NCBI GenBank assembly: GCA_934047225.1
Contig: OW204012.1
Coordinates: 13,950,001-14,014,000, forward strand
Source of the DNA: Ypsolopha sequella
Lineage: Eukaryota; Arthropoda; Insecta; Lepidoptera; Ypsolophidae
Direction of reading: 5' to 3'
DNA: 64,000 nucleotides
This document shows positions 1-64,000 of this stretch, piece after piece. The translations under genes and the position numbers were made by a program. The notes under the pieces were generated by a model. The model searched no databases. It was not told the origin of the DNA and saw only the letters and a list, made by a program, of their open reading frames with translations. The stretch's first letter is position 1, and each line of letters starts with the position of its first letter.

Positions 1-120
1 TATCATTGCAATATAGAAACGTCCTCTAGGCGCCAAGTGGCTCACTATAAAGTGGGTAGGTATCTATAAATAATATTGCAGTATGGGAAAGCACACCGGT
101 AAATTCACGAGTTGTGTTGA

Positions 121-250
121 GACCTGGGTAGCTCAGAGGTTAGAGCAATCGCCCGGCAAGCGAGAGGTCCCGGGTTCGATTCCCGGTTCAGAGCTCCTCA
201 CATCCAGATTCACTTTTCTTTCTGCGTTTCTATACTGCAATGATATAATG
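121..250 (+). repeat. tRNA-derived SINE (head and start of body)
   Basis: The head reads like a tRNA and holds both internal RNA polymerase III promoter boxes: an A box at 129-139 (TAGCTCAGAGG) and a B box at 173-183 (GGTTCGATTCC). The anticodon-loop equivalent would read GGC, but position 33 is C instead of U and the acceptor ends do not pair, so it is not a working tRNA. The segment downstream of the B box (from about 184, GGTTCAGAGCTCC onward) recurs at 28879-28950 without the tRNA head. That shows a dispersed element rather than a tRNA gene. Confidence 0.65.
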
Positions 251-518
251 TTCATTCTGACTACCAGTTGAAGTTAAATAAAAGCCTTTAATTTATAATA
301 AATGCAATGAAAATCTAAACTGCACCTGTTCTACTTCCCTAGTCCCTTTTCAGTTTTCACATAAGGTATTAATGAAAAATGTGTCTTCCCTTATGGTATA
401 AGACACGGGACACGGTTCTAAAGGCATGGACCTTAAAGAAGTGTTTTGGGTGTCCTTACAAAATTGTAGGCGCAGTTCCCACTACTTTGCTGCTCTTGCC
501 TTTATAATCGTGTCGGAA
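251..518. other. Intergenic, nothing recognised
   Basis: AT-rich DNA between the SINE and the hAT MITE. I see no coding potential or clear repeat here. Confidence 0.4.
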
Positions 519-526
519 CCTATAAC

Positions 527-922
527 CAGTGGCGTAGCTATCGGAAGGCTAGGCGGTGCAGCGCCCCGGGGCCCCTAAGCTCTGGGGGCCCCTCGGGCCC
601 CTGAGCAACATTCGAAAGAGTTATTTAAATATCCTAATTGAATAAATAATTTTACTTTTCAAACATTTTAATTTCTTTTTACTTCGTCATTGTTTTATTT
701 TTTATGAATGAAAAAGTATGAAATATTGTCTACTGCGTTACACATATACTTAGTAACTAGCTTTGCTTTGTTATGCCTTGCAGTGGGCGTTAAAGAACTG
801 ATGATGAAGTAGCTTTGCACCTTTAAATTATTTATATACTTTTTAATAAAACTTAACCGGTTTAGATAGGGCCCCAATATCATTTTTGCACCAGGGCCCA
901 TAGCTACGTAGATACGCCACTG
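527..922. mobile_element. hAT-type MITE with 8-bp target duplication
   Basis: A 396-bp non-autonomous element. It starts CAGTGGCGTAGC and ends with the inverted TACGCCACTG. The flanks carry an exact 8-bp direct repeat, CCTATAAC at 519-526 and 923-930, the duplication size made by hAT transposases. There is no transposase ORF. The GC-rich subterminal block (gccccggggcccc) contrasts with an AT-rich centre. A partial second copy lies at about 46534-46690. Confidence 0.85.
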
Positions 923-997
923 CCTATAACATCACAACAAACACATAAGATTAGTAATAAAATATTTATTAGGTAGTTTTTTCTTTTAATTTAGATT

Positions 998-2436
998 TTA
1001 GTAGCATCCGCAGCCACCAACTGAGGAGTATCCAGCATTGACGACGTTAGCACCACACAGATTGTTGCTGCTATAACCAGCCAGACCATTGTTGAGTACA
1101 GCACCAGACAACACGTTGCCTGACAGACCAGAGAGACCTTGTCCGCAACCACCTGAGATCAGACCAACACCAGGAGCAGTGTTGTAGACAACTGAAGCTT
1201 GACCACCATTGGGCAGAGTACCCTCCACTGCGACAGCACCGATGAATGGCAAGGATCCAGCAACTCCAACTTGTCCCAGGATTTCGAGATTGTCAGCATA
1301 CACGCTGATTCCATTGGGGGTGATGTAAGATCCACTGGCGACGCTCAACGGGCCACTTTGCACACCATAGCCCGACGAAGAGACAGCAGGGCCACAGCCA
1401 TACACGTTCGATCCATAGTTGAGTCCAGACAGTCCAGAACCAAGGCCACATCCACCCGAGGCCAAGGACAGGCCACTAGGAGAGTAACCCACTGATACAG
1501 GAGCCTGAGACAGGTAGTTTTTGCTGCATTGTCCATAGACAGCCTGGAAATTTTTTTTTCAGATATGAAAGAAAGAAAGAAAATGAAATTTATTCATTCG
1601 TCACAAATAAAATAGGGAAATACATAAAAATAACATAAAAAATTAAACTTACAAGAAAACAATTATATAATATACTACAAAATGTGACGAAAAGGGGCAG
1701 ACTCAGCATCTGCTGTGAGCTATCGAGCAGCAACACGGCGCTGGTTTTCGGCCTGTCCCTGTACACGCACTAAACATAAACATAAAACTTTTTTTTTTGC
1801 AGGCAGCTTGTTCACCATCATTAATAAATGTAAGACATAAGACATTTTTATTCATAATTATTTAGATTACACGTCAAGAAATTGTAAAATTATTTAGCAT
1901 TCATTGCATACAGCTACAGAAGTAATCTTAAAAAAATAGCACAATACCATTTATACATTAATTCTTCAAAATTAACTATATTAGTAATTAAAAATATAAA
2001 AATGATTATAATTATACGTCAAATACAGAATAATAATATATATTGTAATGTTATCATTTCATACCGCAAAGACAAGCCAGTAACTAATTCATACTGGAGA
2101 GTTATTTCAAGTCTCTAGGAAGTGTCTCAATAAGTGTCCAGGAAATTATGTACCATATATTTATTTTCAAGGTTCCGTAGCGAGCAAGGAATACTTATAG
2201 TTTCGCCATGTCCGTCTGTCTGTCTGTCTGTCTGTCCGTAGCTTAGCTCATAGACTCTTAGTACTAGAAAGCTGTAATTTGGCGTGGGTATACATATTAA
2301 TCACGCTGACAAAGTGCTAAAATAAAATCATAGATGAAGCTAAATTTCTCTAGTCCCGGGATATAAATTAAGTTGGCAACTTTACCTGCACTATAAGTAC
2401 CGAAGCAAAGAGCGAGAAAAGAACCTTTGACACCAT
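998..2436 (-). CDS. Chorion class B protein, gene B1
   Basis: Eggshell structural protein secreted by follicle cells. The CDS is exon 1 at 2436-2386 (17 codons, MVSKVLFSLFASVLIVQ) joined to exon 2 at 1543-998. The donor is CAG/GTAAAG and the acceptor TTTCCAG/GCT, phase 0, giving 198 aa. The signal peptide covers about residues 1-21. The mature protein has a Gly/Tyr/Ser-rich left arm with GGCGLG, a central domain around YITPNG...PFIGAVAVEGTLP typical of class B, and a Gly-rich right arm ending GGCGCY. It is the most divergent of the four B proteins here; its central domain has NLEILGQV where the others have ENELLGQV. An AATAAA lies at 970-965. The 842-bp intron holds transposon remnants. It pairs divergently with A1 across a 4.7-kb gap. 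Confidence 0.93.
1562..1790 (-). repeat. Truncated LINE 3' end with (TTTC)n tail in B1 intron
   Basis: On the minus strand an AT-rich 3' UTR-like segment ends in a short run of TTTC units (1562-1580). Short tandem tails are usual for insect LINE 3' ends. No reverse transcriptase coding is left, so the assignment is tentative. Confidence 0.35.
2168..2335 (+). repeat. Dispersed repeat (GGTTCCGTAG / tandem GTCT) in B1 intron
   Basis: It contains GGTTCCGTAG, a GTCTGTCTGTCT run, and the downstream TTAGTACTAGAAAGCTGTAATTTGGC stretch (first 20 bases TTAGTACTAGAAAGCTGTAA). The same order recurs at 25060-25200 and, inverted, at about 15960-16075. It is a non-coding dispersed repeat. Confidence 0.6.
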
Positions 2437-2500
2437 TTTGATTGTGTTGTTGAATAAGGAATAATTCTTCAAAGTTGAAGCCTAGTTTATATACCAACGT
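2437..2500 (-). promoter_or_regulatory. B1 core promoter
   Basis: On the minus strand TATATAAA lies at 2493-2486, about 50 bp upstream of the B1 start codon. The leader between them (TTCAACTTTGAAGAATTATT) is shared with the other B genes. Upstream is TTACGTGCACG, close to the TCACGT element known from silkmoth chorion promoters, and a GATA-type TTATCGATAA. Confidence 0.75.
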
Positions 2501-3173
2501 GCACGTAATTTTATCGATAAGTTTCAAAATGTAGAATCCACTTTGTAACTTTTAGGCAGTAGTTTTTGCAATGACCAGTGTTATCTATTTATCAACAAGG
2601 TGCAATTAATTTATGCAGTCAAAGTCATGCTGTAGGCTTGGTAAATAATTAATATTTTCACAACACCTGCTCGACAATGTCCAATTACATATCATGCAAC
2701 CTCAACGTGAAGTAACGCATTATATCTCAAGGGATATAAAGTTATATGAAAATCCCAAGGGATTAAAGTGATTTAAATTTGGAACGTCAAATTCGTGTGG
2801 AAACTCGTGGAAAACAAATGCCCATATGGGATTGTAAAGAGGTTTGTTCGAAAATCGAACTGGCCACCATACAATTCAACAAAAAGAAAAAAAGCGTTAA
2901 CAAAGAATGTGAAACAAAAGACGGTGTTTGATGCTGTGATTGTCAGTGAATTTTATTGAATTATTAATATTGATAAAAAATGTCGAGCTTTTTATTGTGT
3001 CGCAGAAGGTGTGAAAAGTAGAGTATGCTCCTCTGGAATAAAGCCTGTCTTTGTCTTGGGCAGCTTGAACCCCTCGCTTTACTCAGAACTCTATATAACT
3101 ATATAGCTCAGGGTTCAATATGCCGCCCGTGACGTAAGACACTGTTTTATTCCCTTAGTGCATAATCTACTAT

Positions 3174-3576
3174 AAGAACCCGGTCCGCGACGACGACAGT
3201 TTTGATGCAAAGCATTTTGTTAACCATTTTTCTGGCCTTTATCGCGATGTTTTTGGAAAAACCAAGGACATACACCACTTCATATTGGCCGTTTAAATGA
3301 ATGCCTAAAATTATTCGGTTGAATTGTTTCTCTTTTGCAAATTATTTTGGTACTTACGAGCCCGTTCCGAATAGTTCTTCGTAATGTCTAAGTACCAAAA
3401 TAATTCGCAAAGGAGAAACAATTCAATCAAATAAATTTTAGGATTTCATTTAGACGGCCAATATGAATTGGTGTATGTCCCTTGTTTTTACAAAAACATC
3501 GCGGTAAAGATGAGAAAAATATTTAAAAAATACTTCGCATAAAACGGACGAAAAATACGGAGCGGGTTCTTGAGGA
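3174..3576. repeat. Foldback (long inverted repeat) element
   Basis: Two arms, about 3174-3355 and 3390-3576, are imperfect reverse complements around a spacer of about 35 bp. Outer ends are TAAGAACCCGG and CGGGTTCTTGA. The arms include GACATACACCA near 3270 and its complement TGGTGTATGTC near 3470. There is no ORF, so it is probably a MITE or foldback element. Confidence 0.7.
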
Positions 3577-3897
3577 TTTTGTCTTTCCATTGTATTGACT
3601 CGGGGGCTGGGCTTTAGGGTACAGTAAGAAATTTTTTTTCTCCAAAAAAGGGTCATCGAACCTTAATACCGACTACTTACCGACTTCAGTATGAATTTCA
3701 TGACCGAAACATTTCGATTTTAGAATCCAATCTAAGCAATATGGAGCATTGAGCTAATGGAATGGAAATATATTCCCTCTAGGATTATGTTTATTTTGCG
3801 AAATCCATCGCTATGAATACTCTAAAGATTATTAGAGTGCATTACAAAATAGAAAATATCAATCAGAAACAAATCCAAAGACAATATTTGAAAAAAT

Positions 3898-3973
3898 TCG
3901 CCGGGCCAGGATTCGAACCTGCGACCTCTTGTTATCAAGACAAGCGCGCTACCAATTGCGCCACCGAGGTTCC
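3898..3973 (-). pseudogene. tRNA-like sequence (tRNA pseudogene or SINE head)
   Basis: Read on the minus strand it has an A-box-like TGGCGCAATTGG, a pairing anticodon stem (CTTGT/ACAAG) with loop CTTGATA (anticodon UGA), and a perfect B box GGTTCGAATCC. The acceptor halves do not pair with each other and there is no long variable arm as a tRNA-Ser would need. Flanking TTCGCCGG/CCGGCGAA form an extra inverted repeat. A working tRNA is unlikely. Confidence 0.5.
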
Positions 3974-4599
3974 TACCTAGACCGGCGAATTCTTCCATCA
4001 TACTTGTCCACTGTTATTTTTGCATCTGCTTGATATACTAGCTTGTACTGCACATACAGAACGCTCACGAGGGCGTTATGTGATGTCACGCCTTACATAT
4101 TTTTAGTGATATTGCAATAGCTATAAAAAAATTGGCTTTTCCATAGACAGGACGCTTAAAATAAGGTTAGTCCTGTCAAATAAGTTAACCCTACAGTTAG
4201 TCGCGCTGTATATAGAAGCGTTTGTGGTCGCGTGGATTACATATGTAGGCAAATTTATAAGTAACAAAAAAAAGTTGTAAGTATCCTTTTTATTATTTAT
4301 TATTCAGTCTTAAGTTTTTAAATTGAAGCTTTTTCTTTAAAAAAATCGTAACAAACAAAATATATACTTCCTCCGGTTCACAAAAAAAAAAATACTTACC
4401 TCTTATTTGGTTATAACAATCACACTGTCTGACTTACTTATAGTTATTGGGAATTTTGTGGCTTATTATTATAGCTACACCTTCGACCAAAATAAAATGA
4501 ATAGACGGGCCTTGTCTTTACAATTTGCTCACTCATAACGAGTCTAAGCACTTGGATATATACTATACTTCAATACCTAATTGTTAGTCTTTATTTTGC

Positions 4600-5926
4600 T
4601 TTTTGCACTTTGGAAATCAGTAGGTTAGACGATAAATATAAACTTAATAAATACAGGTCTAATTATATGCTTAATGAATTTGGCGTTCCACAAGGGAGCA
4701 TCTTGGGACCTTGTTTATTTTTATTGTACATAAATGACCTCCCGACAATAACGGATCACAAAGCAGTATTATTTGCTGATGACACAACAATATTAATTAA
4801 AGGTAACGGAAAAACAAATTTTGAAAATGACATTAACAAGACTGTAAAAAAAGTTATTCATTGGTTGAGTAAAAATAATTTAAAGGTAAACGTTAACAAG
4901 ACAAAGATGATGCAATTTCACACAAACAGAGCACCGCCTGTACAACTTAAAGTCAAGTATAATGACACGCTTATAGAAGAAGTTGACTGTACTAAATTTT
5001 TAGGTCTTTTCCTAGACAAAAATTGCAAATGGAAGAAACACATTGACGTGGTTTGCACAAAGCTTAATAGGTTTATTTTTGCACTTCGTCGACTAAGAGA
5101 AGTGGTCTCACCACAAGTCGCAATGAATGCATATTATGCGTATGTAGCATCCACCCTACAATATGGATTAATATTGTGGGGTAATTCATCAGATATGGAT
5201 AGAGCTTTTAAAATTCAAAAAAAATGTGTAAGGGCCATGTGTGGTATGCATTTCATGGACTCCTGCAAACCAAGTTTCATAAAACTTAAAATTCTTACTT
5301 TACCCTGCTTATATATAAAACAGATTACCATTTTTGTACGCCAACACCCACAATACTTTCCTAAAAAAAATGATATTACTCAAAGAACGCAAAGAAAGAA
5401 TGTAGGAGAAAGACTACATATTCCGAGATGCAAACTAACACTCGTGAAAAAGAATGTTTACCATATGGCTATCCAGGTATTTAATGCTTTGCCTGATGAA
5501 TTCAAAGAGTTACCATTAACCAAATTCGAAAACAAACTTCACGACTGGCTAATAAAAGGCAGTTTTTATTCCTTGAATGAGTTTTTCGATTATAGGGAAA
5601 TGTTGAAATGGAAATAATAAACTAAATCTATTTCAGAAATTTTGTATAGGTAGTATAAATTGATAGTTGCACATTATACTTGCTATGATATTGATATGAC
5701 ATACAATTGACACAAAACTGTACCTGTAAATATCATTCATAAATAAATTGTAGTTGACTTCATTTAATTCTATTAGTATTTTGTATAATTATAATTGTAA
5801 GTAATTTAACATTTGTACGCCATAATCGGCAGATTTTTTGAGCACTATAATACATACTGTAACATCTTTATATTCAACCAAAAATCATACAAATAAATAT
5901 TTTTGATTTGATTTGATTTGATTTGA
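4600..5926 (+). mobile_element. 5'-truncated jockey-like LINE with (GATTT)n tail, between B1 and A1
   Basis: The open frame 4610-5617 encodes the C-terminal half of a non-LTR reverse transcriptase. Motif B is GVPQGSILGP and the catalytic motif is FADD, followed by thumb and connection regions ending LHDWLIKGSFYSLNEFFDY. The N-terminal endonuclease and RT motifs 1-3 are absent, so the copy is dead and 5'-truncated, as target-primed insertions usually are. A 3' UTR of about 310 bp ends in a GATTT run at about 5900-5926. It sits in the space between the divergent B1 and A1 genes, in the A1 direction. The 5' boundary is approximate. Confidence 0.88.
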
Positions 5927-7083
5927 AATGCACAAGAAGGCATTTTTTCGTCAGTTATTTGGATGGCATGTAATAATAAGCGTACGTGTCACTCTTCTAA
6001 CAGACAAAGACAGAGATGAAGTGAGAGCCGGCGCTCACTTTACAAACTTCAAAAATCTGTACGCTGTGGCCCGTCCATTTATTTTATTTTGGTCGAAGAG
6101 CTACACAGCTCCTGTGCCTCAAAGACACGCGACCGATGTCCACGCATCACCGAGCGAGCACATGCAATGTATCTGTCTTCAACTACACTGATACTGAGCG
6201 TCGAAAGGATCACTTTAACAGATTTGATTTGTTTTAAGGTCTTATACAAATGTAATTACAAATGAAGGGTTCAGGAAAAGAAAGGGCTAATCGACATTTA
6301 TGTTATTTCAAGAAAAAGCTATTTAAAGGTTTCAGACTAAATTATAAGTATGAAAGAAAATCTAAAATGGCGGTGCAATGGGCGCGTTCTAAGATTGTAA
6401 GTTGTCAGTCAATGTACCCCTTCTTAGCCAGTATCGAATAAAAGTATCCTTTTATCCCGGTTTACGTCGCAATGTGCTCCTTTTAGTCTTTTATAGTTTT
6501 TTTTGTTATGCCCATATAACAGGAAACCAGCCCCTTTTAGTTTGTTGTGAACACGGCATACTAAAGGCCCGTCCAAAATCTATCAACTGCCATTGTTGGT
6601 TTGATTTGGACAAATATGTCGATGAGCCCCTTTTTTTCATGTACCCTTCAAATGTAATCCACACGACCACTCTAGGGTTAAGTCGTGTTACACCGAATCG
6701 ACACAATGAGGGATTTTCTTTTTTTCTTTTTTTAACTCTTTCCTGGTCGCTGGATAGATGGCGCTGAACTTGGTAAGTTACTGCAAGTGCGCAATGTTTT
6801 TTTTTTCCAACCGTTTTGGCTTTGGCACCTAGTAACGTAGTCAGTTCAACGCCATCTACAGAGTTCTAGGAAACTATGTTGTTTTTTAATACTCAAAAAA
6901 GAAAACCTCTCATTATCTTGCGTACTTAGTAACAAAATATGGCCAACTGCTGAAACGTGCGTGCACTACATTTTTTGTTCATTATCTCACGTTTCACAGT
7001 TTAAGTACTAATTTATCAATTTGTGAGGTAAGTAAAAGTAAGCCATACATCGTTATTCTGAAATTTACACCAAATTAAAATCA
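5927..7083. promoter_or_regulatory. A1 upstream region, with TCACGT and GATA sites near 6980-6992
   Basis: There is no gene here. A weak inverted repeat around 6743-6872 (TAGATGGCGCTGAAC and complement) may be a small MITE. Close to A1 is ATTATCTCACGTTTC (6981-6995). This joins a GATA-type TTATC with TCACGT, the hexamer known to be needed in silkmoth chorion promoters. It lies about 95 bp upstream of the A1 TATA box. Its role is inferred from position and motif only. Confidence 0.45.
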
Positions 7084-7145
7084 TATAAATACTGTTTACA
7101 TCGTGTAGCATCATTCTCGAGTCAACGTTCGAAGAACTTAACAAA
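7084..7145 (+). promoter_or_regulatory. A1 core promoter
   Basis: TATAAATA at 7084-7091 lies about 55 bp before the start codon. The leader around CATCATTCTCGAGTCAAC is nearly identical in all four A genes, which suggests a conserved start-site region near 7110. Confidence 0.75.
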
Positions 7146-10100
7146 ATGGCCAAGTTCGCTTTCCTTATTGTCTGCGCCCAAACACTGCTCATTCAGGTAA
7201 ATAAAAAAACGATTTATTAGAGACCACTGAACTGTTTAGATTGTGCAGAAATAAGTTTTTTTACGGTTCCGTACCCAAAAAACCACTCCGCTGTCCGTCT
7301 GTCTGTCGGTCCGTCTGTCACCAGGCTGTATCTCATGAACCGTGATAGTTAGACAGTTGAAATTTTCACAGATGATGTATTTCTGTTGCAGCTATAACGA
7401 CAACTACTAAAAAACAGAATAAAATTGATATTCAAGGGCTCCCATACAACAGACATGTTTTTTTTTGCCGTTTTTATAGATAATGGTACAGAACCCTTCG
7501 TGCGCGAGTCCGACTCGCACTTAGCTTTTTTTTTTTCTGGTTCCAATTTCATTATTTTTATTACACACATATAGGGTCAAGTTCTGTTTTTTCAGTACGA
7601 AACACTAAAATTGGTTTTATTTGCAGAGCTTTTCTTAAAATCAGGATATCGGTTCTGCTCATAACCTTCATTTCATTACAGAGATAATCACAAAGCCTTT
7701 GACGGCGCTTCTCACATGCCACATTTCTGTTTTCAGTAATTTTCTTAACTTTCTGAACACCTCGTTCAGCGACTCTTTATTATCATTATCTCCATGCAAG
7801 GTCGATACGTCATGTACAATACAATGAGCGTTTTTCCTTATGTCAAATTTAGTGTTAAATAAGATTCCTAGATGGCACTGTCATATTCTCTAGCAACAGA
7901 GTCAAAGACAAAATTTGCACCGATTCCAAGCAAACGAAAAACCACTTTGACATTGATTGCTACGAAACACATTTTATCTATGGTGACATGGACAGCGCCA
8001 TCTGAAGGAAAGCTAAGAACTAAGAAAAAAAAACAACGAGAAAAACGCTTAACAGTCGGTGTTGTAGTTTCAAACGCATATCGACCAGTCCTAAACTCTG
8101 ATTTTTCATTCCGTAGAATTATGACAGTTCAAGGAAAGGGATGGAACTGTGCAAGTAAGCTAGATGAACTGTATCGTCTCTCCTTTACTAGCACAGCGCC
8201 ATCCCTTTCCTTGAAATGTCAAAATTCTACGGAATGAAAAATCAGAGTTTAGAGAGATCTAGTGGTACAGCCTTGTATTATAGGGGAAATGCAAAGCCCG
8301 GGCCTAGGGGTCCAGCCAGCCTAGGGGCCCCAACCACCCAGCTAACCCGACCGGGTAGCTTGTCTGATTGGCTGGCGGCAGGTGGAAATAGAATTATAGA
8401 GAAAAAACGCCATGTATGACGATCGTTGACGTAACCATAGTGACATATACAGGGTGGAAAAAATTTAAGGGCCCTGGAGGGGAGCTACCTTAAATCGTTT
8501 AGTTAGCTCATTTTACTGAAAGGAAACATTCCTTTAGTTTTTAAAAGAAACAAAACTGCATTCAAAGATATTCTGAAATTCGCTTGTCTCACCCGGGAAT
8601 CGAACCAACTAAAAATTAAAAAAAATAAACCCTCGCTATTTTATCATACGAATCGGTAGGATTATTGTTCAGAATAAAATTTGTCTAATAAACATTTGGT
8701 CTCACACTCATCTGTTGTACGAGATACTCATGAAATTAAATATTTATTACAAGTTCTTTGTTATTGTTATACCTAGTACTGTTCACTTGTAACAAGTAAA
8801 TGAAACGTTCTAATTTTCTTATCTCTCTTACATCCAAAGACATCGTATGAAGTACAAGCTTGCTAATGTTATTTATCTTAAGTACCTTGTTGAAGATTTT
8901 AATAAGAAAATCGTTAAATGGTAATAATAAATGTATGCAGAGCACAATTACTTCTTGCACTAGGCGTACTGATGAAAAGTTTAAAAAAGGAACGTATTTT
9001 TTTTTGCAACGCGGAGTAACAAATTTGAAGTTCGAACTATAAATTTCGTTCGAAATTAAAATTTTGTTTTGTTTTGCTTTCATTCTGTGCTGTCATTGTG
9101 TAATAATGGCGTATAATTATTACTTTACAAGTAAACAGTACTAGGTATTGTTAATAAAGAACTTGTAATAAATATTCAATTTCATGGGTATCTCGTACAA
9201 CAGATGAGTGTAAGACTTTAGTTTAGTAGACAAATTTTATCCTGAGCAATAATCCTACCGATTCGTATAATAAAATAGCGAGGGTTAATTTTTTAAATTT
9301 TTAGTTGGTTCAGTTGCTGGGTGAGACAAGCAAATTTTAGAAGATCTTTGAATGCAGTTTTGTTTCTTTTAAAAAATAAAGGAATGTTTCCTTTCAGTAA
9401 AATGAGCTAACTAAAGGATTTAAGGTAGTTCCCCGTCAGCGCCCTTTCATTTTTCCACCCTGTATACCATAGATAGACTATGATGCTTATTTATAGTAAT
9501 GAAAGTCGGTTAGAGCAGGTTTAAAATTATATTTTCAATGCAAGTGCTCGTAAAGGCCCACTTTTTATGCATCAAAATCGAACAAAAAGTCGATTATTTT
9601 GCCCTAGGGCTTTATTATTATTATTTTTTTTAATTTATTTACAATGGTTGGCTAACCTGCAGCCTTTCCTGTGTACCATAGATGTTATACTTTTTTTTCC
9701 ACTGTTTAACGGCTCTGGATACAGTCCTTTTGAGCCAATTATAATTTAAAGTTCACAAGATTATATTTATTTTCATTTCCTCACACTATGCATTGAAAAA
9801 CGTAGTATGATACACGGGCGTAAAAGCAATAAATTACTCGGTTACGTTTAAAACCCTCGCTACGCTCGTGTTTTAAATCGTCCTCGTAATTTATTCCTTT
9901 TTTGCCCTAGTAGCATAAACTACTATTTCTGTACTAGAGCGTTTTATTTCGGAATGGGGGGCTCCAAATGTCAAATGCCTAGGGGCACTGGGACTCTAAG
10001 TCCAGGCCTGGTGGTATGGCCGTTTTATCGTTGTCCCTAAGACACAATTACTACGACCTATACATACCTATCAGTGAGGCATTATTGTTCTTAGCATGGA

Positions 10101-11004
10101 AATCTGATGCATCTCTATGTGTAAGAGACCACTTAAGGGGCTGTACAATGCTAAACATCATTTTTGTATTGGATTCAGTTCCGTCAATGTAGATGGTAAA
10201 AAATTGAAAAAAATATGGCGTGTTTTTTGACTCAACAGCATGAAAGCATGAATTTCACGAAAAAAGCGATTCAGTTTCCGTGTTTCAAAACCGATTGAAA
10301 CAAAACCAACACACGCAGATACTAAAGAGTAAAAACCATCTTTATTACATAAAGAAATTATGGTTAAGGCCATAATGTAGCCACGATTTCAAAATAACTG
10401 AAGTTTTACGTGCGCGGCATCTGATAGAGAGCTAAAAAGCGACGTTTGAACGCGTTAGAGCAGGACTGAATTTTAGCATAGTGCAGCCCCTTAATGTAAA
10501 TGATGAGTATAACAGTTAGAAACTAAAAATAAAGATATACATAAATGACCAGACGTTTCACCAATTACAGATAGGTATAATATTTATTTCTTATATGACA
10601 TTTTTTCGTAGAATGTGTTCAGCGCATGTATTCAAACAGCTGCTCCAGCCATCGGAAACATTGGTCTCGGCTACTCTGGATCTGGCTGTGGTTGTGGGGC
10701 CTCTGTCTTAAGCAACGCTGGCTACAACAACGTTGGTTTCAACAATATTGGCTACAACAACGCTGCTCTTAACTCTGGATACAGCAGCTACAATGGCTAC
10801 GGCAGCTCTTCTGGTTACGGTGGTTCAGGTACTGGAGAAATCGCCGCCGACGGTTTACTGGATGTCGCTGGCTACAGCAATCTAAATGGCAACCTGCCAG
10901 TATACGGTCTGGTGCAGTTCAACGGTAACCTCCCAGCTTGTGGTACCGTTACTGTCATTGGTAACACTCCCAGCATCTGCGACTGCGGCTGCAACTACTA
11001 CTAA
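7146..11004 (+). CDS. Chorion class A protein, gene A1
   Basis: Eggshell structural protein. The CDS is exon 1 at 7146-7196 (MAKFAFLIVCAQTLLIQ) joined to exon 2 at 10612-11004. The donor is CAG/GTAAATA and the acceptor CGTAG/AATGTG, phase 0, giving 147 aa. A signal peptide of about 21 residues is followed by a left arm with GSGCGCGAS and Gly-Tyr-Asn repeats, a central class A domain (TGEIAADGLLDVAGYS ... GNLPACGTVTVIGN) and a short Cys-rich tail CDCGCNYY. AATAAA lies at 11046-11051. The intron is 3,415 bp, because at least four repeats have accumulated in it. Splice sites and frame are intact. Partner of B1. Confidence 0.93.
7262..7540 (+). repeat. Dispersed repeat (GGTTCCGTAC / CCGTCTGTC) in A1 intron
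   Basis: It opens with ACGGTTCCGTACCC, continues through CCGTCTGTCTGTC, and closes with CAGAACCCTTCGTGCGCGAGTCCGACTCGC (as short blocks CAGAACCCTTCG and GCGAGTCCGACTCGC). It belongs to the family seen at 15405-16080 and 25060-25690. Confidence 0.6.
8091..8252. repeat. Short palindromic MITE in A1 intron
   Basis: Arms of about 55 bp (8091-8145 and 8198-8252) are near-perfect reverse complements, beginning CTAAACTCTGATTTTTC and ending with its complement. The spacer is about 52 bp. It is non-coding. Confidence 0.75.
8446..9467. mobile_element. 1.0-kb foldback element with about 345-bp inverted repeats
   Basis: The outer ends are ACAGGGTGGAAAAA (left) and TTTTTCCACCCTGT (right), next to TATA, so a TA target duplication is possible. 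Left arm about 8446-8790 and right arm about 9120-9467 match along their length, with scattered differences. The 330-bp centre has no coding capacity. Ends of this form are common in Tc1/mariner-related non-autonomous elements, but the family is inferred. Confidence 0.75.
9533..9925 (+). repeat. R450 dispersed repeat, copy 1 (A1 intron)
   Basis: It runs from TTCAATGCAAGTGCTCGTAA to TAGCATAAACTACT, ending in an internal hairpin with the arms AATAAATTAC and GTAATTTATT. Other copies are at about 27582-27990 (inverted), 36955-37125 (3'-truncated) and 63105-63495. No ORF was found. Confidence 0.75.
10000..10600. other. A1 intron remainder, nothing recognised
   Basis: AT-rich intron sequence up to the exon 2 acceptor. 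I found no gene, repeat copy or clear motif here. Confidence 0.4.
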
Positions 11005-11254
11005 GCTCTGTAGGAACAACTGACCGAAAACATAAATAATATTAAAATAAAAATAAAATCAATGTACTTTTGTGTTTTTATTATAATTTTAGTTACGGTA
11101 CTTCAGCAAGGAACACTTATTTATTACGGTATCTAATTGTCCGTCTGTCACAACATTAGCTTTTTGATTAATTACACTTTTGTACATTTACACACATTTT
11201 TATCAACACAGTTTAAGTACAAAGTCCTCTTTTCGATACAGAAAGAAAAAGACA

Positions 11255-11455
11255 GAAAGTTTAAAATTCAAAATTCAAAAAGTTTATTTTGCAAAGTAGG
11301 TATATATAATACACGTTTCACAAGTCAAATTTTAATCTTATAAAAATATATGTAATAAAATAATAAATGTACTTGAACTACTTAGATTAAATGTTTTTTT
11401 AATTTATGTAGCAATATATATACGATTAAAATTATAGGTAAAATATATAAATAAA
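11255..11455 (-). repeat. LINE 3' tail repeat, inverted copy
   Basis: The segment starting CAAAATTCAAAAAGTTTATT is the reverse complement of 14455-14636, which ends in a TTGAA-type run. It looks like the 3' end of a truncated LINE. No coding part remains. Confidence 0.55.
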
Positions 11456-11986
11456 ATTATATTAAAATAAAAATAATTAAATTAATAAAATTAAAATAAT
11501 ATTAATATAAATTAAATAAAATTTAGTCCTGTCAAATAAGTTAAATCGTGCTACTCCGAATCGACCCCTATTGTTTTCAAAGGCAGCACTTATTGCTATA
11601 GCAATATTTCCTAGGTTCTCTTTGGGGAAAATAAAAATGTGCATATTAACGAAATTTACTTTAAAAAAGTGGGTAGTGTAAATTCTTGAAAGCTGAAACA
11701 TGTAAAATTCTATATTATTTTTAATTTATTATCAAAAAAACATTAATGAAATCTACATAAAGAAAGAGGGGGGCTATCAGGATCACCGGTGTCACCCATT
11801 CTTGGTCAAAGCGGTAGAATCGCAACTTTAAACAAACGTTACTGAACAAAATACATCCGTTTTTATAATTCTTGATCTGTAAGATAACGAATTTAACCGA
11901 CGTTCTGCAGAACACGTGGTGCCTCAACGACATTCGAAAAGATTCTTTCTCACTCAATGGCGGCCGATTGCCAGTGTTGCCACCCT
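11456..11986. other. Intergenic, nothing recognised
   Basis: Very AT-rich at first, then mixed composition. Short ORFs here show no recognisable domain. Confidence 0.35.
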
Positions 11987-12084
11987 CCCTGCGGTCCGAA
12001 ATAGAATTATATCGCTAAAATCGATTACGAAAGTATGAAGTTAATGGCTTGTGATCCATTGTAATTCTATTTCGGACCGCAGGG
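11987..12084. repeat. 98-bp hairpin element with perfect 23-bp inverted repeats
   Basis: The arms 11987-12009 and 12062-12084 are exact reverse complements, starting CCCTGCGGTCCGAAATAG, around a 52-bp loop. It is probably a tiny MITE. Confidence 0.7.
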
Positions 12085-13017
12085 CCTGTCTCCCTTTGAC
12101 AGTTCCTCTCGGTCCGAATCGCACCAGTGTTCTGCATTACGTCAGACCATAGATAAGTATAATGTGCGTCAGACCGTGTTGGATGCTCCATCCGACCCGA
12201 CCCGTCGGTCGCCCCATCCAGCACGCTCTTTAATCATACGACACGGATACGTCAGACGTGCTTGCTGTCAACCAGCTCAATCGCAGCGCGCGGCACATTC
12301 CCAACCACCGCCATTCTTATTGGACGCGCCGTCATACATTTTATTATTAATATCTTGAATTTAACCCATCTAACAAGTTTCAGCTTTCAAGAATTTACAC
12401 GATCTATTTTAAAAGTAATATTCATTAGTATTCAGAAGATTCAAGTTACTTTTAAAGTAATATATATTTGGAACACATGAATGTCTTCAAAATATAATTA
12501 TGTTAAACAAGTTTTCAATTTTGCGCCCGCGGCGAAATCGGCACGATTGTATTGTCCTCGCAAGTTTCATGGAGCGTTCACCTTATAGCGAAATGAAACA
12601 GAATGGTATTTGGCCACTCCCACAACCGAGTTGGTCGCTTTACATTTGTAGGGTAGGTGGTAGGGTACCTGGGATAAAATGTACTAATAACATTAGTTAC
12701 AAAATAGTACTAAAGACAGTAGCGGGTAGAGTAGAGTAGATAACGCATGTGGTAAAGTAGACTTTACTCTACTCAGAAAATCGTCGAGCAGCATACCTGT
12801 TTGTTATCAGCACAGAAGGAAGCCTCCTTTCTTATATCGATAGAAGGAAGTTAGTATTTAATTTGATGTTTTGTTTTTGTTGTGCTCCAAATCTTGGGTT
12901 CTTGTAAATTAAGTGAACGGAAATGGAAAGTATAAAAGTAATTGAACTGTCCACATCGTCCTTTTGCGAAAATTGCAAGAACTAGGTATTCGGGAGATCT
13001 CATGAGAGTCCTGCGGA

Positions 13018-13602
13018 GCAATCATAGTTCATACAAACGAAATACCAAAACCATTTGTAAATCATAGATAATTCTTAGAATAGTGTGTGTTTATTCCGAT
13101 TGAATTACAGAACATCTAGGTTCCCAAATTATGAATTATTATTATACTTATTAAGTATATTAAACATAATGTTGTCTTTTGTTTTCTTTTAAGTTTGTAT
13201 AAAATTATAAATTCTGTAATTATATTAATCTCCATGTAACAATAACCTTATTTGATTTACTTATGTGTGAGGGTAATCAAACATAATTTCTTAACTAAGA
13301 TTGACAACTAAGCGAATTCAGTCCCCTTCCCTTATAAACTGTTAGGTTAATTTAAGTGAATATCTAGGTTCCCAAGTATTGATTAAATAAGAACACTGAT
13401 TTAAACATGACATTTGAGAAAAAAAAGCTTTCTATGGAAATTTTAAATTGCTTCTTATATATGTCAGTGTCCTTTCAAAATATATATTTGGGAACCCAGA
13501 TATTCTGTAACCCAATCGGAATAAACACACACTATTCTAAGAATATCTATGATTTACAAATGGTTTTGGTATTTCGTTTGTATGAACTAGGATTGCTCCA
13601 CT
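13018..13602. repeat. Foldback element with about 117-bp inverted repeats
   Basis: Left arm 13018-13135 (GAGCAATCATAGTTCATAC...) and right arm 13487-13602 (...GAACTAGGATTGCTC) are reverse complements with few differences. The centre has a second internal copy of ATCTAGGTTCCCAA. There is no ORF. Confidence 0.7.
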
Positions 13603-13929
13603 GGCCTCTTAAAACGCCTCACACTTACGATTTAGATATTGCTTTGAGAGCGTTAGTTTTAAAACATCGGTTGCTTATGGTGAACAAATCTATAAATTTT
13701 GCAGGTTAGTGTTTTAAAATGTAAGCTGCATCTGTAAAAGAAATGTTTGGCGTAAAAGCGTACCAGTAAAATAAAGACGATACCAAAATATATAGTAAAG
13801 TATAAGTTTACGTTAAAAAAAAAGACATGATCTTGCCAAGTTTCTTGCCCGTTCTTCTTAGCAAGACTAATTGAATGGGCGGAGGTAGGCATGTATTTAT
13901 ATATGTAACCTATTACATAACCGGATGCA

Positions 13930-14070
13930 CGACGTCTCTACAGAGACATATCATCACGCCTGATCGACGCTTCCAGTGACCCGAGGGCTGGAGCCTATTT
14001 CGGTCAATGCTGCCAGCCTTCTGGGTACACTACCGAACGACGGTGGTGATCTGGCCAGCATTTTTTATTT
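13930..14070 (+). pseudogene. Fragment of RLE-type LINE 3' coding end
   Basis: The translated segment resembles the last part of the restriction-like-endonuclease LINE ORF at 49805-52690. It reads SRLIDASSDPRAGAYFGQ, then shifts frame. The short non-coding stretch after it may be its 3' UTR. It is 5'-truncated and dead. Confidence 0.65.
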
Positions 14071-14454
14071 ATTTTAATAATTTTAAGATTAAATTTACTG
14101 TATTTATATTTATAGGTTTTATGATATAATATTTTTATGTTAGGTACTTAATTTTAATTTTGAATGTGTTAAGTTTAGATATAAATTGTTATTTAAGTTT
14201 TAGATAGATTTAGACATATCTCTGATGACGAGTCCACTAAGGGGTCGAAATATTTCTTTGTGTTTATACTTAAATCTAATATAAATTTGATACCTATTAC
14301 TATGTAGTATATAGGATGGGATTTGGTCGGCCGCCTGGATTCGTGCTGGGGGCTCGGTTGGTGATCATTGAACCTTGTTCCTGGTCCCTGGCCGGGTCTC
14401 CGGGATGGGTTCCGGCGGTTGATTGGATTTCACCTTGTATAATAATATTTTACC

Positions 14455-14636
14455 TATAATTTTAATCGTATATATATTGCTACATAAATTAAATAAACAT
14501 TTAATCTAAGTAGTTCATGTACATTATTTTATTACATATATTTTTATAAGATTAAAATTTGACTTGTGAAACGTGTATTATATATACCTACTTTGCAAAA
14601 TAAACTTTTTGAATTTTGAATTTGAATTTGAAAAAG
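14455..14636 (+). repeat. LINE 3' tail repeat ending in TTGAA units
   Basis: It matches 11255-11455 in inverse orientation and ends in a run related to GAATTT at 14615-14636. Confidence 0.55.
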
Positions 14637-14640
14637 AAAA

Positions 14641-15257
14641 TGGGGTTTTTTCGAATCTATTTACACCACTATAACGTCATCTACGTATTTCATTTTTGAG
14701 TAAATGTTTATTGAGTATTTAATTAAGATTCTCACTGAAGGAAAACGCGATTGGATGAAATTTTCTCGATAGAATTTAATTCCGAATAGACCTCTAAATT
14801 GTTTTAGTGAAATTGTATTCAAAATGTGAATATAATGTATTTGTAAAGCTTCAATGAAATTTTTTTTTGAAAAAATAGCTTATACTCGTATAAGGTCTTT
14901 CAATTTAAATGGAAAGTAATTCAGGAGGAGATTCAGTATCGTTAATACATTACATTCCCACTGAAAAGCACTTTTTTTTGCACGAACTTTTTTTCCACTT
15001 CTCAGTACAATTGGTCAGATCAGCTGACTCAGTTTGTATGGACAAGTGAAGAAAAAGTTCGCGCCAAAAAAAAGTACTTTGCAGTGGAATGTGATGTATT
15101 AAGGATACTGAATCACCTCCTAAATTACTTTCCATTTAAATTGTAAGACCTTATATATTAATAAAAAACCAACTTGTTGCTACTTTTCCACGAATCCGTC
15201 CCACTCGCACTGAGGGTTTAACAGGTAACAGAGACGCCAAAACTTTTACGTAGTGCC
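14641..15257 (-). mobile_element. TTAA-type MITE (second copy), split by a nested MITE
   Basis: This is the reverse complement of the MITE at 55382-55796. Its right end (ACGTAGTGCC) is followed by TTAA at 15258-15261, and the other end is truncated. A 265-bp palindromic element (14891-15155) is inserted inside. Downstream of that element the MITE resumes at about 15160 with AACTTGTTGCTACTTTTCC. Confidence 0.72.
14891..15155. mobile_element. Palindromic MITE nested in the TTAA MITE
   Basis: The ends TAAGGTCTTTCAATTTAAAT and its complement converge on a centre near 15025. The arms are over 100 bp with scattered mismatches. Half of another copy lies at about 21300-21372. Confidence 0.75.
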
Positions 15258-15404
15258 TTAACATAAAACAAGTTACCAGAACGTGAGTAGGATTTGAAAG
15301 GAATTTTAATTGAAATCTTCTCAAGGAGCATCGCTGAATCTACTTGGGTATAAATGTTTGAACAAAAATTAGACGTCAAGTAAAAACCGCCACTCTGTAC
15401 ATAA

Positions 15405-16080
15405 ATAAAAAAACCGGCAAAGTGCGAGTCGGACTCGCGCACGAAGGATTCCGTACCATTATCTATAATAATATCGCGCCAAACTTCTAGTCCGCTCAGA
15501 AATTGCTCTTCCCAAGAACAGTCCATACATTTTGTTCCTGCTGATGCGAATCGCCCCGTGTTTAGAGGGGACTAAAAGTTTGGCGTGATCTGTACTCGTT
15601 AACTTGTAAAGCCTACTTAGCTGTGATAGTTTTCCTTTTAATTTCGTTATGTAAACTACTGCCGTGATTTTTTTCACGTCTCCAAATACAACCATTTCGC
15701 TAGCAGGGGGGGGGGGCACACTTGACTCTAACAAAAATGAACAGTTTTAAGTTTAATATTTCGCAAACGGAACCCTGGATCGAAAAATAGTCTTCTCACA
15801 CCCTCAATATTTTTAAATTGCCTATCCAACGACACCCCACACTAGGGGACAGACGATAAAAAAAAATCATCCCCACTTTACGTGTAGGGGAAAACCCTAA
15901 AAAAAAATCTTTTATAAAATTTTACTGTACTACTTTATCGGCGTAATAAATATGTATATCCATGCCAAATTACAGCTTTCTAGTACTAATAGTCTCTAAG
16001 CTAAGCTACGGACAGACAGACAGACGGACATGGCGAAACTATAAGAGTTCCTTGTTGTTGACTACGGAACCCTAAAATAT
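15405..16080 (-). repeat. Dispersed repeat (CCGGCAAAGTGCGAGTC family), inverted copy
   Basis: It is the reverse complement of 25060-25690, sharing the blocks GGGGCGATTCGCATCAGCAG and AAGTAGGCTTTACAAGTTAA. The outer ends are the family signatures GTGCGAGTCGGACTCGCG and ACGGAACCCT. A run of ten G residues interrupts it at about 15707-15716. Confidence 0.7.
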
Positions 16081-16109
16081 GTATTTATAAATAAATATAT
16101 CGTCCCAAG

Positions 16110-16330
16110 TGGGTGCCGAAGGCGTTCTTAAATGTAAACTGTGAAATGCAAGTTACAGTCCACACTCTTTACACCCGCGTTTCACCGACGATTATTACGT
16201 CCCGATCGCCGTACTTCGGGCACAAATACACGCTTTTTAGGGCATGCAGGTTTCCTCACGTTGTTTTCCTTCGCAGTTCAGCGAGTGGTTAGTATTAGGT
16301 AAAACAAAGAATAGGTCTTTACATATGAAA
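16110..16330 (+). repeat. Dispersed repeat (TTCGGGCACAAATAC family)
   Basis: It shares GTGAAATGCAAGT, TTATTACGTCCC and CTTCGGGCACAAATAC with 56420-56650 and, inverted, 39510-39690. The repeat does not encode protein. Confidence 0.6.
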
Positions 16331-16545
16331 AATTGTGCATTAGTGCATGCCCGATATGGAATCAAACGTGGGTCTCAAGATTGAAGGGCCATCATTCTAC
16401 CGCCACATTATTATTGATTAGTTAAAATGGCGGTATTAATAAAACTCCTGAAATAAATGAGGACATCAAAACAAATACAAAAGATCGGTTATATGATTGC
16501 ATTTTATTATTTAGACAGGGTCGGTAAAATTTGTCAACTTGAATC

Positions 16546-18103
16546 TTAGTAGCACCCGCAACCAGTGGAGTATCCAGCATTGATGACGTTAGCACCGTAC
16601 AGGTTGTTGCAGCCATAACCAGCCAGACCATTATTGAGTACAGCACCAGACAACACGTTGCCTGACAGACCAGAGAGACCTTGTCCGCAACCAGCTGAGA
16701 TAATACCAACACCAGGAGCAGAGTTGTAGATAACTGAACCCTGACCACCACTGGGCAGAGTACCCTCCACTGCGACAGCACCGACGAATGGCAAGGCTCC
16801 AGCAATTCCAACTTGTCCCAGAAGTTCATTTTCAGAGTACACGTTGAGTCCGTTGGGGGTTATGTAAGATCCACTGACAACACTCAACGGGCCACTTTGT
16901 GTTCCATAGCCCGACGAGGAGACAGCGGAGCCGCAGCCATAGTTTGATCCATAGTTAAGTCCGGAGTAACCAGAACCCTGGCCACATCCACAAGGAGCGA
17001 AGCCAGGACCCTGAGACAGGTAGTTGTTGCCGCATAGTCCATAGACAGTCTGGAAACAAAGAAAATATTAAAATTGACAGACATCAAGTACAAGAGGGAA
17101 AAAGACATTTTATGAAATCATAGCTGAGGAGCTAGAAAAAATCAGGAATAATTTAATCATTGTCATGCTGAATAAAAGCAGAGTTGGAGCCAAAAGAATT
17201 AAATTAGCTGTCAGCCTCAGTCTCGGCTCGAAGATGATTGAGCCACATGGCTGCTAGTGTGGCACAAGTGTCGATTGGCTCGGAGACCACTGCCTTTCAT
17301 GCCAGCTTAGTGCTGGCCGCTTGCCGCGCCATGCCAGTATAAATGATGTCATCCGGCGCGCTCTTGCCACCTTCAACGTGCCAGCTATTTTAGAGCCGAA
17401 GGACATAACACGTGACGATGGCAAGAGGGCCCATAGGATGATATTAGATCCATGGAAGAACGGCAGAGCCTTGGTGTGGGACGCAACGTGTTTCGACACA
17501 CTAGCACCGTCCCACACCAGGGTTACTGCCGTCAGTGCTGGTGCGGCTGCGGCAGCGGCTGAGGGAAATAAGAGGTGCAAGTTTGCAGCCCTTAGATTGG
17601 ACTGAAATATTTGCGCCTGTCGGGGTCATGACCCTCGGGCCGTGGAGTCCTGATACTAAGCTCATTTTTAAAGACTTATCTGCACGGTTGATCGACGCTT
17701 GTGGGGACCCAAAGTCTGGTGCGTATCTTGGCCAGAGAATCAGTCTGGCCATTCAAAGAGGAAACGCTGCCTTCTAGGCACCCTTCCACATGACGGTGGC
17801 GATCTAGATAGTTTTTTTTTTAGTTTAGTTTATTTTTATTAGTTATAGGTTTTATAGGGGTTTTAGGTTAGTGTTTTGTTTTAGGCAAGTTTTATTTTGT
17901 AGGTAGGTTTTTAATGTTACTTGAGTTTTATTTTATTTCAATATATACGTACACAATTCTACCTTAAATTCTGTATATAGTATATATGTTAAAAATACAA
18001 AACTGAAGCTAATTTTAAAAACTTATGAATAAAGTTAAAAACGCTTAATTACCTGCACAAAAAGTACCGAAGCAAAAAGTGAGAAAAGGACCTTTGACAT
18101 CAT
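16546..18103 (-). CDS. Chorion class B protein, gene B2
   Basis: The CDS is exon 1 at 18103-18053 (MMSKVLFSLFASVLFVQ) joined to exon 2 at 17049-16546, phase 0, giving 184 aa. Donor CAG/GTAATT; acceptor TTTCCAG/ACT. The class B central domain (YITPNGLNVYSENELLGQVG ... PFVGAVAVEGTLPSGG) is intact. The right arm is two residues shorter than in B3/B4 (ends STGCGCY), and one arm cysteine has become tyrosine (NNLYGAN). The signal AATAAA lies at 16508-16503. The 1,003-bp intron contains an antisense fragment of an RLE-type LINE (17245-17800). Two ATGs are adjacent at the start; the first is used here. Partner of A2. Confidence 0.93.
17245..17980 (+). pseudogene. 5'-truncated RLE-type LINE in B2 intron
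   Basis: The plus-strand frame around 17321-17605 and 17535-17777 encodes the zinc-knuckle and endonuclease end of the element at 49645-53808: DVIRRALATFNVPAILEP, then LVWDATCFDTLAPSH, then GAYLGQRISLAIQRGNAA. There is a frameshift near 17590. The second copy has HRM instead of the catalytic PDG (RAHRM versus RPDGM), so the endonuclease motif is also lost. A 3' UTR-like AT-rich tail follows to about 17980. Confidence 0.8.
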
Positions 18104-18190
18104 TTTGATTGCGTTGTTGAACGAAGAATAATTCTTCAAAGTCGCAGCCCAGTTTATATACCAACCTACATTACGTTATCAATGAATTTT
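18104..18190 (-). promoter_or_regulatory. B2 core promoter
   Basis: TATATAAA on the minus strand at 18160-18153. Immediately upstream is TTGATAACGTAATGTAGG, a GATA site plus a TCACGT-like core, found in the same place in B3 and B4 as TTGATAATGTAATGTAGG. Confidence 0.75.
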
Positions 18191-18411
18191 GAAATTCATT
18201 TTGTAACTTTATGGTATGGTATGTATTATCAGAAACTGCTAATATGCCAGCAACAACCTCTCCAAACGTGATAATTACAAAAATAATCCTTTGATTTGAA
18301 CTGCATTTGAAATCCTTCGTGATCTCTCAAATAATAAACAGCCTAAATGAAGAAGAATGGCAGCTTATGATTTTTGGCTATTAGGATACTATATAGAGTA
18401 CAAAAACTCTG

Positions 18412-21290
18412 TTTTTTAGGGTTCCATAGTACCTAAAAGGTACAAAAGGAACCTTTATGGTGAGACTCCGTTGTCCATCCATCCGTCCGTCCGTCCGTTC
18501 GTATGTCACAGCCTCGTAACTTAAGCACCGTTAAAAAAAAACCGGCCAAGTGCGAGTCAGACTCGCGTACCTAGGGTTCCGTATTGTGGATGATAAATTT
18601 AGTTAGGTCATTTTTTTTGTAAATTTCTCAACTGCTTTATTTTTCCTGTAATCTTATCTTTACGTAAACACATATTACCATGATTTTTTTTATATTTTTT
18701 GGTCCACCAGTTTTGGAGATAAGGGGGCTTTTTAAAGATTTCTCGAAACCAGTGCCAGTAAGTATAAAAAAAATATATATTTTTAAAATCAACTTTTTAT
18801 TACCTACAATTTGATATCCATATTGTATTTTTATAAAATATTTTTTTTATTTATTTTACTTATTTTTTTATATTTCTCATTAGCGCTGTTTTTTATTTTA
18901 ATCGCTATATTTTTTCTGTAATTGGCCAGTTATGATCTATAATATACATTTTTTTCATATTTTTCGGTCTACCAGTTTCGGAGATAAGGGGGGGGACATA
19001 CATATTTTTGGGGTTTTTTTTAAAGATTTCTCGAAACCAGTGTCAGTAACATATAACAGATACACGTTCCATATCAAATAACTTTGCCAAAGAATTTAAA
19101 AATAATGTAAAAAATATATGCACAAATTGTAATATTCCATTACTTGATAAAAACATATACATAAGGAACACCGAAGTATCAATGAAAATACACAAAGCGA
19201 AAAACGAGGTCATAGAAGCAATAATTAAACATTTGAACGACAAAAAAAGTCCTGGCTTCGACGGAATACGCGCGTCTGACATAAAATGTATAAATAAAAA
19301 CATAACACCAGTTATTACACACTTAATAAATAGATGCATTTACACCTCTATGTATCCAGACAAATTAAAAATTGGAACTATAAGACCTATACATAAAAAG
19401 GGAAGCTATAAGGATATAAATAATTATAGACCTATAACGATATTGTCGTGTATTGATAAAATAGTCGAAAAATATTTTGGTCATGAAATAAACAAATATC
19501 TTAGTAAAAACAACATAATAAATAATAAACAATTTGGCTTCCAGAAAAAACGAAATACGTCACAATTATTATGTAAGTTTACTAACGAAGTAAATAAGTG
19601 CTTAAATAATAAATTACATGTAATTGCAATTTTTATCGACTTCAGCAAAGCCTTTGACACTTTGAATTATAATACCTTATATTCAAAGCTCGAGCAAAAC
19701 GGTATACAGGGCCCTTTTTTTAAATTCTTTGAAAACTATCACACCAATCGCTGTACAACTGTTAAAATAGCTGGAAAACATAGCAGTATGCTACCTACTG
19801 ATGAGGGTACAGCCCAAGGATCAATATTTGCACCGTTAGAGTACCTAATCTATGTAAATGATATGCCTAACATATTTTCGGAGGGGTCTGTATATCAGTT
19901 TGCTGACGATACTTGCATGATAGTAGCTCATAATAACATAAATGATGCTCAAAACACAATGCAAAAGAACTTTGATTTAATTTGCAAGTGGTCGCATGAT
20001 GTTGGACTGGTCATTAACTACAACAAAACAAAAGTTATGCATATACATTCCCCATACATAAAAGCAAAGGCCAGCCCGTCTATCATCGCGCATAATCACT
20101 CTTGTATGCATCAAACCAAATACAAAGTGTGTAACTGTGAACCCTTAGAATTAGTAACAAAACATACCTACCTGGGACTGACTATTGATTATAAATTTAA
20201 CTGGGGATCGCACATTGAGCATATATGCAATAAACTTAGGTCTATTTTGTGTAAGTTGTCAATTCTTAAGTATAAATTACCGTACAATACACTCCGAATG
20301 TTATACATGTCACTGGCTGACTCTTTAATTAGTTATGGCCTTAGTAGTTACGGTAGAACATACAAAACATATGTTGAAAACATTTATAAAATGCAACTTC
20401 GTTTACTTAAAACAATTGTGCCTTTGTCTATTAGACATAAATACAAAGAAGACGAATTATTTAAATACTGCAAAGTCATAAATGTTTTCAACAAAGTAAA
20501 AATGGACACTATTTGTGAGGAGTACGACAAAGTTGACCAAATACAAAAAAAAACAAGACCAAATCAACTTCGTAAACTGACATACTTACCGACATACAAA
20601 CTACCCTCCTACAACAATAACTATGGTACTCGCACTTGGGAGTACATGCTACCAAAGATATTAAACGAACTACCAAGTGAAATTATAAGTCAACTGAATC
20701 GTAATCCTCATAAAATAAAAACTATTTTAAAGTGTCACTATCTCGATAAAAAAAAATTATAAAATTAAATAAGTAAAATTTTAGTTGTGAGCGCTTGCAG
20801 CGACACATAAACCTCTTTACGGTTTCCGTTAGCTGTATAAGTTTTATAATATTGTATATTTTTCTTGTCTTTACTCAATAAACGCACAAAAAAAAAAAAA
20901 AAATTTAATAAAAGTATATATTTTTTCAATCAGATTTTTAATACCTACAATTTGATATCCATACTGTGTTTTTATAAAATATTTTTTTTATTTATTTTAC
21001 TTCTTTTTTTATATTTCTCATTAATGCTGATTTTTTTTTTAATCGCTATGGTTTTCCTGTAATTGGCCAGTTATGATCTATAATAGACATTTTTTTCATA
21101 TTTTTCGGTCTACCAGTTTCGGAGATAAAGGGGGGACATACATATTTTTGGGGTTTTTTAAAGATTTCTCGAAACCAGTGTCAGTAAATATATTAAAAGT
21201 ATATATTTTTAGAATCAACTTTTTAATACCTCCAATTTGATACCCATGTTGTGTTTTTAGGCAAATTTTTTTTATTTTTCTCACTTTTGT
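18412..21290 (+). repeat. Dispersed repeat with three internal tandem units, split by a LINE
   Basis: It starts with an inverted-style head (AGGGTTCCATAGTACC) and then CCGGCCAAGTGCGAGTCAG at about 18541. Inside, a unit of about 255 bp, marked by AGATTTCTCGAAACCAGTG and AATTGGCCAGTTATGATC, occurs three times (near 18740, 19025 and 21160). The LINE at 19048-20902 splits it. The same repeat in the B3 intron has two units and in the B4 intron one. Confidence 0.75.
19048..20902 (+). mobile_element. 5'-truncated LINE with poly(A), between B2 and A2
   Basis: The open frame continues upstream of the first ATG at 19182 to about 19051 and ends at 20762, so at least 526 codons are open. RT motifs in order: SPGFDGI, YRPITILS, GFQKKRNTS, FIDFSKAFDT, an unusual motif B (GTAQGSIFAPLEYLIYVNDM instead of the usual GVPQGS form) and FADDT. 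The endonuclease domain is missing. A run of 16 A follows at about 20887. The insertion point inside the host repeat is shown by comparing GTGTCAGTAA-CATATAAC with the intact unit at about 21180. It is probably recent because the frame is still open. Confidence 0.87.
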
Positions 21291-21299
21291 TTTGGAACA

Positions 21300-21372
21300 A
21301 TGTGAATGTGATGTATTAACGATACTTAATCACCTCCTAAATTATTTTCAATTTAAATTGAAAGACCTTATA
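21300..21372. repeat. Half copy of the palindromic MITE
   Basis: It contains AATGTGATGTATTAACGATA, CACCTCCTAAATTA and AAAGACCTTATATA, matching the right arm of the element at 14891-15155. Confidence 0.6.
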
Positions 21373-21374
21373 TA

Positions 21375-22225
21375 TATGGGATTCAATAATAAAAAAAATT
21401 GTTAATAAGCCCCTGAATAGGCCTACATCTAATCTATTAAAATATAAACATACATTTTTCATTGATATGTATCGGAAATTGTAGTTTTCAAACTGCGATA
21501 TCAGCCAAAATATCGGTTCCCTAGTTTTTGTGCAATAGTAATATAAGCTAACTGATGTGCCCAATAGTTTAATAAAAATTTTTTTTTTTAAATTAAATCC
21601 TCAAAATGTAATATATTCTTTCGAGAATTGGTTTTAATATCGCTGAGCTAATGTAATGCTCAAAGAAATTCCATAGCTTAATTTCTAATATTTTTTTTTT
21701 TTCAGAATATATAAGTACGCCATTTTAAGTTTTCATTATTGTGGTATATAAAGTAACCATTATATATATGATTTTTTAAAGAATTATCGGAAATAACGTC
21801 ATTTGAGAATTTTAGACATTATACAGATTGTGATGTGTGATTGCTTATAAAAAAGTGGTCTGTCTCTGTCTGTCTACTCATCTGTCATCCATCTGTCAAA
21901 TCAGTCGGCAGAATTTTTTTATAAATTTATCTTGATAGCAATTACACATTTCCAAACAGCCATTTCTCAAGTGATGTCACACGAAGGCAAATGGAAGTTG
22001 CAGCTTTTTCCTAAAAATATTCGTCATCGTGAGGTTTTTTAGACCACAAGTTCTAAATAGGCTTTATTACACCTAAATCTCGAAATGGTTTTCGAATTAA
22101 CACACCTTAACAAAATTTAATAAGTGTGAATTGGTTTAATATCCTTGAGCTCAAAGAGTTATTTGAAAACACCCTAACGAAATAAACTCGTCCAGTTACT
22201 TCATAACAAAACAAGCAACTAAAAA
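21375..22225. other. Intergenic, nothing recognised
   Basis: AT-rich DNA leading to the A2 promoter, with several long T runs. No reading frame or repeat copy was recognised. Confidence 0.35.
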
Positions 22226-22226
22226 T

Positions 22227-22401
22227 ATTGCACCAATCACCACTTTATTTTGCTTCTTATCACACGTTTGTTTACAGGGTCATGAGGACGAGTAAAATGT
22301 ATCATCACAATTTTGAAATTTTCACCCATATCAAATCATATAAATACCCTTTACGTGGTGTAGACATCATTCTCGAGTCAACATTCGAATATCATACCAA
22401 A
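22227..22401 (+). promoter_or_regulatory. A2 promoter
   Basis: TATAAATA at 22339-22346. Further upstream is ATTGCACCAAT at 22227-22237 (C/EBP-like) and CTTATCACACGTTTGTTTAC (GATA core plus a forkhead-like TGTTTAC). The same order is found before A3 and A4. C/EBP and GATA factors are established chorion regulators in silkmoths; use of these sites here is inferred. Confidence 0.65.
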
Positions 22402-24158
22402 ATGGCCAAGTTCACTTTCCTTATTGTCTGCGCCCAAGCACTGCTCATTCAGGTAAATAAAATGTAACATAAGAAAACGACAACAAATAAATAATAAATA
22501 AGTAAATATATTCTTCATTGACACGAATTAAAACAAGTAACGTGATCAAAAATAGAAAGATCAGCTAAGTATTTCACAAAATAAATAGTTGCTTTGACAC
22601 CTAAAGTACGAGAGTATCTTGAGATTTTGCTGTCAGCGCCCTCCCTAGGTTGACCTTAGCGTACATAAACAAATAGAATTTACAAGATAAAGTGTTTAAA
22701 ATGAATAAAATAAAGTGAATAAAAATGTATTATCATTACAAATTAAAAAACAAAATAAAATAACGTAAAATTTCAAATACAAAATAATTAATTATTAATT
22801 TCTTTACCATGCAATGTTTGTATTTTTATGTGTTCGATAGGTTGTCAGAGAGGGTGTGTGTGCGTGAGGGTGTGTGCATTAGTGAGATAGGGTGTTTATA
22901 AAATAAAAAAAAAAAAACATTTATTTCAGAACTGGGTTCCATAAAAAAAACACAACATCATATTACACAGAAAAATGAGAAAAAGAAAAATACAATGATA
23001 AATACAAAATGTATGCGTGAGTGAAATTGTTAAAGAAATATTAGTACGGGAGGGGCAGGGGGAGAACGAGTTGTGTTATTATAGATGATCATCGGTTGAT
23101 TTAGATTAAATAGCAAGCAAATTTTGTGTTTCATCATAATTTAGCCCAAGCAACCATTGGAGAATGACCTCTCTGCAATCTAATTTATTCATATGAAAAA
23201 TGGCAATAGTCTGACAGGTTTTATTGTAAAGACGTGAACTTAACAACAAAATTGTTTTGGGCAAGTGAAGGTTTATGTGTAGGTATATTACAGACGCGGT
23301 CAGCTCTTCGTTTACCGGTCATATTGTGAGGGGTCGTACATTAAGGACGACGACACTCCACTTTTAATATTTCATGTTGGGAAATCTCCAACATGAAATA
23401 TTAAAAAAGGAGTGTTTTGATGATAAATTCTAAGGTTTTATGGCCTTTTACAAATCTGAAATCTAATCAAAATCAAAAATTTGCTGACCATACACAGTAA
23501 TTATATACAATACTTATGGAACGATATCTTGCACAGAATATATTTTGCGTCTCAGTGGAGAAAAATAACAAAAAACCATCTTATATAGAATCAACTTTTA
23601 TTGTTTCAGAAAAATAATTGTTTAACTACGACTAACTGTAATATACGGCATACATACCTAACTCACATATCTTTTGTTTCCAGAAAAACATTAAATACTT
23701 TTATAAAAACAACATTATTTCAATTATTTCGCGAACTAAAATTAAAAACATGTTTTTTTCCGTAGAATGCGTTCAGCGCATGTCTGCAAGCAGCTGCTCC
23801 AGCCGTCAACCTGGGAAACATTGGCTACTCTGGATCTGGCTGTGGTTGTGGGGCCTCTGTCTTGAACAACGCTGGCTACAACAACATTGGTTTCAACAAT
23901 ATTGGCTACAACAACGCTGCTCTTAACTCTGGATACGGCAGCTACGCTGGCTACGGTAGCTCTTCTGGTTACGGCGGTTCAGGCACTGGACAAATCGACG
24001 CCGACGGTTTACTGGATGTCGCTGGCTACAGCAGTGTGTACGGCCACCTGCCAGTAACTGGTCTGGTGCAGTTCAACGGTAACCTCCCAGCTTGTGGTAC
24101 CGTTACTGTCATTGGTGAAACTCCCAGCATCTGTGACTGTGGTTGCAACTACTACTGA
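22402..24158 (+). CDS. Chorion class A protein, gene A2
   Basis: The CDS is exon 1 at 22402-22452 (MAKFTFLIVCAQALLIQ) joined to exon 2 at 23766-24158, phase 0, giving 147 aa. Donor CAG/GTAAATA; acceptor CGTAG/AATGCG. The mature protein has SGCGCGAS in the left arm, YNNIGFNNIGYNN repeats, a class A centre (QIDADGLLDVAGYS ... NLPACGTVTVIGETP) and the tail CDCGCNYY. AATAAA at 24200-24205. The 1,313-bp intron is mostly an inverted LINE fragment. Partner of B2 across 4.3 kb. Confidence 0.93.
22517..23350 (-). pseudogene. 3' end of a LINE (same family as 32843-34338) in A2 intron
   Basis: On the minus strand 23350-23150 encodes a degraded C terminus (KRRADRVCNIPTHKPSLAQN) close to the LINE ORF at 32843-33855. 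The matching 3' UTR follows down to about 22517 (CAGCGCCCTCCCTA block and a GTGTGAGGG-type repeat at 22850-22890). A poly(A)-ended segment near 22908-23010 appears inserted within it. Confidence 0.7.
23355..23412. repeat. Hairpin in A2 intron
   Basis: TTTTAATATTTCATGTTGG and CCAACATGAAATATTAAA flank a loop of about 11 bases, inside CTCC...GGAG. It makes a strong stem. Confidence 0.6.
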
Positions 24159-24399
24159 GGTCTGTAGGAACAGCTGACCGAAAACCAAAACAACTTTAAA
24201 ATAAACAATTTTCAATACATTTTTGTCTTTAAAATATTTGGGTTCCGGTACTTCAGGAAGGAACACTTATAGTCCATTTTCCAGCTAGCCGATTTAAGAA
24301 AATTGTATAATTTTGGTACTGATTTTCCTTTTTACCACATCTATACATGTTAGTAAGGTTGTGAAAACTTTTGATGGCCATCTCAACGTGGTAGTTAAT

Positions 24400-25040
24400 A
24401 TAAAATGACGTCATGATTAGTCCTTTTTTTTTAAATTAAAGTGTTTGTTATGAAATGAAAGGGCTTCATGAGCTGATTGTAAAAGTAAACTACACCATTA
24501 CATTTCAGCGCCGTGCTTTCTAAAAACCAAAAAATCATTTTCAAATCACACAAAGTTTCGGCTCTTTCAGGCAGAAAACGGATTATGGAATTTTCGTGAA
24601 ACATACGTCAACTGCTTCCTTATACCCTTATCCTTATGTCTAACGCCATGAAGACAAAAATTATTGTGATTATAAACAAAATTTATTTCATAAAGATATT
24701 CCTTTCATTTTACTCTGTATGGAAAACTCCATGAAAGTAATTTTGTCAACTATTAATTTTTATAATCATAATTGTTTGTTATTATCATGACGTAAAACAA
24801 GAAAAGTATGTTATCATTTGACGTACAATTCACGAAAATTCCTTCAGCCGTTATCTGCCTGAAAGAGCACAAACTTGGTGTGTTTTGAAAATGTTTTTTT
24901 TTTTTAGAAAACGCGTAGCTGAAATGTAGTGGTGTATTTTTACAATCAGCTCATTAGGATCTTTCATTTGATACCCCAAACATTTTTTTCAAAAAAAAAT
25001 ACCAAGGCGCCTATACCATAAAACTATGACATCATAACTT
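24400..25040. repeat. Foldback element downstream of A2
   Basis: Left arm about 24400-24605 and right arm about 24828-25040 are reverse complements: GCTTCATGAGCTGATTGTAA against ACAATCAGCTCATTAGGATC, and CTCTTTCAGGCAGAAAACGG against GTTATCTGCCTGAAAGAG. A left half only is found at about 63530-63730. Confidence 0.7.
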
Positions 25041-25059
25041 TAAAAGGACAATTCATCAT

Positions 25060-25690
25060 AGGTTTTAGGGTTCTGTCGTCAACAACCAAGGAACCCTTAT
25101 AGTTTCGCCATGTACGCCTGTCTGTCTGTCTGTCCGTGGCTTAGCTTAGAGACTATTAGTACTAGAAAGCTGTAATTTGGCATGGGTATACATATTTATC
25201 ACGCCAATAAAGTAGTACAGTAAAATTTTGAAAAAGATTTTTTTTAGGGTACCTCCCCTACACGTAAAGTGGGGATGATTTTTTTTCTCGTCAATCCCCT
25301 AGTGTGGGGTGTCGTTGGATAGGTAATTTAAAAATATTGGGGGTGTGAGAAGATCATTTTTCGATCCAGGGTTCCGTTTTTGAAATATTAAGCTTAAAAG
25401 TGTTAATTTTACTGTCACAGCAGTTCTGTGGTCACAGCTAAGTAGGCTTTACAAGTTAACGAGTACAGATCGAGCCAAACTTTTAGTCCCCTCTAAACAC
25501 GGGGCGATTCGCATCAGCAGGAACAAAATGTTTGGGCCGTTCTTGGGAAGAGCAACTTCCGAGCGTACTAGAAGTTTGGCGCGATCTGTATTAGTCGACA
25601 AACTTATAAAATGTACTTGGAGAAGAAGTCCGCATATTGTGCAGGGTAACTACGGAACCCTACACTGCGCGTGGCCCAACACACACTTGG
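25060..25690 (+). repeat. Dispersed repeat (partner of 15405-16080)
   Basis: It opens with AGGGTTCTGTCGTC and GTCTGTCTGTCTGTC and ends near CACACTTGGCCGGTTTTT. It contains GGGGTGTCGTTGGATAGG and GGGGCGATTCGCATCAGCAG, shared with 15405-16080. Apparent ORFs inside (25528-25800) have no domain. Confidence 0.7.
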
Positions 25691-25802
25691 CCGGTTTTTT
25701 GACATCCTTACTAACCCCCCTAACTTCGGTAAAAAGGAAAATGTGTACCTACCCCCAAATTATACCAACATTTCTGCTGGCCCATTGGCTATTATTATAG
25801 TA

Positions 25803-26680
25803 CTAGCTGATGCCCGCGACTTCGTCCGCGTGGAAGATAATGCGGCCACAGTGGGATTCCCGCAGTAGAAAGTACGAGTATCCAGTTTAAAGTTAGATAA
25901 TAAAGTCGATTCTGAAGGCTTTAGTTTTAGTTTTAGCATAGATAAATAAAGGAAGTATAATTGCTATCTCCTTGTACTGTTCGCAATACTAAAAATAACG
26001 TTGATAGATGGCGTTACTTGTCTCGCTGGAATTAAAATTTGTCTGAAATCGACGAAATATAGCATTTTAATGTTCTGGTTCATCATATTTATTTATTTTA
26101 TGAATAAAAACACAAAATTTTCATAACATCGCATCAGAAAATAGTGAATTCTTAATCAGGTGTTTTTAACATTTTTTTCATTAAACTTTCGGTGGTAAGC
26201 TGGCAATCTAACTAAGCGTGCAGATGGTTATTCTGGATTCCTGTAGATGGCGCACAACGATCAATTAAACAAAATATGTACATTAAAATACGCTTTATTT
26301 ACCTAACACACACTACTCATACATACCGGTATATAACTTTACTCTTTGACTCAACTGTCATGCACGGTTGAGCGATTTATCCTCAGATTTATCGTATGCC
26401 ATGTGTCGCGTATTGTCGTATTCTAGCAAATTTTTGTTTTGTGGGCGCAGTACAGTTGCTACATAGACATACATCGAATTTCGTTTCATCAACTGTTCGA
26501 TAGATGGCACTAGGTATGTCACAATTTATCTAGTATAGTAGCGACATCAAAAATAATAAGTCGAACTAGTAGGTACCGGCGAAAATAATAAGTTTTACGT
26601 GGGCTTTGTTCTAATGTATGGAGTGAGCAATCTATCCTTCCTTTATTTATTTATGGTTTTAGTGCTGTCAAAACAAAATT
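25803..26680 (-). mobile_element. Probable Helitron 3' end and an adjoining inverted-repeat element
   Basis: Read on the minus strand the sequence CCGCGTGG-type hairpin followed by GGGCATCAGCTAG at 25820-25803 has the hairpin-then-CTAG form of Helitron 3' ends. The other end was not located. From about 25920 an inverted repeat (ATAGATAAATAAAGGAAG near 25938, complement near 26640) marks a separate nested element up to about 26680. Confidence 0.4.
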
Positions 26681-27581
26681 TTCTTCGATACAAAATAGTC
26701 CTTAAGAGTTAGGATTAGAAGCTGTGAGGAAAAGGATCGTACCTCGTCCGCAGATTCCTTCGTGGGCTGCCGGTTCCTTGTGGCACGTCAGTATGCAGTT
26801 CTAATGCAAATATCACTTGTCTAAATACATACACTTCACATACACTTCAAACTTCTATTGTTTCTTTGATTTTTCTTATATTTGTCGCGGATTCTATTAG
26901 ATTTTTTGAAGCAGCAAATATCAAGCGCAGCGCGTTGTAAGAGATGATTCCAATATGGCTGTCTTCTTGAGAGATACGAGGAGGGGATACAAAAGGAAAG
27001 AGATAGAAAATACATATCATGTTAATTTTAGTGTAAGTGTGAGAGAAAGGTATGATTGTCTGTTTGCCAAACCAGAAGCTAAATTTCTTTGGAAAACTTT
27101 AAGCTTTGACAGCACTAAAACTAAAATTAAAGCCTTCAGAATTGGTTTTATCAAGTTATTGAACAGTTATCTTCATTCCTTCGTTAATTGTAATTAATGC
27201 CTCACTGCTGAGGATCGAACAGTGGTAACCATACCAAAACTCGTTCAGTAGTTTTTGCGTGATGCATGAAATACCGACAAAATTACCAAAAAAAAAAAAT
27301 TCATTTGTATCGGTATCCGCCGCAATTTTTTTTTGGAATATCATCTATGTACAAACAGATATATAGACACACGGTTCTATATTACAGTTTTTAATAATAT
27401 TTTAGATACTTAACTTTACAATTTTCAGTTATTATAGTAGTAAAATAGTAGATTGTATCACAAGGGAGCAAAATAATATTTTTACGTCGAGGGCGTTATT
27501 TTGAATCCAGAGCAGAGCGAAGGATTCTAAAGTAGAATCCTGAGCGCAGGGAGGGATTCAAAATACGTCGCCCGAGGAAAA

Positions 27582-27990
27582 TAGTAGTTTATGCTACAAG
27601 GGCGCAAAGGAATAAATTACGAGGACGATTTAAAACACGAGCGTAGCGAGTGTTTTAAACGTAACCGAGTAATTTATTGCTTTTACGCCCGTGTATCATA
27701 CTACGTTTTTCAATGCATAGTGTGAGGAAATGAAAACAAATATAATCTTGTGAACTTTAAATTATGATTGGCTCAAAAGGATTGTATCCAGAGCCGTTAA
27801 ACAGTGGAAAAAAAATTATAACATCTATGGTACACAGGAAAGGCTGCAGGTTAGCCAACCATTGCAAACAAATAAAAAAAAATAATAACAATAAAGCCCA
27901 ATAATAACAATAAAAAATAATCGACTTTCAGTTCGGTTTTGATGCATAAAAAGTGGGCCTTTACGAGCACATGCATTGAAAATAATTTTA
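27582..27990 (-). repeat. R450 dispersed repeat, inverted copy
   Basis: Reverse complement of 9533-9925, with AGTAGTTTATGCTACAAGGG at one end and ATGCATTGAAAATA at the other. Confidence 0.75.
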
Positions 27991-28122
27991 CGGCCGTGTG
28001 AGACACTCTACTTTTCATCCCATCTATGAGGAAAAAAAATAAAAGGCGCTATTAGATACAAATCTAGAACTTATTTATTAACACAATGCTATTCGGTAAA
28101 AATATAATTTCCTTGAAATAGG

Positions 28123-28320
28123 CTAATTTTTTAAATAGGCCAAGAAAACAGATTCCGAAAAAGTCTTCGCTCCGTTTGCATTTTTCCATATGAGGAAATT
28201 ATCATACGCTTTCAAATATTTTTCTCGGGATTTACATGGTAATAGGTTCTCTATCACATTAAATGCGTCTCTTATATTTTCGGGTGTTAATGTAACACTT
28301 TTACTATCTAACAAACCCAT
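28123..28320 (-). pseudogene. Possible tyrosine-recombinase-like N-terminal fragment
   Basis: A 65-codon frame with IENLLPCKSREKYLKAYDNF and FSESVFLAYLKN. This resembles the SAM-like core-binding region that opens insect Crypton-type or related tyrosine recombinases (a Lys-Ser-x-x-x-Tyr start and an LAY motif). The frame stops right after LAYLKN and no catalytic domain follows on either strand nearby, so it is a fragment. Recognition is by pattern only; it could be an unrelated short ORF. Confidence 0.35.
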
Positions 28321-28878
28321 CTTTGTTTAATTATATTAAAATTTAAATTATGCTATGAATGGTATTCGTACCGAGCACGTAGTTCGCGCGATTATCATTT
28401 AATTTTTTTTAATACAGCCGGCCGCGCTTCCCAGATAACCGGCCAGTAACTTTTTTTTACAATATTTTCGTTCGAACTCTTTGGTCACAAAACACTATAA
28501 GAAACAACATTCATGTTCCAAATTCAAAACTCATAGTTTCTTGCAGAAAAGACCTACTTTGTTCGCACTTATTGAAGAACCAATCATAATTTTTCGAATA
28601 GATGAGATGAAAAATATATTTATTTATTTTAACTGTTTCCCGCGACTTCGTCCGCGTGGAATTTAGTGTTACACTTAACATTTTGAATATTGTAATTTGA
28701 CAGTAGGGACTGTCGTAGTAGTTATTTTATGTTCAACAAAGTCAAATTGCTGACACAGTAAAGGAATTGGAATAAATTTCAACAAAATGTTCTGGAGCAC
28801 GGAGAAGGGGCTAAAACGATTTTCAAGATAAGAAGGAGAATACTATGACAGAAACAAATTTCTATGTATGTTTGAACA

Positions 28879-28950
28879 GAGCCGGTTCAGAGCTCCTCAC
28901 ATCCAGATTTACTTTTCTTTCTGCGTTTCTATACTGCAATGCTATAATGA
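28879..28950 (+). repeat. SINE body fragment
   Basis: GGTTCAGAGCTCCTCACATC and the following TTTCTGCGTTTCTATACTGC repeat 184-243 almost exactly, without the tRNA head. Confidence 0.65.
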
Positions 28951-29154
28951 TAAGGTAGGAGAATGTTCAAAACACCATAGATGAAAGAAAGGATGTGGGC
29001 ATTTCTGCGGAACTTGATATTAAGCCAAGCAAATTCAGAGCGAGATTGTGATATATGATTGTATTTTCGAAAACCAAAGATATAGTGCATACAGAGATTG
29101 AGAAGACGGTCCAGTTTGTTTAGTAATTCTACAGTTAAATCAGGAAAGCAGACA

Positions 29155-29808
29155 TCAGCATTGTCTCAAATGGAAGCAATAGAGAATTATCCAACGTAAC
29201 CTTAGCGGAGTACGGTGAAGAACTTTTGCAGACGCTTCATAATTCCATATCGCTGCAAGTATCATTTTACTTACTTCAGAAATATGAAGTTTCCAGCTAA
29301 TATTATGCTGAATGTGAAGCCCTAAGTTTTTTACTTCAGTGCCGTAAGATTGCATGAAACTTTACTTGAGTAGTCTACTGATATCAAGCCTATCCACTAG
29401 TGCTCTGCTGCGGAAAGTTATGACCCACGGTTTCGCCGGATTTACAAGGAGGCCTAATTGTTCTGTCCATAGACAAATAGAATGAAGATCTGATGACATT
29501 TTTTGTACGGTCAGAGGTAACAAATCTTTAAGAAATATACTAAATTGCAGTTCATCTGCGTAAATATGGAAAGAGCTAAAGTTAAAATCGGTAGTAAGAG
29601 TTTTGATAAATATAAAGAATAGAACAGGGGACAGTACGCCACCTTGTATGACTCCAGCTGTAAAAAACAAATAGAACCAAGTTATGGTAGAATCAGATAA
29701 ACTAGAAAACCGGTGGATAGTGATGAGGATGTCATAATTAACACAGTTAAAAGCGCTGCTGAAGTCGAGGAGTGAGTTGCTGTTCATCCATAGATTAACG
29801 AAAGTCAT
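29155..29808 (-). pseudogene. Degenerate LINE reverse transcriptase fragment
   Basis: Two minus-strand frames (29808-29362 and 29355-29155) together give RT motifs: LLDFSSAFNCVNYDIL, GVIQGGVLSPVLF and HIYADELQFSIF, where the catalytic YADD has become YADE. It continues with LGLLVNP and NLGLHIQHNISWKLH. The frame is broken near 29358. Part of it (to about 29668) belongs to the segment duplicated at 47200. Confidence 0.8.
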
Positions 29809-30045
29809 CCTTTAGTAATTTTAATGAGAGATAAACGGAACCCTTGTAAGAAAATTTACGTGTCCATTCGTCCGTCTGTCACAGAGGTTTTACTCAAAAA
29901 CTATGCAACGTAGGTATTTTAAAGTTGATGTGCACATATCGGTGTTCTATAATTTAAAAAATTTACAATAAAAATCAAATATCGGTTAAGTATATGTTTG
30001 AATTTTATTTTTAAAGCAGGTCAGTTAAGTTTTTCAACTTTACTC

Positions 30046-31646
30046 TTAGTAGCATCCACAACCACCAACTGAGGTGTATCCAGCATTGATTACATTAGCG
30101 CCACACAGGTTGTTGCTGCCATAACCAGCCAGACCATTGTTGAGTACAGCACCAGACAACACGTTGCCTGACAGACCAGAGAGGCCTTGTCCGCAACCAG
30201 CTGAGATAATACCAACACCAGGAGCAGAGTTGTAGATAACTGAACCCTGACCACCACTGGGCAGAGTACCCTCCACTGCGACAGCACCGATGAATGGCAA
30301 GGCTCCAGCAATTCCAACTTGTCCCAGAAGTTCATTTTCAGAGTACACGTGTAGTCCGTTGGGGGTTATGTAAGATCCACTGGCAACACTCAACGGGCCA
30401 CTTTGAACTCCATAGCCCGACGAGGAGACAGCGGAGCCACAGCCATACATGTTTGATCCATAGTTAAGTCCGGAGTAACCAGAACCCTGGCCACATCCAC
30501 AAGGAGCGAAGCCAGGACCCTGAGACAGGTAGTTGTTGCCGCATTGTCCGTAGACAGTCTGGAAACAAAGAAAATATTAAAATTGACAGACATAAGTACA
30601 AGAGGGAAAAAGACATTTTATGAAATCACTTCAGAGAGAAAACGCATTGCCATCATTTTGCTTTTGCCTTAGTCAGCAATAATTTAATTGCTGTCATACT
30701 GAAAAGTTAAAAGACCAAAGAATGAAAAAGTGGCAGTATGTACGATAAAAAACCGCCCAAGTGCGAGTCAGACTCGCGTATCTAGGGTTCCGTATTGTGG
30801 ATGATAAGTTTAATTTTGTAATATTTTTCGTGAATTTCTCAACCGCGTTATTTTTCCTGTAATCTTTACGTAAACACATATTACCATGATTTTTTTTTCA
30901 CATTGTTTGGTCCAAGTTTTGGAGATAAAGAGGGGGGGACATATATATTTTTGTTTTTTTTTTAAGATTTCTCGAAACCAGTGCCAGTAAATAAATTACA
31001 AATATATTTTTACAATCAACTTTTTAATACCTATAATTTGATATATTTATACCCATATTGTATTTTTATAAAAAAATATATTTTTTTTAACTTATTTTTC
31101 TATATTTCTCATTTGTGCTCATTTTTTTTTAATCGCTATAGGTTTCCTATGATTGGCCAGTTATGATCTATAATTGACATTTTTTTCATATGTTTCAGTC
31201 TACCAGCTTCGGAGATAAGGGGGTGGGACATACATATGTTTGGGGTTTTTTAAAGATTTCTCGAAACCAGTGCCATTAAATATAGTAAAAGTATATATTT
31301 TTACAATTAACTTTTTAATATCTACAATTTGATACCCATATTTTTAGGCAAATATTTTTTACTTTTCTCACTTTTGTTTTGGAAATATTTTGATTTTTTT
31401 TTGCCAAATTTCATGTATTTAATTTCACCTTAACGGTGCTTAAGTTATGAGGCTGTGACATACGGACGGACAGACAACGGAGTCTCACCAAAAGGTTCCT
31501 TTTGTAACTTTCAGGTACTACGGAACCCAAAAAATCAACCAGAGATAATTTTGCTGGGTTTCGCTTATGAATTAAATTTAAAAACGCGTACTTACCTGCA
31601 CAAAAAGTACTGAAGCAAAGAGCGAGAAGAGAACCTTCGACATCAT
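30046..31646 (-). CDS. Chorion class B protein, gene B3
   Basis: The CDS is exon 1 at 31646-31596 (MMSKVLFSLFASVLFVQ) joined to exon 2 at 30558-30046, phase 0, giving 187 aa. Donor CAG/GTAAGT; acceptor TTTCCAG/ACT. Left arm TVYGQCGNNYLSQGPGFAPC, then GCGQGSGYSG; class B centre (YITPNGLHVYSENELLGQVG ... FIGAVAVEGTLPSGG); right arm ending TSVGGCGCY. AATAAA at 30009-30004. It differs from B4 at four residues, all in one short block (V/T, A/V, H/N, Y/V). The 1,037-bp intron carries the two-unit repeat. Partner of A3. Confidence 0.94.
30747..31535 (+). repeat. Tandem-unit dispersed repeat in B3 intron (two units)
   Basis: It runs from CCGCCCAAGTGCGAGTCAG to GGTACTACGGAACCC. The AGATTTCTCGAAACCAGTG marker occurs twice (about 30965 and 31252). 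Confidence 0.75.
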
Positions 31647-31735
31647 TTTGATTGCGTTGTTGAACGAGGAATAATTGTTTAAAGTTGAAGCCTGGTATAT
31701 ATACCAACCTACATTACATTATCAATTAATTTTGA
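31647..31735 (-). promoter_or_regulatory. B3 core promoter
   Basis: A TATATATA box at 31703-31696 inside the palindrome TGGTATATATACCA. TTGATAATGTAATGTAGG lies just upstream on the minus strand. B4 is identical here. Confidence 0.75.
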
Positions 31736-31914
31736 AATTAATTTTGTAACTATATGGCAGTATATAGATTATGTATGTTATCAATGAAAACAATTCAGTT
31801 GTTAGCAACAACCGCTCCAAACGTATTTATTACAAACATAAGCTTCTGAACTAGATTTGAAATCCTTTGCAAATATTAAGTAAATTGTAAATATTATCCT
31901 TTTCAAGCCATACT

Positions 31915-32345
31915 GCCAGAGCTTATACACGGGGAATCTGTGGGTCAAGTATACCAAGAGATCGCTGGACACCCTGCGCGTTCAATATAATAGTGTATTT
32001 AGGATGCTGATGGGTGTGCCCCACTTATGTAGTGCGTCAGGGATGTTTACGGAGTACCAAACAGATGGCTTTACAACTATAATCCGTAAAAAGAGCATAT
32101 CCTTCATGCGCAAGATACGGGACAGTCCCAACAGCATCCTGGAAACCATAGCCGACAAATTTACGTCGCCACTATGGAGGTGTTTTGTGCGGAGAGTGAT
32201 CGTGGAGACCTCCTCATCTCCTTGATCGCTCCTGGTACGGAGCACATAAGTTCTGTCTAGATTATTTAATTTAATTTTCTTTCTTTGTTACTAACCAATT
32301 ATTAATAAGTCTTACTAACATGCTATGGATCGAAGTTGTCCGAAA
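31915..32345 (+). pseudogene. LINE C-terminal fragment and 3' UTR (copy 3)
   Basis: The frame reads YTGNLWVKYTKRSLDTLRVQ and continues to SASGMFTEYQTDGFTTIIRK and the end at 32225. This is the C-terminal region after the RT domain of a LINE, 5'-truncated. A matching copy is at 49205-49645, so it was in place before the duplication. Confidence 0.7.
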
Positions 32346-32459
32346 TAAAAGATTTTTATTTTTATTAATTTATTTATTTAAATATTATGAGACCTCAAAC
32401 TATCGTGCATTATTCTTCGATTGTTATTGTTTACAATAATTAACCAATAATGTTTTGGT

Positions 32460-32840
32460 AGAGCTGATGCCGGGCTCGACTGTGGAGGTACCACCATCTT
32501 ACTTGGAGACCCCCTCGAAGTAATTCGGGGGAGAGTAACAGGACAGCTCACAGGCAAAAACCAGGAGGCCCACCATGCCTGGGACCGATGGATGGCGGCA
32601 TATCCATCCCTAATAGCCGGACCTTATATGGAACAGACTGGTGACGGGCCGTGGCGTCACTGGTGCGAGGGTTCCGGCACCGCGCTCACCAACCCGCCTG
32701 CCCAGCGTGTGTGAGTATGGGCACTTCTTCCAGGATGACCGCTGGGAGTGGCAAAGTCCTGGAAAGTCTTATGTCCAGCAGTGGATGAACTAGGCTGATG
32801 GATGGAATGTTTTGTATTCCATCCCGGGGGGGACCTATTA
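32460..32840 (+). repeat. Unclassified 380-bp repeat (copy 3)
   Basis: Begins AGCTGATGCCGGGCTCGAC and ends TGTATTCCATCCCGGGGG. It is repeated at about 53920-54290. GC content is well above the flanks, and I find no ORF with a domain. Confidence 0.6.
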
Positions 32841-32842
32841 TA

Positions 32843-34338
32843 GCCAGTGTGTTAAAATAGATCAACACATGAGTGACGACCATTATGTGTCTTACGGAGT
32901 CCCTCAAGGAAGTGTTCTCGGCCCAACCTTATTCCTCATTTACATAAACGACCTCTGCTCTCTTTTGATACCTAATTGTGAAATCGTCACCTATGCAGAT
33001 GACACAGCGCTTGTTATAAATGGGAGTGACTGGGTTGAGACACAGAAACTAGCAGAGAATGCTCTAAGTGTTGTGACGAACTGGCTCGCTGATAACTTAC
33101 TGACATTAAACACCTCCAAAACGAATTTTGTCACATTCTCGCATCAAGTTTCATCACAACCTTCTGGTGCCTACAAGATTGTCACTCATTCATGCGGGTT
33201 TAATGAGAAGGACTGTGACTGTGCTGCCTTGTCTCGGGCATCGGCTGTAAAATATCTAGGTGTCACCATTGGTAGCACATTAAATTGGCACCAGCACATT
33301 GAAGCTCTGACCTCACGAGTACGAAAGCTTATCTTTGTTTTCAGGAAATTGAGATCTGCTGCCAACCCCCAAATACTTAAAGCAGTGTATCTAGCTCTGG
33401 CCCAATCCATCCTTAGCTACTGTATTCCAGTTTGGGGTGCTGCTGATAAAACAGCATTCATACGTTTGGAGCGGGCACAGAGAGCTGTTCTAAAGGTCAT
33501 GACATATAAACCTCTCCGATATCCCACTGCAATCCTATATGAAGAATTAAAGGTCCTGACCGTTAGGCAGCTCTATGTTCTGCACACCGTCCTCATCAAA
33601 CATTCCTCCTTAACGTACGATCGCTCACACATGACCAACAAACGAAGAATTGACCGCGTCTGCAATATACCCACCCATAAAACTAAGCTTGCCCAAAATA
33701 ATTTTGAAATAGCAAGTTCACGACTTTACAATAAAATTAGTCAGACAAATCCCATCTTTCATCTGAATAAATCTCATTGCAAAAAGGTTATTTCCCAATG
33801 GTTACTTGGGTTAAATTATGACGAAACAGAAAAATTGCTTGCTATTCAATCTTAATCAACTCGTACTCAGCTATAACACAACTTTGTTCTCCTCTTCTTC
33901 AGTACTTCTTTAATTCATTTCTCATACGCATATACACCCTCACTCACTCACACATACCCTCATACCCTCACACACACCCTCTCGCATGCACACACCTATC
34001 ACAACAAATACTAACACTGCATGTTATTCAATATAATTAACCATGTTTTTGTATTTTGATAAATTAATGTAACAATGCACCTTATTAATTTAATTCATTT
34101 GATAATATTATCTATTCTTGTATAAAATTAAATGTTGAGCACTTTATCTTGTAAAGTCTACATTGTTGTCCATAAGCTAAGGTCAACCATAGGGAGGGCG
34201 CTGACACCTAAATCTCAAGATACTTTCTTACCTTAGGTGTCAGAGCAACTACTTATCTTGTGTAATAATTAAGCTGATCTCTGATATTTTTGTTAATTTT
34301 ATTTGTTATAAATCTGTGTCAATAAAAAAAAAGAAATT
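32843..34338 (+). mobile_element. 5'-truncated jockey-like LINE, insertion specific to copy 3
   Basis: The coding part runs from about 32843 to 33855: GVPQGSVLGPTLFLIYINDL, then YADDTALV, then LGVTIGSTLNWHQHIEALTS, ending LGLNYDETEKLLAIQS. A 3' UTR of about 480 bp ends in a poly(A) at 34324-34336. In copy 4 the same place reads CCTATTATATACCTGAG uninterrupted (about 54293), which gives an empty site and a short TTATA duplication. The ORF is open but lacks the endonuclease and early RT motifs. Confidence 0.88.
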
Positions 34339-34987
34339 TTATATACCTGAGCCTCCGCTGTCCGTCCGTCTATCTCAGGGGTCCACAGCTTCAGCAGTTA
34401 TAGGTAGCCACTTGAAATTTTCACACCATCATTATCTGCGCCCATTGCCTCTATCACGGCAAATAATTAAAAAGAAAAAGCCCAATACAAAAACATTTTT
34501 TAACGTCGTTTGTTTGACTGTAAAGTTGACTGTAAAACATAATATAATTTTAAAATTTTGTCAGATTGTTGTAATATATACAGCAAAGTAATACAACAAA
34601 TAATATAAATTAGGGCTCCAGAGGGTGCCGAATTGTTTGTCGGCTACCATTTTAGCGCCTTGATTTTTGTAGCCTTGGTTTATATCTATATTGTTGTTAT
34701 TTACCATAATGTTTTTAGGGTTTCCTACCCATAACGTGTGGTGATACGGAACCCTTTGTAAAATTTGTATATTTTTATTATTAAATAATAATTACAAGAA
34801 ATACGCTCCAAAAGATACCTCACATGCCATTGTACTTTCTAAATGTACCGTCACATTTCGGTTTTCTTGTTTTTCCAGACTGATTCTTAAATAGAAGGGT
34901 AACTCAAAACAAAATCCTAAAAATTCGAATCGTTTGTTCGAGACTTGGTTCAGTGCTCTAATTTAAGGTATTTCTTTGGTTTCCTTA

Positions 34988-35600
34988 TCAGTATCACTAC
35001 ATAGTATAAAATAAAGTCGCTTCCCGCTGCCTGTCTGTCCCTATGTACGTATGCTTAGATCTTTAAAACTACGCAACGGATTTTGATGCGGTTTTTTTAA
35101 ATATATAAGAGTGATTAAAAAAAAAGGTTTATATTTTTAATACATGCATAATAAATATAGTGAGATACACTGATAATTTTAAAGGTTTCTAATGTGATGT
35201 CGTAAATAAACACATTTTTTTGCGCTTACATTGTAAACGCTGGCTGAACCCTACGAGATAGATCAAAATAATGTAGTACAGTATTGTACACCTTAAAAAG
35301 GTCTACAAAAAAATCTGCATAGTATATGTCTATCTCTTAGGGATAACCCACAATAACCATTTTTAATCCTTTACTTTTTACGAGAAATAATACAGCATTA
35401 ATCTATATCCAATTAAGTACCTTAAATAAATTGTGCATTTAATATAGATCAATATGGCCCTTTACAGCATGTAATTTAAATTAATATTTTCAGGGTTATA
35501 GCGGTTGCGGCGGTACCGGCCGGGGGGCCGGCGGCGTGTGCCTATAAATAGTATATTTAGTATCAGCAGTCACCCTTGCGAAGCCGGGGCGGGTCGCTAG
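34988..35600 (+). mobile_element. Non-autonomous Helitron, insertion specific to copy 3
   Basis: It starts TCAGTATCACTACATAG and ends GGGGCGGGTCGCTAG. A stem between GCGA and TCGC lies just before the CTAG. It is inserted between A and T with no target duplication: copy 4 reads CTTATTAAAACAATAAAAC where copy 3 has CTTA-element-TTAAAATAATAAAAC. TC start, CTAG end, 3' hairpin and A/T insertion are the Helitron signature. There is no Rep/helicase ORF. Confidence 0.88.
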
Positions 35601-35737
35601 TTAAAATAATAAAACATGTTTTTGCTTTCGGCCGACGTTAAGGAGCCGTCATCAGTCTAATGCAAGGTAGAAATTGGTTCAATACCCTTTGAAACACCTT
35701 GCCTAGTTACTTAATAACAAAACAGGCAACTAAAAAT

Positions 35738-35921
35738 ATTGCACCAATCAACACTAACTCTACATTATTTTGGTTCGTATCACACGTTTGTTTACAGGTG
35801 CATAAGTACGAGTATTGCACTCAATATTAATTTTGAAATGTTCACCCAATTCATATCATATAAATACCCTTTATGTGATGCAGACATCATTCTCGAGTCA
35901 ATATTCGAAGAAAATACCAAA
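35738..35921 (+). promoter_or_regulatory. A3 promoter
   Basis: ATTGCACCAAT at 35738-35748, GTATCACACGTTTGTTTAC downstream of it, and TATAAATA at 35859-35866. The leader CATCATTCTCGAGTCAA is shared by all A genes. Confidence 0.68.
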
Positions 35922-36882
35922 ATGGCCAAGTTCACTTTGCTCCTTGTCTGCGCCCAAGCTTTGCTTATTCAGGTAAATAAAATCCATTAAATTCAGGAAG
36001 AGGAAGCCATACAATGAACGCTTTTAATTATAATTATGTTGGAGATTTTTAATGGTCTCTTGCAAATCTGAAATCTTATCAAAATTTAAATATTTGTGAT
36101 GGCACACAATTATTTTATAAAGTATTTGAGTAACAATAGCTTTCTTATATGATGCGTTTCGGTAGAAAAAATTAAAAAAGATATCGGAGAAACAACTTTT
36201 GTACCAGAACTTTTTTTTTATTTGCGTTACTTATTGCTTAGAGCAAAGGTTTTAATTACTTTTGTAAATACAAAGGTAAATCCAAATGCTCTTCCTTCCA
36301 AGTGGTCTGTCCACTGATCAATATTTAGCTCAACACTACCTAAAAGTATACGACAAACTGTATTGATACAACATTGCTAACTAATATATCTTTAGTTACC
36401 AGAAAAACATAAAAAGCCCTCTTTCGGATTGTATAATTCAAATAATTTTGCCAAATAAACTTACAAACATGTTTTTATTTTTTTTATAGAATGTGTTCAG
36501 CGCATATCTGCAAGCAGCTGCTCCAGCCGTCAACCTGGGAAACATTGGCTACTCTGGATCTGGCTGTGGTTGTGGGGCCTCTATCTTGAACAACGCTGGC
36601 TACAACAACGTTGGTTTCAACAATATTGGTTACAACAACGCTGCTCTTAACTCTGGATACGGCAGCTACGCTGGCTACGGTAGCTCTTCTGGTTACGGCG
36701 GTTCAGGCACTGGACAAATCGACGCCGACGGTTTACTGGATGTTGGTGGCTACAGCAGTGTGTACGGCAACCTGCCAGTGACTGGTCTGGTGCAATTCAA
36801 CGGTAACCTCCCAGCTTGTGGTACCGTTACTGTCATTGGTAACACTCCCAGCATCTGTGACTGCGGTTGCAACTACTACTGA
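35922..36882 (+). CDS. Chorion class A protein, gene A3
   Basis: The CDS is exon 1 at 35922-35972 (MAKFTLLLVCAQALLIQ) joined to exon 2 at 36490-36882, phase 0, giving 147 aa. Donor CAG/GTAAATA; acceptor TATAG/AATGTG. The class A centre (QIDADGLLDVGGYS ... NLPACGTVTVIGNTP) and tail CDCGCNYY are present. The cysteine just after the signal peptide (SAC in the other A genes) is tyrosine here (SAY), which may remove one disulfide partner. AATAAA at 36922-36927. Its 517-bp intron is the least disturbed of the four and serves as the empty site for the two A4 intron insertions. Confidence 0.94.
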
Positions 36883-36954
36883 GTAGTGGGAACAATTGAC
36901 CGAAAACCAAAACAACATTAAAATAAACAATTTTCAATGCAATTTGTGTTTAAA

Positions 36955-37125
36955 ATATTTTTCAATGCAAGTGCTCGTAAAGGCCCCTTTTTATGCGTCA
37001 AAACCGAACAGAAAGTCTATTATTTTGCCTAAGGCTTTATTATTATTATTTTTTTAATTTATTAACAATGGTTGGCTAACCTGCAACCTTTCCTGTGTAC
37101 CATAAATTTTATAATACATTTTTCC
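36955..37125 (+). repeat. R450 repeat, truncated copy at duplication edge
   Basis: It matches the first 170 bp of 63105-63495 and then stops, which places the right edge of the duplicated segment. Confidence 0.65.
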
Positions 37126-37129
37126 ATAA

Positions 37130-37975
37130 ATCTTGCGAAACGAAACGTGAACTTTTTATTGAGCTTAAGGCTCCAGTCCCCTAAAAATCAGTATTCTTGC
37201 AGAATTATCAGAAAAGAAAGATTTTATTTTAGTTAGTAAGAAAGCAATAAATAAAATACATTTTACGTTAATTTATAGTGTGGAATTTGAAGATTTCAAA
37301 ACACATTTTTTCATTTACTTTAATGCTACTTTTAATAGGTTTTTTAGGCTTCAAACATACCTTTATTTATGTTCTACGCGTTGAGAGTCTCATTCATGCA
37401 CACGTCACGTAAAAATTATGACAAAAACAAGAAATTTATTCAGGTAACATTTATTCCCATATCTTCAACAATAATCTTACCTGGTTAATTTTTTGGATAA
37501 TACTTTAGTTTTCTTATTTCGAGTGCTTTAAGTAGTTGTAATTTTATGAATTCAACCACTGATAAACATTTTTTTTTCTACTAGAAAACTATCGTTTAGC
37601 GTAGTCAAATTTAAAACACGTAAAATAGAACTATAAATAAGTGAAATAACAAAAAACTGTATTTAAAAAATTATTTGAAGAACATTTATCAAATCGAAAC
37701 TTATCGAGAGTTTAAAACACAAAACGCGTCGATATTTCCCTCAGTTTCGCTGGGACATCGCAGCGTTCAGACGTGTGTTGTGTAGCTCGACGTCATTTTA
37801 CCTCCCGCTCGCACGGTTGCTCCCTTTCCCTCGCGTAGATTCTTATGGAGAGGCGAACTGTATCATTAAAGTTGCTCTACTTGAATATTGCACTTATCGT
37901 TTAATAAGTAAACTATGGATAAAATATTTTTTGAATATTTTAAGAAATCCCTGTTTCGATAAAATAAAGTTTAAT
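37130..37975. other. Intergenic, nothing recognised
   Basis: AT-rich DNA downstream of the duplication edge. No gene or clear repeat copy found. Confidence 0.35.
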
Positions 37976-37977
37976 CT

Positions 37978-38695
37978 ACGTCCGTCCGTATTTCACAGCA
38001 TCATAACTTTAGCACCGTAAAGATAAAGACATGAAATTTGGCACAAAAATTAATTTGCCTACATATTACATTGTAAAAAAAAATATGAAAAATTTGAAAT
38101 TGTTTAAAATATTTTCAAAACAAAAGTGAGAAAAATAAAAAATATCCTAAAAATACAATATGGGTATCAAACTGTAGACACTAAAAAGGTGATTGTAAAA
38201 ATATATACTTTTACTATATTTACTGGCACTGGTTTTGTGAAATCTTAAAAAAAACCACAATAATGTGTATGTCCGAAACTGGTAGACCGAAAAAATAGAA
38301 AAAAAAATCCATTTTAGATCATAACTGACCAATAACCGGGAAAACTATAGTGATTTAAAAACAACAAAAAAAAAGGAAAATAAATGAAAAAAAAAATTCA
38401 AAAAAAAAATATGGGTATCACATTGTAGGTATTAAAAAGCTTATTGTAATAATATATAGTTTGGCTATATTTAATTGCATCTATTTCGATAAATCCTTGA
38501 AAATCTATAAAAAAATATTCATTTGTCCCCCCTCTTATCTCCAAAACTGGTGGACCGAAAAATATGAAAAAAATCATGGTAATACGCGTTTACGTAAGAA
38601 TTACAGAAAAAAAATGATAAAACTAAATTTATCATCCACAATACGGAACCCTAGGTTCTGACTGGAGTCTGACTCGCTCTTGGCCGGTTTTTTTT
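37978..38695 (-). repeat. Tandem-unit dispersed repeat, inverted copy
   Basis: Inverse of the family in the B3/B4 introns: starts CGTCCGTCCGTATTTCACAG, ends CTCTTGGCCGGTTTTT. Two degenerate internal units are visible (AAACTGGTAGACCGAAAAA near 38277 and AAACTGGTGGACCGAAAAA near 38544). Confidence 0.65.
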
Positions 38696-38699
38696 CAAG

Positions 38700-39505
38700 A
38701 TGTTTGCGGTAGGCCGTTTTTTTGGGTGGTTTTAATTTAGTTTTCGGAGCTTTTATTGCTACCCTTAATTTTTACCATAAGTATCCGGTTATCCGGATAA
38801 TACATTATCCATTATCCGGATAGTAAAAATCTGCGAATAATTGCATGCCCTAATTCGCTTAGATTAAGTTATGTTAATGTGTGTTAATTCGAAAACCCGT
38901 AAAGCCGTATTTTAGAAGGTCTAAAAAACCCACGGGGATGGCGTGACACAAATTTTATACCAGCACTGCTGTTGCCACTTTTTGGAATAACTAAAGCCGA
39001 AGCTACATCCTTTTTATTACTTTACTTACTTTTATTTAAAATATCTTAAAAAGCTATCGAAGTCACTAAAACCGACAGTCGAGATAACAACGTGCTAGAC
39101 AATAATGCATCAAAACAAAAGAACGTACGCAGCTGCGGTTCTTATCATTAAAACATCACATTTCTAAAACTACATTTTTTACCTTTTTTATTGCACCTTA
39201 GTCATAATCATGGACACACAAACCGACAGACACTTAATTAACGTAAGAGTTTCTATTTTTGCTATTATATTACTTTAAGAACTGATTGTAATATGTGTGT
39301 GAGTATTAGGAATACATAATTTTAAATGTTTTCATTGTTACGATTTGATTATTAATTTTCTACATTTCCAAATTTTATAAATTTTTTATTTTTGCATTCG
39401 TTTTTGACTTTTTTTTTAGTATACTAATTAAATCTTTATAAATTTTATAAAGGTATTTTTTATGTACGGCATTAGTTAAATGAAAATCTTTATGAATAAA
39501 GAAAT
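38700..39505. other. Intergenic, nothing recognised
   Basis: A tandem CCGGATAATACATTATCC stretch near 38790-38820 forms a small palindrome. Otherwise there is only AT-rich DNA. Confidence 0.35.
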
Positions 39506-39509
39506 TTTC

Positions 39510-39690
39510 GGGCACAACTACACGCTTTTTAGGGCATGCAGGTTTCCTTAGAGCGATAGGGCTGATCACGTTGAGACGTAATAATCGTCAGAGAAACGCG
39601 GGTGTACTTATAGGTACACGTATGGGTGGACTTATGACTTGCATCTCACAGTTCACACTCGGACCACCTCGTGACACCCCTTCGGTAAAA
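39510..39690 (-). repeat. Dispersed repeat (TTCGGGCACAAATAC family), inverted copy
   Basis: CGGGCACAACTACACGC, GGGCATGCAGGTTTCC and ACGTAATAATCGTC match 16110-16330. Confidence 0.6.
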
Positions 39691-39989
39691 ATCTGCAAAT
39701 AATTGCATGACCTAAATGTATTGTGTCTAAATACTAATCACTCTTACTGCTACCAATAAGCCATCTATTCCAGGTAGATTTACTTTTGTTTATTTTGCTT
39801 TTGCAAATTCATTTTGTTTGTTCCGATAAACAAACCAAACTTTGTAAATTACCGTTACTTGAATAATTAAAAATCTTCACATGTCAAATTTTAAGTAATC
39901 GTACACTCATTTAACGAAGTAGAGCAACATTCAGGTGCGGTCTCTAACATCTTAATGCAGCGGGGGGAGCGCCACTTCTAAAGACTCAG

Positions 39990-41040
39990 GCAAGATGAAA
40001 GCGAAATGTTGCAAAGAGAGTCTGGGGCCTTAAGCATTCAGCGAATAAAACTGTTCTTACTCAGAATTATAAAAGGTACTGTTCAATTTTGCACCAAGTA
40101 GTAGCATATGCAAAAAAGAAGGAGAACGAAGGTCTTATCCTAAAATCAAATAATAAAATTAAAACTACATGGAATATAGTGAATAGGACGGTCAAAGGAC
40201 AAAAATGTCAAAAAGTCGAAAGTTTTATTGGACTCTCGGATGGCGTCAAAACCATTAAAAATGTCTTGGAGGCTCCCGATTTATTTAACGATTACTTAAC
40301 TACAAAAAATTCAAGTAGGGGTGAAAACGAGTTAAACACAATTGAACTGCCCAGATACCAGAAAAACTCTACGTTCATCACTCCCATAACTAAACCTGAA
40401 CTCATCAAACTTGTATCAAATCTTAATAATAAAAGATCTTGCGGTTATGATGGTTTACCGATTACTATAATCAAAGACATTATCGAAGTTATTGCCGATA
40501 CTCTTGTCCATCTGATAAACCTGTCAATAGTCACATGGAGCTTTCCTGAAAGACTCAAAAAAGCCCACATCATACCTTTACACAAAGGTGGGAGTAGACT
40601 GGACATTTGTAACTATCGCCCTATTGCACTATTGCCGACATTATCAAAAATTTACGAAAAATTTTATTCAAATCGTCTGACAAACTTTTTACTTAAATAT
40701 GACATTTTATCCAATAAATAATCAATTCGGGTTTCAAAAGTGCAAGTCAACAGTAGATGCAGTCTTTGACATGATGGACTTTGTGGCGGACTCTTTAAAT
40801 GGCAAATCAAATGTATTAACAGTTTTTTTGGACTTATCCAAAGCATTTGATTATGTTGATCATCAAGTCCTAGAATGCATTCTCAATCGGTACGGTATTA
40901 GAGGAAATTGTTTGAATTGGTTAAAATCTTATCTGACCAAACGTAGGCAAAGTGTAATTCTTCCTACTTTTGATTCCAAGAATAAAACACTGTCAAGCGC
41001 AGAATCCTTAACTGCGGAAACAATGCAAGGAGTACCTTGA
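39990..41040 (+). pseudogene. Middle part of a jockey-like LINE ORF
   Basis: Frame one (about 39990-40721) has the linker and first RT motifs: NNKRSCGYDGLP, HIIPLHKGGSRLDICNYRPI and ALLPTLSKIYEKF. Near 40705 the frame shifts, and frame two (40699-41040) continues NQFGFQKCKSTVDAV, VFLDLSKAFDYVDHQVL and ends at MQGVP. The copy is cut exactly before the QGS of motif B. Both ends are lost, and the neighbour on the right is an inverted-repeat element starting at 41056. Confidence 0.85.
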
Positions 41041-41055
41041 ATGAAATTACTTAAA

Positions 41056-41769
41056 GTCGAGTCCAGAATTAGGCGAACTAACTTGACAGCCGAAAATGTT
41101 GCCAGACATAGGAAAAAATAAATAGTGATATGTTTATGTCGACACAAATATGTCGATATAACCTTGTGCCTTCTATAAATCTGATGCTATTTATTTTTTA
41201 CCACGTAATTGTCGTCGAAACTTTCACAGTCATACATACTTGCCAAAATAAATAAATTATTTATTTTGGCAAAATAGGGACGAACTACAGCAATTTATAT
41301 GATATAATATTATCTGAAGGATGTATTGTTTAAAGCGGATATTTACGATACTAACTCCTCAAATTAGGAATAAAATACAAAAATAATGATGTTATTACTT
41401 TATTACAACAGGCCATTGTGATCCTTTTAGGTGGTTTCTGTCGGGCTACTTAGTACGGTACATTTCATGTACCATACATATAGCATTCATCCCTTTCTTT
41501 CTGGCAAATATGAAAGTGCAATAGAGACAAACGCTATTATATCGTCGCTGATAAATCCAAATCCGTTATGTGTTCGATTTTAATAAATTTAAGTAATACA
41601 TTTTTATTATTATTATTTTGCTTACTAAAATTATTAGTTTGATTCCAAACACAATAATAATGATTAACTAGACTTTTTAAACATCGATATAAACAGCACT
41701 AGCCAAACTGTGGCAACATTAGTGTACAATGAACTGTCAAGTTAGTTCGCCTAATTCTGGACTCGACTA
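41056..41769. mobile_element. Inverted-repeat DNA element, about 714 bp
   Basis: Terminal repeats of 34 bp (41056-41089 and 41736-41769) are exact complements. They begin AGTCGAGTCCAGAATTAGGC. The interior is AT-rich and non-coding. The target duplication is unclear. Confidence 0.72.
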
Positions 41770-42175
41770 TAGTCACGATCGGCGTATTAGGGTGTGGAGA
41801 CGATCTGGCGAGCGATTTACGGATGACTGTATCCACGAAGTTGACCGTTTCGGTGATCCCAACTCGATGATTTGGGGATTAGCTTACACGGCAAAACTGA
41901 GCTCGCCATTCTGAATGAAGGTAGCGTAACTGCACAGAGTTACATCGAGGATGTCATCAGACCCCATTTGATCCCATTTGCACAGCGAGTGGGTCCTGGG
42001 TTCATCCTGATGCAAGACAATGCCCGTGCACACACATGATTATTGCATTAAAAACTGCCTGGGAAGATATTCCAGCTGAAAACGTGAGACATTTGATCGA
42101 GAGCATGCAATCCAGGCTTCGGGGGTGCATAGTAAAGAGAGGAGGGCATACCCATTACTAAAAGTTATGATAAGT
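41770..42175 (+). pseudogene. Tc1-like transposase fragment
   Basis: In two frames: HDRRIRVWRRSGERFTDDCI, GDPNSMIWG, then (after a shift near 41880) GISLHGKTELAILNEGSVTA and GFILMQDNARAH. The MQDNARAH motif includes the second catalytic Asp of Tc1/mariner DDE transposases. The WPxxSPDLNP segment that should follow is deleted, although VRHLIESMQSRLRGCI from the C terminus remains. Confidence 0.82.
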
Positions 42176-42566
42176 GCAGATTAAAAAAAAAACAGTCTCT
42201 TTCCATTGTTTGTTTTTCATAAAAATTACATACTTTGCCTTAAGTTCATTTATTTTTTATTTTTAAGCATTATTTTAAATAATCATTAGCCAACATTATA
42301 AGCAAGAACATTATTTTACTGTTAACCAAATAAAAATTGTTATTAATTGTATTGTTTTTATGCTACATCAAAAATACTTAGTGGCCCCTATTTTCTTTCG
42401 ACTAGTCCATTTTTTTTGTTTGGAAGAGTATACCTACTAGGTCCCTAAGTTCTAACACAAATAAAAATTGGGATAAAATCAAAAGTACTGAACCAATTTT
42501 TAATAAAAATATATCAATTTAAAGTACATTTATTATTTTTATAAGAATTAAATATAAACAAAAATT

Positions 42567-42835
42567 ATTCGAAATGTCCGCCCTTTTTCTCGATACAGGA
42601 CCTTAATCGCCTCGGCCAGTCATCTATGGAAGTACGCACAGTATTCATATATATTTCAGCGACTGCTTTTCTTAAATATGACTTTAGGGTCTCCAAATTT
42701 TTATGGGGTTTAGAACCAGACCTTCTCCTCTAAATCCTGCCAAATTTTATAATCCAAAGGATTAAGGTCTAGACTGGAGGGAGGCCAATCCTCATGCTTT
42801 ATGAAGTTGATTTTGTTACGCTCGAACCAAGCCTG
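42567..42835 (-). pseudogene. mariner-like transposase, C-terminal part
   Basis: On the minus strand: NKINFIKHEDWPPSSLDLNP, LDYKIWQDLEEKVW, a broken frame, then AVAEIYMNTVRTSIDDWPRR and CIEKKGGHFE before the stop. The spacing around PSSLDLNPLDY suggests a DD37D/maT-type mariner. The N-terminal part lies 3 kb away at 45830-46311 in the same orientation, so the element was split by insertions. Confidence 0.8.
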
Positions 42836-42837
42836 AG

Positions 42838-43352
42838 ATAAGATAAGATAAGATAAGATGCGTTTATTCATGAATGTAGGTAGGTAGTAATACATTTAAT
42901 CTTAGAGATAACTTATGTGCTCTACACTCTGCCGAAAGGCGTATGAATATAAAACATAAAAAGGTTTTTTAACATTAGCATGCATTCATGAGATGTAATT
43001 AGATATGTAATTAATAGGCAATCGGGTCTCAGCCTTAGGCTTAACTTATAAAGAAAATAATTGTATTTTAATGAAACATGTCAAAGATTTGAATAATTAC
43101 AATAAAAAATATCTATGTCACAATATAATATTAGATTAGTTTATCATTAATAAACTCTTTCACTGTATAATAACATTTTTCAGTTAAAAGATTGAATAAT
43201 TTATTTTTAAATACATTTATACTGAGATCTTTCCATGTTTTTGGAATTTTATTAAATAATTTAGGACCCATGACAAATATACTTCTGTGTAAAAGTTCTG
43301 TTTTGTATTTATTGATGCATAATCTGTCCTGATTTCTTCTGTTTCTCTTTTT
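42838..43352 (-). mobile_element. Short LINE 3' end with (TTATC)n tail, inside the mariner
   Basis: Minus-strand frame: LHRSIFVMGPKLFNKIPKTW, then NLLTEKCYYTVKEFINDKLI. This is the last part of a jockey-like ORF similar to the end of 4610-5617. A 3' UTR follows and closes with four to five GATAA units at 42836-42858. It is heavily 5'-truncated. Confidence 0.78.
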
Positions 43353-44465
43353 AACCGACTTCAAAAAGGAGGCGGTTCTCAATTCGACTGTATGTTTTTT
43401 TTTTTTTTTTTTTTTTTTTTTTTGGCGTTGTTACTCCATAACTCCGTCATTTCTGAACCAATTTGAACAATTCTTTTTTGGTTTGAAAGAGTGTTCTTCC
43501 AGGTAGGTCCCATTTTGAGTTTGGTTATGATCTGATGAAGGTCTTCAGAGATAGGCAGTTGAACTCCTCAGAAAATGACAGCATACCTCTCGAAATTGAG
43601 GTAATCGCTTTGTACCTGGGTGCTGATTACAAGGTATTACTTGAAATTCATCATTCTTCCACCTGACCTTCGATCCTGGCTTCATCACCATATTCACCAT
43701 AGAACTCCTCAACGGATCAGAGCACATAACTCGAGATTGCGGCAATCACTGCGTTAGGGTGCTAATTCAAGGGTATTACTTGGAGATTACCAGAATACCC
43801 ACCTGACCTTCGATCCAGGCTTCATCACCATAGAACTCCTCAACGGATGACAGCACATAACTTTGGATTGCGGCAATCAGTTTGTGTTATGGTGCTCATT
43901 GCAGGGCATTGCTTGAAAATTGCCTGTGTACCCACCTGACCTTCGATATTGGCTTCAGCACCGTAGAACTCTTTAACGAATGACAGCACATAACTCGAGA
44001 TTGATAGCAGGAAGCTACTCGAACATAGCTACTTATACTCACTTGAACTTCGTTTCATATTAAAACCACGTTTGCAAGAACTACCCATATTTCACAATTT
44101 AACCCAGCAACACTAAAAAATGTGAAATAAAATAAACTTTTAACAAAAAAATAGCAACTGACTTCAATAGTAACAGCAGTCATTCATTAAAAAGTTAATA
44201 ATAATTCTATAAAGACCGATGGTACCGAAGCAACACTTTTGCCGACTTCTTTCTCCTGAAACATTATGTTATCTAGAAGTCGGCGGCGTATTTCCTACGG
44301 TATAGCAACATAAAAACCAATATAAGAACGCCGACTTCTAGATAACATAACGTTTCAGGAAGAAAGAAGTCGGCAAAAGTGTTGCTTCGGTACCATCGGT
44401 CTTTATAGAATTATTATTAACTTTTTAGTGAATGACTGCTGTTACTATTGAAGTCGGTTGCTATT
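43353..44465. mobile_element. Unclassified repeat bounded by AACCGACTTCAA / TTGAAGTCGGTT
   Basis: Short inverted ends enclose a poly(T) stretch of about 33 (43391-43423), a minisatellite and most of a large palindrome. Pieces recur at 46928-47030. No transposase was found. Confidence 0.5.
43555..44010. repeat. Minisatellite, about 3.4 units of 131-141 bp
   Basis: Successive GAACTCCTC starts lie near 43561, 43702, 43833 and 43966. Each unit also carries CACCTGACCTTCGAT and GGCTTCATCACC. The units differ by substitutions and small gaps. A single related unit lies at 46928-47030. Confidence 0.75.
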
Positions 44466-44491
44466 TTTTTGTTAAAAGTTTATTTTATTTA
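44125..44491. repeat. Near-perfect 367-bp palindrome
   Basis: Arms 44125-44286 and 44330-44491 (162 bp each) match with only a few differences around a 43-bp loop. Inner arm ends are TCTAGAAGTCGGCG and its complement, outer ends AAATAAAATAAACTTTT and its complement. There is no ORF. Confidence 0.85.
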
Positions 44492-44499
44492 TATCAGAT

Positions 44500-45825
44500 A
44501 CCTTTGTAAAAAGATGAATATTTAATTTAACAAAAATACATGTCTCGAATATATAAAGACCAGGCAATGTTAGAAGTTTTAGTGACTTAAAGTGTGGCTT
44601 GCAACTTTCAAAGGTTTTGAGTCAATCTCGCTTTGTGTGCTGGCGCAGAATTTTGCTGGAACACGAAATTATGTCCTGAAAATAAGGTATTGGGCAGGTC
44701 TTGGATAAAATCTACATTACGGGACGCTAGTCTGGGCTTTCGTAATTTTTTTACAGAAAGTAGATGATATAAGAAGTCTTTGACCGAATTATTTTTGTAG
44801 CAAATGCGTAGTTTTCGAGAAATAAATTATTAAAAGTTGACAATAAAATTTTCGTTTTATTTTGACTTACGACCATCACTTTAGACATGTCAATTGCGTT
44901 TCGTTATGCAAAGGTTAAGTCCATACAACCACATGTGACGAGTTTTACCGTAATAATGTTTTAATTCACATTCAATAGGTTTTGGTTTGTATTGCAAACT
45001 TAAAATTTTGTATATTAACGTGAAAATTATTATAAAGATTATTAATTTAACGACATTTAAAAAGAAAAATTGTGTTTCTGCTGTGCTAAAATGAAACGTA
45101 AAACGACGCCATTTTGTTTTAGTGACGTGTCGCGTTGATTAGTTGCCGTTTTTTGTTGCTTTTGCGGTCGAGATCGTTTTACGTACTCCCGTCTGACAAA
45201 CACGTGTGACTACTATGGCTAAAAATCGACTTCTGTACTGGTAGGTTAAACCGTTCAAAAACCGACTTAGTGCACCCCGATTCTATACAGTCTTGTGGCT
45301 ACTACCCCTAGAGTGTATATGAAAAGCCGAAGGTACGGAGGGAGGGCAGCCCCCGCCCACAGTAATAAAGCATAGGCAACCGTCCGAGCCGAAGCGGCTG
45401 AGGCTGGTCGCCGAAGGTGACCAGCAAGCCGAAGCTGCGGAAGTGAGCAAGGGTGCCTATACTTTGTTACGCAAGGGCGAAGGAGCTGCACTTCCCGCAG
45501 CACCAGAGCCGATGCAGAAAGGAATTTGTGTCAAAATAGGTGACTTCTGTACTGATAAGATCAAACTGTCGAAAATATCTCTATAGGAGGGGGGGGAGGA
45601 AATCAAATTGATGGACGAACCCGCAAAGTATTATCCGCTTGCTCTCTTCTCACTAATATCCCCCCGCTCACCCCTCTATCGAGGTATTATCACATACATT
45701 ACCTCAAACTTCAACCATGAATATCTCAAAAACCATGGGTTTGCTACAAAGGGGAGGGGTACCAGGGGGTAGCCCTTCCCCTTCCCCTCCCCCATACCTC
45801 TCTTCCTCCCCAACAATCCGTCCCG
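44500..45825. other. Intergenic with a GC-rich patch at 45330-45520
   Basis: Mostly AT-rich. The patch 45330-45520 is GC-rich with repeated CCGAAG-type words (AAGCCGAAGCTGCGGAAGTG). No gene was recognised, and the patch could be an unclassified repeat. Confidence 0.35.
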
Positions 45826-45829
45826 TAAT

Positions 45830-46311
45830 GTACATTTTTACCCTCAATGTCGAAAATTTTCTCATACTTAAACAGGATATCACGGTGGCGGTTTTTTGCG
45901 TACCGCAGTAACAACTCCCGAGATCTTTTAAGCCTCATCGCTTTTAGACGCGCATTAAGTAAGTGTGCACTTTTTTTCTATAAGCTCGTAGACTAAGGTC
46001 GTCATTCAAAACCTTTTTTACGGTTTTCCTACTAACACGCATCTGCAAAGCCATCAACTTCTCTTTTCGGACAGGATTTCTTCTTATTTCTTCTATCGCT
46101 TTGATCACCGCTAGTGTTCTTACGGAGGGTGGCCACCCAGTTTTTTTTTTGTCATCAACGCTACACACTTCATTGTTTTATCAATAGTGCGGTACACAAA
46201 CCTAATCGTTATTTTCAACTTTTCGAGCAACTTGAACATTGTACTTGGCGAGTGCCCACAGCGGTACAACGCTAATACTGCTACTCGGTTCTCTTTTAAC
46301 GTCCACTCCAT
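45830..46311 (-). pseudogene. mariner-like transposase, N-terminal part
   Basis: It starts at the ATG at 46311 with MEWTLKENRVAVLALYRCGH (helix-turn-helix). After a frameshift near 46140 it continues SVDDKKKTGWPPSVRTLAVI and RVSRKTVKKVLNDDLSLRAY. The first catalytic motif, usually LFxDEKIF, reads LFKYEKIF, so the first catalytic Asp is lost. It breaks off near 45830. It continues logically into 42835-42567. Confidence 0.8.
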
Positions 46312-46533
46312 CGTGAAAAATGACAATAAATGATTGTTTTTTTGACAATGACAATAAATGATTGTACCGACTAAAGTAGGGCTACTGAGTGATGGCACTT
46401 ATGACAGCTGCATTTAGTGATGAGGTACATTTCAAATTTCGGTTAAAAATAAAAATCAAGTGTGAGTTTACTCAACATTAGACACGTCATTCAACATTCA
46501 ACATAATGATACAAAATTAAAATGTGCCAAAAC

Positions 46534-46690
46534 CAGTGGCGTAGCTATCGGAGGGCTATGTGGTGTAGTGCCCCGGGGCCCCCAAGAGATATTTAAATAT
46601 GTAAATCGAAAAAAGTATTTTACTTTCATTTATTTTCGTTTAGTTTAACTTTGTCATTGTTTTGTTTTTAATTAAATATTATTGCGTAAC
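46534..46690 (+). repeat. Partial copy of the hAT MITE
   Basis: CCAGTGGCGTAGCTATCGG and TAGTGCCCCGGGGCCCC match the left part of 527-922. The right end is missing. Confidence 0.7.
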
Positions 46691-47101
46691 TTGGCGACCT
46701 CAAACACGACCTTTAAAAAATGAGAAACTTTAAAAAACTATACGAATTCTATTGCACAATAAAGCAATATTCAAATCGAAAAATAATAACCGAAACAAGT
46801 AGTACATCACTATCAACAATGAAGTATTACATTTTTTAATTCAGACTTGCTTATAAATAATTACGATACTTTGTAGGTATTTAAACGTCATAGGCGCCAT
46901 CACTCATTGGATCTACTGTAGGTACATTCCAGGTAGGTCCCATTTTGAGTTTGATCATGATCTGATGAAGGTCTTCAGAGATGGGCAGTGGAACTCCTCA
47001 GAAAGTGACAGCATGCCCCTCGAAATTGAATAAATCAATGAATGTTTCATTTATTGCACGTCATTTAGACATGGTTGTAGTGTATATTATTTATTTGTTG
47101 G

Positions 47102-47338
47102 TTAGGATGTGTAATAGGCCCTATAAAATGCTTTACAGCGAAACCGGTCGGGCATAATAAAGTTATATGTAATATTTGGATAAGTACAAGTGTTTTTTTT
47201 AAACAAATATAACCAAGTTATGGTAGAATCAGATAAACTAGAAAACCGGAGGATAGTGATGAGGATGTCATAATCAACACAGCTAAAAGCGCTGCTGAAG
47301 TCGAGGAGGCTCATGAGAGTGATTTGCTGTTCATCCAT
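47102..47338 (-). pseudogene. LINE reverse transcriptase fragment at duplication edge
   Basis: SLLDFSSAFSCVDYDILITI matches 29808-29700 and then ends in unrelated sequence at about 47200, which gives the left edge of the duplicated segment. Confidence 0.7.
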
Positions 47339-47593
47339 AGTTTTTCGAAAGTAGTCCTTCAGTAATTTTAATGAGAGATAAACGGAACTTTTGTAAGAAA
47401 ATTCTCGTGTCCTTTCGTCCGTCTGTCACAGAGGTTTTACTCAAAAACTATGTAAGGTAGGTATTTTAAAATTGATGTGGACATATCGTTATTCTATAAT
47501 TAAAAAAAAATTACAATAAAAATCAAATATTGGTTAAGTATATGTTTGAATTTTATTTTTAAAGCAGGTCGGAAAAGTTTTTCAACTTTAATC

Positions 47594-48941
47594 TTAGTAG
47601 CATCCACAACCACCAACTGAGGTGTATCCAGCATTGATTACATTAGCGCCACACAGGTTGTTGCTGCCATAACCAGCCAGACCATTGTTGAGTACAGCAC
47701 CAGACAACACGTTGCCTGACAGACCAGAGAGGCCTTGTCCGCAACCAGCTGAGATAATACCAACACCAGGAGCAGAGTTGTAGATAACTGAACCCTGACC
47801 ACCACTGGGCAGAGTACCCTCCACTGCGACAGCACCGATGAATGGCAAGGCTCCAGCAATTCCAACTTGTCCCAGGAGTTCATTTTCAGAGACCACGTTG
47901 AGTCCGTTGGGGGTGATGTAAGATCCACTGACAACACTCAACGGGCCACTTTGTGTTCCATAGCCCGACGAGGAGACAGCGGAGCCACAGCCATACATGT
48001 TTGATCCATAGTTAAGTCCGGAGTAACCAGAGCCCTGGCCACATCCACAAGGAGCGAAGCCAGGACCCTGAGACAGGTAGTTGTTGCCGCATTGTCCGTA
48101 GACAGTCTGGAAACAAAGAAAATATTAAAATTGACAGACATAAGAGGGAAAACAACATTTTATGAAATCACCTCCGAGAGAAAAAGCATTGCCATCATTT
48201 TGCTTTTGCCTTAGTCAGCAATAATTTATTGCTGTCATACTGAAAAGTTAAAAGACCAAAGAATGAAAAAGTGGCAGTATGTACAAACTGCCCAAGTGCG
48301 AGTCAGACTCGCGTACCTACGGTTCCGTATTGTGGATGATAAGTTTAATTTTGTAATTTTTTTCGTGAATTTCTCAACCGCGTTATTTTTCCCGTAAATT
48401 TAATGTAAACACATATTACCATGATTTTTTTTATATTTTTTGGTCCAAGTTTTGGAGATAAAGGGGGGGGACATGTATATTTTTGTTTTTTTTTTTAAAG
48501 ATTTCTCGAAACCAGTACCAGTAAATAAATTAAAAATATATTTTACAATCAACTTTTTAATAACTACAATTTGATACCCATATTGTATTTTTAGGCTAAT
48601 ATTTTTTATTTTTTTCAATATGGAATGGAAATATTTTGTACAATTTCAAATTTTGCTTTTTTTTGCACCATGATGTGTGGGCAAAATAATGCTATTTTTG
48701 TGCCAAAATGTCATGTATTTAACCTTAACAGTGCTAAAGTTATGAAGCTGTGACATACGGACGGACGGACAACGGATTCTCACCATAAGGTTCCTTTTGT
48801 ACCTTTCAGGTACTACGGAACCCTAAAAAACAACCAGAGATAATTTTGCTGGGTCTCGCCTATGAATTAAATTTAAAAACGCGTACTTACCTGCACAAAA
48901 AGTACTGAAGCAAAGAGCGAGAAGAGAACCTTCGACATCAT
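47594..48941 (-). CDS. Chorion class B protein, gene B4
   Basis: The CDS is exon 1 at 48941-48891 (MMSKVLFSLFASVLFVQ) joined to exon 2 at 48106-47594, phase 0, giving 187 aa. Donor CAG/GTAAGT; acceptor TTTCCAG/ACT. It is almost identical to B3, but the block GTQSGPLSVVSGSYITPNGL matches B2 rather than B3. Class B centre and right arm (TSVGGCGCY) are intact. AATAAA at 47557-47552. The intron is 784 bp, shorter than in B3 by one tandem unit of the resident repeat. Partner of A4 across 6.4 kb. Confidence 0.94.
48285..48830 (+). repeat. Tandem-unit dispersed repeat in B4 intron (one unit)
   Basis: From GCCCAAGTGCGAGTCAG to GGTACTACGGAACCC, with a single AGATTTCTCGAAACCAGT marker near 48505. Confidence 0.75.
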
Positions 48942-49030
48942 TTTGATTGCGTTGTTGAACGAGGAATAATTGTTTAAAGTTGAAGCCTGGTATATATACC
49001 AACCTACATTACATTATCAATTAATTTTGA
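48942..49030 (-). promoter_or_regulatory. B4 core promoter
   Basis: TATATATA at 48998-48991, in the same palindrome as in B3, with TTGATAATGTAATGTAGG upstream. Confidence 0.75.
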
Positions 49031-49204
49031 AATTAATTTTGTAACTATATGGCAGTATATAGATTATGTATGTTATCAATGAAAACAATTCAGTTGTTAG
49101 CAACAACCTCTCCAAACGTATTTATTACAAACATAAGCTTCTGAACTAGATTTGAAATCCTTTGCAAATATTAAGTAAATTGTAAATATTATCCTTTTCA
49201 AGCC

Positions 49205-49644
49205 ATACTGCCAGAGCTTATACACGGGGAATCTGTGGGTCAAGTATACCAAGAGATCGCTGGACACCCTGCGCGCTCAATATAATAGTGTATTTAGGAT
49301 GCTGATGGGTGTGCCCCACTTATGTAGTGCGTCAGGGATGTTTACGGAGTACCAAACAGATGGCTTTACAACTATAATCCGTAAAAAGAGCATATCCTTC
49401 ATCCGCAAGACACGGGACAGTCCCAACAGCATCCTGGAAACCATAGCCGACAAATTTACGTCGCCGCTATGGAGGTGTTTTGTGCGGAGAGTGATCGTGG
49501 AGACCTCCTCATCTCCTTGATCGCTCCTGGTACGGAGCACATAAGTTCTGTCTATATAATTAAATTTAATTTTCTTTCTTTGCTACTAACCAATTATTAA
49601 TAAGTCTTACTAACATGCTATGGATCGAAGTTGTCCGAAATAAA
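49205..49644 (+). pseudogene. LINE C-terminal fragment and 3' UTR (copy 4)
   Basis: Same as 31915-32345 (TLRAQYNSVFRMLMGVPHLC), with few changes. The RLE-type LINE is inserted in its AAATAAA tail. Confidence 0.7.
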
Positions 49645-52600
49645 TAGTTCATGTATTGATGATATAGTCTTTATTTAATCAAACAGTAAAATTAACTTAA
49701 ATTACATTAAAATAATTAAAAAAAGAGGACTAAAATAAATTAATCAAAACTAAACATAATTTAGATCTAAACTAAGTAAAAATAAATAAATGACCTAAAA
49801 CAAATTAAATTAAATAAAAAACTTTTTCCAAATCGCTGCCAGATGGGAGGGCACCCAAGACACTGGCAGCGTTACCTCGTTGGATGGCTAAGCTTATCCG
49901 TTGTCCGAGGTACGCGCCAGCCCTCGGGTCACCCGAGGCATCGACCAGGCGCGACGATATTTCGTGGAACAGTCGACGCGCCTCTGGCCCCCACGGCCCC
50001 AGTGTTTCGACGGCAAACGGCGCAAATATGTAACCCGCTCCCAGGGCTGCATAGTTGCGCCGCTTAGCTAATTCAGCCGTTGCTGCTGCCGCACCCGCCT
50101 TTTTTGCGGTCGCCGGAAGGTGGGACGGAGCAAGCGTATCTACGCACGTAGCGTCCCACACCAACGACCGCCCGTTTCTCCACGAAACGAGTGTCATGCC
50201 GTCGGGCCTCTTGCCATCGTCACGTGAGAGACCTTGGGGCTCTAATATTGCCGGAACGTTAACGGTGACAAGCGCCCTTCGGATGACATCGTTAAGATTT
50301 GCATGGCGGGATAGGCGGCCGGCGCTTCGACGACATGAAAGGCCGTGGTGGCCTAGTAGGTCAACGCTTGCTCCACATTGGCAGCGATGTGGTTCGTTTA
50401 TCTTAACCCCGAGTCGCAGACAGACAGCCATTGTAAAAGCAGTCTTATCGAGAAGTGCCCCGATTGCTGCTGAAGGCATTGCTTGCAGCCAGTACCCAGC
50501 CTCGTGTTCCTTGACAGCAAGGAGACGAGGTTGCTCCACAGGGCTCTCGGCAGTTTCTAGAAGATTTTGTTGGACTTTCCTGCAGAGTGGCTCGTCCCAT
50601 TGTTTTTGGGAGTGCAAGACAATGGGCAGGGGTTCGCCTGGACAAGCTAGTGTCCATGCATTTCTGGCCTCCGTCAGGTCCAATGCCTCAACGTCACCAA
50701 GTGACGGGCTAATTATATTACCGAAGAGAGCATTGGTACCATTGACGGAGGACAGGAAGGCAGGGAGCGCTACACTTGAAATTTTTCTGATTCCCAGGCC
50801 ACCGAAGCGGACGGGGAGCGTGGCTTGATCCCAATTCCGTTCTGTAAACGAGCAATTTAATATGGAACCAAGAGTTTCTGCAATTGTATTATCTAATAGT
50901 TTAAGGAGGGTGTTGAATTTCCACATAACTGAGCAGCGGAGAACATAAGTTAAGTTTGGGACAAACAAGCAGAAACGGATGATAAACAGAGCCATGTGGG
51001 GGTTAATTTTTGATAGTCGTTCGGAGGATGCGAGGAATTTAGATATTTGCTCGTTTACATAGGCAGGGATTGAGTCTTCGTGTATGGGGGCACCAAGAAG
51101 GCGAAGCGACTGCTTATCGAGGATTTTAATGTCGGGAGCCAGATTATTAAATTTTAAAATCATGTCTTCTTTTTCTACCGTAGGTATAGAATCGGATAGA
51201 AACAGTTCACATTTTGAGAAATTGAGCTGAAGGCCCAGTTGTTTAAATTGTTCTGTTATATATTTTAGGTCGTTAAGAACTGAAATAGCATCGCCTCCTA
51301 TAGTGCCGTCATCTAAATACCAAATATTGAATTTAGAATTTAGAGCTGTTATTACCGGATGAATCGCCAGACTGAAGATTGCTGGTCCAAGCGGGTCTCC
51401 CTGTTGACAGCCTGTTTCAGATTGTAACATTTCATTTTTGTAAATTAATTTTGATGGTTTACCATAGCACTGGTATATATAATTGTAAATTGCAGGTGAG
51501 TTCTCTTTAACCTGTGACAAGAGGGCGTCCCTGCCCACTGAATTGAAAGCATTACAAACATCCACCTTCAGCAACACTTGACCTATGTCGTGTGCTAAAA
51601 AGGTGCGAGCAGCGTGAACAGCCGCCTCGCAGCCTCCCTTGCACCCGAATCCCAGTTGTATAGGTTGAAATTTTGCAGAAAGGTCTGGTAAAATATGACT
51701 GCAGCATATTTTTGATACCATGCGGCGGATTGTATTGCCGACAGCAATTGGTCTTATGCCACCGTCTTTCTTCTTTAAGGCGATAAGATTTGCACCATAA
51801 AGTACGTCGGTTATTTCTTCGCACACTTTCCCCGACAGCATAAGGTTCGCCAGACGCGTAATGTCATGCAGTAGCGTCCGGCTAGTTTCTCCGATGGACT
51901 TACATAAAAGATCTTTTAAATGTTGTGGTGTAAGACCGTCGAGGCCACCCGCCGATCCATTTCTGAATGACATTATTGCGGCCAACGTCTCCTCTGCTGT
52001 CGTTTCAGGTGTGCGGTCCGATGGCTTTGGTGGTTCAGGTGGCTGGCTCGCTATTGCTGAAGGTGGGTGCTTGGACGCTAGTGCCGCAAGTGTATCATGG
52101 TTGTTGGGGGCCACGCAGTCGTCGGAGAAGAGAAGTTGGGCGGCTCCCTTAATATCCCCATCATTTACTTTACCTTCAATTTGTTTAATTATGTTGAAAG
52201 TAGTTGGTTCGTTGTATCGCCTGGTGTTTGTAATATCATGATCCACGTCTCTGGGCTTTTTACAGTTGTCTTTTATTTTTTGTGTAAGGGAGCCTGGAGC
52301 GTCTCTTCCTCTGCACACGTGCAGCGTCCGGTACACAAACGTGAGTAGGTTTTCCCATTTTTGAACATCATTAAATAAAATTACATTATTTATTGATTGA
52401 GACAGAGAGGCCGCCACTGAGATACGTGCACCCCGTGGGATTCTTTTTATAACTTGGATGTTATTTTTCAGGTATCCAAGCCTTTCCGAAAGCGGTGGTT
52501 TACAAGCGGGAGTTTTAATGGTGACGATTTCTGCATTTTGGCTTAATGAACGATGTAATTTTCCTTTATGAATGTTGAGGCCTCTCTGCCCCTTAAAAGA

Positions 52601-53808
52601 TTTAAAACATTCCGGACACTGCAAACGGTCCTCCGACGACTGCTGGCTTTGGCTACTGGCTGGTACACAGGGGCCATCTGTCTGCGACATGCGAAGCCGA
52701 GTAATTGTAAAAATAAATAACTTAAAATGTAAATACCTAAAACCAAAAAAAAAAACAAACAATTAAAACTAAAACAAATAACTTAAAATGTAAATACCTA
52801 AAAACAAAAACAAGCTATTAAAACTATCTTAAAAAATAAATTATATCTAGAACTTTTTTTTTTCTTTTTTTAGAACAAAACTAAGATTTGGGCACTGCAC
52901 TTGATCTTGGATTGGACTGTTCCACGTTTTGTTACCGCTAGGAACGGGCTCCTGGATCTTACTTATATGGAACAACAGTTTTATGCGGAACATAGATCCT
53001 GGTCACCGAGGTCTTGCTTGAATGTTCATAATCATAAAAGCTGTTAGATGTCACTCCTCATGGTCGAAGGTGTTGGTATCCAGACCGAAACGCTGAAGGT
53101 TACTTGAGAGGCTTGAATTTTCGAAAAATCATAGTAGTTTTAATTTATTTTTTTCTTACGGTGCTGAAATATTTATTTTGTGAATAATTTGTTTTTCTTT
53201 CGCAGTCCTAAGACTAAAAAAATATTAAATAATAAAAATGCTGAAAAAATATATGTCTGCTTGACGTTGACGTTTCATAGAGTTTTCTATGAAAATTTAA
53301 ATATGTTACGAGATTACTACTTCTGGTTCGACTTAATTTTGGATTTACGCTACAGAATGTATAAACAAAAGAAACGTTGAGCGCCACTTAATTTATTAAG
53401 TAAAAATTAAGAAAACCTTTATGACACAAAAAAAAAGAAAATTCTCCTTCAGAATTTAACAAAAAAAGAAACAACTCTACTTGTATAAAATAAAGATAGA
53501 TGTTAAGTTTAAAAAAAATTGAATAATCTAAATAATATTTACATCAAAATTCAATCCTGAATTTTCTCAAAATATATTTTGTAATGTCCTTTATATAGGA
53601 CAATTCTTAAATTCGGCTAAATATTATTATTTACATTATCTTGCACCATGAGTACTTATCTTACTCGTCTTGAACCTCCTGTACATCCTTTATATAGGAC
53701 AAAACGGTCCAGATGTTTTCGAACAACTTTCTTCCTTCGCTCTCGATCTTTCAATTAAAATTAATGAATTAAAGGAATAAAAATAAAATAAAATAAAATA
53801 AAAATAAA
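49645..53808 (-). mobile_element. RLE-type non-LTR retrotransposon, possibly complete, specific to copy 4
   Basis: A minus-strand LINE of about 4.2 kb. The ORF (49805-52690) is open from end to end. About 155 bp of 3' UTR without poly(A) and about 1.1 kb of 5' sequence flank it. Copy 3 reads GTCCGAAATAAAAGATTTTT without interruption at 32338-32357, so the insertion postdates the duplication, with an AAATAAA-type duplication at the ends. A 61-bp tandem repeat of AAATAACTTAAAATGTAAAT lies just upstream of the ORF (52716 and 52776). Fragments of relatives lie at 13930 and 17245. Confidence 0.85.
49805..52690 (-). CDS. Reverse transcriptase with C2H2 finger and restriction-like endonuclease
   Basis: A 961-codon ORF from the ATG at 52690; the frame also stays open upstream to 52762, but the segment before this ATG looks like leader. 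Order: a C2H2 zinc finger (CPECFKSFKG ... HKGKLH, residues about 25-46); an RT domain with GGLDGLTPQHL, LLKVDVCNAFNSV, GCQQGDPLGPAIFSLAIHP (about 430) and the catalytic YLDDG (about 459, where most LINEs have FADD or YADD); a CCHC motif (CQCG ... HHGLSC, about 770); and an endonuclease of the PD-D/ExK type with RPDGMT and LVWDATCVDT (about 840-855). This layout is that of the R2/R4/HERO/NeSL group of site-type LINEs. I cannot fix the clade. No stop or frameshift is visible, so it may still be functional. Confidence 0.9.
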   Translation of the reverse strand: MSQTDGPCVPASSQSQQSSEDRLQCPECFKSFKGQRGLNIHKGKLHRSLSQNAEIVTIKTPACKPPLSERLGYLKNNIQVIKRIPRGARISVAASLSQSINNVILFNDVQKWENLLTFVYRTLHVCRGRDAPGSLTQKIKDNCKKPRDVDHDITNTRRYNEPTTFNIIKQIEGKVNDGDIKGAAQLLFSDDCVAPNNHDTLAALASKHPPSAIASQPPEPPKPSDRTPETTAEETLAAIMSFRNGSAGGLDGLTPQHLKDLLCKSIGETSRTLLHDITRLANLMLSGKVCEEITDVLYGANLIALKKKDGGIRPIAVGNTIRRMVSKICCSHILPDLSAKFQPIQLGFGCKGGCEAAVHAARTFLAHDIGQVLLKVDVCNAFNSVGRDALLSQVKENSPAIYNYIYQCYGKPSKLIYKNEMLQSETGCQQGDPLGPAIFSLAIHPVITALNSKFNIWYLDDGTIGGDAISVLNDLKYITEQFKQLGLQLNFSKCELFLSDSIPTVEKEDMILKFNNLAPDIKILDKQSLRLLGAPIHEDSIPAYVNEQISKFLASSERLSKINPHMALFIIRFCLFVPNLTYVLRCSVMWKFNTLLKLLDNTIAETLGSILNCSFTERNWDQATLPVRFGGLGIRKISSVALPAFLSSVNGTNALFGNIISPSLGDVEALDLTEARNAWTLACPGEPLPIVLHSQKQWDEPLCRKVQQNLLETAESPVEQPRLLAVKEHEAGYWLQAMPSAAIGALLDKTAFTMAVCLRLGVKINEPHRCQCGASVDLLGHHGLSCRRSAGRLSRHANLNDVIRRALVTVNVPAILEPQGLSRDDGKRPDGMTLVSWRNGRSLVWDATCVDTLAPSHLPATAKKAGAAAATAELAKRRNYAALGAGYIFAPFAVETLGPWGPEARRLFHEISSRLVDASGDPRAGAYLGQRISLAIQRGNAASVLGALPSGSDLEKVFYLI

Positions 53809-53919
53809 AGATTTTTATTTTTATTTATTTATTTATTTAAATATTATGAGACCTCAAACTATCGTGCATTATTCTTCGATTGTTATTGTTTACAATAATT
53901 AACCAATAATGTTTTGGTA

Positions 53920-54290
53920 GAGCTGATGCCGGGCTCGACTGTGGAGGTACCACCATCTTACTTGGAGACCCCCTCGAAGTAATTCGGGGGAGAGTAACAG
54001 GACAGCTCACAGGCAAAAAACCAGGTGGCCCACCATGCCTAGGGACCGATGGATGGCGGTATATCCATCCCTAATAGCCGGACCTTATATGGAACAGACT
54101 GGTGACGGGCCGTGGCGTCACAGGTGCGAGGGTTCCGGCACCGCGCTCACCAACCCACCTGCCCAGCGTGTGTGAGTATGGGCACTTCTTCCAGGATGAC
54201 CGCTGGGAGTGGCAAAGTCCTGGAAAGGCTTATGTCCAGCAGTGGACGAACTAGGCTGATGGATAGAATGTTTTGTATTCCATCCCGGGG
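53920..54290 (+). repeat. Unclassified 380-bp repeat (copy 4)
   Basis: Same as 32460-32840 with small differences; it continues directly into CCTATTATATACCTGAG, the empty site of the copy 3 LINE. Confidence 0.6.
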
Positions 54291-55120
54291 GGGACCTATT
54301 ATATACCTGAGCCTCCGCTGTCCGTCCGTCTATCTCAAGGGTCCACAGCTCCAGCAGTTATAGGTAGCAACTTGAAATTCTCACACAATAATTAACTGCG
54401 CCCATTGCCTCTATCACGGCAAATAATTAAAAAGAAAAAGCCCAATACAAAAACATTTTTTCAACGTCGTTTGTTTGACTGTAAACTTAAAGACAGTTTA
54501 AGACTGTAATGCATAATATAAATTTCAAATTTTGTCAGATTGTTGTAAAGAAAAACAACAAATAATATAAATTAGGGCTGCAGAGGGTGCCGAATTGTTT
54601 GTCGGCTACCATTTTAGCAACTTGATTTTTGTAGCCTTGGTTTATGTCTACCTCTATATCGTTCTTATTTACCATAATGTTTTTAGGGTTTCCTACCCTT
54701 AACGTGTACGGAACCCTTTGTAAAATTTGTATATTTTATTATTAAATAATAATTACAAGAAGATTTGAAAATACGCTCCAAAAGATACCTCACATGCCAT
54801 TGTACTTTCTAAATGTACCGTCACATTTCGGTTTTCTTGTTTTTCTAGACTGATTCTCAAATAGAAGGGTAACTCAAACCAAAATCGAGTCGTTTGTTCG
54901 AGACTTGGTTCAATGCTATATGTTAGATATTTCTTTGGTTTCCTTATTAAAACAATAAAACATATTTTTGCTGGATATATTTCGGCCGACGTTAAGGAGC
55001 CGTCATCAGTCTAATGCAAGGTAGAAATTGGTTCAATACCCTTTGAAACACCTGTTTGAAAACACCCTTATCAAAATTAACTTGCCTAGTTACTTGATAA
55101 CAAAACAGGCAACTAAAAAT

Positions 55121-55312
55121 ATTGCACCAATCAACACTAACTCTACATTATTTTGGTTCGTATCACACGTTTGTTTACATATGTTTGGTGCATAAGTACG
55201 AGTGCAATGTATCAATATTAATTTTGAAATGTTCACCCGATTCAAATCATATAAATATCCTTTATGTGATGCAGACATCATTCTCGAGTCAATATTCGAA
55301 GAAAATACCAAA
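55121..55312 (+). promoter_or_regulatory. A4 promoter
   Basis: ATTGCACCAAT at 55121-55131, GTATCACACGTTTGTTTAC, and TATAAATA at 55250-55257. The order is the same as in A3. Confidence 0.68.
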
Positions 55313-58300
55313 ATGGCCAAGTTCACTTTCCTCCTAGTCTGCGCCCAAGCTTTGCTTATTCAGGTAAATAAAACCCATTAAGGCGGTACGTAAAAGTTTT
55401 AGCGTCCCTGTTACTCCATATGCGAAAAAACCCTCAGTGCGAGTGGGACGGATTCGTGGAAAAGTAGCAAAAAGTCGGTTTTTTATTAATATAAAATGTA
55501 CTAAGCTATTTTGTCAAAAAGATTTTCAAGGAGACTTTGCAAATACATAATATCCACATTTTGAATGCAATTTCACAATGAAATTAGTTAAGATTTCAGA
55601 ATTACAGGAAAAAATAAAACAATTAAGTGGTATCGGAATTAAATTCTTTCGAGAAAATTTCATCCAATCGCGTTTTCCTTCAGTGAGAATCTTATTCAAA
55701 TACTCAATAAATATTTACCCAAAAATTAAATACGTAGATGACGTTATAGTGGAGTAAATGGATTCGAAAAAACCCCATTTTTTTTTTGGTATCGCCTTAA
55801 ATTAAGGAAGAGGAAGCCATACAATGATACGCCAGTAACCTTCAACTTCAGACCTTGCGTCAAATATGTTAGGTCTGATTTTTTGCTGACTTGCTTACGA
55901 TATTGACCCAATCAATAATCCAAGTTTTTGACCTCGAGCACCGAACGCAACCTTGTCATAAATCGAAAAAACAGCAAAATGTTCGCCTTTATTTCAGTTT
56001 TTGGCCATTTTAAGCCTATAGGACTAGTTTTTTAAATACTTACGTAGTACGTTTTTTAAATAGACTAAATTTTCTACAAAATGAAACTAAAACTGTCCCT
56101 GTAGACTTAATAATTTCTGAGATAAAGCCTTTCAAAATTTATATTTTTTTTCGAAGTTCGCAATTCTTAGCAATATATTGTCGTTCTGAATGTATTTTGC
56201 CCCTGTTTCGGAACCGCCCCTTCTCCTATCATATTCTAGTGGATCCTGAAGAGGTTTGAGGGGCCCGCAGATTCCTCCCCACTCTCCCCTCATCGTTATT
56301 CACATTTTTCATTTCTACCCCTGTTATATTATCGAAGCCCTTTACGTTTTATGATGGGATTTTAAAACAGAAAATAAGAAGTGCGAACGATGATATATTC
56401 ATCGTCACGACATGAATCCCCGAAGGGGTGTCAGAGATGTTCCAGGTGTGAACTGTGAAATGCAAGTCACAATCCACACTCGGTATAACCGCGTTTCATC
56501 GACGTTTATTACGTCCCAACGTGATAAGTGGTGAGCCCTATCACCGTTCTTCGGGCACAAATACTTGCTTTTTAGGACATGCATGTTTCCGTATGATGTT
56601 CACCTTCACCATTTAGCAAGTGGTACATATTATATAAAGCGAACGATGATGTGTAATGTTAAGCTACGAAATAAAAAATAAAAAAAAAGGCGAAATAAAA
56701 AAGGTGATACGAAAATTTATGGGTACATCAATAAAGTAAATTTTTTAATTAGTTATTCAATTGAGTGATTCACGATAATCAATAGATTAAGTTAATTTAG
56801 CCCTCTTGGAAGGTCCTGGTTGTGGTTCGTCCGTATCTAAATCGTCGTATTGGGATGGCATATCCCTTTCAGGGGATGGCGATGCATCGTCGACGTCTTG
56901 TGTCCACAAAACATCCTCCGTGTCGACATCGGGCAGATCGTCGTTTTCTGGGGAATTGAAGTATATTTCTCCTGCAACATACGGTACATTGTCACAGGAA
57001 GCCCCGCTGCAGTGCCTGCAGACTGATGAGCATTTCATCCCTGCCTTCCTGCAGCTGCACGCGTTCCCACAACCCTTTTTGCAGCCGCAAGAAATCATCC
57101 GCAAGAGGTGTTGTGGGGCAGCATCTCTGACCATCGTTTTTGGGCTGAGGCCTTGTGACGTGGATATCCACCCCCAGGAGAGAGGGTTCAGTGTGACTCC
57201 CAACCACGCCTGTACCTGTAAGAAAATAGTACATGAGTAGTTGAATAGAAAATGATGAATATGAAGTTATATTGTGTATTCATGCATTGGTTATAATATA
57301 ATATAGTAAAATAATTTGTACCTGATGGTATGTCCGCAAGGAGTGAAATCGAGCAGCGTCTCGTGTAGGAGGTAACCTGGCCAGATTGAAGCTGGTTTTC
57401 GTCGCAGATCTCGCGAATAGTTGGAACCGCAGCTCGTCAAGGTTGTGGGTGTTGGGATTGCCTCCATATAGAGCGATTACGACTCGCTCTCCTGCTGCTG
57501 CAATCTCGTCTGGTGTAGAGTTGGTGTCGAGAAAAATTGCAGCTTCCTTTTCAACGTCCGGATTTTTTTCGACCATTGAGATCATTTGCTTTTTCCCTAA
57601 GCCAAAAAAGCAGGATGTCGAGTCACAACCACTAAAGGCATGAATGAAAAGGAAAAGCTCTGGTTTCAATGAGGATTTTGAAGAGGCAATGCTGGAATAC
57701 ATGACATCTGATGCTTTGCCTCTTCCACATTTGTTGAAAAAAATTTCACGGTTTGAGATCGCAGTGAGGATGATCAGCAAGTCAATGTCTTCACCAACGA
57801 CTACCACTATATCATAGGTAGAGGCAACAGTTACAGCTGTAGTGATGATGAGCCTATCAGCATCTTCCTCTGCTTGGAGTACTTGAATGTTGTGATTTTC
57901 CATTTTAGATGTCAGCAGGTTGATGAAACTAATTTTGTTTTTGTCAATTGACAAGAATTTCTCTTGAATAACCTGCGCTATGGTTTTCTCATCAAAGATT
58001 ATTTCTGGCGATGAGTGTGATTTGGCTCTTCGAAGACGCTCAGAGCTCTTTGTGCTTTTCTGTGCAGCATCTGATGGGTAGCCATCGAAGACTACTGCCA
58101 CGTTTGAGCCATAGTGAGCAGTAATGTACTGCGTATATCTGTCTGCTATCGCACCAAATGATGCGCTTCGTGGCCACACAACTTTGTGAAGTAGATGACC
58201 TCCATCTACCACGGCAAACTTCGTTGACCCTTGCTTCTCATCTAAGTTTACAGGTTGAAATACTGCATACAAGGTGGATTTTGTGCCCTTTCTCATTCCC

Positions 58301-61300
58301 TCTTCAGTGAATATTGACATTGGGATTGGTGACAGCTCGTATGTGAAGAACTCTCGCAATTCTTCATCTGATTGTTTTAGGACACACAACCTATGAAACA
58401 ATGTTAGAGGATTAACAGTTACCTGTTTATTGCCAACAACAATAGTTCATACAGCTGAAGAAAGGGACACCACATTGTTTTTACGTTTGAATTTCACTTC
58501 CTTGAAGTTCTGGCCGACTGCTGTTAGCATCGATTCTCTTCCAATCTCTAGAGCCATGTGACTATTGACAGAAATTTCTCCAACTTGGCCACTGCTGATG
58601 GACATAATGAAATCTGCTTTAGGGAATGGAGGGTGCTGTGAAAACCAGTTACAGAGTTTTTCAGTATCTGATTCATCTCTGGTGACACGAGATGGTCGCA
58701 TGTCAACATGCTGTTCAGTTGTTGCAGTAGTAATCTCGCAGTATGTTTCCACTTCATCGCAGATTTTCTCTAGATACACCATGCCCAATGTCCATCGGGA
58801 GAGTACACTGTCAGTTATACCACGTCCTCGGGTGAGCCCTCCATAGCTTTTCATAGATCTCATCAGTACTTGCTCAATGGTCATATCTGACCATATGCCC
58901 GACCAAAATTTGTTAGTTCGTCGGATGGTGAAGTATCCCTTTCTTGTGAAATTATCGTATTCAAGAGGGTCCATTTTCCCTTCCACTTCTAGCATATCTT
59001 GCAAATATAACTGTGCACACTTTGCATAAAAGAAATGCCCCGATGCGTGGAAGAATGGCAGCATTTTCTGGATGGTGGCCAAATGCAAATTCCAATCGAC
59101 TGTCCGTTCTGCTTGAATGAATTGCTTCACCAGTGTCACCATTCGAAAATAAAGAACCCACAGCTTTGCGGTTGGTCCATTGCTTTCAAGCTTGGAAAGG
59201 GCATCTGTGAATTTCGTCGTAAGTGCTTGAAATTACTCATTTTCGTGTGCTGTCAGAATTGCAGATCTGTCAGAGATTGAAAGAATGTCTTCAATAAAGC
59301 TGTTGTCCTCTTCAGTCAAGTGAATTGTTCTCATAGCTTCACTTGCCAAGGAAAGATAGACCAAACTGTGGGCTCTCACTGCTCTAGAATAAGCATGTCC
59401 AGATAACATCTTCTCAATGCTGTTTTCAGCATAAATTGTCGAGAGCAGTTCCCTTAGACCACTTCCACTCATAATCATACCTATTGATCCCATGTAAGAC
59501 ATTAGTAGGTGAAAACCCCCTAGCCTCACCACAACGTTACTCAAATCAGTGCCCTGACAGTTTGCGACTATCTCTTTGGCTTTAATGTATAGGGGTTGGT
59601 CAAAAGTAACAACGCAGGTTTTTGTCCATGGGTTCGGCATCTCTCATTTGCAAGCCGAAGGGCTGTAAGAACTGTGTCATAATTGGATGGGAGGTGGTTA
59701 ATGAATGGCAGACATATAATTTTGGAGGTTTCAAAATGTTTCTCTGCTGTTGCTTCCTCCATGAACCCATTCCATCCCGGGATGTTTACCTTTTTTTGAA
59801 CCTTCCCATATAACCATAACATATCCGAAGGAAGTGGCAGAATTTCTTCAGGTAGCGAATGAACATTGTCCATGTTAACAATTTTAATTCCTGACAAACC
59901 TTGATTGGACGACACTTGTTGGAAGGTTTCTAGCTGAATAGGAGGATTTTGCTGTACAAGTTCTGAAGCAGTGCACTTCGTAAGACGAGCTATTTGTTTC
60001 TCAGGACATAAGGAATCATGAGGAGTCACAATCAGGATACCTCCCATTGCGTGGAAAGTGCCCAATCCATCTAGTGTGCTCACATTGAAGTCGGCGTTAT
60101 CAAAAACAAATTGCACAAACGGTATTGAAGGCTCCTTCAACATGAATTGGTCTGGTTTCATGATGGCCGAGGTTTCCAAAAGCATAGTCTCCTTGACTAG
60201 CTGAGAATCCAAGCGTTGACAATAACTCAATCAGATGTTTTGACCCGAACTTGTGATACAAGTATACACCAATTCCATGAAGTAATGAAAAGATGAACGA
60301 GCGAGGCCTCACTGCTGATAGTATTGAATGTGCAAGAGCAACGCACTTCTTTCTGTAGGGCTCCAAGCAGCCTCGTTTGTCTTTTAAAATTACTGTTTCC
60401 AGTAATAGTTTTAAAGAATCAGGGATAACAGAATCTACATTTTGGAAGAAGTCGTCAGATGGTGTGAATTGTTTTGTGTCGTACACTTGCGACCGTATGT
60501 CCTCTCGTATGACTTCAGCAGCTGCCTTCACCACGCGTAATCTTTCTGCTTGAGGATCTGAGCTTCTACTTTCATACCATGTACTAGTGAGAATTTTATG
60601 GCCTGTGTTTTTAAAACAAACAATCGTTTGTTTGGAGGATGTCTCAGCGATCAAAATGCCCTCTCCATACTTTCTAAACAAGCGATTTTTGACTGTTCTC
60701 CGTTGAGGTCGTTCTCCTCTTATCTGTTTCATGAGTTCATCTAGAGAGAACTGACATTCCTCAGCGTTTTCTTCCAGAAATGAATAAATAACTTCCATGG
60801 CCTCATCAACTATGGTATGCTGACGATTTTCCCTGGACATTCCTGTTGGTGGTACCTGGTAGAACTTTATTTGGCAAACCCGATGATATCTCGCATCAAG
60901 GGCTATCAAATCTGTGTTCTCAGATATACGATCTTTTATTTTAAGAGCCCATTCATCGCCACGTTTCTCAGCTGCTTTCAAGATTGTGACATTAAAAGAC
61001 AACTTTTCCACAGTAATAACATTGTTTCTTTTTTCTGGCTTCTTCTTCCTTTCAGCCACAAGGAACTCTTCAGTTATTTTGTCTCCACAGAGAAAACAGT
61101 GTTCTCCGAAATTGAACTGCTCAGACACTGATCTCGTGGCCTTTGATGGCATAATATTTGATTTTCCACGGCAAACAGCTGCTTTGATCAACTTTGGATT
61201 GTTGTATTTCACCTGACAAGCACTGTGCACATATATCTCATTCACGTCTTTCAATAAACGTTCATTTTCTCGGTTATTTAAAGAAACACTCGACGCAATT

Positions 61301-63027
61301 AGGGTTTTTACACCTCTTTCCTTCACTAACCGCAGTTCACCTTCACTTGAAGTCTCCTTACATATAAAACACAAATCTGCGCTGGGACTGGGATCCGACA
61401 TTCTGTTTTTTTTTTAATTTAATCTATATTTTAAATTTATTGTGGCAAATTTCACCTTCCTTTTACCACGATACTCTTTGATATGAGAAAAATAACAAAA
61501 AAATGTGACAAATCATTCCAAAAACACAAAAAACAAAAAAGACAAAAAATATATGAAAAAGGTTTTTTTTCTTTATTAACAGAAACATAAAAACTTAAAT
61601 AACATGAAATAAAACTAAAATCAAACCTGTCATGAAAAAGGTTGAATACCTGTAGCCTCAGAATAAGGAATCCTGTAGCGAAAGCTACAACTTGCAACAC
61701 TAGCACACTCAGTTGGAGATAATTGGAATTACATCGCTCGGAGGTCTAACTCGTTTAGTTTCAAGAACCTCTGATAGAGCCCGCTAGTGTTGCTCGAGTG
61801 ACGTCTGAGATATTGATAAAATGGGCAAGTTCGAAACAATCAATACATTCTAAAAGGCATTATCTCGGAAACCATTAAGCCTACAGAAAAAGTTTTAATC
61901 TCATATTGTAGAAAATTTAGTCTACTTTAAACGCGTAATGCGTAAGTATTTGAAAAATTTGTCTTTTAAGCTTAAAATTGACAAAAACTGATATAAAGGC
62001 GAAAATTTCGCAGTTTTTTCGATTTATGACAAGGTTGCGTTCGGTGCTCGAGGTCAAAAACTTGGATTATTGATTGGGCCAACATCATAAACAAGTCAGC
62101 AAAAAATCAGAACTAACATATTTGACGCAAGGTACCTACCCTTTCAGACGACAAGGTTACTGGAGTATGAACGCTTTTAATCATAATTATGTTGGAGATT
62201 TCGTTGGTCTTTTACTAATAACTCCAACATGGATATAAAAACTAATATGACAAATGGAGTGTATTGATGATAAGTACTTTCAGATTTAATGGTCTCTTGC
62301 AAGTCTGAAATCTTATCAAAATTTAGAATTATCTGATGGCACACAATTATTTTACTTTTTTTTTTATTTGCGTTACTTATTGCTTAGAGCAAATGTTTTT
62401 AATTACTTTTGTAAATACAAAGGTAAATCCAAATGCTCTTCCTTCCAAGTGGTCTGTCCACTGATCAATATTGAGCCCAACACTACCTAAGTATACGACA
62501 AACTGTATTGATACAACATTGCTAACTAATATATCTTTAGTTACCAGAAAAACATAAAAAGCCCTCTTTCGGATAGTGTTATTCAAATAATTTTGCCAAA
62601 TAAACTTACAAACATGTTTTTATTTTTTTTATAGAATGTGTTCAGCGCATGTCTGCAAACAGCTGCTCCAGCCGTCAACCTGGGAAACATTGGCTACTCT
62701 GGATCTGGCTGTGGTTGTGGGGCCTCTATCTTGAACAACGCTGGCTACAACAACGTTGGTTTCAACAATATTGGTTACAACAACGCTGCTCTTAACTCTG
62801 GATACGGCAGCTACGCTGGCTACGGTAGCTCTTCTGGTTACGGCGGTTCAGGCACTGGACAAATCGACGCCGACGGTTTACTGGATGTTGGTGGCTACAG
62901 CAGTGTGTACGGCAACCTGCCAGTGACTGGTCTGGTGCAGTTCAACGGTAACCTCCCAGCTTGTGGTACCGTTACTGTCATTGGTAACACTCCCAGCATC
63001 TGTGACTGCGGCTGCAACTACTACTGA
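55313..63027 (+). CDS. Chorion class A protein, gene A4
   Basis: The CDS is exon 1 at 55313-55363 (MAKFTFLLVCAQALLIQ) joined to exon 2 at 62635-63027, phase 0, giving 147 aa. Donor CAG/GTAAATA; acceptor TATAG/AATGTG. The mature protein differs from A3 at only two positions of exon 2 (SACLQTA here, SAYLQAA in A3). The class A centre and CDCGCNYY tail are intact. AATAAA at 63067-63072. The intron is 7,271 bp, fourteen times that of A3, because of a 415-bp MITE and a 6.34-kb DNA transposon. Whether it is still spliced efficiently cannot be told from sequence. Confidence 0.92.
55382..55796. mobile_element. 415-bp MITE with TTAA target duplication
   Basis: Ends GGCGGTAC and GTATCGCC are inverted (one mismatch). 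TTAA flanks both sides (55378-55381 and 55797-55800), while A3 has a single TTAA at 35987-35990. TTAA duplication is typical of piggyBac-type transposases. The element itself does not code for protein. Confidence 0.85.
56420..56650 (+). repeat. Dispersed repeat nested in the DNA transposon
   Basis: GTGAAATGCAAGTCACAATC, TTATTACGTCCCAACG and TTCGGGCACAAATACTTGC match 16110-16330. Confidence 0.6.
56787..61401 (-). pseudogene. Transposon-encoded zinc-finger / FEN-like nuclease / CXC protein, broken
   Basis: From the ATG at 61401: two CxxC...HxxC modules (LCFICKE...VHSACQ, HCFLCGD...YHRVCQ, about residues 11-175); a conserved region (FDNADFNVSTLDGLGTFHAM, GSGLRELLSTIYAENS, SMKSYGGLTRGRGITDS); an FEN/XPG-like nuclease region in 58401-57322 (VVFDGYPS, QAEEDADRLII, VVGEDIDLLIIL, HAFSGCDSTSCFFGLGKK); and a C-terminal tesmin/TSO1-type CXC domain (ISCGCKKGCGNACSCRKAG). 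An intron of 106 bp is well supported at 57321-57216 (CAG/GTACAA, TTACAG/GTACAG), joining TYHQ to VQAWLG. Breaks: compensating frameshifts near 60200 and 59620, and in-frame stops at 59235-59233 (TAA) and 58449-58447 (TGA). Total about 1,500 codons. It resembles a family of large uncharacterised animal proteins. Confidence 0.82.
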
Positions 63028-63104
63028 GTAGTGGGAACAATTGACCGAAAACCAAAACAACATTAAAATAAACAATTTTCAATGCAATTTGTGTTTAAAA
63101 TATT

Positions 63105-63495
63105 TTTCAATGCAAGTGCTCGTAAAGGCCCCCTTTTTATGCATCAAAACCGAACAGAAAGTCGATTATTTTGCCTTAGGGCTTTATTATTTTTTTTTTT
63201 ATTTATTTACAATGGTTGGCTAACCTGCAACCTTTCCTGTGTACCATAAATGTTATACTTTTTTTTTCCACTGTTTAAACGGCTCTGGATACAGTCCTTT
63301 TGAGTCAATCATAATTTAAAGTTCACAAGATTATATTTGTTTTATTTCCTCACACTATGCATTGAAAAACGTAGTATGATAAACGGGCGTAAGAGCAATA
63401 AATTACTCGGTTACGTTTAAAACACTCGCTACGCTCGTGTTTTAAATCGTCCTCGTAGTTTATTCCTTTTCGCCCTTGTAGCATAAACTACTATG
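63105..63495 (+). repeat. R450 dispersed repeat, copy downstream of A4
   Basis: TTCAATGCAAGTGCTCGTAA to TAGCATAAACTACT, as at 9533-9925. Confidence 0.75.
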
Positions 63496-63529
63496 AGTTG
63501 CAGTACATCAGGAAGGAACATTATAGTCC

Positions 63530-63730
63530 TAGGGCCATTAAGAAAATGGTACTCATTTTCCTACCCACTTCTCGAAGTGGTAGCTAATAGATATGATGAC
63601 GTCATAATTTTGTTGAGGTTTTCTATTTATTTTATTTGAACACTATCGTGTGCGGTTTCAAATAAAAGGGCTTCATGAGCTGATTGCAAACTATACCATT
63701 GCATTTCAGCCACGTATTTTAAAAAACAAA
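63530..63730 (+). repeat. Partial copy of the A2-downstream foldback element
   Basis: ATGATGACGTCATAATTTTG and GGGCTTCATGAGCTGATTG match the left arm at about 24400-24500. The right arm is missing. Confidence 0.55.
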
Positions 63731-64000
63731 AAAAACAGCCAAGTACGAGTCAGATTCTCGTATAGTGCGCGCCAATCTTTTAGTCGCCTCTGATTAAATT
63801 ACGAGTGCAAGCTTGTGCAGGTGCAGTCAATAATGGAAACAATAGTATGAACGTTTGATTATTAAATGTTTACTATAAGTGGGAAGGTGTACTTGTTGTA
63901 CCTACCTGTTTAATATATATTTATTATTTTAGTGGAATCTTAACTGTTTAAATAAAACAAATTAATATAAACACCATTTTCCTACATTGTCGCCTTAAAA

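What the first reader, a model, noticed from the sequence alone, without database searches (positions are those of the whole stretch)
55828..62167. A delimited DNA transposon encoding a zinc-finger / FEN-like nuclease / tesmin-CXC protein
The A3 intron gives the unoccupied site, so the ends, the 3-bp TGA duplication and the roughly 340-bp inverted repeats can be read directly. The encoded protein combines paired CxxC...HxxC modules, an FEN/XPG-like nuclease region (GEDIDLLIIL, HAFSGCDSTS) and a TSO1-type CXC domain. I know this combination from large uncharacterised animal proteins but not as the named product of a defined element. Academ transposons use an XPG-type nuclease and a short target duplication, so this may be an arthropod Academ relative or a separate group.
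Basis: partly seen in the sequence, partly recalled or inferred. Interest (0 to 1): 0.9.

Follow-up and report, generated by a model that had tools for sequence, protein, structure and literature searches.

The report
Recently active transposon carrying flap nuclease
A likely moth or butterfly genome holds thirteen copies, nearly identical over the stretch searched, of a jumping gene bounded by inverted repeats; the large protein it encodes is predicted to join a cut-and-paste transposase to a flap-type DNA nuclease, making it a likely member of the known Academ group whose movement could be tested.

Summary
In the host genome thirteen copies, the window's included, cover the nuclease query at 99-100%. 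Of 18 copies with both ends located, 15 have identical 3-bp flanks, against 16 of 306 cross-copy pairings. All 27 left-repeat places found (40 of 85 candidates scored) lie by a gene match. Seven of 12 other copies covering the query keep one open frame plus a 106-bp intron, about 1,503 aa; the window copy is broken. The protein has two C2HC modules, a predicted winged helix, a predicted RNase-H-like DDE core (some relatives match DUF6589; Hermes-like model, middling score), an XPG/FEN-type nuclease with conserved acids, and a nine-cysteine CXC module. A 3-bp duplication plus a nuclease is what the literature reports for AcademX; no Academ sequence could be compared. Most likely it is a new, recently active AcademX member. 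Unexpected: shorter derivatives in two families lost the transposase but kept the nuclease-CXC part, with resolved junctions just before the nuclease domain; some of their frames are broken.

The parts
55825..55827 (.). 3-bp target-site duplication TGA, left
   Evidence: empty site
55828..56165 (+). left terminal inverted repeat, begins TACGCCAGTAACC
   Evidence: 27 left-arm places in own genome
56787..57215 (-). exon 2: C-terminal part with the CXC module
   Evidence: splice sites
56994..57089 (-). nine-cysteine CXC module (each Cys in 65-66 of 69 relatives)
57216..57321 (-). 106-bp intron, GT...AG (predicted)
57322..58300 (-). XPG/FEN-type nuclease domain (limits approximate); seven acidic positions conserved
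57322..61401 (-). exon 1 from ATG; in this copy broken by two frameshifts and two in-frame TGA stops
   Evidence: open in seven other copies
58447..58449 (-). in-frame stop in this copy (not in the seven open copies)
59233..59235 (-). in-frame stop in this copy (not in the seven open copies)
58800..60200 (-). predicted RNase-H-like DDE transposase core (limits approximate): D near 60099-60101, D near 59599-59601, E near 58873-58875; related to Pfam DUF6589
60594..60828 (-). predicted winged-helix fold (limits mapped by eye from the model of P0173, residues 182-259)
60874..61098 (-). second C2HC module (C102, C105, H173, C176)
61216..61371 (-). first C2HC module (C11, C14, His, C62)
61820..62167 (-). 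right terminal inverted repeat, ends GGTTACTGGAGTA
62168..62170 (.). 3-bp target-site duplication TGA, right
35982..36046 (+). unoccupied target site in the paralogous chorion intron (single TGA)

Best explanation
This is a DNA transposon with inverted repeats and 3-bp duplications whose near-identical copies point to a likely recent spread, and it is likely an AcademX-type element moved by a single protein predicted to combine a DDE transposase with an XPG/FEN-type nuclease. Shown: ends, duplications, empty site, dispersed copies, and seven copies with an open frame of 1,501-1,503 aa once a predicted 106-bp intron is removed. Predicted from models and conservation: an RNase-H-like core with D432, D599 and E841 as catalytic triad (read-through numbering), and a nuclease with EXO1/FEN1 fold and conserved metal-binding acids. 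Inferred: the C2HC modules and winged helix bind the inverted repeats; the DDE core cuts and joins the ends, giving a 3-bp stagger; the nuclease trims or cuts the second strand, a flap or a branched intermediate; the CXC module binds DNA. The window copy is broken and was most likely moved in trans by an open copy.
Confidence: 0.8

Rival explanations
1. A separate transposon superfamily, not Academ: it shares the 3-bp duplication and a nuclease with AcademX, but its DUF6589-type core arose or was captured independently.
For: No Academ sequence was compared; Pfam calls the core only DUF6589, and the searches for that name found no paper on it.
Against: The literature gives the same pair of features, nuclease plus 3-4-bp duplication, for AcademX (passages). 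Academ copies are annotated in Bemisia (PMC9143410, passages), which also holds relatives of this protein.
Confidence: 0.15
2. The nuclease itself makes the end cleavages and the middle region is only structural, so no DDE transposase is involved.
For: Conserved seven-acid nuclease site; shorter derivatives keep the nuclease and lose the middle region.
Against: Invariant D-D-E at RNase-H-like positions in 69 of 69 relatives, predicted strand order and Hermes-like match. FEN-family enzymes are not known to perform strand transfer (recalled).
Confidence: 0.07
3. The copies are segmental duplications or a host gene family rather than transposed elements.
For: High identity among copies.
Against: Matches end at the repeats in the copies with both ends found, 3-bp duplications vary from copy to copy, and an empty site exists.
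Confidence: 0.01

Closest known systems
AcademX lineage of the Academ superfamily (Kapitonov and Jurka 2010 and Kojima 2020 known here only as references; description from PMC10045372 passages)
   Same: 3-bp duplication, encoded nuclease, DDD/E transposase (predicted here)
   Different: No sequence comparison possible; a CXC module and nuclease-only derivatives are not mentioned in the passages I saw
AcademH
   Same: Same superfamily by report
   Different: AcademH is reported with a helicase and 9-10-bp duplications; here 3 bp and no helicase among the Pfam matches
Hermes (hAT) transposase
   Same: Predicted RNase-H-like core with a long helical insertion before the last acidic residue
   Different: hAT makes 8-bp duplications and has no XPG nuclease (recalled); sequence identity about 10%
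EXO1 / FEN1 / XPG nucleases
   Same: Predicted fold and metal-site acids
   Different: Part of a transposon protein; 9-19% identity in the structural matches

Membership tests
Academ superfamily, AcademX lineage | 3- or 4-bp target-site duplication | tested here: met
   15 of 18 copies with both ends located, plus empty site
Academ superfamily, AcademX lineage | Encodes a nuclease (XPG type, recalled) | tested here: met
   Predicted EXO1/FEN1 fold and conserved acids
Academ superfamily, AcademX lineage | DDD/E transposase | tested here: inconclusive
   Invariant D-D-E and predicted RNase-H-like core with a Hermes-like match, middling scores
Academ superfamily, AcademX lineage | Transposase sequence groups with Academ references | not testable with these tools
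   No Academ sequence found in the tools; AcademH paper not held
AcademH | Helicase and 9-10-bp duplications | tested here: not met
   3-bp duplications; no helicase among Pfam matches
Pfam DUF6589 (PF20231) | Score above curated cut-off | tested here: inconclusive
   P0181 32.7 bits against 27; 13 of 32 relatives at E<=0.1; intact copy 12.3 bits
Tesmin/TSO1 CXC domain | Nine-cysteine CXC pattern (recalled) / Pfam match | tested here: inconclusive
   Cys pattern in 65-66 of 69 relatives and database names of relatives; no Pfam match
hAT (Hermes) | 8-bp duplication (recalled) | tested here: not met
   3-bp duplications

The most novel reading that the evidence does not exclude
The nuclease-CXC module is a separable unit of selfishness: in two families of this genome the transposase was lost by separate deletions whose resolved junctions all fall just before the nuclease domain (residues about 1018-1028), leaving short elements, some still with open nuclease and CXC frames, that spread on transposase made elsewhere. 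This would mean that the XPG nuclease must act in cis, or pays its carrier: a division of labour between transposase and flap nuclease that, to my knowledge, is undescribed.
Probability: 0.15. Interest if true: 0.75.

Novelty: new member of a known kind. Interest (0 to 1): 0.5.

Why it matters
Why an Academ-type transposon carries a flap-type nuclease is, as far as I know, untested. Here is a genome with seven near-identical copies bearing an open frame, a mapped empty site, broken copies that apparently moved in trans, and nuclease-only derivatives, which makes the question directly testable. The work also suggests that Pfam's uncharacterised DUF6589 is a DDE transposase core.

Tried and rejected
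Viral contigs and prokaryote genome contigs: no relatives confirmed. Pfam on the broken window pieces gave nothing above cut-off. Solved-structure profile search: EXO1 only, E 0.035-0.88 with A1; nothing up to E 10 with A2; the CXC exon gave only a defensin and an antibody, taken as chance. Foldseek on the transposase model: nothing at E<=0.001; NCBIfam: nothing meaningful for three proteins. The idea that Araneus proteins starting near residue 1018 are nuclease-only elements was dropped: longer Araneus relatives have a Met there, so gene-prediction starts explain them. Selection on the nuclease exon of the short derivatives: rough dN/dS among seven of them (L021-L027; L028 left out for its length) 0.56-1.63, and 0.0 for L024/L025, so no sign of constraint; between them and the open copies 0.30-0.89.

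Papers: AcademH paper not held. (CXC domain, flap endonuclease, transposon, transposase): 0 papers; three papers hold tesmin, transposase and transposable element; by title and abstract start none is about such an element (listing only); no paper on DUF6589 (the one match to its accession is an optics paper); 15 of 182 listed, none with 'XPG nuclease' or 'FEN-like nuclease'. PMC12730594 and PMC10027918: term look-ups only, no Academ, XPG, CXC or tesmin. PMC10294476, PMC10799480, PMC9004415, PMC4455052, PMC9587614, PMC9783078 and PMC9143410: passages only.

The genome search for transposase-core DNA, meant to find copies with the core but no nuclease, did not complete (tool busy, last), so the copy survey rests on the nuclease and left-repeat queries. 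Rows not used: of the rows I fetched 12 of 12 other rows covering the query and 8 partial rows, later six more; five further long near-identical partial rows and the remaining fragments were not fetched. L017, L019 and L027 are out of the flank count because both ends were not found. Where several end pairs were possible my script preferred a pair with equal flanks, a mild bias. The match of left-repeat places to gene places was made by eye from the coordinates; at C15 the repeat lies 3 kb from a small gene fragment and 11 kb from the main piece.

Full report
What was checked. The window is a chorion locus (Pfam Chorion_1 on 998-1558), so the host is likely a moth or butterfly (recalled distribution). 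The element runs from 55828 to 62167 with TACGCCAGTAACC...GGTTACTGGAGTA ends and TGA on both sides. The inverted repeats align over 355 columns with 285 identities, far above 200 letter shuffles. The paralogous chorion intron near 36015 reads straight through the site with a single TGA.

Copies in the host genome. The genome search answered twice. With the 1,167-bp nuclease stretch it gave 42 matches (45 candidates, 40 scored); 13, the window included, cover the whole query at 99-100%. I fetched 20 other copies. With the window that is 21, and both ends were located in 18; 15 of those have identical 3-bp flanks (TGA, TAC twice, TTT, CTA three times, ATA, TAA three times, TTG twice, TAG, AAA), against 16 of 306 when left and right flanks are taken from different copies. 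L016, L020 and L025 do not match; in L016 and L020 the end bases also deviate. The left repeat gave 40 matches (85 candidates, 40 scored): 27 left-arm places, each by a gene match, and 13 right arms of the same elements (compared by eye). So repeats without the gene were not seen, within that limit.

Age and integrity. Eleven full-length sequences (the window, L009-L016, L018, L020) differ pairwise by 1 to 50 of about 6,250 bases. Seven of the 12 other copies covering the query have one long open frame followed, after a 106-bp GT-AG intron, by the CXC exon: 1,503 aa in six, 1,501 with a changed tail in L018. The other five (L009, L011, L017, L019, L020) are broken or interrupted. The window copy and L009 have the same set of broken frames, differ at 1 of 6,339 compared bases, and lie on different contigs with different duplications: a broken copy that most likely moved in trans.

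Mechanism. Shown: mobility by ends, duplications and empty site; near-identity of copies, from which recent spread is inferred. Inferred: the DDE core makes the strand breaks and joins at 3-bp stagger; the XPG-type nuclease processes a flap, branch or second strand; the zinc modules, winged helix and CXC module handle DNA. PMC10045372 (passages) suggests that the duplication length in Academ (3-4 bp in AcademX, 9-10 bp in AcademH) is related to the accessory enzyme, nuclease or helicase; this element fits the nuclease side.

Nuclease-only derivatives. Eight fetched copies (L021-L028) lack the transposase part but keep repeats, nuclease and CXC exon. In the seven whose frames were listed (L027 was not) five keep a 351-aa open stop-to-stop nuclease frame, but the CXC exon is broken in two of those five (L021, L023), so both are open in L022, L024 and L025 only. 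Over the 999-bp nuclease exon six of eight are open. The deletion in the three junctions I printed joins element positions about 2513 and 5956; L034, an old degraded copy, has a different junction 17 bp further on. A second family (L029, L030, L033; main pieces 52-57% aa identity) has repeats of about 300-350 bp ending TAATCCATGG and likewise only nuclease-CXC; both frames are open in L029 and broken in L030 and L033; L029 has a CTA duplication, L030 unequal flanks, and the right end of L033 was not found. Its longer relative L032, itself with broken frames, is 99.3% identical to L029 over 557 bp starting just before the nuclease domain. These three junctions fall near residues 1018-1028; the junction of L031, another old copy, was not resolved. 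Rough dN/dS among the derivatives looks near neutral, so retention may be chance, or the nuclease may be needed in cis.

Verdict.

Noticed in passing
window 55378-55800: A 423-bp inverted-repeat insertion (TTAAGGCGGTAC ends, TTAA flanks) sits in the same intron just left of the element and is absent from the paralogous intron; related pieces at 14631-15261.
   Followed up: partly
window 49805-52762 (-): Long open frame of 985 aa with a reverse transcriptase domain and, read by eye, an N-terminal zinc-finger-like motif; apparently an intact LINE-type element.
   Followed up: partly
window 19050-20762 (+), 32794-33855 (+), 4505-5617 (+): Further long open frames between the chorion genes that look like reverse transcriptases; Pfam RVT_1 was tested and found on the first only.
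   Followed up: no
window 56420-56625: Part of the element's 3' non-coding region matches other places in the window (16133-16289, 39507-39685), perhaps a nested repeat.
   Followed up: no
L021-L028, L029, L030, L033: Transposase-less derivatives of two families that keep an inverted-repeat-bounded nuclease-CXC gene, open in some copies and broken in others.
   Followed up: yes
Pfam PF20231 (DUF6589): This family of unknown function overlaps the predicted DDE core, which suggests it is a transposase domain.
   Followed up: partly
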